Notes under the pieces: model-generated
Seen by the model: the letters and a program-made list of their open reading frames with translations, nothing else
Told to the model about the DNA's origin: nothing
Databases searched by the model: none
Made by a program: the position numbers and the translations under genes
NCBI GenBank assembly: GCA_019058015.1
Contig: JAHLWH010000183.1
Span: 1-41,811 of the forward strand
Reading direction: 5' to 3'
DNA length: 41,811 bases
DNA from: Promethearchaeota archaeon
GTDB lineage: Archaea; Asgardarchaeota; Lokiarchaeia; Sigyniarchaeales; SOKP01
Shown: in pieces, positions 1 to 41,811 of the stretch
Numbering within the stretch: the stretch's first letter is position 1
How the letters are laid out: every line of letters begins with the position of its first letter

Positions 1-261
1 ATTACCGATATCTATTTTAATATTTTCAAGCGTTTGTTAAATTTGTGGTCTTTTTGTTATATCCGCTTTGTTTGTCTTAATACGTCCAATATTTAAATAT
101 TTATCAAAATCTTTATTTGCTTTTTTTTTTTCCTCAGAAATATCAATTACTTCAACCTTTGCGCCATAATCACAAATAACAACAGAAAATTGCAAACCAA
201 GCTGGCCAAAACCGCCAGTAACAATAGCAACTCTATCATCCAATCTAAACAGATCTTTCAA
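1..261 (-). pseudogene. SDR-family oxidoreductase, interrupted by in-frame TAA and cut by window edge
   Basis: The N-terminus is a short-chain dehydrogenase/reductase Rossmann domain: the cofactor loop reads TGGFGQLG (residues about 15-22), followed by an acidic strand end EVIDIS and the usual DITK segment near residue 68. An in-frame TAA lies at 37-39 (minus strand). Beyond it the same frame continues with QTLENIKIDIGN, which is how SDRs normally read between the DIT segment and the NNAG strand. The reading therefore looks like a single-base nonsense change (for example from GAA or CAA), not a natural end. The start overlaps the last bases of the upstream phosphatase gene, so it belongs to the neuB-type operon. 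SDRs in such clusters modify nucleotide sugars or sugar acids; the substrate here is unknown. The catalytic YxxxK lies outside the window. Confidence 0.7.
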
Positions 262-779
262 AACTTATTCTCCTTTATATTTGATTTTGTTTTATATATC
301 ATTTCACAAAATTCTCTTACAGCGCCATATCCACCTGCTTTTTTAAGAATTAAATTAGAAGCTTTTTTAACATAAGGAAATGCGTCTCCTACAGCAACAC
401 CCATTCCTAAATAATTCATACATTTGATATCATTAATATCATTACCAACAAAAGCCGCATTATCAGGAGATATTTTTTTCTCATCAAGAATTTCCTCAAG
501 TAGCGCAAGTTTATTCTCTACTCCAGAATAACAATCTATTCGGAGTTTCTCTGCTCTTTTTTCTACAACCTTATTGACCTCAGATGATATTATCAGAAAA
601 TCAACTCCAACCTCCTTGAGCATTTTTAAGCCATATCCATCACTACGGTTGGACATCACACATTCTACGCCATTTTCATTAGTAAAAACAAAATTGTTGG
701 TAAAAACTCCGTCAAAATCAAAGAAGACTATTTTTAGATTTTTAATTTTTTTTTTAAGTTTAAAATGAGAAAATTTCAT
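258..779 (-). CDS. KdsC-like HAD phosphatase (acyl-sugar/nonulosonate-type)
   Basis: A 173-residue HAD-superfamily hydrolase of the small KdsC type. Motif I is DFDGVFT at residues 21-27, with D21 as likely nucleophile and D23 as acid/base. RSDGYGLKML follows, then an ISSE motif II region, and GNDINDIKCM as the metal-binding motif. The C-terminal GGYGAVREF segment is typical of KdsC and of the phosphatase domain attached to some CMP-sialate synthetases. Known family members remove phosphate from 8- or 9-phosphosugar acids. It starts 2 bases after the neuB-like stop codon and overlaps the next gene, so all three are probably co-transcribed. The inferred role is dephosphorylating the product of the NeuB-like synthase; the substrate is not proven. 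The length is normal for the family. Confidence 0.85.
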   Translation of the reverse strand: MKFSHFKLKKKIKNLKIVFFDFDGVFTNNFVFTNENGVECVMSNRSDGYGLKMLKEVGVDFLIISSEVNKVVEKRAEKLRIDCYSGVENKLALLEEILDEKKISPDNAAFVGNDINDIKCMNYLGMGVAVGDAFPYVKKASNLILKKAGGYGAVREFCEMIYKTKSNIKENKF

Positions 780-781
780 AA

Positions 782-1837
782 TTATTCTAAATCATCTAAT
801 TTTATTTCTTCTTCTACTTTGAGAGAAACTTTTAGCTTTTTACCTATTACTCTATTAAGATAATATGGTGGTAGTCCTCCGGCAGGCGTCTTTATAGTAA
901 TATCATTCTCTGTTATTATAGTCCCCTTTTCAAGATCTTTAGAAGTGTATATGCTCTTACCCATTTTTTTTCTTGCCTCTTTTTCACAATCCATAATAGT
1001 TTTGTTTGCATTACCCAGAGATATTTCGATTCTTTTAAGATCCCTTATCTGTTTTCTAAGACCTTCAGGTTCCAAAGAAAATTTATGATCTGTCCCCTTC
1101 CATGAATGATTTAATGTAAAGTGTTTTTCAAAGACTACTGCTCCCATCATATAGGCAAGAACAGGTGCAAGTATCCCGTTATCATGGCCAGAGTAGCCTA
1201 TAATAGCATCAGGAAATTCTTTCTCCAACTTTTTGATAACTTTAAGATTTAAATCTTTATATTCGGTTGGATATCTAGAAGTACAATGAAGCAAACATAT
1301 TTTATCATTATATTCTCTAACAGCGTGATAAGCTATTTTAATTTCTTCAAGAGTAGAAGCCCCGGTTGAAATAAAAAGCGGTTTATTTAATTTTGCTACA
1401 TATACTAGAAGTGGTATATTTGTTAGGTCACCTGATGATAATTTAAAACTTGTTATCCCAAGATCTTCTAAAAAATCTACACTATCATGTTCAAATGGAG
1501 TACACATAAATTCAATATTATTTTCTTTAGCGCATTTCATAAGTTCTTTATACTCATCTACTCCGAACTCAAGATATTCCCTGTGTTCACCGTATGTATA
1601 ACCATAACTATTTTCATTATCATACAATCTGTTATAATAAGATTTAGTGAATAGTTTTTTGTTATTGCGTTTTTGAAATTTTACGGCATCAGCTTCAAAA
1701 AGCGCTGCAATCTTAATCATCTTTTTAGCTATTTCAAGATCCCCCTGATGATTATGCCCTATTTCAGCAATAAAAAAAGGTGGACCTTCGGTTGAAATTC
1801 TGCTTTTACCGAATTCTATAATTTTTTGAGCGGTCAT
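782..1837 (-). CDS. neuB: NeuB-type N-acetylneuraminate/legionaminate/pseudaminate synthase
   Basis: This 351-residue protein condenses phosphoenolpyruvate with a hexosamine derivative to give a nine-carbon sugar acid. The TIM barrel begins with AEIGHNHQGD (residues 24-33), continues with AVKFQKR (51-57), HCTSRYPT, GYSGHD and FEKHFTL, all conserved in the NeuB family. From about residue 290 there is a SAF/antifreeze-like domain (GKSIYTSKDLEKG then VIGKKL). The order NeuB, KdsC-like phosphatase, SDR on the minus strand suggests a nonulosonic-acid route for cell-surface glycans. Sequence alone does not say whether the product is sialic, legionaminic or pseudaminic acid. No CMP-sugar synthetase is present inside the window; it may lie beyond the left edge. 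Confidence 0.9.
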   Translation of the reverse strand: MTAQKIIEFGKSRISTEGPPFFIAEIGHNHQGDLEIAKKMIKIAALFEADAVKFQKRNNKKLFTKSYYNRLYDNENSYGYTYGEHREYLEFGVDEYKELMKCAKENNIEFMCTPFEHDSVDFLEDLGITSFKLSSGDLTNIPLLVYVAKLNKPLFISTGASTLEEIKIAYHAVREYNDKICLLHCTSRYPTEYKDLNLKVIKKLEKEFPDAIIGYSGHDNGILAPVLAYMMGAVVFEKHFTLNHSWKGTDHKFSLEPEGLRKQIRDLKRIEISLGNANKTIMDCEKEARKKMGKSIYTSKDLEKGTIITENDITIKTPAGGLPPYYLNRVIGKKLKVSLKVEEEIKLDDLE

Positions 1838-1879
1838 TATTTTTTCTTAGAATTTTTTATTTTTTTAAATTTTATAATC

Positions 1880-2731
1880 TTATTTATCTATTTTTTCAAA
1901 AATATAATCAAATATTGGACTTTTACCATGCTGATTTTTTTGAATTATTTTAAATTTATATTTTTCTAATAAATTACAAATCCTAATTGTATCCGCGGAA
2001 TTAATATCTATCTCAACTTGAATTGTTTTTAATAATTTACTACTTAAAATTTTATTTGCACCTTTTAATATATAAAACTCATGACCATCAACATCTATTT
2101 TTAAATGATTTGGTAAATCTAAATTCATTTTAGTAACAATATCGTCTAAAGAATATTTAAATATCTTTTGTGAAAAAACAAAATTTTTTCTGTATTGCGA
2201 AGTATAACTTTCTTTATTAATTCCAGGGTGTTCTGCAGAACCGCTAAAAATACTATTGTATTTAAATTCATCAATTCCAGAAGTGTCTGACAAAGTTATA
2301 TTTAGTGGAATTATTTTTTCATGAAAATTATTTAAATATATATTATAACAAAGGTTTTTAAAAGTACTGAAGCCAGGTTCAAATGAATAAATTTTACATT
2401 TTCCGGAAGTGTTAATATATGCAACAAATGAGTAGGCTCCAATGTTAGCTCCAATGTCATAAAAAACATCATTTTCCTTAATAAAATCTTCTATCCATTT
2501 AACAGTTTTAGGTTCCTTTTTACATGAGTTAAGGCGATAAAGCACCCTTGTTGAATCAACATGAATTTTTATTAATTTATTTTTGTAATCTAAATATCCA
2601 ATATTATTATTTAAGATAGAACTTAATATATTGGTTCTCCATGTTAATGGCAAAAAATTCACTATTCTATCGTTAAGAAAGATTATTCTAAAAAAATTAT
2701 ACACTCTTTTAAATAGAGCTTTTATTATCAT
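1880..2731 (-). CDS. FkbM-family SAM-dependent methyltransferase
   Basis: A 283-residue FkbM-type methyltransferase. The SAM-binding motif FYDIGANIGAYSF sits at about residues 90-102, an acidic ribose-binding segment YSFEPG follows, and LKIDVDGHEFYILKGA near residue 210 is the family's signature. The first 70 residues are basic and hydrophobic and carry no clear domain. FkbM enzymes methylate sugars or lipids, and archaeal copies are common in glycan and S-layer glycosylation clusters. It lies 42 bases upstream of neuB on the same strand and probably modifies the same glycan. The acceptor is unknown. Confidence 0.85.
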   Translation of the reverse strand: MIIKALFKRVYNFFRIIFLNDRIVNFLPLTWRTNILSSILNNNIGYLDYKNKLIKIHVDSTRVLYRLNSCKKEPKTVKWIEDFIKENDVFYDIGANIGAYSFVAYINTSGKCKIYSFEPGFSTFKNLCYNIYLNNFHEKIIPLNITLSDTSGIDEFKYNSIFSGSAEHPGINKESYTSQYRKNFVFSQKIFKYSLDDIVTKMNLDLPNHLKIDVDGHEFYILKGANKILSSKLLKTIQVEIDINSADTIRICNLLEKYKFKIIQKNQHGKSPIFDYIFEKIDK

Positions 2732-2816
2732 AATAGAAATATATATTTTCTACGAACTAATAATTTATATTGATTTAAATATTTTAATATCATTTAATTT
2801 GAGAAGAATGGTAAAA

Positions 2817-3236
2817 TTATAGCAATAAAAAGTCAATCAAAATTCTCTTTAGTTGTCGTACAACATTAAAAAATATCTTTAAATCTAAGAAATTCTTCCT
2901 TTTTATTGGTTTAAACCTTTTTTCAAATAATTTAATTTCTTTATAATTTTTAATTACTTGTAAATGCATTTCGCTAGAACTTCTGGATCCAAAATAAACA
3001 CGAATCATTTGACTTTCTAATTCAAAATTTTTTGCATCTACCTTAATACTTGAGATCTTCACTGTCGGATAATCGATTTCCATAAAATTTATTCCTCCAA
3101 ATGCGGCTGCATATTGATCTTGTACGCCACTTTCTAAACTAAGCTCTTCTATTTCGAGTTTATATGCGAATTCTGCTATTTGATAAGGATCAATCAAGGC
3201 AACAGCAATACTAGAACTAGCGCTTATTAATTTCAT
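2817..3236 (-). pseudogene. Remnant of a GHMP sugar kinase (HddA/fucokinase-like)
   Basis: The 139-residue reading frame begins inside what should be the ATP-binding GLGSSSA loop: LISASSSIAVALID. It continues with AEFAYKLEIEELSLESG then VQDQYAAAFGGINFMEID, which is diagnostic of the D-glycero-D-manno-heptose 7-phosphate kinase and fucokinase branch of GHMP kinases. About 100 residues of the normal N-terminus are absent, and an in-frame TAA directly precedes the ATG. There is also a deletion of roughly 12 residues after the SSS loop. The C-terminal half degenerates into a basic, hydrophobic tail. The family is about 300-350 residues, so this is a decayed gene. Its presence suggests the cluster once made an activated heptose or deoxyhexose. 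Confidence 0.75.
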
Positions 3237-3332
3237 TTATTCTATATTTACTTATTGATTTTATAAATATTTTACTAAGCTAAACAATTAAAGTAAATCT
3301 TTTTAAATATGTTAAAGATTACAAATCTGATC

Positions 3333-4958
3333 TTAATCTTTTTCTTTACTTGGGAAAAATCTGATTAAGACTTTGGATATGTTTTTATTAAGCCCTTTTA
3401 GGTTTCTTGAGAAGATGTCTCTACTAAGTAGTTCATTTATTTCTTCTTTAGTAATTGTCTTAGTAACATAAATTATAAGATAAAAAACAATGAAAAAAAC
3501 ACCCAATTCTATTGAATCTTTTAAAATCCTTTTAAAAATATCATGAATTAAAAAATTCTCAAAATTAATAAGATTTAAAATAAAAAATGAAAATATTAAA
3601 GAGATTAACAAACTAATTAAAAATAAAATTAGCATCTTTAATATCGGCCAAATTTTTAAATTTACCTCTTTAACACTTCTAGTTTTAAAAATTAACCAAT
3701 TAACAAATAAATTAAAAAAAGAGAATAAAACCACAAATATTATATAGCCTGAAAAACCCCAAAAATAAATTACAAATAATGAAAAAAGAAGGTCTAATAT
3801 TCTTAATATAATATCTCTTTTAAATATTAATTTCGGTTTATTGATTGAAACCAAAATTGCATTTAAATAACTATAAAGTATAAATGCAAACCCATCAAAT
3901 AACAGAATCTGAATAAAAAAAGCTATCAATAGATAATTTTCAGTATAAATTAACAAAATATATACATCAATGAAAAAAAATAAAATAGCTGAAATAATGC
4001 AGTGTATTAAAATACCATATTTTGAAATCATATAAACAGTATATTCCAACTTTTCATATTGTTTTTTTGCACTTAATTCCGAAAAAATAGATAATAATGG
4101 AGTACCTGAAGCTCCAGATGCTTGAAGTGCAAAATTTCTACTGTTTCTACTTATTTTGTAATATGTCAAATATTCAGGACTTCCAGAATAAAATAAAAAA
4201 TTCTGCTTTATATAAAGTACCCCTTGACTAACAGAGCTTGCCACCTGGAAATATATTCCAAATTCTTTAGAAATTTTAAATACTTGCCTAATATTTAATA
4301 GATTATTCTTTTTCTTAGCCTTCGGTACAATCCTAATAATGAAAATTATTGAGAAAAATACTGGAATTAAATATGAAAGAACATTAGCAAGTGATAATAG
4401 AATAATTGGATTTTCGGGAGAATTAAAAAAAATTATTGTATATAGAGCAAGGAGTAATAGAATTCTAGAGAGGTTTATAATAGCTACTTCTTTAAATTTA
4501 TAAAAACCTCTTAAAGTAAATGCACATGTGTTTATCATTATTTCAAAAACAATAATAGGAGAGAGAATAACGTAAATTTGAAAAAGAATATTTTGATTAA
4601 TGAAAATTATAAAAATTAGGAAAATGATAATCCAACAAACCAATGAGATTAATAATCTTAAAAATAAAATACTATAAATCAAGCTTCTAAGTTTATCTAT
4701 CTCATTTTTATAATTATATTGAGGGATATATTGATTTAATATTAAATTTGCAGCAGGCGGGAAAAATGCAAATAAAATACCAAGGATTGAAACCGTATAT
4801 AGACCTAATATAAGAAATGCCCAGCTTTCTTCTGATAGTAATCTAGCTATAAAAAATGAAGATAGAATTGTTATGAAAAAGGATCCATAAGTTTGTATAA
4901 TGGTATAAAAATTTCCTTTTATAATTTTTTCAGAGGTTGATTCTTTAGGTTCATTCAT
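3333..4958 (-). CDS. Wzx-like polysaccharide flippase (MATE/MOP superfamily)
   Basis: A 541-residue integral membrane protein with about 12-14 hydrophobic segments spread along its length. It begins with a short cytosolic tail, then FYTIIQTYGSFFITILSSFF, a typical first helix of oligosaccharide flippases. The segment near residue 150 (TCAFTLRGFYKFKEVAIINL) is the usual RG-F-K-A pattern of the RfbX/Wzx family. Such proteins flip lipid-linked oligosaccharides across the cytoplasmic membrane. Together with the sugar-acid, methyltransferase and rhamnose genes nearby, this supports a surface glycan or N-glycan assembly role. It ends in a lysine-rich cytosolic tail. The sugar carried cannot be told from sequence. 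Confidence 0.85.
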   Translation of the reverse strand: MNEPKESTSEKIIKGNFYTIIQTYGSFFITILSSFFIARLLSEESWAFLILGLYTVSILGILFAFFPPAANLILNQYIPQYNYKNEIDKLRSLIYSILFLRLLISLVCWIIIFLIFIIFINQNILFQIYVILSPIIVFEIMINTCAFTLRGFYKFKEVAIINLSRILLLLALYTIIFFNSPENPIILLSLANVLSYLIPVFFSIIFIIRIVPKAKKKNNLLNIRQVFKISKEFGIYFQVASSVSQGVLYIKQNFLFYSGSPEYLTYYKISRNSRNFALQASGASGTPLLSIFSELSAKKQYEKLEYTVYMISKYGILIHCIISAILFFFIDVYILLIYTENYLLIAFFIQILLFDGFAFILYSYLNAILVSINKPKLIFKRDIILRILDLLFSLFVIYFWGFSGYIIFVVLFSFFNLFVNWLIFKTRSVKEVNLKIWPILKMLILFLISLLISLIFSFFILNLINFENFLIHDIFKRILKDSIELGVFFIVFYLIIYVTKTITKEEINELLSRDIFSRNLKGLNKNISKVLIRFFPSKEKD

Positions 4959-5118
4959 TTACATTAATACAATTATTTATTCATTAAAAAAATTTATAAA
5001 ATCTACGCAAATCTCTACCATTTTTTACATTTTAATGTTAAAAATAAAAGACAGCAAAAACATTTTAATAATAATATATAAATCTAAAAAAATTAAATAA
5101 AAAATAAAATATTAAGAA

Positions 5119-8100
5119 TTATTCTTTTTTAAATTGAAATTCTATTGACTTAATATCTCTAGCTTTTAATTTGATATTACAATATGGACAATTTAATTCA
5201 ATTTTATCCTTTAATTTTGAAATTATATTATCTTTTAAAGAAGCCAAACAATCTTTATTTGGACAAATGTTTAATGTTTCAATTACTTTCTCTTTATCTC
5301 TTGTTAAATCACCGAAACTAATTTCAAGATTTTTGGCAGTTACCTTATCTGAAATGGTATCTTTATTTTTTTCAATATATTCCTTTAAAAATTGAGCGTT
5401 TGTTCCAATCGTTAAAGATATTTTTTCTCCTACTTTAAAATTGTTTTTTTTCCGAGAAAATTGAATATTTCTTACTAAATCATTTACCACGCGCTCAGCT
5501 AAGAGTTCTTCATCAAGGCTAATATCCAAATAAATATTACATAGTTTTGATTCTGCCTTAAGGAGATTTTTTGTTGGCTTTATAGATTTAACAATCTCTA
5601 ATTCTTTAACATTTCCCATTTGTTTTATTACATCTGGGAATATAATCTCCGGCATCCCATCTTTGGGTTCAATTATTATTTTTCTATTTGGCCATCTTAA
5701 CCTAATTTTATGTTCATCTTTTATAGAACGGATGATTTCTATCAGATCTCTCGTAAATTGCATTTTTTCTTCTAATTCCAAATCAATTACTTCTCCTTTG
5801 ACTTCCGGCCAGTCTTGCAAGTGAATGCTCTTAGTTTCCCCTAAACCCATTGATTTAAGAAATGGTTTAAACATTTTTAGGAAAATTTCTTCACTTAACA
5901 TTGGATTTATGGGAGCTAGTAATAAAAGAACTTTAAATAACACATCGAACAGCACAGCCATAATTTGAAATTTGTTTGGATCCTCGGAATATAATTCAAT
6001 TTTCTCCCGGTTTAGCATTATGTACCACCGGCTAATATCATTTACTATTAGATCTCTCAGTTGCTGTGTAATCCACGGAAGTTTATACTTATCAGATAGT
6101 TCTGTAACATTTTTAATTGTAGAATTTACTCTTGAAAGTAGCCATTTATCTAATTTGTTTAATCTTTCTATATTGATTTCCACTTTTGAAGGATCAAATT
6201 TGGCTAAAGTAAATTTCTCATTTGCATACACATAGATATTCCAGAGTGTATTAATGATTTTATAAGTATCTGTATATTCTTTTACGCTAAAATTTAAATC
6301 ACGACCGGGTTGGGTCGCACCAATTGAATAAAAGCGAAAAGTTTCAATTCCCTTAATATCGGAATATTTTTTATTATTTTTTATTTCTTTTAGAGTTCCA
6401 TTAATGAGATCTTCAGGGCCGAAAAAAGTTCCACGCGATTTACTTAATTTTTGATTATCTCTTAATACCCAACCGTGCATATAACAAGCATCATAATTTT
6501 TACGTTTAGATGAAACCATTGCACTACATAAAAGACTATTAAACCATCCTCTAATCTGGTCCTTTCCTTCTATAATAAAATTTGCTGGAACCCATGTATC
6601 ATAATGTCTTTTTCCATCATAAACTTCTTGAGCTGCCCACATTACAGAGCCAGAATCTAACCAAACATCTAAAATATCAGGTATTCTTTTTTTAGTTCCT
6701 ATTTTGCATTTTTCACATTTCCAGGTAACCTTATCGATCCAAGGACGATGTAAATCTTCAGGACATTCTCCAGCAATTTCTTTCAATTCTTTTCCTGAAC
6801 CAATTACAGTAGTATCACTACAATCTTCGTTATCACAGATCCAAACACTCAAAGGAACTCCCCAGAATCTTTGCCTTGAAATACACCAATCTTTTAAAGA
6901 ACTTAACCAACTTTTAAACCATCTATTTCCAGCCCAATCAGGAACCCAGTAAATTTCCAAATTTTTTTCTAACATTTCAGAAATAAGAGGTTCAGTTTTA
7001 AAAAACCATTGGTCTGTTGCTCTATACACTAATTTTGAATCGCATCGCCAGCAATGTGCATATTCATGCTCTATTTCATTCGTTAATAAAAGTGTTCCTT
7101 TTTCCTTCAATAAATCTAATATTTCTTGATTGGCATCAAAAACAAATTGTCCTTCAAATTTTCCTGCTTCTTTTGTATATATCCCTCTAATATCAACAGG
7201 TGTAAAAACTGGTATATTATTAGCCACACCAACCTCAAAATCTTCTGGTCCATGTCCTGGAGCAGAATGTACCAATCCCACACCTTCTGATGCAGAAACG
7301 TATTCATCTGATAAAACAATCGAATGAACTGTATCACTTTCTTTAGCTAATTCTTTTTGATAGGGAACCTCTTCTAAAAGTGGATGGATATATTTCATCC
7401 CTTCAAGGGCTTCACCCTTATATTCCTCCACAATCTTGAATTTATATCCCAACTCTCCAGTTATAACAAAAGTTGAGGAGCTTTTTGATAAAATCCAATA
7501 TTCATTTAAATCTTCAATTTTAACTTTCACGTATTCAGCATATGGATTTGCCATAATTGCTTCATTAGCAACTAAAGTCCAAGGGGTCGTTGTCCAAATA
7601 ATAAAATAGGTGTTTTCCATATCAATGGATTTGAGTTTTAAGAATAAACTTACATCCTTAATATTTTTATAATCGAATTCATGTTTGGCTAAAGCGGTTG
7701 CACATCTCGGGCAGCAATTTTGGGGTCTATAAAATCTATATAGTAAGTTATTCTCCCATGCTTTCTTTAATGTCCACCAGATACCTTCGAGATAACTATT
7801 TTTTAAAGTGATATATGGATTGTCCCAATCCCAAAAATAACATCCTAATCGTTTAAATTGTTCATTCATAATTACACGATTGTCTTCAGCAAATTTCTTA
7901 CAATTTTTAATGAATTTATCTACTCCATATTCGAAAATTTCTTGCTTATTTTTAATTCCTAGTTGTTTTTCCATTTGGACCTCAATGGGCAATCCATGAG
8001 TGTCATATCCTGGAGTATCTGTAACCTTAAACCCTTTCATTCGTTTATATCTAATTAGATAATCTTTCAATATCTTATTCCAAGCGGTTCCAAGATGAAT

Positions 8101-8256
8101 TGACCCGGTAGTATAGGGAGGTCCATCAATAAATCTCCAAGTTTCTCTACCTTCTTCTTTTTTTCTTATTAAGGAATATATATTCTCCCTTTTCCAATAG
8201 TCCAGTATTTTTTCTTCTAATTTTAATAACTCCAACTTTTTATCCAATGTTTCCAT
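5119..8256 (-). CDS. ileS: Isoleucyl-tRNA synthetase
   Basis: A 1045-residue class Ia synthetase that charges tRNA-Ile. The HIGH motif is HLGT at residues 54-57 (context GPPYTTGSIHLGTAWNKI), and the KMSKS loop is KLSKS near residue 605. The editing (CP1) domain has the conserved WTTTPWTL segment, followed by YRFYRPQNCCPRCATALA-type zinc cysteines. The WFNSLLCSAM, anticodon-binding and DISRWYI segments are as expected. The C-terminus carries a zinc site CPNKDC with a second CPYC about 25 residues later, as in the long archaeal/eukaryotic-type and type-2 bacterial IleRS. The length agrees with that class. It appears monocistronic, with 145 and 160 bases of AT-rich sequence on either side. Confidence 0.97.
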   Translation of the reverse strand: METLDKKLELLKLEEKILDYWKRENIYSLIRKKEEGRETWRFIDGPPYTTGSIHLGTAWNKILKDYLIRYKRMKGFKVTDTPGYDTHGLPIEVQMEKQLGIKNKQEIFEYGVDKFIKNCKKFAEDNRVIMNEQFKRLGCYFWDWDNPYITLKNSYLEGIWWTLKKAWENNLLYRFYRPQNCCPRCATALAKHEFDYKNIKDVSLFLKLKSIDMENTYFIIWTTTPWTLVANEAIMANPYAEYVKVKIEDLNEYWILSKSSSTFVITGELGYKFKIVEEYKGEALEGMKYIHPLLEEVPYQKELAKESDTVHSIVLSDEYVSASEGVGLVHSAPGHGPEDFEVGVANNIPVFTPVDIRGIYTKEAGKFEGQFVFDANQEILDLLKEKGTLLLTNEIEHEYAHCWRCDSKLVYRATDQWFFKTEPLISEMLEKNLEIYWVPDWAGNRWFKSWLSSLKDWCISRQRFWGVPLSVWICDNEDCSDTTVIGSGKELKEIAGECPEDLHRPWIDKVTWKCEKCKIGTKKRIPDILDVWLDSGSVMWAAQEVYDGKRHYDTWVPANFIIEGKDQIRGWFNSLLCSAMVSSKRKNYDACYMHGWVLRDNQKLSKSRGTFFGPEDLINGTLKEIKNNKKYSDIKGIETFRFYSIGATQPGRDLNFSVKEYTDTYKIINTLWNIYVYANEKFTLAKFDPSKVEINIERLNKLDKWLLSRVNSTIKNVTELSDKYKLPWITQQLRDLIVNDISRWYIMLNREKIELYSEDPNKFQIMAVLFDVLFKVLLLLAPINPMLSEEIFLKMFKPFLKSMGLGETKSIHLQDWPEVKGEVIDLELEEKMQFTRDLIEIIRSIKDEHKIRLRWPNRKIIIEPKDGMPEIIFPDVIKQMGNVKELEIVKSIKPTKNLLKAESKLCNIYLDISLDEELLAERVVNDLVRNIQFSRKKNNFKVGEKISLTIGTNAQFLKEYIEKNKDTISDKVTAKNLEISFGDLTRDKEKVIETLNICPNKDCLASLKDNIISKLKDKIELNCPYCNIKLKARDIKSIEFQFKKE

Positions 8257-8401
8257 GAAAATTATCTACTTCTTTATGTTAATTGTTTATTATAAGAGAA
8301 TTAGATTAAAAAATTTAATCAAATCTTATAAAAAGATTAGATTTGAATTATAGAATTTAACATTTTCTAAAAAACTAATTTAAAAAATGATGACTTTCAT
8401 T

Positions 8402-10048
8402 TTACGGCATCATATGTGGAGGCGGAGTTTTTAAACAAAATCCACATTTACCAAATGAAGAAATTGTTTGATCCCAACAATGTTTATGATATAATCTCTC
8501 ACAATATGGACATTCCGTTCGACATTGATTATCATCAGCAGACGCAATAGGTAATTTACATGCACCGTCTGGACATTGAATTTGATGACAAATTACACAT
8601 GAAATAACCGAAACTTCAAAAATCTTTTTAGATATCGTGTTAAATAAATCAATTAGATATGTAAAAGGCGTCCAGTCATCAAAGAATTGCTGAATAGATG
8701 TTTCCAGTTTCTTTTTTATTGGCTCGTGGATTTTATCTTCAAATTCATTTAATACTTTAAGTTCGGGAGGATTCATAGGATAATTTGGGGGTAAAATTGC
8801 TTGAAATTCAAAAATAATATTCTCGGTTTTCATTTTACCTTTCATTTTCAGATTAATTGTATTTGTGAAAGCGTCAAATTGAAGCTCATCAATGCCACCT
8901 TTTAATAAATTAATCTCAAAATTTACTCTCGAATTTTTATCAACTAGCCAAGATATTTCTCTTAAAATGTCCACTACTTCTGATTGTTTAGGTATCCAAC
9001 TATTGATAGAGTCTAACTTGGAAGGAGAAATTTGTATTAAACTATTTAATTCTGGGCTGTAATGCAAAACGGGTGGGTTTGGATATTTACTAATATCTAC
9101 CTCTAAATCGTATTCTTTAAATCCATATGTAAGTAAATGAACATTCAACTTTGAAATGTTTCCCTCTATTGGTTCAGCTTGATATTCTCCTGATATTTTT
9201 TTGAATTGAACTTCAATATCTTTTACGAAAAATAATTTATTTTCGATTTCTCGTATTAACTCTACAATATGTGGAGGTGATTTTGAGTTCCATTTTTTAA
9301 GCAAATTAAGTACTTTCTTTGGTTCTCCTAAAAGATTTATTACTTCTTCTGGAAATGTAATGATGGGTTTTTCAGGGTAGTTATTGAAATCAATCTCGAT
9401 GATAAATGTTTTTTCTAAGGTAATTGTGAGATACACGTTGATATCTGCTTTATTTTTTTCTTTTTGATCAATTGGATATTCCATTTGGATTAATCCTAAT
9501 TCTGTAATGACTTCTAAAGGCATAGTAAATGCTTCTTCAGTAAAAGATTGCATTTCTGGTTTTGGAGATTGAAAAGATTCCTCCTTCGGTTTTTCTTCTT
9601 CATAATAGTCAGGAGTAATGAATGAGTCTTGTTGAAGAGATATTTCTTCTGCAGGATATTTGGAATAATCTGGAGTAATATACTCTTCTAATTTTTCAAC
9701 AGGAGGTTGAATAGGACCTAAATCTTCTACAATTTTTGCCGTTCCACTTAAAGCACTTTGAATTTTATCTTTTAATTCTTTTATTATATCAACAACTCTT
9801 GAATCAGGAGTCCAATTCTTTATTTTATCAAGATTTATATCTCCTAATAAATCTTTTATCTCTTGATGAAGTATTATTTGAGGAGGGGCATGAGGAAAAG
9901 TTTCATCAAATTTCACCTCTATAATGAATTTTTGTTTTGAGGTTTCATATACAGCTCCATATAAATGAGCAATATTTCCAGATACCATCCAAAAAGAAAA
10001 TTGTGATGCGATAATTTGAGCTTCTTTTAAAATTCTCTGCTTTTCCAT
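8402..10048 (-). CDS. Four E2/RWD-like repeats plus C-terminal RING-like zinc domain (FANCL-like layout)
   Basis: A 548-residue protein. Four segments share the RWD/UEV/E2-fold signature of a Y/F-P-x(1,2)-P-P/I strand turn, then a tryptophan about 25-35 residues on, then a hydrophobic helix. They are: FPHAPP at 51 with W79; YPEKPI at 224 with W253; YPNPPV at 322 with W351; and YPMNPP at 423 with W459. Repeats 1 and 2 are joined by an acidic, proline-rich linker (about 105-175) with duplicated ITPDY. The C-terminus has C484-x2-C487, C509, C513-x2-C516, H521-x2-C524, C535-x2-C538, a treble-clef RING/PHD-type zinc pattern with CVIC and YHKHCW. No repeat has an E2-type catalytic cysteine. The inferred role is an adaptor or E3-like ubiquitin-family ligase. 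Eukaryotic FANCL has a similar order (E2-like, two RWD, RING). Partners are unknown; no ubiquitin, E1 or E2 gene is in the window. Confidence 0.75.
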   Translation of the reverse strand: MEKQRILKEAQIIASQFSFWMVSGNIAHLYGAVYETSKQKFIIEVKFDETFPHAPPQIILHQEIKDLLGDINLDKIKNWTPDSRVVDIIKELKDKIQSALSGTAKIVEDLGPIQPPVEKLEEYITPDYSKYPAEEISLQQDSFITPDYYEEEKPKEESFQSPKPEMQSFTEEAFTMPLEVITELGLIQMEYPIDQKEKNKADINVYLTITLEKTFIIEIDFNNYPEKPIITFPEEVINLLGEPKKVLNLLKKWNSKSPPHIVELIREIENKLFFVKDIEVQFKKISGEYQAEPIEGNISKLNVHLLTYGFKEYDLEVDISKYPNPPVLHYSPELNSLIQISPSKLDSINSWIPKQSEVVDILREISWLVDKNSRVNFEINLLKGGIDELQFDAFTNTINLKMKGKMKTENIIFEFQAILPPNYPMNPPELKVLNEFEDKIHEPIKKKLETSIQQFFDDWTPFTYLIDLFNTISKKIFEVSVISCVICHQIQCPDGACKLPIASADDNQCRTECPYCERLYHKHCWDQTISSFGKCGFCLKTPPPHMMP

Positions 10049-10128
10049 AATTAATCAAAAAATTTTCTTTAAATTCATAAATTATGTATTAAAATCATAC
10101 TTCTGGAATAAAAATATATGTGAAATGG

Positions 10129-11028
10129 CTATAAATTTTTATGCTCTTTCATAAAATTTAGACCTTCATCTAAATTGAAGATTTTCAATTTATTTCCTAA
10201 TATTTTTTTGAGCTTAGATATATTGAGTGAAGCATTTTTTGGTCTAATGGCTTTTTGTTTAAAAAAATCAATTGGGTGGATTAATTTTTGTGAAAAACTA
10301 AAAATTTCAGCACATTTTACTGCAATTTCATATCGACTTAGTGCATAATCTCCAGCAGTATGAATGATCCCTGATTTATTATAATCAATTAAATGGAGTA
10401 AAATTTCCGCCAAGTTATTTGCTAAGGTTGGTGAATTTATTTGTTCAGTAACAATATTTATTTTATTACCTTTTTCTAGATTATTTAATATCCAAGTTAT
10501 GAAATTTTGCCTATACGGATACCAACCATACAAAACAGCAGTTCTACAAATCAAATAATCAACTCTTGTTTTTATAATGCGTTTTTCACCTTCAAATTTC
10601 GTTTTTGCATAGTAGCTTAATGGCTTCGGTTCATCAATTTCTGAATAATCTCCTTTTTTCCCGTCAAATACAAAATCTGTTGAGAGGACTATTATTTTTG
10701 AATTAATTTCCCTACATCCTAAAGCTACATTTTCAGGACCAAGAATATTTAAATCATGAGCGAGTTTCTTCTCATCTTCACATTTATCAACATCAGTATA
10801 GGCTGCAGTTAAAATAACAGTATCTGGGTTTATTTTTTTTATAGTCTCGATAGTTTTTTCCTTATTTGTTATATCAATTCTCTGAAAATCAATTTCTTTT
10901 GGGATTGTATTGTTTTGAATGTCTGCAGCAATTGGAATAAATTTATGGCTGTAGAGTTCATTTTGAATATAGTAAATTAATTTACTCCCTAAAAACCCAT
11001 TTGCTCCTATTAATAGAACTTTTTGCAA
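10129..11028 (-). CDS. rmlD: dTDP-4-dehydrorhamnose reductase
   Basis: A 299-residue extended SDR catalysing the last step of dTDP-L-rhamnose synthesis, the reduction of dTDP-4-dehydro-L-rhamnose. The cofactor loop is LIGANGFLGSKL (residues 6-17). AAYTDVDKCED near 75-85 and LSTDFVFDGKKGDYSE (115-130) are RmlD signatures, and the catalytic pair is Y140-x3-K144 (YYAKTKFEGE). It lies 31 bases after rmlB on the same strand, so the two are probably co-transcribed. The length is normal. Confidence 0.93.
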   Translation of the reverse strand: MQKVLLIGANGFLGSKLIYYIQNELYSHKFIPIAADIQNNTIPKEIDFQRIDITNKEKTIETIKKINPDTVILTAAYTDVDKCEDEKKLAHDLNILGPENVALGCREINSKIIVLSTDFVFDGKKGDYSEIDEPKPLSYYAKTKFEGEKRIIKTRVDYLICRTAVLYGWYPYRQNFITWILNNLEKGNKINIVTEQINSPTLANNLAEILLHLIDYNKSGIIHTAGDYALSRYEIAVKCAEIFSFSQKLIHPIDFFKQKAIRPKNASLNISKLKKILGNKLKIFNLDEGLNFMKEHKNL

Positions 11029-11059
11029 GATTTCTTAAAACCAATTTTACGTAAAATTT

Positions 11060-12082
11060 TTAACGATCCTTATACATTTCTTCATAATATTTGAGATACT
11101 CTTCATTGACTATATGTTCTAACCAATCTTGATTTTGTAAATACCATTGTACTGTATCTTTTAATCCATCTTCAATATTGGTTTTTGGTTCCCAAGATAA
11201 CTCATTTTTAATTTTATTAAAATTAATAGCGTATCTTAAATCATGCCCAGGTCGGTCTTTTACAAATTTTATTAGAGTTTCTGGTTTATTTAAAATAGAT
11301 AAGAGCTTTTTAACTAAATCTAAATTTGAAATTTCAGAATTCCCTCCAATATTATAGATCTCTCCAGAAATTCCATGCTTTAAAACTAAATATATAGCTT
11401 CACAATGATCTTCTACAAAAATCCAATCTCTAATATTTTGTCCGGTTCCATAGATTGGTAATTCTTGATTATTCATCGCGTTGTTGATCATTAAAGGTAT
11501 TAATTTTTCAGGAAATTGATAAGGACCGTAATTATTTGAAGAACGGGTGATATTGACTGGTAAATTGAAAGTTTTAAAATATGAGCGGACGATTAAATCT
11601 GCCGATGCTTTACTTGCAGAATAAGGGCTATTTGGTTTTAGTAGTAGGTCTTCAGTAAAAGCAGGATCTTTAAAATTTAATGATCCATAGACTTCATCGG
11701 TCGAGATTTGGATAAATTTTTTAATTTTTAATTTTTTTGCTACGTTCAATAAAGATTGAGTTCCTAAGATATTTGTTTTTATGAAAATATCTGGATTATC
11801 AATAGACCTGTCTACATGTGATTCTGCCGCAAAATTTACTAGATAATCGACATTTTCATAGTTTACGATTTCTAAAATATGTTCAAAATCACAAATATCG
11901 CATTTATAAAATTTATATATTTTCTCATCAAAACCTTCAAATTCTATTAGATTTTCGGGATTTCCAGCATATGTTAAATAATCTACATTAATTATTCTGT
12001 ATTCTTTTTGATTTTTTAACATATAGTGAATAAAATTGCTCCCAATGAAGCCCATACCGCCTGTTATTAAAATATTTTTAAT
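11060..12082 (-). CDS. rmlB: dTDP-glucose 4,6-dehydratase, apparent ATT start
   Basis: With the start proposed here the protein is 340 residues. The first in-frame ATG (12053-12055) falls inside the NAD-binding loop TGGMGFIGSN, so it cannot be the true start. Upstream codons read KNILITGG, the normal beginning of this family, back to an ATT at 12080-12082. No ATG, GTG or TTG lies between the preceding in-frame TAA and that point. A Shine-Dalgarno AGGTGG sits 6 bases before the ATT. STDEVYG and YSASKASAD (catalytic YxxxK) are present, as is NYGPYQFPEKLIPL. The enzyme makes dTDP-4-keto-6-deoxyglucose for rhamnose synthesis. It forms a pair with rmlD but is separated from rmlC and rmlA by the nuclease/TFB cassette. 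Confidence 0.93.
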   Translation of the reverse strand: MKNILITGGMGFIGSNFIHYMLKNQKEYRIINVDYLTYAGNPENLIEFEGFDEKIYKFYKCDICDFEHILEIVNYENVDYLVNFAAESHVDRSIDNPDIFIKTNILGTQSLLNVAKKLKIKKFIQISTDEVYGSLNFKDPAFTEDLLLKPNSPYSASKASADLIVRSYFKTFNLPVNITRSSNNYGPYQFPEKLIPLMINNAMNNQELPIYGTGQNIRDWIFVEDHCEAIYLVLKHGISGEIYNIGGNSEISNLDLVKKLLSILNKPETLIKFVKDRPGHDLRYAINFNKIKNELSWEPKTNIEDGLKDTVQWYLQNQDWLEHIVNEEYLKYYEEMYKDR

Positions 12083-12088
12083 AAAATA

Positions 12089-12094
12089 CCACCT
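12089..12094 (-). promoter_or_regulatory. Shine-Dalgarno AGGTGG deciding the rmlB ATT start
   Basis: AGGTGG on the minus strand lies 6 bases upstream of the ATT at 12082-12080. It matches the anti-Shine-Dalgarno expected at an archaeal 16S 3' end. The GGTG core stands 7 bases from the start, the same as in the aor gene and within one base of rmlA. Confidence 0.65.
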
Positions 12095-12130
12095 GTTAAC
12101 AAAATCTTTTTTTTATAAATAATTAATAAA

Positions 12131-12169
12131 TTTCATACATTCTAAATTTTTTTCATACATTCTAAATTT
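12131..12169. repeat. Two-copy tandem direct repeat in the rmlB leader
   Basis: TTTCATACATTCTAAATTT occurs at 12131-12149 and again at 12151-12169, a period of 20 bases. It lies between the nuclease/TFB gene and rmlB. A 14-base palindrome AAGATATATATCTT follows at 12212-12225. These could be protein-binding sites, or a trace of the event that placed the cassette here; nothing in the sequence decides between them. Confidence 0.6.
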
Positions 12170-12272
12170 ATATTATTAAAGAAATGGAGAACTTGTATTA
12201 ACTTTAATTAAAAGATATATATCTTCAGAATTATTGAAACGTAATTTCTATTAAATATAAAACTTTATTCAA

Positions 12273-13940
12273 TTACTTTAAACTCTTTTTTTGTTCTCTT
12301 AAATATTTTATGAGAGAATTTAGAATTAGAACAGATTCAAGAGAGTGATTTTTAAAAAGTATTATTATTTTAGACAATTCTTTTCGTTGCTTATGCTCTA
12401 ATTGTGTTAAAAGATCCTTAGCTCTTCTATATATTGTTATCTTTGAAGCATTAATTTTATTTCCAATTTTCATAACATTTATTGGTTCATTAAAATATTT
12501 GGTACATAAATAAATTGCACCAGTGGCAATTCCTTTGAGGTTTTTCTTTCCAATAGAAAACCTGTTATTCATTGCATTTTCAACCAATTTTATAGCGATC
12601 TTCTTTACTATAGGTGATAAACTAAAATCATCAACAAATTTATCTATATACTTCTTAATTTTATCAATTCTTTTTATGGGAAAATTTTTGTAAGAGAAGG
12701 AATCAAGAGTAATTTGTTTTTTTTTAGTTTGGAGATCAGAATATAATAAATCCGCCATTTTATTATCTTTTATATATTTAATAAACTCCCTATTCCCAAA
12801 ACAATATTTTTCCTTTAATAAAATCTTGCTTGCACTTGCTAATTCAGCTAATTCCATTCTAGAGTGAGAATTGTATAATGCACTATTAGCTAATTCTACC
12901 ACATGATTAAATTCATCTAATAATTTCCCTTCAAAACCCATAAAATCAGCAAATTCTTTATGGTTTAAGATTTTGATATGTTCTCTAAAAAATATCTTGA
13001 CATCTCTCGGAATTTCTTGATGTAATCTTTTTGATGCACCCAACGGGACTAAAATTAACATTTTTTCCTTTCCTTGATAACCTCTTTGACATTTCCTGAT
13101 TGCTTTTTTCATAGAATATCCAATATAAAAATCCACATTTATTTCTTTAATTTCTTCTTTTATTTTTTTAATCACATTTTGTTTAGATTCGATTGCACCT
13201 TTAAAAACTTCATTTCTCATAATAGTTAAATCAGGAGCCTTTGTGTTATCTCTTAAACTTGTTTTAGATTCTATAAAAGTATTACATTCCAAATTTCTCG
13301 TATGTTCTATACAAATCCTCTCAACACTCCAATGGGTATTTTTACCCGCTTCTATTGTAATATCAAAATTATTAGGAAAATATCCAAGTTTTTCTTCGAC
13401 CTCAGAAATTCTTATTCCTCTTTTATTAAATGCAGATAATATACTAGTGTGTCCATATTTTATGAATTGTTCTAAGGTTGGTACTTGCCTTTTTCCAAGT
13501 TTAATTCCTTCTAAATTAAATAATTTATTTTTTACATCTTTTATAACTGGTTCTAAAAAATCTGGTGCGCTTTGGCTATTCAAATCCTTATATTTTTTGT
13601 GATCGTAAAGATTTTCATAACCCAACTTTCTAAACATATTATTTAAAGTAATTCCTTTTGTATAGGCTATAGTTAATAAGCTTCCATAACCACATTGGGT
13701 AATTTGATCTAAAGTGGGCGCTTCTTTGATTCCAAGTGGTGCTTGATTGTGTATTTTTCTTTTCTTGTTGATTTTATTTACTACATCTTCGATAATTTTT
13801 TTAAATATATCTGGTGCTGTATTTTTATTTAAATCCCTATATTTAGTATCCCGTACAACTTCTCGAGATTCTAAACCATATTCTTTCACTTTCTTTTGTA
13901 CAACATCAGGTTGTATTGTCAATCCTTCTATTTCCTCCAT
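12273..13940 (-). CDS. Fusion: tandem repeats, PD-(D/E)XK-like nuclease, TFB-like cyclin domain
   Basis: A 555-residue protein of three parts. Residues about 32-108 and 116-187 are two copies of one module: APD(I/F)..., then PT(L)(D/E)Q...G(Y/H)(G/T)S(L/I)L, then LGY. This resembles the small DNA-binding repeats found with homing endonucleases. Residues about 200-335 look like a PD-(D/E)XK nuclease core: WSVERICIEHTR helix, PD at 236-237, ESK at 251-253, then DFYIGYS and MLILVPL strands. Residues about 424-515 match the TFIIB/TFB cyclin repeat (GIATGAIYLCTKYFNEP, then ASKITIYRRAKDLL, a recognition-helix segment). The TFB zinc ribbon and a second cyclin repeat are absent. The role is unknown; it could be a DNA-targeting nuclease of a mobile or defence element, or a specialised transcription-linked factor. 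It sits inside the rml genes next to a 91-residue ORF. Confidence 0.7.
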   Translation of the reverse strand: MEEIEGLTIQPDVVQKKVKEYGLESREVVRDTKYRDLNKNTAPDIFKKIIEDVVNKINKKRKIHNQAPLGIKEAPTLDQITQCGYGSLLTIAYTKGITLNNMFRKLGYENLYDHKKYKDLNSQSAPDFLEPVIKDVKNKLFNLEGIKLGKRQVPTLEQFIKYGHTSILSAFNKRGIRISEVEEKLGYFPNNFDITIEAGKNTHWSVERICIEHTRNLECNTFIESKTSLRDNTKAPDLTIMRNEVFKGAIESKQNVIKKIKEEIKEINVDFYIGYSMKKAIRKCQRGYQGKEKMLILVPLGASKRLHQEIPRDVKIFFREHIKILNHKEFADFMGFEGKLLDEFNHVVELANSALYNSHSRMELAELASASKILLKEKYCFGNREFIKYIKDNKMADLLYSDLQTKKKQITLDSFSYKNFPIKRIDKIKKYIDKFVDDFSLSPIVKKIAIKLVENAMNNRFSIGKKNLKGIATGAIYLCTKYFNEPINVMKIGNKINASKITIYRRAKDLLTQLEHKQRKELSKIIILFKNHSLESVLILNSLIKYLREQKKSLK

Positions 13941-13979
13941 TTTTGAGATTTTGTTTGTAGTGTAATTAGTGCTCTTAAG

Positions 13980-14255
13980 CTAATGGATAATATATTTCTC
14001 AATCCATTTCTCACTATTAATTATTTTAATTTTATATAATAATTCTTCTTTTTCATTAGGTTTGAGCTTTTCATAATTTTTTACAAATTTCTTGAAATCA
14101 GGTCTTAGTATAAAACCATAATTGACATGGCCATACTTCTTATCTTCACAGTTAGAATATTCTTTATATAAAGTTGTTAATTTAGGATATAATAAGTTAT
14201 TATCAAAAATTTTTTCATCAAATTTCTTCTCAATTTCAGGTAGAAAATCGTTCAT
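13980..14255 (-). CDS. Small hypothetical protein upstream of the nuclease/TFB gene
   Basis: A 91-residue, highly charged protein (many K, E and D; no membrane segment, no cysteine pair). I do not recognise a family. It starts MNDFLPEIEKKFDE and contains KPNEKEELLYKI, a predicted helix. It ends 39 bases before the nuclease/TFB gene on the same strand, so the two may form one transcript. It could be a partner or immunity/antitoxin-like protein, but nothing in the sequence demonstrates that. It could also be a leftover of an older gene. Confidence 0.5.
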   Translation of the reverse strand: MNDFLPEIEKKFDEKIFDNNLLYPKLTTLYKEYSNCEDKKYGHVNYGFILRPDFKKFVKNYEKLKPNEKEELLYKIKIINSEKWIEKYIIH

Positions 14256-14881
14256 TTTTTAACGTGTTCCAATTAAAACTTCCTACATTTTTCTACAGAA
14301 ACATTAATAATTTTTAACATATAACTTAATTGACCTTAACAATTTTTAATAAAATAGATTATCACAAATTCTGCCTTTTGTTAAATCCTTATCATCTCAG
14401 AAAAAATAAAATCCTTATTTTTAATTGGATACTTCTTCCTCTTTTTAGTTTTTTGAAAACTTTTATATTCCTTTATTATCTATTCGGAAAAGAAATTTGT
14501 AATCCCGTAAAATTTACAATACAATTAAATAATCGATATAATTCATTATTTACTTTAATAACACTTTTAATATAACACCTACGTTTTTTAGCATCTCTGA
14601 AAAATTAATTTCAAAAATCTCTTATTTCATAAATCGATGATAGGTATTTTTTTATCTCAACATTTGATGAGATAGTTCGAATCATCTAAAAATTGCTATT
14701 ACTAAAATATATTTGATTCTAAGTACTGCATAAAAAAAGGTTAAGAAAAATTTTTTCAATCAAAGATATAACGCTTTATTTCGCGCAAAAAAAGCTTAGT
14801 GAGGTCCAAAACTTTTTTAATTTTTATAACTGATATATCTTTAGATTTTCAGATTGGTTTCTCCCTTTTTCCTTTTATATT
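14256..14881. other. 626-base non-coding gap between rmlC and the inserted cassette
   Basis: Very AT-rich with no convincing gene on either strand; short open frames here lack a ribosome binding site and recognisable motifs. It holds a nested inverted repeat: GATGAT at 14636-14641 pairs with ATCATC at 14681-14686, and inside it ATCTCA at 14654-14659 pairs with TGAGAT at 14668-14673. This could form an RNA hairpin. The gap probably contains the promoter of the small ORF/nuclease unit and the end of the rmlA-rmlC transcript. Its unusual length in a gene-dense stretch fits an insertion boundary. Confidence 0.5.
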
Positions 14882-15346
14882 TTAACCCATTTTAATTTCC
14901 CAATCATAACCTATTTCTTTTGCATTATATGGTAATCGATATTCATCCGGATTATCATAATTATAAAGCTCCGTTGGACAATTCAAAATTACAGCTTCTT
15001 TTCCTCCAATAGCTTTAAATCCATGCCAAACATGATTGGGAATAGTTAATAATATCGGATTTTTCTCCCCAATAAAAAATTCATTTATCTTTTTATACGT
15101 AGATGAGTCCTTGCGATTATCACATAAAACAACTTTAGCATTTCCCTTAATACATATAAAATTATCTGTTTGAATTTTATGATAATGCCACGCTTTAACT
15201 ACATTCGGATAACCCATTGTAATATATGCTTGCCCAAATTTTTTAAATGTAGGCCAATCCGATCTAAAACATTCCATTAAATACCCTCTTTCATCTGGAA
15301 TTACATTAAGCTTTTTTACTTTGACATCTTCTATTAAACCTTTCAT
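14882..15346 (-). CDS. rmlC: dTDP-4-dehydrorhamnose 3,5-epimerase
   Basis: A 154-residue cupin epimerase, the third step of dTDP-L-rhamnose synthesis. The segment KAWHYHKIQTDNF (residues 51-63) carries the substrate-binding and catalytic histidine region. IPDERGYLMECFR near the start and IPNHVWHGFKAIG are the cupin turns typical of RmlC. It is shorter than the roughly 180-residue bacterial enzyme, as is common for archaeal copies. It lies 34 bases downstream of rmlA on the same strand. Confidence 0.9.
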   Translation of the reverse strand: MKGLIEDVKVKKLNVIPDERGYLMECFRSDWPTFKKFGQAYITMGYPNVVKAWHYHKIQTDNFICIKGNAKVVLCDNRKDSSTYKKINEFFIGEKNPILLTIPNHVWHGFKAIGGKEAVILNCPTELYNYDNPDEYRLPYNAKEIGYDWEIKMG

Positions 15347-15380
15347 AATTTATTTCTCAATCCCTTAAATGTTATTTAAT

Positions 15381-16121
15381 TTATTCTTTATTCAATTGAT
15401 TTTTTATAAAATTGCTACATTTCAATAAAGTCTTAAAAGTTCCTGCATCAGACCAAAATCCTTTAAAAATTTTAGATTTTGTTTTTCCTTTTTTTATATA
15501 ATAATTATTAACATCGGTTATTTCTAATTCTCCCCTTGTTGAATAACCAATCTCCTTAATTACATTTTCAATTATGTTAAAGACATTCTCATTATAAAAA
15601 TATAATCCGGTAACGCATAGGTTTGATTTTGGCTCTTTAGGTTTCTCTTCTATTTTCAAAATCTTCCCGTCTTCATCAATTTCTGCAACCCCAAATCGTT
15701 CTGGATCAGTTACTTCTTTTAAAAATAACATACATTCCCAATCGTTGGAATTTTCAAATTCTTGAACCTCCTCCTTAAAATTATCTTCAAAGATATTATC
15801 ACCTAATATAACAGCGATTCTGTGACCTTTTACTATGTGTTTTGTTAAATTTAGTGCCTCAGCAATCCCACCAGCACCTTCTTGATAAACATAACTAAAC
15901 TTTGCCCCAAATTCTTTTCCATCACCTAGTAATCTAATAAAATCTCCAACGCTTTCTCCACCTAAGACAATTACGATATCATTTATTCCTGAATTAGTTA
16001 AAGTTTTTATTACTTTATATATCATAGGTTCATTATAAACCGCCAATAAATGCTTATTGGTTACTTTTGTTAATGGAGACAATCGAGAACCAGTACCACC
16101 AGCTAATATAACTCCTTTAAT
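15381..16121 (-). CDS. rmlA: Glucose-1-phosphate thymidylyltransferase, apparent ATT start
   Basis: This 246-residue nucleotidyltransferase makes dTDP-glucose from dTTP and glucose-1-phosphate. The nucleotide-binding signature reads GGTGSRLSPLTKVTNKHLL. A start at the first canonical codon (TTG at 16080-16082) would delete the glycine-rich half of this motif. Upstream codons read IKGVILAGGTGSRL, the normal family N-terminus, back to ATT at 16119-16121. An in-frame TGA stands only two codons earlier (TGA GCG AAA ATT), so ATT is the only sensible start. GTGA overlaps that stop and lies 6 bases upstream as a Shine-Dalgarno. ILGDNIFED and EEKPKEPKSN are the catalytic-site and sugar-binding segments. 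The length fits the short archaeal form. It is followed by rmlC. Confidence 0.92.
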   Translation of the reverse strand: MKGVILAGGTGSRLSPLTKVTNKHLLAVYNEPMIYKVIKTLTNSGINDIVIVLGGESVGDFIRLLGDGKEFGAKFSYVYQEGAGGIAEALNLTKHIVKGHRIAVILGDNIFEDNFKEEVQEFENSNDWECMLFLKEVTDPERFGVAEIDEDGKILKIEEKPKEPKSNLCVTGLYFYNENVFNIIENVIKEIGYSTRGELEITDVNNYYIKKGKTKSKIFKGFWSDAGTFKTLLKCSNFIKNQLNKE

Positions 16122-16127
16122 TTTCGC

Positions 16128-16131
16128 TCAC
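16128..16131 (-). promoter_or_regulatory. GTGA Shine-Dalgarno-like element deciding the rmlA ATT start
   Basis: GTGA on the minus strand stands 6 bases before ATT, and its TGA is an in-frame stop. Only two sense codons lie between the stop and the ATT, so the start cannot be moved further upstream. Confidence 0.55.
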
Positions 16132-16255
16132 TATTTTTAATATATCTTCTGATAAACACTAATTATTTATAAATAATATATAGAGAAATTTATTTAAAAA
16201 TTAGTTAGAAACTGATTAATTATAAAACTTTAGAAAAAAATGAATAATCGTCTTT

Positions 16256-16564
16256 CTATAAATTGAGGATTTTGAGTATTCTTCTATTCGTAATATCATA
16301 ATAAATTTTTATTTTACTCACTTTGCTTAAACTCATTGAATTCTTATTAATTTTAACTACTGTAATCACTTTCACTACTAAGGTGTCTTGGAGTTTGTTT
16401 TCATTTTCGATAATATATTGTTGAAATGAAATAGGAAATAAATTAGGAAATTGGCCAAAAAGCAATTTTAATTCATTTAATCCCAAACTTTTTATTAAAA
16501 TATTCGGATTTTCTTCATTTTCCAAAAATTCTTGGACTATTTTTAAATTTAGTATATTTTCCAG
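16256..16564 (-). CDS. Small hypothetical protein, possible CTG or TTG start
   Basis: An unrecognised acidic/hydrophobic protein of 89 residues from a TTG at 16525, or 102 residues from CTG at 16562-16564. The longer form begins ENILNLKIVQEFLENEENP, which continues the helix seen in the shorter one. GTGA lies 6 bases before that CTG, the same spacing as in front of rmlA. The C-terminal half is strand-rich (LVVKVITVVKI, then KVSKIKIYYDI). It has no membrane segment and no cysteines. It could be a small stand-alone regulator; the coordinates given use the longer form. Confidence 0.45.
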   Translation of the reverse strand: MENILNLKIVQEFLENEENPNILIKSLGLNELKLLFGQFPNLFPISFQQYIIENENKLQDTLVVKVITVVKINKNSMSLSKVSKIKIYYDITNRRILKILNL

Positions 16565-16628
16565 GTTTTCTCACAAATAAATTCTTATTTAATATAATAA
16601 AAAGGAAAAGAATATTTTAAAATAATTT

Positions 16629-17363
16629 TTATTTTAAGTTTAAAGTTTTTCGTTGGAATTCTATTATTTCCTTTATCCCCTTTTTCCCTAGATTTAAAAG
16701 CTCTAGTAATTGTTGATGATCAAATGGATTTTTTTCAGCGGTTCCTTGAACCTCAATAAATTTTTCTTGTTCATTCATTATAATATTCATATCTACATCT
16801 ACTCTAGAATCTTCTTCGTAATTTAGATCTAGTATTGGATTTCCATCTCTCATTCCTACAGATATCGCAGCAGTAATTATATAATCGGGAAATTTCTGAA
16901 TTAAACCTTCACTATGTAGGTATCTTATTGCATCGAACACTGCAACAAATCCTCCAGTTATAGATGCACATCTTGTCCCTCCATCTGCTTGGATTACATC
17001 GCAATCCACTTTTATTGTTCTTTCTCCTAATTGTCTTAAATTAAAAGCCGCTCTTATGCTTCTTCCTATTATTCTTTGGATTTCAATAGTTCTCCCTCTT
17101 AAAAATCCTCTCCTACTCTCTCGATTATTTCTGATTTGTGTTGCTCTCGGAAGCATATTATATTCAGCAGTTATCCAGCCAGAACCTGAATCTTGTAAAA
17201 ATCTTGGGACAGATTCATCAATTGAAGCAGTTATTACTACTTTTGTATTTCCTTGGGAGATTAAGACTGATCCTTCTGGATACATTAAGTAATTACGATC
17301 TATTTGTATTTTGCGTAGGTCATCATTTTTTCTTCCATCAATTCGTTTATCAAATAGTGTCAT
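16629..17363 (-). CDS. rph: RNase PH, bacterial-type
   Basis: This 244-residue phosphorolytic 3' exoribonuclease trims tRNA 3' ends. It matches the bacterial RNase PH pattern rather than archaeal exosome Rrp41: RIDGRKNDDLRKIQI, SVLISQGNTKVVITASI, VPRFLQDSGSGWITAEYNML, RGRTIEIQRIIGRSIRAA, DCDVIQADGGTRCASITG, and especially EVQGTAEKNPF. Archaeal Rrp41 has a YNMAPFS-type segment and lacks the EVQGTAE signature. The catalytic-site aspartates follow at NYEEDSRVDVDMN. The length is normal. This suggests acquisition from bacteria; whether the genome also has Rrp41/Rrp42 cannot be seen here. It is transcribed in the same direction as pheA, 147 bases away. Confidence 0.9.
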   Translation of the reverse strand: MTLFDKRIDGRKNDDLRKIQIDRNYLMYPEGSVLISQGNTKVVITASIDESVPRFLQDSGSGWITAEYNMLPRATQIRNNRESRRGFLRGRTIEIQRIIGRSIRAAFNLRQLGERTIKVDCDVIQADGGTRCASITGGFVAVFDAIRYLHSEGLIQKFPDYIITAAISVGMRDGNPILDLNYEEDSRVDVDMNIIMNEQEKFIEVQGTAEKNPFDHQQLLELLNLGKKGIKEIIEFQRKTLNLK

Positions 17364-17510
17364 TAATCATTACCCGAAATGTTCAATTATTTCTTATAAA
17401 TAACTCTAATCTTATAATTTTTTACATATTGACAAGTGTATAAAGGGTAATAAGGTGTTAATTAATTAGGTAATTTGATTGAGTGTAAATTTATGTGTCT
17501 AATCAAATAT

Positions 17511-18602
17511 TTATTTATTTTCAAAAGATTTTGGAACAAAAGATCCCAAAATTTTATACCAGACAGTGATATCTTTCATTTTTTTAAGAGCTGATTTTAT
17601 TTTTTTGTCATTTTTATGGCCTTCAAAATCCAATAAAAAAATATATTCCCAGAGTCCTTGCCGTCTTGGTCTCGATTCTATTTTTAATAGGTTTATATTC
17701 TCTTCAGCAAATATTTTTAAAACTCCATATAATGCACCTGGAACATGTTTTGTAACAAAAATAATAGATGTTTTATAGCTATCTGATAGTTCCTTACTTT
17801 CTTCTTTGGAAATTACTAAAAATCTTGTATAATTAGATGGATTATCTTCTATTCCTCTTGCGACAATTTCTAAGTTATTAAGATTCGCTGCGATATCGCT
17901 TCCAATTGCAACATTTCTATTATCACTTAACTTCGCAATTTTTTTTACAGCTTGTGCTGTGGAATTTGTTTTAATGATTTCTGCATTAGGAATATTACTT
18001 CTAAGCCAATTTTTAGTTTGAGATATTGCTTGTGGGTGTGAATAGACAGCATTGATTTTATTTATTTGAGTATCTTCAAAGCCTATTAAGTTTTGAATTA
18101 TCCTAATCTCGAATTCACTATAAATCTTTAAATTTTTTTCAATTAACAAATCCACAGTTTCTCTTACAGTCCCTTGAAGTCTATTTTCAATTGGAAGGAC
18201 TCCATAATCTACTTTTTCAGTTTCTATTTCTTTAAATATATCCATAATAGTATTGGCTTCAATTAATTCAGTTCCAGATTTAGGGAAAAATGTTAAGGCT
18301 GCTTTATGAGCATGAGTTCCTTCTGGCCCTAAATAGCTCACTTTTATTGTTTGTCCTTGAACTTCCTTACAAGCACTTATGATTTCTTTCCAAATTGTTT
18401 TTATATTTGTCCTTAAAAGGAAAGTTTTTTCTTGAACGTTTTTAATTACTGTTTTTTCTCTTTCAGGTTGATAAATATTTATTCCCAATTTTTCCTTTTT
18501 TTCTCCGATTAATTTTGAAATTTCAGCCCTTTTTTCTAATAATTCAACGATCTTTTCGTCCAGTTCGTCAATTAAGGCTCTTAATTTTTTCAAATCTTCC
18601 AT
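17511..18602 (-). CDS. pheA: Bifunctional chorismate mutase/prephenate dehydratase
   Basis: This 363-residue P-protein converts chorismate to prephenate and then to phenylpyruvate for phenylalanine synthesis. Residues 1-90 are an AroQ-type chorismate mutase (LRALIDELDEKIVELLEKR, then KLIGEKKEK). The prephenate dehydratase domain begins KVSYLGPEGTHAHKAALTFF near residue 93 and has PIENRLQGTVRETVDLL and NYTRFLVIS. From about residue 280 an ACT domain follows, with HVPGALYGVLKIFAEENINL then ESRPRRQGLWEYIF, the phenylalanine feedback site. It starts 15 bases after pheT, linking phenylalanine synthesis with its charging to tRNA in one operon. Confidence 0.95.
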   Translation of the reverse strand: MEDLKKLRALIDELDEKIVELLEKRAEISKLIGEKKEKLGINIYQPEREKTVIKNVQEKTFLLRTNIKTIWKEIISACKEVQGQTIKVSYLGPEGTHAHKAALTFFPKSGTELIEANTIMDIFKEIETEKVDYGVLPIENRLQGTVRETVDLLIEKNLKIYSEFEIRIIQNLIGFEDTQINKINAVYSHPQAISQTKNWLRSNIPNAEIIKTNSTAQAVKKIAKLSDNRNVAIGSDIAANLNNLEIVARGIEDNPSNYTRFLVISKEESKELSDSYKTSIIFVTKHVPGALYGVLKIFAEENINLLKIESRPRRQGLWEYIFLLDFEGHKNDKKIKSALKKMKDITVWYKILGSFVPKSFENK

Positions 18603-18617
18603 TATTCTTCCTTTTTA

Positions 18618-20312
18618 TTATATTAATTGCTTTCCTAGCAGTTTATTTATATCCATTTCTAAAGCTGCGACAGGAAATTCTAAATTAAAATTTAGAATTA
18701 CTTCAGGGTTAATTTCCCCAATTATTCCAATGGATTCACCATTATACGATATCTTTCCGACTCTTCCTTCAATATAAGTTGGACTATCTGTTGGCGTGAC
18801 TTTAATTTTTTCATTAATTCCAAGTGAAATCGTTAAATGATCTAATAAACTTCTAATCTCTGTGAAATTGGAGTTTTCATGGTATGTAACAGCCGCCAGA
18901 TGTAAATTTTGTCTTGCACCAGTTTCTGTAGATAAATCAAGTTCAATTATTTCTCCAACTTCAAATATTTTAATTGGTTTTTCCTCAGATCTATTATAGA
19001 GTAAATTTTCCATAAGTCCAGGAAGTAATTGTGTTCGAGTAGTATCAAGTTCTTTTGATTTTGGGTTTAAAATTTGTATATGGTCTTTTAAGACATATTC
19101 TCTTTTCATAAAATTATAATGTCTTTCAGAATTTGTAAGCATAAAATTTACAACTTCTAAATATTGTGCTCCAATCATTATTTTTCTAATCAAATTGCAT
19201 AGTTCTTGAAATGGATGAAACTCACCAATACAACCTTCTTGAATAGTTGTTGGTAGATTGAAATAACCATACCCTATAGCACACTCCTCTACAAAATCTA
19301 CAGCATGCATAATATCCACTCTGTATGCTGGAACCCAGATGTCAACCATACCCTTTTCTTTCGAAGGTTTAGCATTAAATCGTACTTTTTGAAAACATTT
19401 AATCATTTCAGTTTCACTTAGATTAACTCCTACATAATCATTAATGTATTTTTTTGATACTGTCCACTTCATTAAATTTAAATCGGGTGTTGTAATTTGC
19501 TTTCCATCTTCATTATAATTTACTTTAACACTCTCTATTTTTGCGCCCATATCTGCTAAAGTTGTAGAAAGAATGTTTAAAGTATAATTAATCGCTCTAA
19601 AATCAGTCCCTGTTATATCAATAAATAAATTTTTTGTCTCATCAGTTACCATTGTAAGAATCCCATTAATTATCGGAGGAAAGGATATAACTTCATTATT
19701 CTTATCGAATATTATTGGATATACTTCTTTACCTTCCAAGATATGTGCATATTTGATTCCTTTTGGATGCTCCTCTAAAATTTCAGCTGGAGTTAATTCA
19801 AAGCGTTCCAGTTGTAATGCACGAAATTTACAACTATCGGGTTTAACTGCTGTGTAAAGATATGGCGGAATAATTTTATCTAAATCATGCACACCTATTG
19901 CAACTTTTTTCCTATCTCTACCAAGAGCCCAGTGCAAGTCTTCTTGAATATTCATTAAAGTCGCAACTTCATCCTCATCTAAATCAATATTTCTAATGAT
20001 TCCTCCCACTATATAGGGTCGAACTTTATTAACTATTGGATCTACATTGATTTCTAATGATCCGGGACTAACTTTATATGTTGGAGCCCCCAATTCTAAT
20101 TCATAATACCCTTTTAAAGTTCTGGCGATACCTTCTGGACTGGAAAAATCAGGTCTGTTTGGACTATATTCTACTTTTATTTTATTTTCTTTCTCATCTA
20201 TGGATTCTAGATCTAAGCCAATCCATTGAAGATCATACTCAAGATCTTTTATATTTAATTTTTTACCGACTAATCTTTCCAATCTTTCTACTTTCAATTC
20301 AAGTGTTGGCAT
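18618..20312 (-). CDS. pheT: Phenylalanyl-tRNA synthetase beta subunit (archaeal/eukaryotic type)
   Basis: The start is set at MPTLELKVERLERLVG, preceded by a strong Shine-Dalgarno AGGAGG (20320-20325), which overlaps the end of pheS. A longer frame reaches back to 20351 but would place 13 extra residues before this conserved start. The protein is then 564 residues, the usual archaeal length without the bacterial EMAP-like N-terminal domain. EYSPNRPDFSSPEGIARTL near residue 50 is the B1 signature. The B5 domain and a catalytic-like core (LNPKSKELDTTRTQLLPGLM) follow. It pairs with PheS to form the alpha2-beta2 enzyme. Confidence 0.95.
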   Translation of the reverse strand: MPTLELKVERLERLVGKKLNIKDLEYDLQWIGLDLESIDEKENKIKVEYSPNRPDFSSPEGIARTLKGYYELELGAPTYKVSPGSLEINVDPIVNKVRPYIVGGIIRNIDLDEDEVATLMNIQEDLHWALGRDRKKVAIGVHDLDKIIPPYLYTAVKPDSCKFRALQLERFELTPAEILEEHPKGIKYAHILEGKEVYPIIFDKNNEVISFPPIINGILTMVTDETKNLFIDITGTDFRAINYTLNILSTTLADMGAKIESVKVNYNEDGKQITTPDLNLMKWTVSKKYINDYVGVNLSETEMIKCFQKVRFNAKPSKEKGMVDIWVPAYRVDIMHAVDFVEECAIGYGYFNLPTTIQEGCIGEFHPFQELCNLIRKIMIGAQYLEVVNFMLTNSERHYNFMKREYVLKDHIQILNPKSKELDTTRTQLLPGLMENLLYNRSEEKPIKIFEVGEIIELDLSTETGARQNLHLAAVTYHENSNFTEIRSLLDHLTISLGINEKIKVTPTDSPTYIEGRVGKISYNGESIGIIGEINPEVILNFNLEFPVAALEMDINKLLGKQLI

Positions 20313-20319
20313 TTTGATC

Positions 20320-20325
20320 CCTCCT
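20320..20325 (-). promoter_or_regulatory. Shine-Dalgarno AGGAGG fixing the pheT start
   Basis: AGGAGG on the minus strand lies 7 bases upstream of the ATG at 20312 and 2 bases before the pheS stop codon region ends, a typical translationally linked gene pair. It supports the downstream ATG over the upstream in-frame start. Confidence 0.7.
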
Positions 20326-20326
20326 G

Positions 20327-21862
20327 TTAATAGGATACCTCCCTTAACCATTTTATTGGATTTCTATATAAATCTCTAATATCTTCCCGCCCATATTTTA
20401 ACATTACTAATCTTTCTAAACCTAACCCCCACGCCAAAACTCTTGTTGGATCTTTAATTCCCCACGGATAAGTGACTTCGGGCCTGAATATTCCTGAACC
20501 TCCCATTTCAAGCCATTCGCCTAATTTTTCATAATACACTGCAATTTCTAAACTAGGTTCAGTATAAGGGAAGAAACTAGGACGTGTGATTATTTTAGGA
20601 AAACCCATTTTTCGATAAAACTCTGTTAATAATCCTCTTAAATCACATAAAGTTACATTCTCATCAATTACAATTCCTTCAATTTGCATAAATTCAGCAA
20701 GATGAGAATGATCTAATCTTTCATTTCTGAAAACCTTATCAATTGAAAATACTTTTACTGGTGGTTTTTCTTTTTCTCGATAAAATTGAGCTAATCTTCT
20801 ACAAGTCGTTGCTGTTGTATGTGTTCTTAGAACTACTTTTTTTGCAATATCATAACTCCAATCATATCCCCATCCTATTGAGCCACAATCTCCTCCATTT
20901 TCATGTGTTGCTTTTACCGCTTCAACTCGCTCTTTTTCAGGCAATTTAGATTGTTTAGGGTTATTAAGATAAAAAGTATCTTGCATTTCTCTTGCTGGAT
21001 GATCTTGAGGTTGAAATAATGCATCAAAATTGAAAAATGCAGATTCTACTATAGGTCCTTTTATTTCAGTAAATCCCATTGAAAGAAAAATCTCTCTAAT
21101 TTCATTGATTATATTTATTAATGGGTGGATCTTTCCCGCATGCATTCTGGGACCTGAAATCGAAACATTAAAAGGTTTTAAATTAATATTTTTCCATTTT
21201 CCAGAAATAAGCATCTCCGAAGTAATCTTACTTACTTCTTTTAATATTTCGATTTTCCGAATATCTATTTTTTTACCTTCTGGAGTTAAGAAAATTAATC
21301 TTTGAGTCTTCTTTTCTCTCTGGATTAAATTTCTTTTATTTAGAATCTCAATTAATTCTGCTTCTTTCTTAGATAATTTACTTTTATCATAAAAAGGTTT
21401 TTTTTTAAATGTTTTAAGAAAAACTTCCAATTCTTTATTTGGGAAATCATCTGCAACCATAAACACTTTATTTTCACCTGTTGCTTTGCTAGTAGCAATC
21501 CATTTATTACGTCTTAAATTTTGAATCGCTCTATAAAAAGGTTTATCAGGTAATTCTGATTTGTCTTTTAATTCTGCTATAGATATTTCCTTAATTTTAT
21601 TTTTAACTAAGTAATTTATTAGTTGTCTACTTGGAAGTCCTTTTTTGAGATAATTAAGTCCTTCTTCAGTTAAATATAGATAATCGATATATTTCTCTTT
21701 AAAACCTCCCAAATTCTCCTTATCTAAATCATTTACGGCGGACATTAGAATAATATAGTCTAAATTGATCTCTTTTGCTAATTCTGATGCATCACATTCT
21801 ACATCTTTTTCTTGAAGTGTTTTTAAAATTTCTAAGACATTTTGTTTTAATTTAATTCCCAA
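20327..21862 (-). CDS. pheS: Phenylalanyl-tRNA synthetase alpha subunit (archaeal/eukaryotic type)
   Basis: A 511-residue class II synthetase subunit. The first 200 residues contain winged-helix-like modules (VLEILKTLQEKDVECDASEL; ELKDKSELPDKPFYRAIQNL), a feature of archaeal and eukaryotic PheS involved in tRNA contact. Motif 1 region is MGFTEIKGPIVESAFFNFDAL, with HPAREMQDTFYL after it. Motif 2 is VFRNERLDHSHLAEFMQIEG, and motif 3 is AWGLGLERLVMLKYG near the C-terminus. It is the first gene of pheS-pheT-pheA. Confidence 0.96.
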   Translation of the reverse strand: MGIKLKQNVLEILKTLQEKDVECDASELAKEINLDYIILMSAVNDLDKENLGGFKEKYIDYLYLTEEGLNYLKKGLPSRQLINYLVKNKIKEISIAELKDKSELPDKPFYRAIQNLRRNKWIATSKATGENKVFMVADDFPNKELEVFLKTFKKKPFYDKSKLSKKEAELIEILNKRNLIQREKKTQRLIFLTPEGKKIDIRKIEILKEVSKITSEMLISGKWKNINLKPFNVSISGPRMHAGKIHPLINIINEIREIFLSMGFTEIKGPIVESAFFNFDALFQPQDHPAREMQDTFYLNNPKQSKLPEKERVEAVKATHENGGDCGSIGWGYDWSYDIAKKVVLRTHTTATTCRRLAQFYREKEKPPVKVFSIDKVFRNERLDHSHLAEFMQIEGIVIDENVTLCDLRGLLTEFYRKMGFPKIITRPSFFPYTEPSLEIAVYYEKLGEWLEMGGSGIFRPEVTYPWGIKDPTRVLAWGLGLERLVMLKYGREDIRDLYRNPIKWLREVSY

Positions 21863-22251
21863 TTACAAAACCTTATTTTAATTATTTTTTTTCCTATATT
21901 TTTTTTAAATCTTTGATTTATTTAAATCTTTTGGTGTATATCTCTAAAATATTCGACTAAAATGTTATAAACTTAAATTAGATTATAAAATCACCTCTTT
22001 ACGTTAAAATTTTTCATTAAAGAAAATTTTATCTAATAACTTTCATTTAAAAACTCCCAAGAGAACTTATCAAAATATGTCTCTTGGGCTAAATAAAGAA
22101 TAAAGAGGCTAGATTAAAAACTACTGCCGTTTCATCTATTGTTAAATAATTGTAACCCTTCTGAGTAATCTTTTTTCAACTATAAATTTCTTAATATTTT
22201 AAATCTAGCTAATTAAAAATTTAAAATAAGATATAATTTTTAAAATTACTT
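21863..22251. other. Non-coding gap between coaD and pheS
   Basis: 389 AT-rich bases with no convincing gene. It contains one clear hairpin (see separate entry) and otherwise probably the pheS promoter and the 3' end of the coaD transcript. Confidence 0.5.
22056..22088 (-). terminator. 9-bp perfect hairpin followed by a T run
   Basis: CCCAAGAGA (22056-22064) pairs perfectly with TCTCTTGGG (22080-22088) around a 15-base loop. Read on the minus strand the stem is followed within three bases by TTTTT, like an intrinsic terminator or the end of a small RNA. It lies about 165 bases past the coaD stop. It is one of the few G/C-bearing structures in this gap. Confidence 0.45.
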
Positions 22252-22692
22252 TTATTTAAGATTTTTTCTTATATCTGTAGAACTAATTTTTTTACCATTT
22301 TTGTCTTTGAGTAGTGATATGATTATAAATATTAGAGGTTTCATGCCCTTTTCTTCTCTAATCTCATTTATTTTAATTGCATTGGGAAGTGTCTCTAAAC
22401 TAAATACTAATGCTTCATAATCCTCATCTTCAATTGGAGGACCATAAGGATCATTCAATTCTATAATTTCAAGACGGCTTAATTCAGTGAACGATTGAAC
22501 AAAATTTTCAATATTTTGTTTTCTAGTTGAATAATCTTGAATTTCTTCTTTATATTGCTTCTTTTGATTCATTTTATCGGTGGTTAAACCAATTACCAGC
22601 TTTTCTGAAACTTTAAGAGCAGTACTTATTAAATATTTATGTCCTTCATGTAAATGATCGAAACAACCCCCCATCCCTGTTTTGGAAAACAT
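22252..22692 (-). CDS. coaD: Pantetheine-phosphate adenylyltransferase (archaeal/eukaryotic type)
   Basis: A 146-residue nucleotidyltransferase of coenzyme A synthesis that joins ATP and 4'-phosphopantetheine to give dephospho-CoA. The N-terminus has GGCFDHLHEGHKYLI, with the HxGH ATP-binding site. LVIGLTTDKMNQKK, LNDPYGPPIEDEDYEALVFSLET and AIKINEIREEKGMKPL follow. ISSTDIRKNL at the C-terminus is the second nucleotide-binding motif, as in COG1019-type enzymes. It starts 12 bases after the upstream zinc/membrane gene, so they are likely co-transcribed. Confidence 0.92.
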   Translation of the reverse strand: MFSKTGMGGCFDHLHEGHKYLISTALKVSEKLVIGLTTDKMNQKKQYKEEIQDYSTRKQNIENFVQSFTELSRLEIIELNDPYGPPIEDEDYEALVFSLETLPNAIKINEIREEKGMKPLIFIIISLLKDKNGKKISSTDIRKNLK

Positions 22693-22704
22693 ACTTTTTC
22701 AAAA

Positions 22705-23088
22705 CTAAGATTTTTCATTTTTTAATTTTACTGAGTAAATATCATTGATTTTCATTGAGCCATCACATTTTGAGCATTTTCCCGCTACTTTATAAACAAA
22801 ATCCCCTTCTTTATAATCTTGAACTTTTGTGTAATCACAAAGATCACATCGAAGTACACATAGAGTTTGAGTTAACGGTTCTTTGGGCCTTTTCTTTATA
22901 TTTAGAAAAAAAGATGCTATACACATTATAGAAACACCTACCCAGAATAAATAAGTCACCCCAAGGACATTTCCAAGGGCAAGTATTATTACTCCTATGA
23001 TTATAAGAATAAATGTTAAAATGCTCTTTATAATTGATTTTTTACTTTTTTTCTTGTTTAAAAAATCTTCATCTTCTTCTTCAATCAA
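22705..23088 (-). CDS. Small two-helix membrane protein with C-terminal zinc-ribbon-like cysteines
   Basis: A 127-residue protein of unknown function. A charged lysine/glutamate N-terminus precedes two adjacent hydrophobic helices (about residues 20-42 and 45-63: ILTFILIIIGVIILALG, then TYLFWVGVSIMCIASFFL). The C-terminal half is soluble and contains CVLRCDLCDY and, about 20 residues later, CSKCDG, a probable four-cysteine zinc site with one extra cysteine. It is upstream of coaD with a 12-base gap. Similar membrane/zinc-ribbon proteins occur widely in archaea, but I cannot assign a role. Confidence 0.7.
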   Translation of the reverse strand: MIEEEDEDFLNKKKSKKSIIKSILTFILIIIGVIILALGNVLGVTYLFWVGVSIMCIASFFLNIKKRPKEPLTQTLCVLRCDLCDYTKVQDYKEGDFVYKVAGKCSKCDGSMKINDIYSVKLKNEKS

Positions 23089-23276
23089 TGAGTTCCACTT
23101 ATGTTCTAAATAAATTAATTAAAAAATCAAATTTTATTTACTAAATTATAATTAATAATGAAAAAAAATAAATCTTTAGATTATTTCTTTTAAAATTAAA
23201 TGAAATATCAAAGTTTTTATTTTCGGTTTTTTTTAAAAATATAAATCTTTAGAGATATAATAAAGTTTTAAATATT

Positions 23277-24419
23277 ATGATTTACCAGTTTGGCCAAACT
23301 CAAGGAACTGATCCGATTTCACTACTATTAAGTATATTCTTTTATGTTATATTCATTGTTTTTATGTTTTATGGAACCAAAATTCAGGCGTGGCGTGCCT
23401 CAAAGGAAATCGCTGTAGCTTTAGTTGATCTAAAAGCGTGGAATAATGAGGGAAAGAATCATTTTATAAAAAAGGTGCAAAAATATAAAGACAAAAATTT
23501 ATCTTCTAAAGATTTAAAAGTAAAAATTGACGATGTTATGACATTTGTAACGATCTCGCCGACCAGTTTGGATCCAGCTGGAATTATACCAAAATTGGAT
23601 CATTTAATAAATGTGAGAGATGACCGATTTGAAGAAGAAATCAAGATAATAGCCCCTAATGCCGACTCTGTGACCGCTAGTAATCTTGAGAATCTCTTAG
23701 AGGCATCAATGGCTTTGGATTTCATTTATCGTCTTATTAGGCATTATTTGATCTTAGGAAAAAAAAGTAAAAGTATGTTGTTATTGATGCAGATTCAAAT
23801 GCAATTATCATTAATTATGACAATGGCCAAGTCTTATTTACATGCTACTAGAGCATTTAAGGAAGGTAGTCCCATCGGGGATGCGCTGGGACCATTAGTT
23901 GTGGCTAGTTTAATTCGAGATATTTCAAATAGAGATAATGTTGAAGCTATTGAGATAGCTAAGGATACAATCTATCAACAAGTAGAGTTTGAGGATAGAA
24001 CAATTTTTTTAGTAAGGGCTAAAGGCCCAGGTGGAACTGTCGGAAAACCCGGAGAAGCCATTAAAATATTAGTAGAAAAGCATAAAAACGAGATATCAAG
24101 GATTATTATGATTGATGCAGGTCTAAAATTAGAAGGTGATCGAACGGGTTCGGTTGCAATTGGAGTAGGCGCAGCAATCGGTGGGATTGGAGTTGAAAAA
24201 TTTAAAATCGAAGAATCTACTTCCGGAGTGAAAATACCTATTGATGCTGTAATTTGTAGAGAAAGCTTAGAGGACGCAATAACAACAATGAAACGACCGA
24301 TTACCCATTCTGTTCCCAAAATAGTTGAGAAAATTAAGCAAGCCATCAGAACAAGAACAGAAAAAGGCACAAAAATAATTATTGCAGGAATTGGAAATAC
24401 AATTGGTATAGGAATTTAA
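23277..24419 (+). CDS. DUF1512-like archaeal membrane-anchored protein
   Basis: A 380-residue protein beginning with an N-terminal membrane helix (about residues 15-34, LLLSIFFYVIFIVFMFYG), then a large soluble part. The C-terminal region is glycine-rich and conserved-looking: FLVRAKGPGGTVGKPGEAI, MIDAGLKLEGDRTGSVAIG, VGAAIGGIGVEKFKIEES, and a final GTKIIIAGIGNTIGIGI. This pattern is what I recall for the archaeal DUF1512 family, whose function is not established. AKGPGG and GDRTGSVAIGVGAAIGG could form a nucleotide-like binding surface, but that is inference. It is transcribed divergently from the coaD unit; a TATA-like stretch lies near 23240-23260. Confidence 0.7.
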   Translation: MIYQFGQTQGTDPISLLLSIFFYVIFIVFMFYGTKIQAWRASKEIAVALVDLKAWNNEGKNHFIKKVQKYKDKNLSSKDLKVKIDDVMTFVTISPTSLDPAGIIPKLDHLINVRDDRFEEEIKIIAPNADSVTASNLENLLEASMALDFIYRLIRHYLILGKKSKSMLLLMQIQMQLSLIMTMAKSYLHATRAFKEGSPIGDALGPLVVASLIRDISNRDNVEAIEIAKDTIYQQVEFEDRTIFLVRAKGPGGTVGKPGEAIKILVEKHKNEISRIIMIDAGLKLEGDRTGSVAIGVGAAIGGIGVEKFKIEESTSGVKIPIDAVICRESLEDAITTMKRPITHSVPKIVEKIKQAIRTRTEKGTKIIIAGIGNTIGIGI

Positions 24420-24457
24420 AGGAAAAAAAAAATTATAAAATAAGAGATTTTTTAATT

Positions 24458-24862
24458 TTAATAGAGCTGTGTATCTGTAGCAACAACGCTATTTACCATT
24501 TCTTGGGCAGCTTTAGTTGCACGCATTACTTTTGCCATATTACCAACTAGTTTAAATTTCCCAGCCATTAATCCTTGGATCGGGTCAATTTTTTTAGTTA
24601 AAAGTAAAACCCAATTATCCCAGTTACCTGACCATATGAATTCAGCTTTTGGCTCTTCTACAGATTCTAAAACTCTCCCACTACGACATTTTCCATGCCA
24701 AAGATCAACATATAACTTTATCTCATGATCGAGATTTCCAGCGGGCTCAGCTATGAAGACGAAATCACCTTCCCACCAACTAGCTGCCTCTTCGTATGCT
24801 TTATTATCATTTAAATTCTTAATATATGCATCTACCCATTCTTTAGTTCCAAATAAAGGCAT
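24458..24862 (-). CDS. SCP2 sterol-carrier-like protein
   Basis: A 134-residue protein with the SCP2 lipid-binding fold. The family's central strand and terminal helix are recognisable: IKLYVDLWHGKCRSGRV, WSGNWDNWVLLLTKKIDPIQ and GLMAGKFKLVGNMAKVMRAT, where the L..GKFKL.GN....M pattern is diagnostic. It is normally a soluble carrier or binder of hydrophobic ligands. It is convergent with the DUF1512-like gene, 38 bases apart. The ligand in archaea is unknown. Confidence 0.8.
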   Translation of the reverse strand: MPLFGTKEWVDAYIKNLNDNKAYEEAASWWEGDFVFIAEPAGNLDHEIKLYVDLWHGKCRSGRVLESVEEPKAEFIWSGNWDNWVLLLTKKIDPIQGLMAGKFKLVGNMAKVMRATKAAQEMVNSVVATDTQLY

Positions 24863-25117
24863 TTTATTTACTCATCTAATTTTTTTTAATTAATATGTTA
24901 AATATTAATAATAAAAAAAGTATTTTGTCTTTTAAATTTTAAAAAATATTTATCTTAAAACAATATTAAAAAATAGAACTAGAAATTACATGTTATAATC
25001 TTTAATTAAATTTTTTCTTTAATCTCATAATAGATTAAAAAAAAATATTAAGATTGTTTTATTACAATTATATGATTAAGAGAAAATATCAATTTTAATT
25101 ATGGATTTGTTTTAACA

Positions 25118-27814
25118 ATGGTGACCTCTAATAAAAAAAAACAAATATATACTTTTAAAGAAGGTTCTAAAGATTTAAAGCTTCTTTTAGGAGGGAAAGG
25201 AGCAAACCTCGCTGAAATGACTAACTTAGGATTAAATATCCCTCCAGGCTTCACAATCTCAACTGAAGCGTGTTTAGAATATTTTGAGAATCCAAAAATT
25301 ATTGATGATCTACGAGATGGTATTTTAAAAAACATTAAATTGTTAGAAGAACAAACAGGAAAGAGTTTTGGAAGTAATAAAAATCCTTTATTGCTAAGTA
25401 TAAGGAGCGGTGCGCCTATGTCGATGCCGGGTATGATGGATACTGTGTTAAATCTTGGATTAAATGATAATTCTGTGCTAGGTCTTGCAGCTACTACAGA
25501 TACCCAGAGATTTGCTTATGATTCTTACAGGAGATTTATACAAATGTTTGGAGATGTTGTTATGGGAATTCATGCTGATAAATTTGAAAGAATTTTAGAG
25601 GGTTATAAAAGAAGAATAGGAAGACACGCACAAGATACTGACCTCACTGTAGTTGATCTTCAAAAACTTATTAATGATTATAAACAACTTTATAAAACTG
25701 AAATTGAGAAAGATTTTCCTCAAGTCCCTAAAGATCAGTTGTTTCTATCAATAGAAGCAGTATTTAAATCTTGGAATAATAAACGTGCAATTACATACAG
25801 AAGAATTAATGATATACCGAATTATGGAACAGCTGTTAATATACAAGTGATGGTTTTTGGAAATAAAGGTATTAATTCAGCTACTGGAGTAGCATTTTCA
25901 AGGGATCCAGGAAATGGTGAAGACCATAAATTTGGAGAGTATTTAACTAATGCACAGGGAGAAGATGTTGTCGCAGGAATAAGAACTCCCAAAAAATTGG
26001 AAAATATGAAAGAAGAATTTCCTGAGATATATAAAAATCTGATTAAAACGATGGAGAATCTTGAAAAGCATTATAGAGATATGCAAGATATCGAATTTAC
26101 TATTGAAGATAAAATTTTATTCATTCTACAAACAAGAACTGGAAAAAGAACACCACTTGCAGCTGTAAAAATCGCAGTTGATCTATTCAAAGAAGGACTG
26201 ATCTCAAAAGAAGAAGCAATAGGGAGAATCGATCCAAAAGGTTTATCAAATTTACTCTTTAAAAGTATTGATGAAAATTCTTATTTTCATGTCTTGGCAC
26301 ATGGTATTGCTGCATCACCTGGAGCTGTATTCGGATTGGCAATTTTTGATGCAGATACTGCAGAAAGATTAGTAAATGAAAGCGATAAAGATGTTATTTT
26401 GGTAAGACCTCAAACCAAACCTGAGGATATTCATGGTCTTTATGCATCAAAAGGTGTTTTAACTCAGTTTGGTGGTAAAACGTCTCATGCTGCTGTTGTG
26501 GCTCGTGGAATGGGAAAACCTGCCATTGTAGGTGCTTCTGAAGTCCATATTGATGTTGAAAATCGAGAATTTACTGTTGGAGATGTTGTTATTAGAGAAG
26601 GTGAAGTGATTACAATTGATGGTACAAAAGGATTAGTGATAGCAGGAAAAGTTCCTTTAGTGGAACCAGAGATTAGGGGAGAATTTAAAGAAATATTAGA
26701 AATGGCAAATGAAATAAAATTTCTTGGTGTTAAAGCAAATGCAGATACTCCTACTGACGCTCAAAAAGCTATAGAATTTGGTGCGGAGGGAATTGGTCTC
26801 TGTCGTACAGAACATATGTTTATGGCACAAGATAGATTACCTGTAGTCCAAAAGATGATTTTAGCTAGAAACCAAGAAGATAGACAAGATGCATTAAATA
26901 AATTACTTCCAATGCAAAGATCTGATTTCTATGAAATTTTTAAAGTTATGGAAGGAAAACCTGTTACGATAAGATTACTTGATCCACCATTACATGAATT
27001 TCTTCCAGATTTAAATGAAATTCTACTAGAAAATATGACTTTTAAGATTACAAATAATTTAACACGTCAATTACTCAACCTCACTCCATTAGATGAGGAA
27101 ATTACAGAAAGAAATAAAATGGTTTCCTTAATTCGTTCAATTTCTGAATCAAATCCAATGATGGGTTTGAGAGGTTGTCGTTTAGGAATTACTTGGCCAG
27201 AAATTAATGAGATGCAAGTTAAAGCAATATTTCAAGCGGCATGCCAATTAAAAAAAGAAGGGATTGATGTTAAACCTGAAATCATGATTCCGTTAGTAGG
27301 AGTTGTAGAAGAGTTGCTTGAGGTTAAAACTCAGCTTCAAAAAGTGGCTGAAGAAATTTTAAAGGAAAATAAAAGTGATCTTAAATATAAATTTGGAACA
27401 ATGATTGAGGTTCCTCGAGCTGCATTAGTTGCCGGAGAGATTGCTCAACATGCTGATTTCTTTTCATTTGGAACAAATGATCTCACTCAAATGACGTTTG
27501 GCTATTCTCGTGATGATGCCGAAGGAAAATTCATACCGGTCTATTTAAGCAAGGGAATACTAAAAAAGAATCCATTTGAAGAATTAGATAAAGATGGTGT
27601 AGGTAAATTGTTAAAAATGGCAGTAAAAGATGGGAAAACAACAAATCCTGATTTAGAATGCGGAATCTGTGGAGAACATGGTGGAGAACCATCATCTATC
27701 GAATTTTTTCATGAAATTGGGTTAGATTATGTCTCTTGTTCCCCTTATAGAATTCCTATTGCACGTGTTGCAGCAGCACAAGCACAATTAAAATTTCGAA
27801 TGAAAAAATCTTAG
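25118..27814 (+). CDS. ppdK: Pyruvate, phosphate dikinase
   Basis: This 898-residue enzyme interconverts pyruvate, ATP and phosphate with PEP, AMP and pyrophosphate. The ATP-grasp domain starts LLGGKGANLAEMTNLGLNIP and has SIRSGAPMSMPGMMDTVL. The phosphohistidine domain carries LTQFGGKTSHAAVVARGMG, where the histidine is phosphorylated, with the regulatory threonine-type T before SHAA. The PEP/pyruvate TIM barrel has EGIGLCRTEHMFM and, near the C-terminus, LECGICGEHGGEPSS with the catalytic cysteine. The length and domain order are normal. It gives the cell a reversible glycolysis/gluconeogenesis step and PEP for the NeuB-type and aromatic pathways. A 255-base AT-rich leader precedes it. Confidence 0.97.
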   Translation: MVTSNKKKQIYTFKEGSKDLKLLLGGKGANLAEMTNLGLNIPPGFTISTEACLEYFENPKIIDDLRDGILKNIKLLEEQTGKSFGSNKNPLLLSIRSGAPMSMPGMMDTVLNLGLNDNSVLGLAATTDTQRFAYDSYRRFIQMFGDVVMGIHADKFERILEGYKRRIGRHAQDTDLTVVDLQKLINDYKQLYKTEIEKDFPQVPKDQLFLSIEAVFKSWNNKRAITYRRINDIPNYGTAVNIQVMVFGNKGINSATGVAFSRDPGNGEDHKFGEYLTNAQGEDVVAGIRTPKKLENMKEEFPEIYKNLIKTMENLEKHYRDMQDIEFTIEDKILFILQTRTGKRTPLAAVKIAVDLFKEGLISKEEAIGRIDPKGLSNLLFKSIDENSYFHVLAHGIAASPGAVFGLAIFDADTAERLVNESDKDVILVRPQTKPEDIHGLYASKGVLTQFGGKTSHAAVVARGMGKPAIVGASEVHIDVENREFTVGDVVIREGEVITIDGTKGLVIAGKVPLVEPEIRGEFKEILEMANEIKFLGVKANADTPTDAQKAIEFGAEGIGLCRTEHMFMAQDRLPVVQKMILARNQEDRQDALNKLLPMQRSDFYEIFKVMEGKPVTIRLLDPPLHEFLPDLNEILLENMTFKITNNLTRQLLNLTPLDEEITERNKMVSLIRSISESNPMMGLRGCRLGITWPEINEMQVKAIFQAACQLKKEGIDVKPEIMIPLVGVVEELLEVKTQLQKVAEEILKENKSDLKYKFGTMIEVPRAALVAGEIAQHADFFSFGTNDLTQMTFGYSRDDAEGKFIPVYLSKGILKKNPFEELDKDGVGKLLKMAVKDGKTTNPDLECGICGEHGGEPSSIEFFHEIGLDYVSCSPYRIPIARVAAAQAQLKFRMKKS

Positions 27815-27871
27815 AAATTTTACAATTTTCCTATTAAATATCTAATTTTTATTGATACTAGTGAAACTTTT

Positions 27872-28492
27872 TTGATTGATATCCTAGTAATTGGAGATAC
27901 TCACATTCCTAAAAGAGCTATGGGTTTATCTCCATTATTAATAAAAGAACTTAACACCCTATCTGCGAAAAAACTTTTTGATTTTGTAATCTTTACTGGA
28001 GATGTAGTTAAATCACCAGAAACTATAAGATTTTTTATAAATCTAGCCAAAAAAAAATTCTTGATAGTTCAAGGCAACATAGACTATTATTATGGAAATA
28101 TTGAAGCTCCTTTATATGATTCTTTATCTATTACATTAAAAAACAACTCTTATTTAAACATAGGAATAACACATGGAGCAGAAATTCATCCGCGCGGAGA
28201 TAAGGATGAATCGATAAAAATTGCTAAAGAAAATGAAGTTAACCTTCTAATTTTTGCACATACACATCTTGCAGAAATCTTTCTTTCTTCAGATGGTATT
28301 CTATTACTTAATCCTGGGAGCTTTACGGGTGCTTGGAGTTTCGTAGCGTCTAGAACTCCATCCTTTATAATTATTAAAGTAGATATTGAAGAAAATGAAA
28401 TTAAGGTTATTCTATATGAACTAAAAAATGATCGAATAATTAAGACGATTGAGAGTTTTTATTTTAAAAATCAACAATTTTTAAAATCTTAA
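27872..28492 (+). CDS. Vps29-like calcineurin-type phosphoesterase, TTG start
   Basis: A 206-residue metallophosphoesterase of the YfcE/MJ0936/Vps29 group. Metal-site residues are all present: D9 and H11 (GDTHIP), D44 (TGDVV), N69 (QGNID), H101 (THG), and H130 and H132 (AHTH). The Vps29-specific features are GDTHIPKR, THGAEIHPRGD, the NPGS (147-150) then FTGAW turn, and a C-terminal TPSFIIIKVDIEENE then VILYELKND, matching the end of the retromer subunit. Human-type Vps29 has lost some metal ligands; this one keeps them, so it is probably an active enzyme. The TTG start has GTGA 7 bases upstream. It follows ppdK by 57 bases. Confidence 0.8.
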   Translation: MIDILVIGDTHIPKRAMGLSPLLIKELNTLSAKKLFDFVIFTGDVVKSPETIRFFINLAKKKFLIVQGNIDYYYGNIEAPLYDSLSITLKNNSYLNIGITHGAEIHPRGDKDESIKIAKENEVNLLIFAHTHLAEIFLSSDGILLLNPGSFTGAWSFVASRTPSFIIIKVDIEENEIKVILYELKNDRIIKTIESFYFKNQQFLKS

Positions 28493-28539
28493 ATATTTAT
28501 CAGTTTTTTTGACAGAATTGAAGATAAAAGAAAAAAAAA

Positions 28540-28956
28540 TCATTTTTCTGCAGGGATTTTATCTAAAACTAATATTTTCGAAATTTTTAATAATTTTCCA
28601 AGATTTCTGCCACCTTTCTTAATTCCTAGCTTCCGTTTACCGAATCTATTTTTTTTAATCACCATATGCACAGTTGAATTAGTCCCATTTGAAAAATACA
28701 GTAAATCTCCAGGATCTGACATTAATTCTAAGTCAAAATTTTCTAATCTACCTCTATCTATTTTATAATTTCCGTCTTTTGCAGTTAAATTTAACCAAAA
28801 ATAATAATCTTCCTCAACTTGAAGCCCTAAATTAACAACTCCCTCAAAAGAATTAAGTAATTTAAAATTTTTCGGATTTTTTCTTTTATCTTCTATTATT
28901 GCGTTGATAACTCCACTAAATGTTATAAATAAATTTTTTTTATCAGATTCTTCCAT
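28540..28956 (-). CDS. Possible SCP2-like lipid-binding protein
   Basis: A 138-residue soluble basic protein. It shows alternating strands (VVNLGLQVEEDYYFWLNL, then DLELMSDPGDLLYFSNG) and a short tail NLGKLLKISKILVL, which is the layout of SCP2 domains: a sheet, then a D-L-L-segment, then G..L..L. Conservation is weak and the lysine content of its C-terminal part is high. If correct, it is the second SCP2-like protein within 5 kb. It may instead be an unrelated hypothetical. It is convergent with the phosphoesterase gene. Confidence 0.45.
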   Translation of the reverse strand: MEESDKKNLFITFSGVINAIIEDKRKNPKNFKLLNSFEGVVNLGLQVEEDYYFWLNLTAKDGNYKIDRGRLENFDLELMSDPGDLLYFSNGTNSTVHMVIKKNRFGKRKLGIKKGGRNLGKLLKISKILVLDKIPAEK

Positions 28957-29094
28957 TTTTTTTTAACCTTAAATTTCTACATATCTTAGATTTTTCTAAT
29001 TTTAATATAAAATCTATTAATCCTTAATTATCATAAATAATTAAATATTATTTGTTTTAAAATTAAATAAAATAAATTAAGAGGTAAAATAAAA

Positions 29095-30294
29095 ATGTGG
29101 TATTTTTTCAGTCCAAATATTGTCTACGGAGAAGACGCTCTTGATTTCTTAGAAAAGATCCCTGGAAACAAATGTTTTATTGTAACTGATGAAGGTCTTA
29201 TTAAGCTAGGGTATTTAGATATATTAACTGAAAAACTAACGAAATTTGGAAAGGAATTTAAAGTATTTAGCGAAGTAGAATCAGATCCTCATGAAGAAAC
29301 TGTTTTAAAAGCGAGAGAACATTGTATCTTTTACAAACCAGACATTATAATTGGATTTGGAGGTGGTTCTCCAATGGATACTGCAAAAGCTGTTAGAGCT
29401 TTATATGAATTTCAAAATATGGTTGTTGATGATCTGCATCCATTTAACGATGAGTTATTTAAATTAGGTCAAAAAACAAAGATGGTTGCAATTCCGACAA
29501 CTAGTGGAACTGGTGCAGAAACTACATGGGCTGTGGTTATTAATCGTTTTGAAGATAACTATTGGAGAAAATTGGAACAAGCTCATAAGGCATTTGCTCC
29601 CGATATCGCTATTGTAGATCCAATATTTACGGTTGGAATGCCCCCAAAATTAACTGCAGGAACTGGTTTTGACGCAGTTGCTCATTCAATTGAAGGATTA
29701 TTTTCTGTATGGCGTAATGATTTCAGTGACGCAATGAGTTATAAAGCATTAGAACTTATTTTTGAATATCTTCCTAAAGCATATAAAAATCCAAATGATA
29801 TGGAAGCAAGAGATAAAATGCATCAAGCAGCTACTATGGCAGGCTTAGCATTTGGAAATTCGCAAGCCAATCTAGGTCATAGCATGGGTCATGCATTGGG
29901 TGCAGTATTTCATACTCATCATGGTATAGCAGTTGGACTTTTCTTACCTTATATTATGCAATATTGTATAAATGACCCAGATGAAAATGATAAAACAGTT
30001 GCAATCTTAGCAAAAAATGCTAAATTATTGAACTTTACGAAATGGGATATCAATGATAAAGAAGCTGCAAATATTCTTGTCAAGAAAGTTAAAGAATTAC
30101 AGAAATTAGTTGATTTTCCTCAATCTTTAAAAGAATTAAATATTCCAAAAGAAGATTTTGATAAAAACTTAGATCATCTTGTAAGTTTATGTTTTCAGTC
30201 AAGTAGTTCTGTAATGTCTCCTAGATCAGCAGGTGGAGAAGCATTTCGAAAATTATATACATATGCTTATGAAGGTAAAGATATTGATTTTTAA
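29095..30294 (+). CDS. Iron-containing (group III) alcohol dehydrogenase
   Basis: A 399-residue NAD(P)-linked dehydrogenase. The N-terminal nucleotide-binding part has VTDEGLIKLGYLD and IIGFGGGSPMDTAKAVRALYE, then IPTTSGTGAETTWAVVI. The metal site region is TGFDAVAHSIEG and LGHSMGHALGAVFHTHHGIA, giving the Asp and three His ligands of the family. A Shine-Dalgarno GAGGT lies 9 bases before the ATG. The next gene, an aldehyde:ferredoxin oxidoreductase, starts 22 bases after its stop, so the pair likely interconverts alcohols, aldehydes and carboxylates with NAD(P)H and ferredoxin. The substrate is unknown. Confidence 0.93.
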   Translation: MWYFFSPNIVYGEDALDFLEKIPGNKCFIVTDEGLIKLGYLDILTEKLTKFGKEFKVFSEVESDPHEETVLKAREHCIFYKPDIIIGFGGGSPMDTAKAVRALYEFQNMVVDDLHPFNDELFKLGQKTKMVAIPTTSGTGAETTWAVVINRFEDNYWRKLEQAHKAFAPDIAIVDPIFTVGMPPKLTAGTGFDAVAHSIEGLFSVWRNDFSDAMSYKALELIFEYLPKAYKNPNDMEARDKMHQAATMAGLAFGNSQANLGHSMGHALGAVFHTHHGIAVGLFLPYIMQYCINDPDENDKTVAILAKNAKLLNFTKWDINDKEAANILVKKVKELQKLVDFPQSLKELNIPKEDFDKNLDHLVSLCFQSSSSVMSPRSAGGEAFRKLYTYAYEGKDIDF

Positions 30295-30304
30295 TTAAAT
30301 ATTT

Positions 30305-30309
30305 GGGTG
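30305..30309 (+). promoter_or_regulatory. Shine-Dalgarno GGGTG deciding the aor ATA start
   Basis: GGGTG stands 7 bases before ATA at 30317-30319, matching the spacing of GGTG to ATT in rmlB. In-frame codons from the preceding TAA (30296-30298) are ATA TTT GGG TGT ATT AAA ATA AAA GGA. No ATG, GTG or TTG is available until residue about 57. Confidence 0.55.
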
Positions 30310-30316
30310 TATTAAA

Positions 30317-32146
30317 ATAAAAGGATTTAGAGGTAAATTATTAAAGGTTAATCTTACAACAAAAGAAATTACTACTGAACCACTAAATGAAGAAATTGCG
30401 AAGAATTTCTTAGGAGGTTCTGGCTATGCATGTCGTTATTTATATGATTTAGTTGATAAGGAAACAGATCCACTTTCAGCTGAAAGAGTTTTGATGATAA
30501 TGACAGGTCCTCTTTTGGGGACATTCGCCCCTAATACTGGAAGATGGGTAATTTGTGCGAAATCACCTTATACAGGAATTTGGGGTGAAGCAAATTGCGG
30601 TAGCTTTTTCGGTGCTGAGGTTAAAAAAGCGGGATATGATGGCTTAATAATTACAGGTGCTTCAGATAAGCCTGTATATCTTGAAATTAATGATGACAAG
30701 GCTGAAATAAAAGATGCGGACTTTTTATGGGGAAAGGGTACATATGAGACAACTGAGAAACTCAAAGAAATTTTTGGAGATAAAAAAGCCTATGTTGCAT
30801 GTATTGGACAAGCCGGTGAAAATCTTGTAAAATTTGCTAATGTAATATCCGAAGAAAGAGCAGCAGGAAGAACAGGAATGGGCACCATAATGGGTTCCAA
30901 GAAATTGAAAGCAATTATTGTCAAAGGAAGTAACACTAAAGTTGATGTTGCAAATCCTGATAAATTAAAAGAAGCAATAAATATTTCGAGGGAAAGTGTT
31001 AAAAATGCTTTTATTACAACTTTGATGAATGATTTAGGAACATCCAGTGGCGTTGATATGTATAATGCACAAGGTGAATTGCCAATTAAATATTGGACTC
31101 AATCAAATTGGGATGGTGCATTTGACATATCTGGATCAACTATGACTGAAAAGATGTTAGTTGGTAAAAGATTTTGTCATTCTTGTGTTATTGGGTGTGG
31201 AAGGAAAATTGCTATTAAAGAAGGAAAATATCAAACAGAGGAATGTGAAGGTCCTGAATATGAAACGATTGCCGGATATGGATCAATGCTTTTGAATGAT
31301 AATTTAGAGTCAATTGCTCATTTAAATAAAAAATGCAATGATTATGGGATTGATACTATAAGTTCGAGTAGTGTGATTGCTTGTATATTTTATCATTATG
31401 ATCTTGGTAATATTAAAGTAGAAGATATTGACGGACTAAAACCAGAATGGGGAAATATTGATGTTGCTGAAGAATTGTTAGAAAAAATCATATATAGGCA
31501 AGGAATTGGTGATCTTTTAGCTGATGGTTCAGATGCAATTGCAAAAAAATTTAATATTTCACAAGATGAAATCGCTACAGTTAATGGATTAGAAGTTACA
31601 TACCATGACCTTCGTTCTTGTTATGGAATGGCAATAGCATATGGAATTGGACCAAGAGGTCCCTCCCATAATGCGTGCGACACCTATATGGTTTTAATGG
31701 GCCTTCCATTTCAAGAAATTGGCATTCAAAATATTGACAAATTCTTGGATAATAAAGAAATGGCTGAAGTATGTGCTTTAAATCAAGATTATCGCGCGTT
31801 CTATAGTTCTATGATAATGTGCTCTTTTTCCAATCCGCCGCCATCTCAAAACGCTGCATTAATTGAAAATACAACTGGATTAACATTTGGAATTAAAGAA
31901 GTCAAATTATATGGTGAAAGAATTCTCAATATGAAAAGAATGTTCAATATTAAAATGGGTTTAACATCAGCGGATGATAGATTGCCTGATATATTGTTAA
32001 GACCATTTGATGACGGTGGTGCGGCAGGTAGAACGCCAAATTTTGAACAATTGAAGAAATTATTTTATGAGTATCGAGACTGGGATCCTAATACGGGAAA
32101 ACCCAATGAATCTAAACTAAAATCATTAGGCTTGGATAAATTGTAA
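30317..32146 (+). CDS. aor: Aldehyde:ferredoxin oxidoreductase (tungsten-pterin), apparent ATA start
   Basis: A 609-residue tungstopterin enzyme that oxidises aldehydes to acids with ferredoxin. The first canonical start codons (about 30482-30491) would remove the conserved N-terminus GFRGKLLKVNLTT and FLGGSGYACRYLYD, so the gene must start upstream, most likely at ATA 30317 (or ATT 30311). Pterin-binding segments include ERAAGRTGMGTIMGSKKLKA. The 4Fe-4S ligands are C287, C290 and C294 (CHSCVIGC), with C502 (IMCSFSNPP) as the fourth, close to the spacing in Pyrococcus AOR. EGPEYETIAGYGSML and GIDTISSSSV are typical. It is in an operon with the alcohol dehydrogenase. A long T-rich stretch follows the stop. 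Confidence 0.93.
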   Translation: MKGFRGKLLKVNLTTKEITTEPLNEEIAKNFLGGSGYACRYLYDLVDKETDPLSAERVLMIMTGPLLGTFAPNTGRWVICAKSPYTGIWGEANCGSFFGAEVKKAGYDGLIITGASDKPVYLEINDDKAEIKDADFLWGKGTYETTEKLKEIFGDKKAYVACIGQAGENLVKFANVISEERAAGRTGMGTIMGSKKLKAIIVKGSNTKVDVANPDKLKEAINISRESVKNAFITTLMNDLGTSSGVDMYNAQGELPIKYWTQSNWDGAFDISGSTMTEKMLVGKRFCHSCVIGCGRKIAIKEGKYQTEECEGPEYETIAGYGSMLLNDNLESIAHLNKKCNDYGIDTISSSSVIACIFYHYDLGNIKVEDIDGLKPEWGNIDVAEELLEKIIYRQGIGDLLADGSDAIAKKFNISQDEIATVNGLEVTYHDLRSCYGMAIAYGIGPRGPSHNACDTYMVLMGLPFQEIGIQNIDKFLDNKEMAEVCALNQDYRAFYSSMIMCSFSNPPPSQNAALIENTTGLTFGIKEVKLYGERILNMKRMFNIKMGLTSADDRLPDILLRPFDDGGAAGRTPNFEQLKKLFYEYRDWDPNTGKPNESKLKSLGLDKL

Positions 32147-32274
32147 TTTATAAAAAATATATATTTTTTTTCTTTTTCTCTTGAAAATAAGGTAATTAAT
32201 TCAGAATTTATTAAGTGATTTTGAGAAGATTACAATCGAAAATATTTAAAATGGAAGTTAAAATATACCTGAAA
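32147..32274. terminator. T-rich tract after the aor stop
   Basis: Just past the stop codon the plus strand has TATATATTTTTTTTC (about 32156-32170) and another CTTTTTCTCTT, as in archaeal U-tract termination. No hairpin is obvious. Nothing else is seen up to the small regulator gene. Confidence 0.4.
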
Positions 32275-32433
32275 TTACTCAGTTTTTTTAATTTCTCGAT
32301 GTTCCTTAGTTATCAAAAATCTAATAATTTCAGTATTATTTTTTATTCCATGATACTCTTTAATGTCTTCTAACTTATGAAATATTTCACTTTCGATTGG
32401 TACATGTAATTCTTTATTTTTCTCAACAACCAT
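32275..32433 (-). CDS. Small ribbon-helix-helix-like regulator, copy 1
   Basis: A 52-residue protein: MVVEKNKELHVPIESEIFHK, then LEDIKEYHGIKNNTEIIRFL, then a short basic tail. A strand (KELHVPI), a helix (SEIFHKLEDIKEYHG) and a second helix (NNTEIIRFLITKEH) give the CopG/Arc-type ribbon-helix-helix order. Its near-identical twin lies at 33999-34157, and both keep their frame and length although the surrounding DNA has drifted, which supports a real gene. It is divergent from the first cation exchanger, with inverted repeats between them. It is probably a dimeric repressor or sensor-linked regulator of the exchanger; the signal is unknown. Confidence 0.75.
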   Translation of the reverse strand: MVVEKNKELHVPIESEIFHKLEDIKEYHGIKNNTEIIRFLITKEHREIKKTE

Positions 32434-32716
32434 TAGGTATATTTTAATTATTTTATTTAATAATTTTTTTGATTATCCAGATAAAATCCACAAATTGGAA
32501 ATTGAATTGATAACTTTATATACAAAAATTATTAATTATCCATTTTTTATCCAAGAATTGGATAAGAAATTAATAAATTTATATATTAAATTTATTATCC
32601 GTCCATTTATGATCCATAATCCATCCAGAAATTGGATAACTTAATAAATTGATTTATATAGATTATTTGTATATATTCCTAAAATTGAATTAAGAATTTA
32701 TATCTTCATTTAAAAA
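32434..32716. promoter_or_regulatory. Divergent promoter/operator region, unit 1
   Basis: Contains inverted repeats of the form ATCCA-N5-TGGAT: ATCCA-CAAAT-TGGAA at 32486-32500, TTATCCA-AGAAT-TGGATAA at 32547-32565 (perfect 7-bp arms), and ATCCA-GAAAT-TGGAT at 32623-32637. Extra half sites ATCCA occur at 32475, 32538, 32612 and 32619. TTTATATA at 32653-32660 is a TATA-like box for the exchanger, just downstream of the last palindrome. TTTATATAC near 32516-32524 reads as a TATA box on the minus strand for the regulator, with the first palindrome near its expected start site. This layout fits repression of both genes. Confidence 0.65.
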
Positions 32717-33673
32717 ATGTTTGAATTTGTATTTGCGCTACTATTTTTGATTGGCGGGATTTTAATTATATTTTTTGCCAGTAATATAGCTGTCAAGCAT
32801 TCTGCCATACTTGCATCCGCTCTAGGTATATCTCCCTTAATAATCGGTATTTCATTGGTGTCAATAGGCACTGATCTTCCTGAAATATTTAACTCAATCA
32901 TATCATGCTCTTTAGGACATGGAGATATTGATGTAGGGGATTCTGTAGGTTCAATTTTAACTCAGATTACTTTGGTCTTTGGGCTTCTACCTATAATTTG
33001 CGGTTCATTTAAGATTGATAGAAAGGAAATTATTATCTTGGGTGCTTGCCAAATTTTAGGGCTTATAGTGATTTATGCTATTCTTGAAAAAGGATATTTC
33101 ACTCAACTTAATGCTATTATTATGGTTGGAAGTTTGGTGATTTATTTAATAATAATAAGTAGTGTTACTAAGGAAAGCATTTTGGAGCGGGTAGATTTGA
33201 TAGAAAAAACAGATACTACCAGAAGTAAACCATTTCATATTATAATAGCCTTTTTAGGTTTTATAGGAGTAGCTATTGGTGCATCTGCCATTGTTCAATC
33301 AATAATTACACTCTCAAGCATATTTCATGTTCATGAATATATCATTAGTTTTTTTATAGCCAGTCTCGGAACTTCTCTCCCAGAATTAGTAGTCGATGTA
33401 AATGCTATTCGTAAGAAACATTATAAAATCGCAATTGGAGATATAGTTGGTAGTTGTATAGTTGATTCAACACTCTCCATAGGGATAGGGCAAGTACTTT
33501 TTCCACAAGTAATTTCTGCCGAACTCGCAGTTCCGACAGTTCTATATACTCTTTTTGCATCTTTTATAGTTTTTATTATTGTTGCAGTTAAAAAAAAAAT
33601 GGATAAAAAAGCTGGAATTGCTTTCATCATACTCTATTTATTTTCATATTTATTATTATTTATTTTAATCTAA
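32717..33673 (+). CDS. CaCA-family cation (Ca2+ or K+/Na+)/H+ or Na+ exchanger, copy 1
   Basis: A 318-residue membrane protein with about 10 hydrophobic helices in two halves. Alpha-repeat 1 is SIGTDLPEIFNSIISCSLGH followed by DVGDSVGS, and alpha-repeat 2 is ASLGTSLPELVVDVNAIRKK followed by IGDIVGS. Both keep the GT/S-x-x-PE cation-binding signature, including the key glutamates. The usual asparagine after the second glycine is replaced by aspartate (GDSVGS, GDIVGS). The loop between the halves is short and charged (SVTKESILERVDLIEK). It is the YrbG-like length, so an inner-membrane exchanger. The ion specificity is unknown. Divergent from the small regulator, with operator-like palindromes before it. 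Confidence 0.85.
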   Translation: MFEFVFALLFLIGGILIIFFASNIAVKHSAILASALGISPLIIGISLVSIGTDLPEIFNSIISCSLGHGDIDVGDSVGSILTQITLVFGLLPIICGSFKIDRKEIIILGACQILGLIVIYAILEKGYFTQLNAIIMVGSLVIYLIIISSVTKESILERVDLIEKTDTTRSKPFHIIIAFLGFIGVAIGASAIVQSIITLSSIFHVHEYIISFFIASLGTSLPELVVDVNAIRKKHYKIAIGDIVGSCIVDSTLSIGIGQVLFPQVISAELAVPTVLYTLFASFIVFIIVAVKKKMDKKAGIAFIILYLFSYLLLFILI

Positions 33674-33998
33674 ATTTAACCTTCTTGCGTTTTCAAACCA
33701 GATATTTCCTCTCTTTCCACTCTCTTTATGCTAATAGCATCATTTGGGCAAGTGACTGTACATAACCAATATCCCATACTTTTTTTTGGATTAATATCAA
33801 AATTTATAGACTTGGGCTTAGATAAATTATAGTTAATAAAAATAATCTTTTTATTTCTAAAAACAGATTAATTACTAAAATTTATCTATTAAAATATTTT
33901 TCATTAAAATTTGCAAGCAATATAAAAGTAATCGTTATTAGATTAAAAATTTGAAAAATAAGAAAAACCACCAAAAAAGAAATTGAAAATACCTGAAA
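33674..33998. other. Spacer between the duplicated cassettes
   Basis: AT-rich and without an intact gene. It holds the ferredoxin relic in its first half and nothing recognisable in the rest. Confidence 0.6.
33676..33840 (-). pseudogene. Degenerate 4Fe-4S ferredoxin remnant
   Basis: A minus-strand frame reads LSKPKSINFDINPKKSMGYW, then LCTVTCPNDAISIKRVE and a short tail to a TAA at 33676-33678. The TCPNDAIS segment with a preceding C is the classical end of a 4Fe-4S motif. The first part, normally C-x-G-C-G-L-C, reads SMGYWLC, so two of four cysteines are lost. The frame stays open but lacks a start and most of a domain. It is probably the relic of an iron-sulfur protein, left between the duplicated cassettes. 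Confidence 0.6.
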
Positions 33999-34157
33999 TC
34001 ACTCGGATGTTTTAATTTCTCGATATTCCTTAGTTATCAAAAATCTAATAATTTCAGTATTATTTTTTATTCCATGATACTCTTTAATGTCTTCTAACTT
34101 TTGAAATATTTCCTTTTCGATTGGAACATGCAATTCTTTATTTTTCTCAGGCACCAT
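33999..34157 (-). CDS. Small ribbon-helix-helix-like regulator, copy 2
   Basis: A 52-residue twin of the protein at 32275-32433: MVPEKNKELHVPIEKEIFQK, then LEDIKEYHGIKNNTEIIRFL, then ITKEYREIKTSE. Only about eight residues differ, mainly at the N-terminus, at helix surface positions and in the tail, while the strand and second helix are identical. It is divergent from exchanger copy 2, and operator-like palindromes lie between. Two nearly identical regulators beside two exchangers may cross-regulate both units. Confidence 0.75.
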   Translation of the reverse strand: MVPEKNKELHVPIEKEIFQKLEDIKEYHGIKNNTEIIRFLITKEYREIKTSE

Positions 34158-34373
34158 TAGATATATTTTAATATTTTTTTTTTAATAATTTTTTGGTTAC
34201 TAAAAAAAATCCACAAATTGGAAATTAAATTGATGACTTTATATACAAGAGTTATTGATCATCCATTTATTATCCAATTTTTGGAGAATAAATGGATAAC
34301 TTTATAAATTGATTTAAAGGTTATTTATATATAATCCACAAATTGAAAAAAAATTCAAAACTTCTGCTGAAAA
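34158..34373. promoter_or_regulatory. Divergent promoter/operator region, unit 2
   Basis: Contains ATCCA-CAAAT-TGGAA at 34209-34223, identical to a site in unit 1. It also holds a 37-base near-perfect palindrome at 34261-34297: the arm ATCCATTTATTATCCA is followed by ATTTT, then TGGAGAATAAATGGAT, with one mismatch in 16. A partial site ATCCACAAATTGA lies near 34334. TTTATATAC at 34240-34248 reads as a TATA box for the regulator on minus, as in unit 1. The strong conservation of the palindromes between drifted units points to a binding site. Confidence 0.65.
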
Positions 34374-35336
34374 ATGTATGAAATCTTATTTGCGATTATA
34401 TTTCTTATTATCGGAATATTTCTTATAGCATTTTCCAGTAAAATCGCTGTAAAACATTCAGCAATCCTCGCAACTGCTCTTGGTGTATCACCTTTAATAA
34501 TCGGTCTCTCATTGGTATCAATAGGAACAGATCTTCCAGAAATATTTAACTCAATTATCTCATGTTCTTTAGGGCACGGAGATATTGATGTAGGGGATTC
34601 TGTAGGTTCAGATTTAACTCAATTAACTTTAGTTTTTGGACTTCTGCCCATAATTTGCGGCTCATTTAAGGTTGATAGAAGGGAAATCATTGTATTAGGT
34701 GGATGTGAGATTTTATCACTTATAGTAATTTATGCCATTGTTGAAAAAGGATATTTTACTCGACTTAATGCACTTATTATGGTTGGGAGTTTGGTGATTT
34801 ATTTAATAATAATAAGTAGAGTTACTAAGGAAAGTATTTTGGAGCGGGTAGATTTGATGGAAAAAATTGAAACTACTAGAAGCAAACCATTTCATATTAT
34901 GATTGCCTCTTTAGGTTTCATAGGCGTAGCTATTGGCGCATATGCAATCGTTCAATCAATAATAACACTCTCAAGTGTACTTGATGTTCATGAATATATC
35001 ATCAGTTTCTTTATAGCTAGCCTCGGTACTTCTCTCCCAGAATTAGTAGTCGATATAAATGCTATTCGCAATAAACATTATAAGATCGCAATCGGAGATA
35101 TTGTTGGTAGTTGCATAGTTGATTCAACACTCTCCATAGGAATAGGACAAGTACTTTTTCCACAAGCGGTTTCTGCCGAAATCGCAATTCCTACAATTCT
35201 TTATACTCTTTTAGTATCTTTTATTGTTTTTGTCATGGTTGCAGTAAGAAAAAAAATGGATAAAAAAGCTGGTATTATCTTCATTTCCCTATATTTAGCT
35301 TCATACATATTTCTCTTTTTTACGATTTGGATTTAA
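34374..35336 (+). CDS. CaCA-family cation exchanger, copy 2
   Basis: A 320-residue paralogue of the gene at 32717-33673, with the same helix layout. The alpha repeats are SIGTDLPEIFNSIISCSLGH and ASLGTSLPELVVDINAIRNK. A visible difference lies after the first repeat, GDSVGSDLTQ here versus GDSVGSILTQ in copy 1, adding an acidic residue beside the ion site. This might alter selectivity, though that is inference. Other changes are mostly conservative and lie in the membrane helices. Start ATG at 34374; the Shine-Dalgarno is weak (TGCTGAAAA). Confidence 0.85.
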   Translation: MYEILFAIIFLIIGIFLIAFSSKIAVKHSAILATALGVSPLIIGLSLVSIGTDLPEIFNSIISCSLGHGDIDVGDSVGSDLTQLTLVFGLLPIICGSFKVDRREIIVLGGCEILSLIVIYAIVEKGYFTRLNALIMVGSLVIYLIIISRVTKESILERVDLMEKIETTRSKPFHIMIASLGFIGVAIGAYAIVQSIITLSSVLDVHEYIISFFIASLGTSLPELVVDINAIRNKHYKIAIGDIVGSCIVDSTLSIGIGQVLFPQAVSAEIAIPTILYTLLVSFIVFVMVAVRKKMDKKAGIIFISLYLASYIFLFFTIWI

Positions 35337-35422
35337 GGTTTCAGAATTATATTCGTATTTTTACATCTCTAAATCAGAAATATCATAAGTTTAATTAATT
35401 ATTAATAAAAATAAAGATTTAA

Positions 35423-36658
35423 TTACTCACTTAGCTGGATACTGGTTGGAATAATAATTGCTTTTAATGATTCTCCATGATCTTCTGTTAATTTATTAAT
35501 TAAATCTGCCCATTTTTTAAACAATAATACCTTTGACTTTCCATAGATATGATCAATATCATTATTACTGAGGTGTTCTGAAAAACAATATACCTTTCTT
35601 CGTTTTACAAAAGCTTTCCAAATCATTTGTTCACAAACAGGACTATATAATTTTGCTCCTGTTTCCGCAATTAGACTGTGGAATCCACGTCCTTCATAAC
35701 ATGAAGTCATAATGGCAATTGTGCCATATCTTTTTAACATGTTATTTGGGGCTGTCATTAAGAAATTAAAAGCTTTATGCATACCTTGTGTGAGTTCTGT
35801 ATCTTCTGGAAACAGATTAAAAAACGCAACTTCATTATCTAAGGTAACTTTTGTTTTATATACTCGATTACCTAGTTCCATTGCTTTTCTATGAGCCTTA
35901 ATAAAGTCTCCCGTAAAACAACCTCCAATTTTTCCGTTTTCTGTAAGAATAATATTTATGCTAAAATCCAACCCTACCTTTTTGGCAGTATCTTCAATAT
36001 CTTTTCTGATTTCTGTAACACGACCCATCCCTGCTCCTGATCCTCCTTTCATTGCCATATTATGGTTTCCATATAGAGTTTCAATTCCACAAACCCCAGG
36101 TAAGACAATTTTTGCTCCACCACCAAATCCAGCTAATGGATGTGGAATCACACCACCTATTGCGATCTTTAAATCAGATTCATAATACGTTTTATTAACA
36201 TGAATTGGTGTGTCCATTTTGGTCTTCCCCAAATCAACTAAATTCTCATAAGGATGATGGTTTTGAATCCTATAATTCTCTACTATTTCTCTCCCCAGTT
36301 TTAAGGTATAATCATGTCTATTCATTGGTCTATGTGCTCCAGTAGCACCAATTATTGTAATTTCATCTTTAGATATGCCACTGTTGTGAAGTTCTTTTAA
36401 AACATGGGGGATTATTTGGTATATAGGCGTAGGTCTTGACATATCATCAATAACAATTGTAATTTTCTTCTTACCTTGAGCGAGTTCTGACAATTTTGAA
36501 GAACCAATAGGATTCAAAACAGCATTTTTTATTTCCTCTTCTGAAATCTCTTGAGTATTGTTCATTCTGCCTTCTGAAACTTCCCATGAATCTGGAAACT
36601 CAAATTCTCTGAATTCCGGCTCTTTCCATGATGCCCAAGGAACTTTTATCTTTACCAT
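35423..36658 (-). CDS. LarA-family nickel-pincer-type racemase/epimerase (DUF2088)
   Basis: A 411-residue protein of the lactate racemase LarA family. Conserved parts are VIDDMSRPTPIYQIIPHVL, IGATGAHRPM (first histidine), NHHPYENLVDLG, and the large signature IGGVIPHPLAGFGGGAKIVLPGVCG. The C-terminal half carries AFFNLFPEDTELTQGMHKA. LarA enzymes use a nickel-pincer cofactor made by LarB, LarC and LarE, none of which is in the window, so the exact reaction is unclear. It is divergent from the dCMP deaminase gene with 107 bases between. Confidence 0.85.
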   Translation of the reverse strand: MVKIKVPWASWKEPEFREFEFPDSWEVSEGRMNNTQEISEEEIKNAVLNPIGSSKLSELAQGKKKITIVIDDMSRPTPIYQIIPHVLKELHNSGISKDEITIIGATGAHRPMNRHDYTLKLGREIVENYRIQNHHPYENLVDLGKTKMDTPIHVNKTYYESDLKIAIGGVIPHPLAGFGGGAKIVLPGVCGIETLYGNHNMAMKGGSGAGMGRVTEIRKDIEDTAKKVGLDFSINIILTENGKIGGCFTGDFIKAHRKAMELGNRVYKTKVTLDNEVAFFNLFPEDTELTQGMHKAFNFLMTAPNNMLKRYGTIAIMTSCYEGRGFHSLIAETGAKLYSPVCEQMIWKAFVKRRKVYCFSEHLSNNDIDHIYGKSKVLLFKKWADLINKLTEDHGESLKAIIIPTSIQLSE

Positions 36659-36765
36659 TTTTAAGAACCTTCTTGAATTTTCTTTATATATTGATTTAAT
36701 TGTTATCTTAAATATTATTTTATTAATTTTAAAATTTAAATCGTAACAAAAAATGGGAATAGTTT

Positions 36766-37251
36766 ATGTATCCAGATAAAGAGAAAGGTATAAAAAAACA
36801 AAATCGAATTTCTAAGGACCAATATTTTATGGAACTTACGGAAATTGTATCAAAAAGGTCCACGTGTATTAAAAGAAAGGTAGGTGCTGTATTAATTATG
36901 GACAATCATATTCTTTCTACCGGATATAATGGCGCTCCATCTGGATTTACTCATTGTACTGCCCAAACATGTGTAAGGCAAAATCTAAAAGAAGGAGAAC
37001 ACCCAGAATTGTGTAGGGGAGTGCATGCCGAAGCCAATTGTATAATTCAAGCTGCACTTCATGGAACATCAATCGATGGAAATACCACATTATATTGTAC
37101 AACGTTTCCTTGTATGTCTTGTTTAAAATTGTTAATGAATGCAAAAGTAAATAGAATTGTATATAAAGAGGGTTATTTTATGGAGAATAAAGTAAAACAA
37201 GATTTGGTAGATGAATCAAAAATGAAAATTGAGCAGTTTTCTGTTAAATAA
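36766..37251 (+). CDS. dCMP deaminase/ComEB-type zinc deaminase
   Basis: A 161-residue deaminase that turns dCMP into dUMP for thymidylate synthesis. The zinc site is HAEANCIIQAA, giving the His ligand and catalytic Glu, with PCMSCLKLL giving the two Cys ligands. VGAVLIMDNHILSTGYNGAP is the nucleotide-binding loop, and FTHCTAQTCVR carries further cysteines seen in dCMP deaminases as an extra zinc site. The length is as usual. It is convergent with the nucleoside hydrolase, 13 bases apart. Confidence 0.92.
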   Translation: MYPDKEKGIKKQNRISKDQYFMELTEIVSKRSTCIKRKVGAVLIMDNHILSTGYNGAPSGFTHCTAQTCVRQNLKEGEHPELCRGVHAEANCIIQAALHGTSIDGNTTLYCTTFPCMSCLKLLMNAKVNRIVYKEGYFMENKVKQDLVDESKMKIEQFSVK

Positions 37252-37264
37252 ACTTCATTTTTTT

Positions 37265-38194
37265 CTAATTGACTAACCGATTAACTACTAGATCTTTAAA
37301 AGATTTGAGGTCTTTCCAAGAAGTTGCACACCGAATATTGTTTCCATTTTCGCTTATTTTGGTTAAACCTTTTTCGGTAACTTCAATTTTTAAATTTTCA
37401 ATATTAAGTAATTCCTCAGAAAAGGCAAGATATATCGCAACGGTATCATATAGAATCGAAGTTCTTTGTTCTTTACGAATTAAGTTAGAATATCTTCTTT
37501 TTTTAGCCCAAATCTTAAAATTTTCTTTTATTGAATTCACAATAGGATTGCTACACTTAATGATACGCTTGAAATTTTCACCCGATAATCTGATATTTCC
37601 ACATGTATCCAGAGGGGTAATTGTTATCTCCCATGGAGCTTGAAAAACTTCTCTACAAGCCTGTATATTACGAATTACATTGTATTCTAATTGAGGAATA
37701 GGATTTCCTTCATAACCAATGCGTATACTACCTTGCATTCCTACAAAACGCGCATTCTGTGTAATTTCTGATCTTAATTTAAGTGCCTCAGCGATATTTC
37801 CTAGTGGTCCAATAGAGATAAGTGTAATTGGCTTAAGAGATTCTATTATTGTTGTACATAGTGCTTTAATACCATTTTCATGGATAATTCCAGGATATTG
37901 CAATAAATCATAATCTTTTACCCAACGATATAATGAACCTTTAATATGGCTGTCTTTAGGACCGATCCTGATTGGTATTTCAGTACGACCCGCGATTTCA
38001 AGAAATTTAGCAACAAGCTTAGCCTTAATCATAGTATCTTCTGAAGTAGTTGTAATTAATTTAACATCTAACTCTGGACACTTTAATAATAAACCTAAAG
38101 CCCATGTATCATCGATATCTATTCCGATATCAGTATTAAGTATAACTGGAATTTTCTTAGCATTTAGAATATTAGCATCATTTCCATTTGACAA
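37265..38194 (-). CDS. Inosine/uridine-preferring-like nucleoside hydrolase
   Basis: A 309-residue hydrolase of the IunH/ribonucleoside hydrolase fold, which cleaves the N-glycosidic bond of nucleosides. The Ca2+-binding signature is NTDIGIDIDDTWALGLLL (residues 19-36), with two extra residues before the usual DD. ITLISIGPLGNIAEALKL is the conserved second motif, and NVIRNIQACREVFQAPWEIT and TPLDTC the third. The final DTVAIYLAF matches the catalytic DP-like segment of the family with V for P. The substrate is uncertain. It sits next to dCMP deaminase, hinting at pyrimidine salvage. Confidence 0.82.
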   Translation of the reverse strand: MSNGNDANILNAKKIPVILNTDIGIDIDDTWALGLLLKCPELDVKLITTTSEDTMIKAKLVAKFLEIAGRTEIPIRIGPKDSHIKGSLYRWVKDYDLLQYPGIIHENGIKALCTTIIESLKPITLISIGPLGNIAEALKLRSEITQNARFVGMQGSIRIGYEGNPIPQLEYNVIRNIQACREVFQAPWEITITPLDTCGNIRLSGENFKRIIKCSNPIVNSIKENFKIWAKKRRYSNLIRKEQRTSILYDTVAIYLAFSEELLNIENLKIEVTEKGLTKISENGNNIRCATSWKDLKSFKDLVVNRLVN

Positions 38195-38341
38195 AATAGA
38201 TCATCTTTTTATGAGAAATGATTAATTATTATAGTCATTGTTTCTAATATCTAACAATAAATTAAATTTTTCAAATTTAGGAAGTTAGAATTATAAATAA
38301 ATAATAAATTAATCAGAACTATTATATCTATTAAATCTAAA

Positions 38342-38758
38342 TTATTTAATTGATTTGATTCTACTCAAAATTTCCTCAGTTGTTAGAATCTCTATCTGAT
38401 TTTGTTGTTCTTTTAATTTTTTATCATTCGACCAAACTTTAGCGTTTATCGTTAAAGCAAGGGCTAAATAAACAACATCTTTAGGATCGGGAGATATTTC
38501 TGTACCTTGCTCTATAAATAACATAATATCTTCTTGCGGAATAATTTTAATTCTTCGCTTGAATAGCTCTAAAAATTTTTTAAAATCATCGCTAGTTCTA
38601 TGAGTCTTTTTTAGAATTATCTTTTCATATTTTGCAAATTCATCTAAAAGAAATTCTGGTGCATAAAGTTGAAGCTCATCATTAATAATTAATTCAGCAG
38701 TTAATGAGTCTTTAATTAATGCTGCAAATAATATATTAGCATCAATTACCAATCTCAC
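38342..38758 (-). CDS. vapC: VapC-like PIN-domain toxin
   Basis: A 138-residue PIN nuclease. Acidic residues D6 (LVIDANILFAALI), E40 (FLLDEFAKYE region), D92 to D94 (ISPDPKDVVYLALAL) and D111 (VWSNDKKL) form the Mg2+ site. VapC toxins cleave RNA, often tRNA or rRNA. The GTG start overlaps the stop codon of the upstream antitoxin by one base (TAGTG), typical of toxin-antitoxin pairs. The target is unknown. Confidence 0.85.
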   Translation of the reverse strand: MRLVIDANILFAALIKDSLTAELIINDELQLYAPEFLLDEFAKYEKIILKKTHRTSDDFKKFLELFKRRIKIIPQEDIMLFIEQGTEISPDPKDVVYLALALTINAKVWSNDKKLKEQQNQIEILTTEEILSRIKSIK

Positions 38759-38985
38759 TAATGATCCCTCTTATATCGCCTAGCTAAAAGTTTACTTACT
38801 TCTTGTCCTAAAACTTCTGCTTCTTCGGGGGAAATATCACTATTCACTCTAAAACCTTTTAAAAAATTAAGATCTGCTATTTTTTGTCTCATTGATGCCC
38901 TTGCAACCTCCGACCAATTAATTTCTGGGAACTTCTCTATTTCTTTCTTTAAATCATCAGGGATTGAAAAAGTAAAATTCGTCAT
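38758..38985 (-). CDS. vapB: Antitoxin of the VapBC-like pair (ribbon-helix-helix)
   Basis: A 75-residue protein. The first part is a ribbon-helix-helix (TNFTFSIPDDLKKEIEKFPE, then NWSEVARASMRQKI), the usual DNA-binding part of VapB-type antitoxins. The basic C-terminal SKLLARRYKRDH tail would wrap the PIN toxin. It precedes vapC with translational coupling. Direct repeats of TATGTGAA lie 47-64 bases upstream and could be its operator. Confidence 0.8.
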   Translation of the reverse strand: MTNFTFSIPDDLKKEIEKFPEINWSEVARASMRQKIADLNFLKGFRVNSDISPEEAEVLGQEVSKLLARRYKRDH

Positions 38986-39185
38986 TTTATAAACTCTTTC
39001 ATGTTTTTTTTAATATTTATATACATATATTTATGTGAAAATATGTGAATTTAAATTTTTGCAATAATTTAGTGAAAGATTATGAGGAAGAAAGCAGAGG
39101 TAATATTGAAGAAAAAACATTAACAAAATAAATATAATCAAGATCTGGTAATACACTTCTTCTTTTATATATAAATGAAGTATTA
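38986..39185. promoter_or_regulatory. vapBC promoter region with possible operator repeats
   Basis: TATGTGAA occurs at 39032-39039 and again at 39042-39049, a spacing of ten bases that would put both on one face of the helix, 47-64 bases upstream of the antitoxin start. TATATACATATA at 39018-39029 is TATA-like. An inverted pair ACTTC/GAAGT flanks TTATATATAA near 39155-39181. The rest of the region holds no gene. Confidence 0.35.
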
Positions 39186-39365
39186 AAAAAAATTCTGATA
39201 CTTTTTATTTGCAATATTTTTTCTGTCTTGAACTCTCTCTTCCTTACTTTTATTCATTTTAAGTATATTATTACAAATTTCTTTTCCAATAATTACTGAA
39301 GGATTAGTCGCCCAATTCACATTAATCATCGTGCAAAAGTGATATACACTTGCTTGAATTAGTGT
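39186..39365 (-). pseudogene. Duplicated 3' tail of the PGI-like gene
   Basis: About 180 bases closely match 40229-40415, the end of the phosphoglucose-isomerase-like gene at 40237-41499. The minus-strand frame still spells INVNWATNPSVIIGKEICN-type sequence with scattered base changes. It is only a fragment with no start, so it is a partial duplicate, located about 1 kb from the parent gene. It adjoins a possible transposase piece at about 39366. Confidence 0.8.
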
Positions 39366-39567
39366 TTAAATAAAAAGAAACATCTTGCAAAGTTATATTC
39401 CTATTGTACATTGTACTCAAAACGATTTTAATATAATTAGGTGAATGAGTTCTTGATACTTTTTCATATTGTTTTTCATAACCTTTCTTGGACGGTTTAG
39501 GCAGACTCATCCAATGTTCTCTCTTTTTCTGATAAAATTTTTTAGTTGTTTGTTTAATTAATAACAA
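39366..39567 (-). pseudogene. Possible transposase fragment joined to the duplicated tail
   Basis: An 81-residue frame from a TTG at 39567 encodes a basic N-terminal part (KKFYQKKREHWMSLPKPSKK), then IVLSTMYNRNITLQDVSFYL, the kind of helix-turn-helix segment seen near the N-terminus of many transposases. It then runs into the duplicated PGI-like tail in a different frame, giving a foreign end (SSKCISLLHDD). I cannot name a family, and it may be something else. The junction near 39365 suggests a rearrangement scar. Confidence 0.35.
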
Positions 39568-39768
39568 CCTGCGTAATATAACTTAATGACTAGCCTAAAA
39601 CAATAGATAAATTTAAATCCTTGAATAACTATATAACAATCACTTCTTGAGATGATGCCATTTTTTACGAATTAGAAAGAAAAAAAGTCAAGAAGTAATA
39701 ATAATTTATAAACTCAAGAAATTACAAAATTTAAAATTATAAAAAATAAAAATGGAGGTTAAATTTCC
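39568..39768 (+). promoter_or_regulatory. Leader of the coiled-coil gene with TATA box and strong Shine-Dalgarno
   Basis: TTTATAAA at 39705-39712 lies about 57 bases upstream of the ATG, consistent with an archaeal TATA box giving a 25-35 base leader. GGAGGT at about 39752-39757 with 9-12 bases to ATG is the strongest ribosome binding site seen on the plus strand here. No further structure is obvious. Confidence 0.5.
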
Positions 39769-40173
39769 ATGTCAATTGATGAATTAAAATCTCAAATAAC
39801 CGAAAAAGAAGAAGAAAAAAAGAAGGTTGAAGATGAAACAGTTTCTAAAACTACTGTTGCAGAGTCTGAAATAAATTCTAAATATGAACCAAAAATTTCG
39901 GAACTTAAGGAAAAATTAAAAAAATCACAAGGGGAGTTGGAAACAACTCAAACACAATATGCAGAACTCAAGAATAAGCTTGCAGAATACAAAACAAATA
40001 TTAAAAATATAACTAAAGATTTGAAAATAGAAGAAAAGGAGAAAGTAGCTGAATTAAAGGCGAAAAATAAGGAAATAGAGGCGCAAAAGAAAATTAAAGT
40101 AAAAGAGATTGATGTTAAAATAAAAGAATTAAATAGTAAAATTAAAGCAATAGAAAAAGAACAAGCTGCATAG
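39769..40173 (+). CDS. Small coiled-coil protein
   Basis: A 134-residue protein made almost entirely of charged heptad-like helix (MSIDELKSQITEKEEEKKKV at the start; ELKEKLKKSQGELETTQ in the middle; KIKELNSKIKAIEKEQAA at the end). It is rich in K and E and has no cysteine, tryptophan or membrane segment. A strong GGAGGT ribosome binding site precedes it. Its role is unknown; such proteins can be structural or scaffold components, and Asgard genomes carry many. Coiled-coil similarity to cytoskeletal proteins is not evidence of homology. Confidence 0.75.
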   Translation: MSIDELKSQITEKEEEKKKVEDETVSKTTVAESEINSKYEPKISELKEKLKKSQGELETTQTQYAELKNKLAEYKTNIKNITKDLKIEEKEKVAELKAKNKEIEAQKKIKVKEIDVKIKELNSKIKAIEKEQAA

Positions 40174-40236
40174 TTTCTTCTTAACTAGAATGCATTTATA
40201 AATGAAAAATAAAAAAATGAAAATGATAAATTTAAA

Positions 40237-41499
40237 TTAGAAAAAATTCTGAAATTTATCATTTGCAATATTTTTTCTGTCTTGAACTCGCTCTTCCTTA
40301 CTTTTATTAATTTTAAGTGCATTATTGCAAATTTCCTTTCCAATAATTACTGAAGGATTAGTCGCCCAATTCACATTAATCATCGTACAAAAGAAATATA
40401 TACTTGCTTGAATTAGTGATATTAACTCTGCGATTGATTTAAGATATACATCTTTACTTGATATTTTTGCAGAAGGAACTTCTTTTTCAATTAATGCTTG
40501 AAATGTAGCATCAGCTTGAAAATTAATTATTTCCTCGGCCGATTTTCCATTGATAAAATCTATTTTCGAATTTAAACCATAATCATATTTTTCTTCATCA
40601 GTCGTCCATAGAATCGGGCTTACAGAACCGGAGCTCCCTCCTAAAAGAAATTCAAGGATTGAATGTTGACACAATGGTGCTGGCTGATAAGTTCCTATCA
40701 AACCTTTCCCATCTTTACCGCTACTTTCACTCAATCCTTGAACAAATAAACCAGTCATATATTCTAAATCTTTAAAGTAGGGCATAGAAAATATGTTATG
40801 ATAACCCTTTAAATAGAGATTATATAAAAAAGTTGCTAATTCTAATGCATAATTTCGATTATCAGAATTATTTGCAATATTCTCTAAATCCATAAAATGA
40901 GAATAACCATAGTCTAGGTATTTTAAAAATGCATTAATATCAATTCCTGCAATATATGCAGGAGCAAGTGCTACATTTGTAATTGAAGCAGCGAATCTCC
41001 CTGAAAGATCTGGAACATCTAAAATTGAGCAACCTATTTCTTTTAAAATTTCATTCATAGGTCCTCTGGAAGATATACCGAGAAAAGGAAAATTTTTTTG
41101 AAGAAATAATTCAAGTGTGGAATTGATATCTAATGTTTTTCCACCGCCAGAAATAGGAATTACAAGAGAATTATTTTCATTGCATAATTTTAAACAACTA
41201 TTAATCTCACTTGGTCTTGAACTTGTAATTGGAAAAATCTTTTTCTCTGTAAGATGACTTAGGCATAATAATGTTTGAATTGATCCCCCAGTTCCTAAGA
41301 TAATTAAATTTCTAATATTTTCATTATTTCTATAAACTTCACAAATCTTTTCTATGTGTTTTAAATCTACAAAATCGGAAGTATTTATAAAAAAAGGCTC
41401 ATCCCAATTATGCTTATTTTTTGAAATAAGTTGCTTTGCTTCTAATAATTTATCTATTGATAATTGTGGATAATATTCAAAATTTAAATTAAGATCCAA
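40237..41499 (-). CDS. Glucose-6-phosphate isomerase-like SIS-domain protein
   Basis: A 420-residue protein with two SIS domains in the phosphoglucose isomerase arrangement. LIILGTGGSIQTLLCLSHL is the first phosphosugar-binding loop (usual GIGGS). VIPISGGGKTLDINSTLELF replaces the usual SKTGTTLET. LSGRFAASITNVALAPAYIAG matches the GRFS..S.VG..P segment. LFVQGLSESSGKDGKGLIGT corresponds to the catalytic-glutamate segment, and CQHSILEFLLGGSSGSVSP to QHS...L. SK near the C-terminus aligns with the catalytic lysine region. It probably interconverts glucose-6-phosphate and fructose-6-phosphate. Its 3' end has been copied to 39186-39365. Confidence 0.8.
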   Translation of the reverse strand: MDLNLNFEYYPQLSIDKLLEAKQLISKNKHNWDEPFFINTSDFVDLKHIEKICEVYRNNENIRNLIILGTGGSIQTLLCLSHLTEKKIFPITSSRPSEINSCLKLCNENNSLVIPISGGGKTLDINSTLELFLQKNFPFLGISSRGPMNEILKEIGCSILDVPDLSGRFAASITNVALAPAYIAGIDINAFLKYLDYGYSHFMDLENIANNSDNRNYALELATFLYNLYLKGYHNIFSMPYFKDLEYMTGLFVQGLSESSGKDGKGLIGTYQPAPLCQHSILEFLLGGSSGSVSPILWTTDEEKYDYGLNSKIDFINGKSAEEIINFQADATFQALIEKEVPSAKISSKDVYLKSIAELISLIQASIYFFCTMINVNWATNPSVIIGKEICNNALKINKSKEERVQDRKNIANDKFQNFF

Positions 41500-41636
41500 A
41501 TAACTACACCTAAAAATTTTATATTTTTATCATAATATTATAATAGTAAAAAAAAGAAGATTAATAAATCCATTAAAAACTTTTTTTAATTATATATTTA
41601 TTATATGTTATATACAGATAAAAACTGAGAATAGCG
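41500..41636. promoter_or_regulatory. Divergent promoter region (PGI-like gene / Roadblock gene)
   Basis: 137 AT-rich bases between divergent genes. TTATATATTTATTATATG near 41589-41606 contains TATA-like boxes suitable for the Roadblock gene. There is no clear Shine-Dalgarno before its ATG, so its transcript may be leaderless or short-leadered. Confidence 0.4.
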
Positions 41637-41811
41637 ATGAGTGAAGAACAACTCCAATACTTGTTGACAAATTTAGTGGAGAATGTTGTTGGACTCCTAT
41701 CAAGTGCATTATTAAGTAAAGAAGGATTAATTGTCCAATCCATATTAGAGGAAGAGGTTTCAGAATTAAAAATTGCGGCTATGAGTGCAACTATTCTATC
41801 CACATGCGAGC
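41637..41811 (+). CDS. Roadblock/LC7-domain protein, partial at right edge
   Basis: 58 codons are visible: MSEEQLQYLLTNLVENVVGL, then LSSALLSKEGLIVQSILEEE, then VSELKIAAMSATILSTCE. The GL..ALLS-EGLIVQS segment followed by AAMSATIL is the Roadblock/LC7 fold signature. In archaea such proteins are often partners of small GTPases, and Asgard lineages carry many. The C-terminal part lies beyond the window. It is divergent from the PGI-like gene. Confidence 0.85.
   Translation, partial: MSEEQLQYLLTNLVENVVGLLSSALLSKEGLIVQSILEEEVSELKIAAMSATILSTCE

What the first reader, a model, noticed from the sequence alone, without database searches (positions are those of the whole stretch)
8402..10048. Four E2/RWD-like repeats fused to a RING-like zinc domain, a FANCL-like layout
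The sequence shows four segments with the same Y/F-P-x-P-P turn and downstream tryptophan, then a C-terminal C484-C487, C513-C516, H521-C524, C535-C538 zinc pattern. Eukaryotic FANCL, a monoubiquitin E3 of DNA repair, combines an E2-like fold, two RWD folds and a RING with CxxC, FHxxC and CxxC spacing close to this one. An archaeal protein with this order would bear on the origin of RWD/RING E3 ligases. The E3 role is inference; no catalytic E2 cysteine is present and no ubiquitin gene is nearby. To my knowledge this architecture has not been described.
Basis: partly seen in the sequence, partly recalled or inferred. Interest (0 to 1): 0.9.

Follow-up and report, generated by a model that had tools for sequence, protein, structure and literature searches.

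The report
Archaeal multi-RWD RING ubiquitin-ligase-like protein
A Lokiarchaeal (Asgard) protein strings four inactive ubiquitin-enzyme-like (E2/RWD) domains onto a three-zinc RING finger, looks most like the human DNA-repair ubiquitin ligase FANCL, and in relatives sits inside ubiquitin gene clusters, so archaea related to our ancestors probably already had this style of ubiquitin ligase.

Summary
ORF 8402-10048 (minus strand, 548 aa) is a real, conserved gene. It has four predicted E2/RWD-fold repeats with no catalytic cysteine, then a C-terminal zinc domain. Pfam supports repeats 1 and 4. Profile alignment links repeats 1-3 strongly and repeat 4 through repeat 1. In the whole PDB the best structural matches to the model are FANCL chains (Foldseek E 5.7e-8). 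The repeat 4 + zinc module alone best matches the RWD-RING end of Listerin. With them the domain has 12 ligands and matches the three-zinc RING of RBX1/APC11 better than FANCL's RING, so it is not a FANCL orthologue. The strongest functional evidence comes from relatives. In three of four sister-order genomes the three-RWD + RING orthologue is followed by an E1 gene, in one by E1-E2-JAMM protease. In another Asgard class a two-RWD + RING protein lies beside ubiquitin-E2-E1. This genome carries orthologues of that E1 and E2, and a ubiquitin ending in Gly-Gly-Ile, elsewhere. Best reading: an Asgard RING E3 ubiquitin ligase with tandem RWD repeats. No E3 activity has been shown.

The parts
8402..10048 (-). 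whole gene, 548 aa multi-RWD RING protein
   Evidence: ORF exact; homologues of similar length across the order and dN<dS
9743..10048 (-). repeat 1 (residues 1-102): E2/UEV-like domain without catalytic Cys
   Evidence: Pfam UQ_con E 5.8e-9, best stretch 30-93; alpha-beta4-alpha topology in the model; E2 chains at Z 10-12
9524..9742 (-). disordered, variable-length linker (residues 103-175)
   Evidence: pLDDT below 50 for 103-174; length varies between homologues
9227..9523 (-). repeat 2 (residues 176-274): RWD-like domain
   Evidence: topology; profile match to R1 and R3, decoys
8930..9226 (-). repeat 3 (residues 275-373): RWD-like domain, joined to repeat 4 by long helix 358-385
   Evidence: profile match to R1 and R2
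8609..8929 (-). repeat 4 (residues 374-480): RWD domain directly before the RING
   Evidence: Pfam RWD E 3.7e-8, best stretch 377-469; TSG101 UEV, RWDD1, GCN2 and RNF25 RWD at Z about 11
8426..8608 (-). three-zinc RING-like domain (residues 481-541). Proposed sites: C484 C487 H521 C524; C513 C516 C535 C538; C492 C497 C509 H523
   Evidence: 12 proposed ligands invariant in 18 aligned homologues; best PDB profile hits all RBX1, E 0.003; pairing of ligands into sites inferred from the RBX1 alignment, not solved

Best explanation
It is an Asgard RING-type E3 ubiquitin ligase (or the RING subunit of one). The C-terminal three-zinc RING recruits the genome's E2 charged with ubiquitin by the genome's E1. 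The three adjacent RWD repeats (R2-R4) form an arm that binds substrate or a partner. The N-terminal E2/UEV-like repeat, on a flexible tether, may bind ubiquitin or stimulate the E2. Shown: the gene, the invariant ligands, conservation, presence of E1/E2/ubiquitin in the genome, and clustering of relatives with E1/E2/JAMM/ubiquitin genes. Predicted: the RWD folds. Inferred: zinc pairing, E2 binding, substrate binding and ligase activity.
For: Fold: four alpha-beta4-alpha repeats; Pfam UQ_con 5.8e-9 and RWD 3.7e-8. Whole-PDB Foldseek: FANCL chains first (5.7e-8, 1.6e-7), then BRE/BABAM2. R4 + RING alone: yeast and human Listerin first, alignment spanning almost all of the 193 residues. RING: profile hits RBX1 at 0.003, with the third-zinc positions of RBX1 aligned. 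The first E2-contact position (hydrophobic at C1+2) is kept in all 38 homologues. Context: the sister-order orthologue is directly followed by an E1 (ThiF, E about 1e-57 to 1e-62) in three genomes, and in one by E1-E2-JAMM. That E2 is 65%, and that E1 61-65% over about 160 aa, identical to the window genome's own. Two-RWD + RING relatives sit beside E1 and E2 in five genomes, with a ubiquitin (..GGF or ..GGT..) identified in three. The genome has E1 and E2 close together and a ubiquitin ending GGI.
Against: The zinc domain is low-confidence in both models (pLDDT about 45-75). The usual E2-contact Trp at C6+4 is a Thr in most homologues, with an invariant Trp/Phe at C6+1 instead. The 'linchpin' basic residue is at C8+2, not C8+1. 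In Lokiarchaeia the gene is not next to ubiquitin genes but beside ileS. ThiF genes are several per genome (3-8), and the three E1-adjacent cases come from only two related families.
Confidence: 0.76

Rival explanations
1. A non-catalytic ubiquitin-pathway scaffold, like BRE/BABAM2 in BRISC: tandem UEV/RWD domains hold ubiquitin and a JAMM deubiquitinase, and the zinc domain is structural.
For: BRE chains are the next Foldseek hits after FANCL; weak Pfam BRE scores in three-RWD relatives (E 0.0027-0.017); a JAMM gene is in the same cluster in one genome; canonical Trp E2-contact missing.
Against: BRE has no RING; the three-zinc RING block is the most conserved part of the protein; E1 and E2, not JAMM, are the nearest neighbours.
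Confidence: 0.13
2. A translation- or ribosome-linked factor: the RWD-RING module works like Listerin or other ribosome-associated RWD proteins and acts in translation quality control, with ubiquitin secondary.
For: Listerin is the top match of R4 + RING; the gene is beside ileS in about 15 loci of two families.
Against: Sister-order orthologues have E1/E2 neighbours and no ileS; Listerin is itself a ubiquitin E3, so this mostly concerns substrate, not mechanism; ileS linkage may be inherited order only.
Confidence: 0.06
3. A true orthologue of FANCL acting in crosslink repair by mono-ubiquitylating a FANCD2/FANCI-like clamp.
For: Best whole-chain structural match; E2-like + tandem RWD + RING order; the two-RWD relatives have FANCL-type CxxC..Cx4Cx4Hx2C spacing and near-threshold FANCL_C scores, and lie beside an SMC gene and an AAA ATPase.
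Against: No FANCL_C match in the window protein; its RING is RBX1-like with a third zinc; one extra RWD; FANCL is the top match partly because few PDB chains hold several E2-fold domains.
Confidence: 0.05

Closest known systems
FANCL (Fanconi anaemia E3)
   Same: N-terminal E2-like fold, tandem RWD folds joined by a long helix, C-terminal RING; top PDB structural match. FANCL layout ELF-DRWD-RING as described in PMC5264512.
   Different: Four E2/RWD units instead of three; RBX1-type third zinc; L3-L4 spacing C-x2-C, not C-x4-C; no FANCL_C profile match.
Listerin (LTN1) C-terminal RWD-RING
   Same: RWD directly before a RING; top match of the isolated module.
   Different: Listerin is a very long HEAT-repeat protein with one RWD; this one has four and no HEAT repeats.
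RBX1 / RBX2 / APC11 three-zinc RING
   Same: Best sequence-profile match of the zinc domain, third-zinc ligand positions aligned; HxHC motif.
   Different: RBX1/APC11 are small stand-alone subunits that bind cullin-type scaffolds; here the RING is fused to RWD repeats and L3-L4 is C-x2-C instead of C-x-H.
Archaeal small RING protein (srfp) of Caldiarchaeum and Asgard ubiquitin operons (PMC5654768)
   Same: RING E3 of an archaeal E1/E2/ubiquitin system, encoded with them in operons.
   Different: srfp is a small RING protein; the paper does not mention RWD.
Asgard Vps23 UEV proteins of ESCRT-I (PMC9192718)
   Same: Catalytically dead E2-fold (UEV) domains in Asgard archaea; shown to bind ubiquitin.
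   Different: Single UEV with coiled coil and steadiness box, no RING; different pathway.
BRE/BABAM2
   Same: Tandem UEV-type domains; second group of Foldseek hits.
   Different: No RING; a deubiquitinase scaffold.

Membership tests
RWD / E2-fold proteins | RWD or UBC profile match over the curated cut-off | tested here: met
   UQ_con 36.1 bits (cut-off 27), RWD 34 bits (cut-off 22.8) for the whole protein
RWD / E2-fold proteins | alpha-beta4-alpha(2) topology in each repeat | tested here: met
   predicted in all four repeats, mostly pLDDT 75-93
catalytic E2 enzyme | active-site cysteine | tested here: not met
   no Cys before residue 484; none to two in homologues
RING E3 ligase | eight cross-brace ligands in order C-x2-C ... 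C-x2-C-x4-H-x2-C ... C-x2-C | tested here: met
   all invariant in 18 aligned homologues; pairing not solved
RING E3 ligase | RING fold in a structure model | tested here: inconclusive
   hairpin 510-521 and helix 522-532 predicted, but pLDDT about 45-75
RING E3 ligase | E2-contact residues: hydrophobic between C1 and C2, Trp in the helix, basic linchpin after C8 | tested here: inconclusive
   hydrophobic kept in 38 of 38; Trp/Phe at +1 and no Trp at +4; K/R at C8+2
RING E3 ligase | E2 binding and ubiquitin transfer | not testable with these tools
   needs biochemistry
RBX1/APC11 RING-box | third zinc site (C..C..C..H) between C2 and C6 | tested here: met
   profile alignment to RBX1, invariant in 18 homologues
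RBX1/APC11 RING-box | small stand-alone subunit bound to a cullin-type scaffold | tested here: not met
   RING fused to RWD repeats in nearly all members; one copy in a different protein (L050); no cullin search was made
FANCL | FANCL_C profile match | tested here: not met
   no hit for the window protein at E up to 10; best in the phylum 24.7 bits, cut-off 27.3
FANCL | E2-like fold + double RWD + RING order | tested here: met
   met with one additional RWD
FANCL | FANCD2/FANCI substrate and UBE2T partner | not tested
   no search for FANCD2/I in these genomes

The most novel reading that the evidence does not exclude
RWD-RING ubiquitin ligases (the FANCL, Listerin, RNF25 style) arose before eukaryotes: Asgard archaea carry a family with two to four RWD domains plus a RING that is the dedicated E3 of their ubiquitin operons. 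One branch, beside an SMC gene, an AAA ATPase and an HExxH-RING protein, may already act in genome maintenance.
Probability: 0.4. Interest if true: 0.9.

Novelty: new variant of a known kind. Interest (0 to 1): 0.77.

Why it matters
Archaeal ubiquitin systems have been described with a small RING protein as E3. A large E3-like protein with tandem RWD domains, and its shorter relatives inside E1-E2-ubiquitin clusters, would place the RWD-RING architecture of FANCL and Listerin before the origin of eukaryotes. It also gives a compact set of parts (E1, E2, ubiquitin, E3) to reconstitute. In the open-access library no paper describing an RWD-RING protein in archaea was found; subscription journals and preprints were not searchable.

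Tried and rejected
- FANCL orthology: rejected for the window protein (no FANCL_C hit; RBX1-type third zinc).
- Unrelated zinc ribbon: unlikely. Ribbon, PHD and C1 profiles score weakly, mostly in shifted registers that drop the first CxxC, while RBX1 aligns over the full length. AlphaFold confidence there is too low to settle it alone.
- VIA-align lists for both models were filled by single E2/UEV/RWD chains and barely tested the RING.
- Literature searches for RWD/Asgard/FANCL found nothing relevant; 'RWD' is absent from the two key Asgard/archaeal ubiquitin papers.
- No tree with eukaryotic RWD-RING proteins was possible: no eukaryotic collection is on hand.

Full report
WHAT IS THERE. The ORF at 8402-10048, minus strand, encodes 548 aa. 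The window belongs to a lokiarchaeal genome: the nearest relatives are Lokiarchaeia/Lokiarchaeota MAGs at 90-92% identity, then more distant lokiarchaeal and Sigynarchaeota MAGs at about 38-49%. Homologues of similar length run through the whole order (families f1-f4), dN/dS is about 0.16-0.26, and 27 such sequences align. So the gene is real and maintained.

THE REPEATS. AlphaFold (8 sequences; mean pLDDT 73) predicts four helix-four-strand-helix repeats, at residues 1-102, about 176-274, 275-373 and 374-480. A disordered linker covers 103-174, and a 28-residue helix (358-385) joins the last two repeats. Pfam finds UQ_con (5.8e-9) in repeat 1 and RWD (3.7e-8) in repeat 4. Profile-profile comparison makes R1, R2 and R3 clear homologues of each other, and R4 a homologue of R1, well above reversed and shuffled decoys. 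There is no cysteine before residue 484, so none of the repeats is an active E2.

THE ZINC DOMAIN. Four more (C492, C497, C509, H523) are invariant in 18 aligned homologues. A profile of the domain searched against all PDB sequences puts RBX1 first (E 0.003), then RING-H2 ligases, RBX2 (0.09) and APC11 (0.4). The RBX1 alignment pairs the extra ligands with the third-zinc positions of RBX1 (RBX1 ligand roles from general knowledge). The C-x2-C-x4-H-x2-C core resembles the C4HC3 RINGs of Listerin and FANCL (from general knowledge). The fold itself is only weakly supported by the models (pLDDT about 45-75).

STRUCTURAL NEIGHBOURS. With the whole model, Foldseek over 350,542 PDB chains ranks FANCL of the Fanconi core complex first (E 5.7e-8, 403 alignment columns), then BRE/BABAM2, with the FANCL central domain among the leading hits. 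Part of this is because few PDB chains have several E2-fold domains; KNL1 and Mediator subunits also appear. With R4 + RING alone, yeast and human Listerin rank first, over essentially the whole module. FANCL's described layout (E2-like fold, double RWD joined by a long kinked helix, RING; PMC5264512) is matched with one additional RWD.

GENOME AND NEIGHBOURHOOD. The window's genome encodes an E1-like ThiF protein and an E2 close together on contig C195, and a ubiquitin ending Gly-Gly-Ile on C40. In sister orders of the same class (families f5-f7) the orthologue has three RWD repeats + RING. In three of the four genomes it is followed on the same strand by an E1 gene (L155, L156, L157), and in L157 the order is RWD-RING, E1, E2, JAMM protease. 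That E2 is 65% identical to the window genome's E2, and the E1 is 61-65% identical to its E1 over about 160 aa. ThiF genes number only 3-8 in these genomes, so direct adjacency is not expected by chance, though the three genomes are related.

A SHORTER RELATIVE. In another Asgard class (family f20, four genomes) and in one Sigynarchaeota-order genome there is a protein of about 290-310 aa with two RWD domains and a RING of FANCL-like spacing (CxxC-x13-Cx4C-x4-H-x2-C..CxxC). It carries a Trp at the canonical E2-contact position and near-threshold FANCL_C scores. Profile comparison links it to the C-terminal part of the window family (hhalign probability 97%). It lies next to E1 and E2 in all five, with a ubiquitin gene (ending GGF, or GGT and a short tail) identified in three, and a JAMM-type protease gene nearby in some. 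This independently supports an E3 role for Asgard RWD-RING proteins.

MECHANISM. Shown: sequence, invariant ligands, conservation, neighbours. Predicted: RWD folds. Inferred: the RING recruits E2~ubiquitin; R2-R4 bind substrate or partner; R1 on its tether binds ubiquitin or tunes the E2. The missing Trp at C6+4 means E2 binding could be weak or need a partner.

VERDICT. A new variant of a known kind: a multi-RWD RING protein, most probably a ubiquitin E3, in Asgard archaea. It works like FANCL/Listerin-type ligases but is not shown to belong to either family.

Noticed in passing
L162, L163, L164, L165, L168 (another Asgard class, plus one Sigynarchaeota-order genome): Conserved locus: E2 - E1 - facing two-RWD RING gene (ubiquitin gene seen in L162, L163, L165), then an HExxH (M48/SprT-like) protein with C-terminal RING-like finger, an AAA ATPase, an SMC protein with hinge, and two small genes that could be kleisin- and winged-helix-type partners; a JAMM protease gene nearby in some. 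Looks like a ubiquitin-linked genome-maintenance locus.
   Followed up: partly
L105, L106, L108, L171 (own genome G000:C39): Widespread Lokiarchaeial proteins with an N-terminal vWA (Ssl1/Tfb4-like) domain and one or two C-terminal RING/PHD-like zinc fingers, reminiscent of TFIIH subunits.
   Followed up: no
window 5119-8256 and 8402-10048; L019-L035: The RWD-RING gene is linked to ileS in about 15 loci from two families; cause unknown.
   Followed up: partly
L050: The same three-zinc RING occurs near the N-terminus of an otherwise different protein of about 260-280 aa, so the domain is mobile.
   Followed up: no
L164 (G159:C173): A Sigynarchaeota-order genome carries the whole f20-type ubiquitin/SMC locus (E1 83%, E2 85% identical); horizontal transfer or a misbinned contig.
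   Followed up: no
L008: The record titled Bathyarchaeota (Bin_245) carries a Sigynarchaeota-type copy (same stretch as G161, same order as the window genome); probably mislabelled.
   Followed up: no
window 32717-33673 and 34374-35336: Two very similar neighbouring copies of a multi-span membrane protein that looks like a sodium/calcium exchanger.
   Followed up: no

Follow-up and report, generated by a model that had tools for sequence, protein, structure and literature searches.

Locus and gene structure

What kind of gene joins a nuclease-like core to part of the archaeal general transcription factor TFB, and how did it come to lie between rfbC and rfbB? This question is raised by an ORF in a 41,811-nt stretch of DNA from Promethearchaeota archaeon (Lokiarchaeia; contig JAHLWH010000183.1, hereafter the window). 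The ORF is a real gene, running in one uninterrupted frame of 555 amino acids on the minus strand. Each part of the encoded protein is of a known kind. The features of the locus are collected in Table 1.

Table 1. Features of the insertion and of the fusion gene, with positions in the window
Feature	Position	Strand	Remarks
Insertion, ~2.8 kb, between rfbC stop codon and rfbB start	12085..14880		GC 0.248 vs 0.287 for the window
Imperfect second copy of the rfbB start, downstream edge of the insertion	12086..12112	-	22/27 nt; in frame with rfbB
Fusion gene	12273..13940	-	555 codons: helical repeats, PD-(D/E)XK-like nuclease, TFB cyclin repeat, C-terminal helices
C-terminal helical extension, residues 516-555	12276..12395	-	Model helices run to the protein end
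TFB/TFIIB cyclin repeat, repeat-2 type, residues 417-515	12396..12692	-	Pfam, phmmer, model, tree
Recognition helix of the cyclin repeat, residues 499-511	12408..12446	-	SKITIYRRAKDLL (TFBs: TEVTLRMRVKDL); comparison with TFBs
Predicted nuclease core, residues 192-334	12939..13367	-	Predicted fold, Foldseek, conservation across 88 domains
Repeat 2, residues 116-189, helical	13374..13595	-	DNA repeat and model helices
Repeat 1, residues 33-115, helical	13596..13844	-	Direct DNA repeat D1; model helices 42-63, 77-82, 86-94, 99-105
Small ORF, 91 aa, 40 bp upstream of the fusion gene	13980..14255	-	Same strand as the fusion gene

The initial annotation described two repeats of ~75 residues before the nuclease. 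These are present and visible in the DNA, where 72 nt are 74% identical at a spacing of 249 nt, corresponding to a period of 83 residues. Both repeats are helical in the structural model of residues 1-412 (helices 42-105 and 125-184). No relatives of the 91-aa ORF upstream of the fusion gene were found.

Elsewhere in the window, the minus-strand ORF at 8402-10048 (548 aa) has matches to UQ_con (E2-like) and RWD and a cysteine-rich C-terminus, resembling a protein of the Asgard ubiquitin system. Two very similar sodium/calcium exchanger genes lie in tandem, ~700 bp apart, at 32717-33673 and 34374-35336. A PIN-domain protein (PF10130) is encoded at 38342-38985 and preceded by a small ORF; the two are likely a VapBC-type pair.

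Insertion between rfbC and rfbB

The fusion gene, the 91-aa ORF and ~600 bp without a convincing gene make up the insertion, which interrupts a sugar-synthesis operon. In the related genomes G001 and G004 the gap between rfbC and rfbB is ~26 bp and holds no insertion; BLAST matches to both end at 12073/12074 and restart at 14875/14880. The site is empty in these close relatives, as is expected for a homing endonuclease gene. Operon identities are 91-93% between the window genome (G000) and G001, 88-90% between G000 and G004, and 89-90% between G001 and G004, making G001 the likely sister of the window genome and G004 an outgroup. Since G001 is likely the sister and lacks the insertion, these comparisons are most simply explained if the lineage of the window genome gained it.

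The boundary of the insertion is not clean. At its downstream edge the ATG of rfbB is lost, and a second, imperfect copy of the start precedes the gene. None of 5000 dinucleotide shuffles reaches the observed 22/27 match. The copy is absent from 57 relative genomes with up to two mismatches allowed, and it may have been left by the flank of the donor. No reverse transcriptase, methyltransferase or defence gene was seen among the insertion's ORFs. Rfam gave no match in the window, and a group I or group II intron was rejected on this basis and on the intergenic position of the insertion.

Just downstream of the fusion gene, at 12131-12168, lie two exact 18-nt copies (TTTCATACATTCTAAATT), 20 nt apart. 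In the same operon of G004 (locus L096, 10730-13650), a partial rfbA start (~90 codons, 90% identical) is followed by a 387-aa ORF with a weak DUF2334 match and then by an intact rfbA. The rml operon may be an insertion hot spot, and duplicated gene starts at the edges of inserts may be a pattern.

A predicted PD-(D/E)XK core with its lysine on a helix

Residues 1-412 were modelled from an alignment of 25 sequences, with a mean pLDDT of 84. The predicted structure contains an alpha-beta3-alpha-beta core at residues 192-299, consisting of helix 192-216, strands 221-223, 238-241 and 266-272, helix 277-284 and strand 293-299. A Foldseek search against the PDB gave MspJI as the top match (E=7.3e-3, prob 0.97), followed by R2 retrotransposon structures at ranks 2-5, with Can2, McrC and AF1548 within the first fifteen and all E-values above 1e-3. 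MspJI, the R2 restriction-like endonuclease (RLE), Can2, McrC and AF1548 are all PD-(D/E)XK nucleases. At the sequence level, no profile in Pfam, NCBIfam or PADLOC describes the core at a significant level, and a profile of the core found no chain among the PDB sequences at E<=10. A strong sequence kinship to HSDR_N was rejected, the match reaching E=0.02 only.

Across 88 near-complete nuclease domains, the conserved positions are G199, H203 (81/88), E224 (81/88), D237 (83/88), D270 (76/88), K283 (77/88), K/R286, Y288 and Q289. All of them are kept in the fusion protein, with arginine instead of lysine at position 286. Position 272 is a tyrosine, where most family members have threonine. In the model, D270 lies on strand 266-272 and K283 on helix 277-284. 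The conserved D237, D270 and K283 supply the acidic pair and the lysine of a PD-(D/E)XK nuclease, with the lysine shifted to the helix after the third strand, as in R2-type RLEs. The RLE of R2Bm has a PD-(D/E)xK fold in which Asp996 and Asp1009 are accompanied by Lys1026, located on a helix rather than on a strand (PMC10499050).

Based on the model core and the structural matches, the nuclease-like fold that the initial annotation placed at about residues 200-335 is supported. The motif it named, a PD followed by ESK, is replaced by E224, D237, D270 and K283: E251-S252-K253 was rejected as catalytic motif, since these residues are not conserved and lie outside strand 3. Residues 192-334 are predicted to form a PD-(D/E)XK nuclease, and the gene likely encodes a DNA-cutting enzyme of an undescribed family.

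A cyclin repeat derived from TFB

The C-terminal part contains a bona fide TFB cyclin repeat of the repeat-2 type at residues 429-509. This region is matched by PF00382 (TFIIB repeat; E=3.1e-6, 27.5 bits vs a curated cut-off of 23.6), and phmmer matches it to repeat 2 of Pyrococcus TFB (1ais_B, E=2.8e-5). In the NCBIfam TFB model of 312 positions, residues 426-515 align to positions 219-307, which is repeat 2, and the fusion protein scores 28.6 bits vs a cut-off of 384. Modelled with AlphaFold (mean pLDDT 75, with values mostly of 71-92 in the cyclin part), residues 400-555 show the five-helix cyclin fold of a TFIIB/TFB repeat. The best Foldseek matches of this model are the TBP-TFB-DNA structures 1ais and 1d3u (prob 1.00; 88 columns superposed at an rmsd of 1.6-1.7 A). 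When cyclin repeats are placed in a tree, those of the repeat-1 type group separately (100/100). The fusion module joins the repeat-2 part, where the shortest path leads to the TFB of the same genus; its placement is weakly supported and its branch is long. The identity to this TFB is 38-39%.

These profile and structure results bear out the TFB-like cyclin domain first read from sequence motifs. Its reported lack of a zinc ribbon and a second cyclin repeat holds as well, since neither was found in the fusion protein with the Pfam and NCBIfam profiles. The DNA-contacting pattern ascribed to the repeat is only partly kept: the recognition-helix string T-E-V-T-L-R, nearly invariant in lokiarchaeial TFBs, reads S-K-I-T-I-Y. 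The arginine of this string presumably corresponds to R286 of human TFIIB, involved in BRE recognition. A full TFB general transcription factor is ruled out by the single cyclin repeat, the lack of a zinc ribbon and the altered BRE-recognition helix.

TFB genes are multiplied in these archaea, with 6-26 TFIIB-repeat matches per genome. Two further proteins with TFB parts were noted. L172 (G016:C7, 2695-4230, minus strand, 512 aa), from a Lokiarchaeial genome, is a fusion in which a complete TFB, with zinc ribbon and both cyclin repeats, is joined to an Arf-type small GTPase domain (PF00025, E=2.9e-9). L170 (G061:C53, 4487-6931, plus strand, 815 aa) has a TFIIB repeat (77.6 bits) after a long N-terminal part that matches nothing in Pfam.

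The nuclease family and its exchangeable modules

Of 228 genomes of the phylum, 40 contain the nuclease according to profile searches, namely 39 of the 65 genomes of the fusion gene's own family and one from a sister family. Up to 10 diverse copies occur per genome, and four of the loci belong to Lokiarchaeota/Lokiarchaeia MAGs. In total, 99 distinct ORFs with the nuclease were collected, nearly all from one Lokiarchaeial family. The nuclease usually comes last in the protein, located behind arrays of ~75-aa repeats, of sigma70-region-4-like and other HTHs, or of DUF4379 treble clefs. One repeat protein matches the homing endonuclease associated repeat PF18780 below threshold (22.2 vs 26 bits). 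In L125, L205 and L140, a C-terminal tail behind the nuclease resembles an RNase_T-type DEDD exonuclease domain.

The family appears to be undescribed in the sources searched. Searches of open-licence papers, including those on Asgard mobile elements and defence, found no description of a nuclease-TFB fusion, of this nuclease family or of TFB repeats as nuclease modules. No relatives were found in IMG/VR (four queries), phage records or plasmids in scans that reach close relatives only, and viral carriage was rejected within this scope.

The nuclease and TFB parts were profiled by two separate models, the TFB rows being misaligned in a joint full-length alignment. Scanning all ORFs of the nuclease loci with TFB models identified three nuclease-TFB proteins, in genera g1, g2 and g8, and overturned the idea of a unique, one-off fusion. 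In all three the cyclin part lies behind the nuclease, with one repeat in the fusion gene, two in L217 and seven in L173. L217, from another genus, has 954 aa, with the nuclease at 404-594, a cyclin repeat at 624-706, a weaker one at ~720-790 and winged helices thereafter. L173, from a third genus, has 1720 aa, with the nuclease at 762-958 and seven tandem repeats at 1055-1712 (Pfam TFIIB, 69.5 bits), whose recognition helices differ from one another. The cyclin repeats of both proteins are strongly diverged.

No cyclin part was detected in the remaining 96 of the 99 nuclease ORFs, so the two parts do not always travel together. In the nuclease tree, the fusion protein belongs to a clade of 21 rows (SH-aLRT 99) that includes neither L217 nor L173, and the tree requires at least two changes of the fused state. 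At least two origins of the nuclease-TFB fusion are indicated by this tree. With three of 99 ORFs fused and at least two such changes, the pairing is therefore neither universal nor a single accident.

Mobility among relatives

The locations of homologues vary among relatives, as the initial annotation had considered possible, and in one case a transfer can be followed. The nucleases of L050 (genome G002) and L160 (G076, another genus) are 90.3% identical in DNA. Beside the L050 nuclease, dapB of G002 is 90.7% identical to G076 and 79.7% to its own genus (G004). For dapA, the next gene, the relation is reversed (92.9% to its own genus vs 69.2% to G076). In windows of 75 nt, G002 is ~95% identical to G076 over the first 375 nt past the nuclease and ~96% identical to G004 from ~8616 on, the stretch between being alike in all three genomes. 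This pattern is what a transfer of the nuclease gene together with its flank, i.e. a homing-like co-conversion, would leave. The moved relative shares the nuclease clade with the fusion gene.

Another pair, L127 and L131 from two species, shares 98.3% identity across 4.5 kb and lies beside an AAA_5 ATPase, with different DNA methyltransferases downstream. Some family members keep the same neighbours across genera. L046, L109 and L053 adjoin a similar DEAD-type helicase in two genera, and the neighbour of L046 carries MrfA Zn-binding and HRQ1 winged-helix domains. For these members this suggests a conserved, non-mobile location.

Explanation of the fusion gene and its rivals

The chances are about evenly balanced that the fusion gene is a free-standing, homing-like mobile gene, encoding a site-specific endonuclease of an undescribed Lokiarchaeial family in which a TFB repeat was recruited as DNA reader. 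Its core would have the PD-(D/E)XK fold and, in the manner of R2-type RLEs, carry its lysine on the helix that follows strand 3. Specificity would come from the attached DNA-binding modules, which vary from member to member; in the fusion protein the readers would be the two helical repeats in front and the one cyclin repeat behind, the latter derived from a host TFB and serving as a helix-turn-helix module. An allele without the gene would be cut by the nuclease, and its repair from the copy that holds the gene would spread the gene along with some flanking DNA. The candidate for an undescribed mobile-element-like system that the initial annotation saw here is favoured by the insertion, absent from sister and outgroup, by the second rfbB start at the junction, by the exchangeable DNA-binding modules of the family, by the recurrence of the nuclease-TFB fusion and by the transfer with flank within the family. 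Several observations count against this explanation. The conserved position of some members beside a DEAD helicase in two genera is atypical of a purely selfish gene, the surroundings of L127/L131 fit defence, and the co-conversion case concerns the relative L050/L160 rather than the fusion gene, for which homing is inferred. In addition, the Foldseek E-values of the nuclease all exceed 1e-3, and the insertion lacks a clean boundary. A more general proposal, somewhat short of an even chance, sees in the TFB cyclin repeats a modular array for reading DNA, in which every repeat (as many as seven in L173) brings its own recognition helix. Coupling of such arrays to a mobile nuclease would have produced a class of site-specific endonucleases built from a general transcription factor.

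A solo restriction-like defence enzyme, which would cleave incoming DNA where the arrays recognise it, is unlikely, but L127/L131 above all make it a serious rival. The many diverse copies per genome and their variable positions would suit such a role. However, the fusion gene stands alone in a housekeeping operon, its insertion shows neither a methyltransferase nor a defence gene, and PADLOC gives no match for the fusion protein. Rather more doubtful is a nuclease or regulator guided to promoters or to TBP-bound DNA, as was proposed at first, in which the TFB module would dock on the BRE or on TBP-bound DNA and either attack foreign promoters or control transcription. The repeat is clearly of TFB origin, closest to a TFB of the same genus, and the fusion seems to have arisen more than once. 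The first TFB cyclin repeat makes most TBP contacts. Because this repeat is missing and the recognition-helix residues are lost, promoter steering is possible but not favoured, and no test supports it. The zinc ribbon is absent too, the repeats of L173 and L217 are strongly diverged as well, and most family members use unrelated DNA-binding modules. The differing helices of L173 fit general DNA reading better than docking on BRE or TBP.

A DNA-binding regulator with an inactive, nuclease-derived core is very unlikely. It would account for a lysine away from its usual place on strand 3 and for the tyrosine at position 272, but the polar positions conserved over the 88 domains are kept, with arginine for lysine at 286, and the position of the lysine resembles that of the active R2 RLE. 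Least credible of all is an assembly chimera or a chance read-through joining two genes. The fusion gene comes from a single metagenome-derived contig, and no second assembly of it was found. An artefact of frame or assembly is opposed by 555 codons that read through without a break, by flanks that belong to a single operon split in two, and by nuclease-TFB fusions in the same order in two other assemblies.

Comparison with known systems

General transcription factors are unexpected as parts of nucleases. If the cyclin repeat does serve as a DNA reader that can be exchanged, it would add a new scaffold for reading sequence, and the fusion gene would be an example of mobile genes recruiting host transcription parts in archaea close to eukaryotes.

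Among known proteins, the cyclin part resembles cyclin repeat 2 of the archaeal TFB/TFIIB core (PF00382) in its fold and in its identity to the TFB of the same genus. The fusion protein differs from TFB by its single repeat, the lack of a zinc ribbon, the replaced recognition-helix residues and the position of the repeat behind a nuclease. The RLE of R2 non-LTR retrotransposons shares the PD-(D/E)XK fold and likewise has its lysine on the helix following strand 3 (PMC10499050). In contrast to R2, the fusion protein is archaeal, has no reverse transcriptase and no significant sequence match to the RLE, and carries other DNA-binding modules. A homing-type selfish insertion in an Asgard genome is represented by HeimM2 of Heimdallarchaeum, a homing-endonuclease homologue located between 16S rRNA and tRNA genes. 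It differs in being described as a homologue of rRNA-intron homing endonucleases, and the portion of that paper drawn on here mentions no nuclease-TFB protein (PMC8813620). MspJI, a type II/modification-dependent restriction enzyme, shares the PD-(D/E)XK fold and is the best single Foldseek match, whereas the fusion gene has no methyltransferase in its locus, encodes repeat arrays and shows no detected sequence similarity to MspJI.

A further comparison is with free-standing homing endonucleases of the HNH, GIY-YIG or Vsr type that have modular DNA-binding domains such as NUMOD, treble clef and PF18780 repeats. The fusion gene differs from them by a nuclease family undescribed in the sources searched, by TFB repeats as modules and by the putative nature of its homing. 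It resembles them as a single inserted gene with modular DNA-binding arrays, absent from the sister genome and with a co-conversion pattern in a relative.
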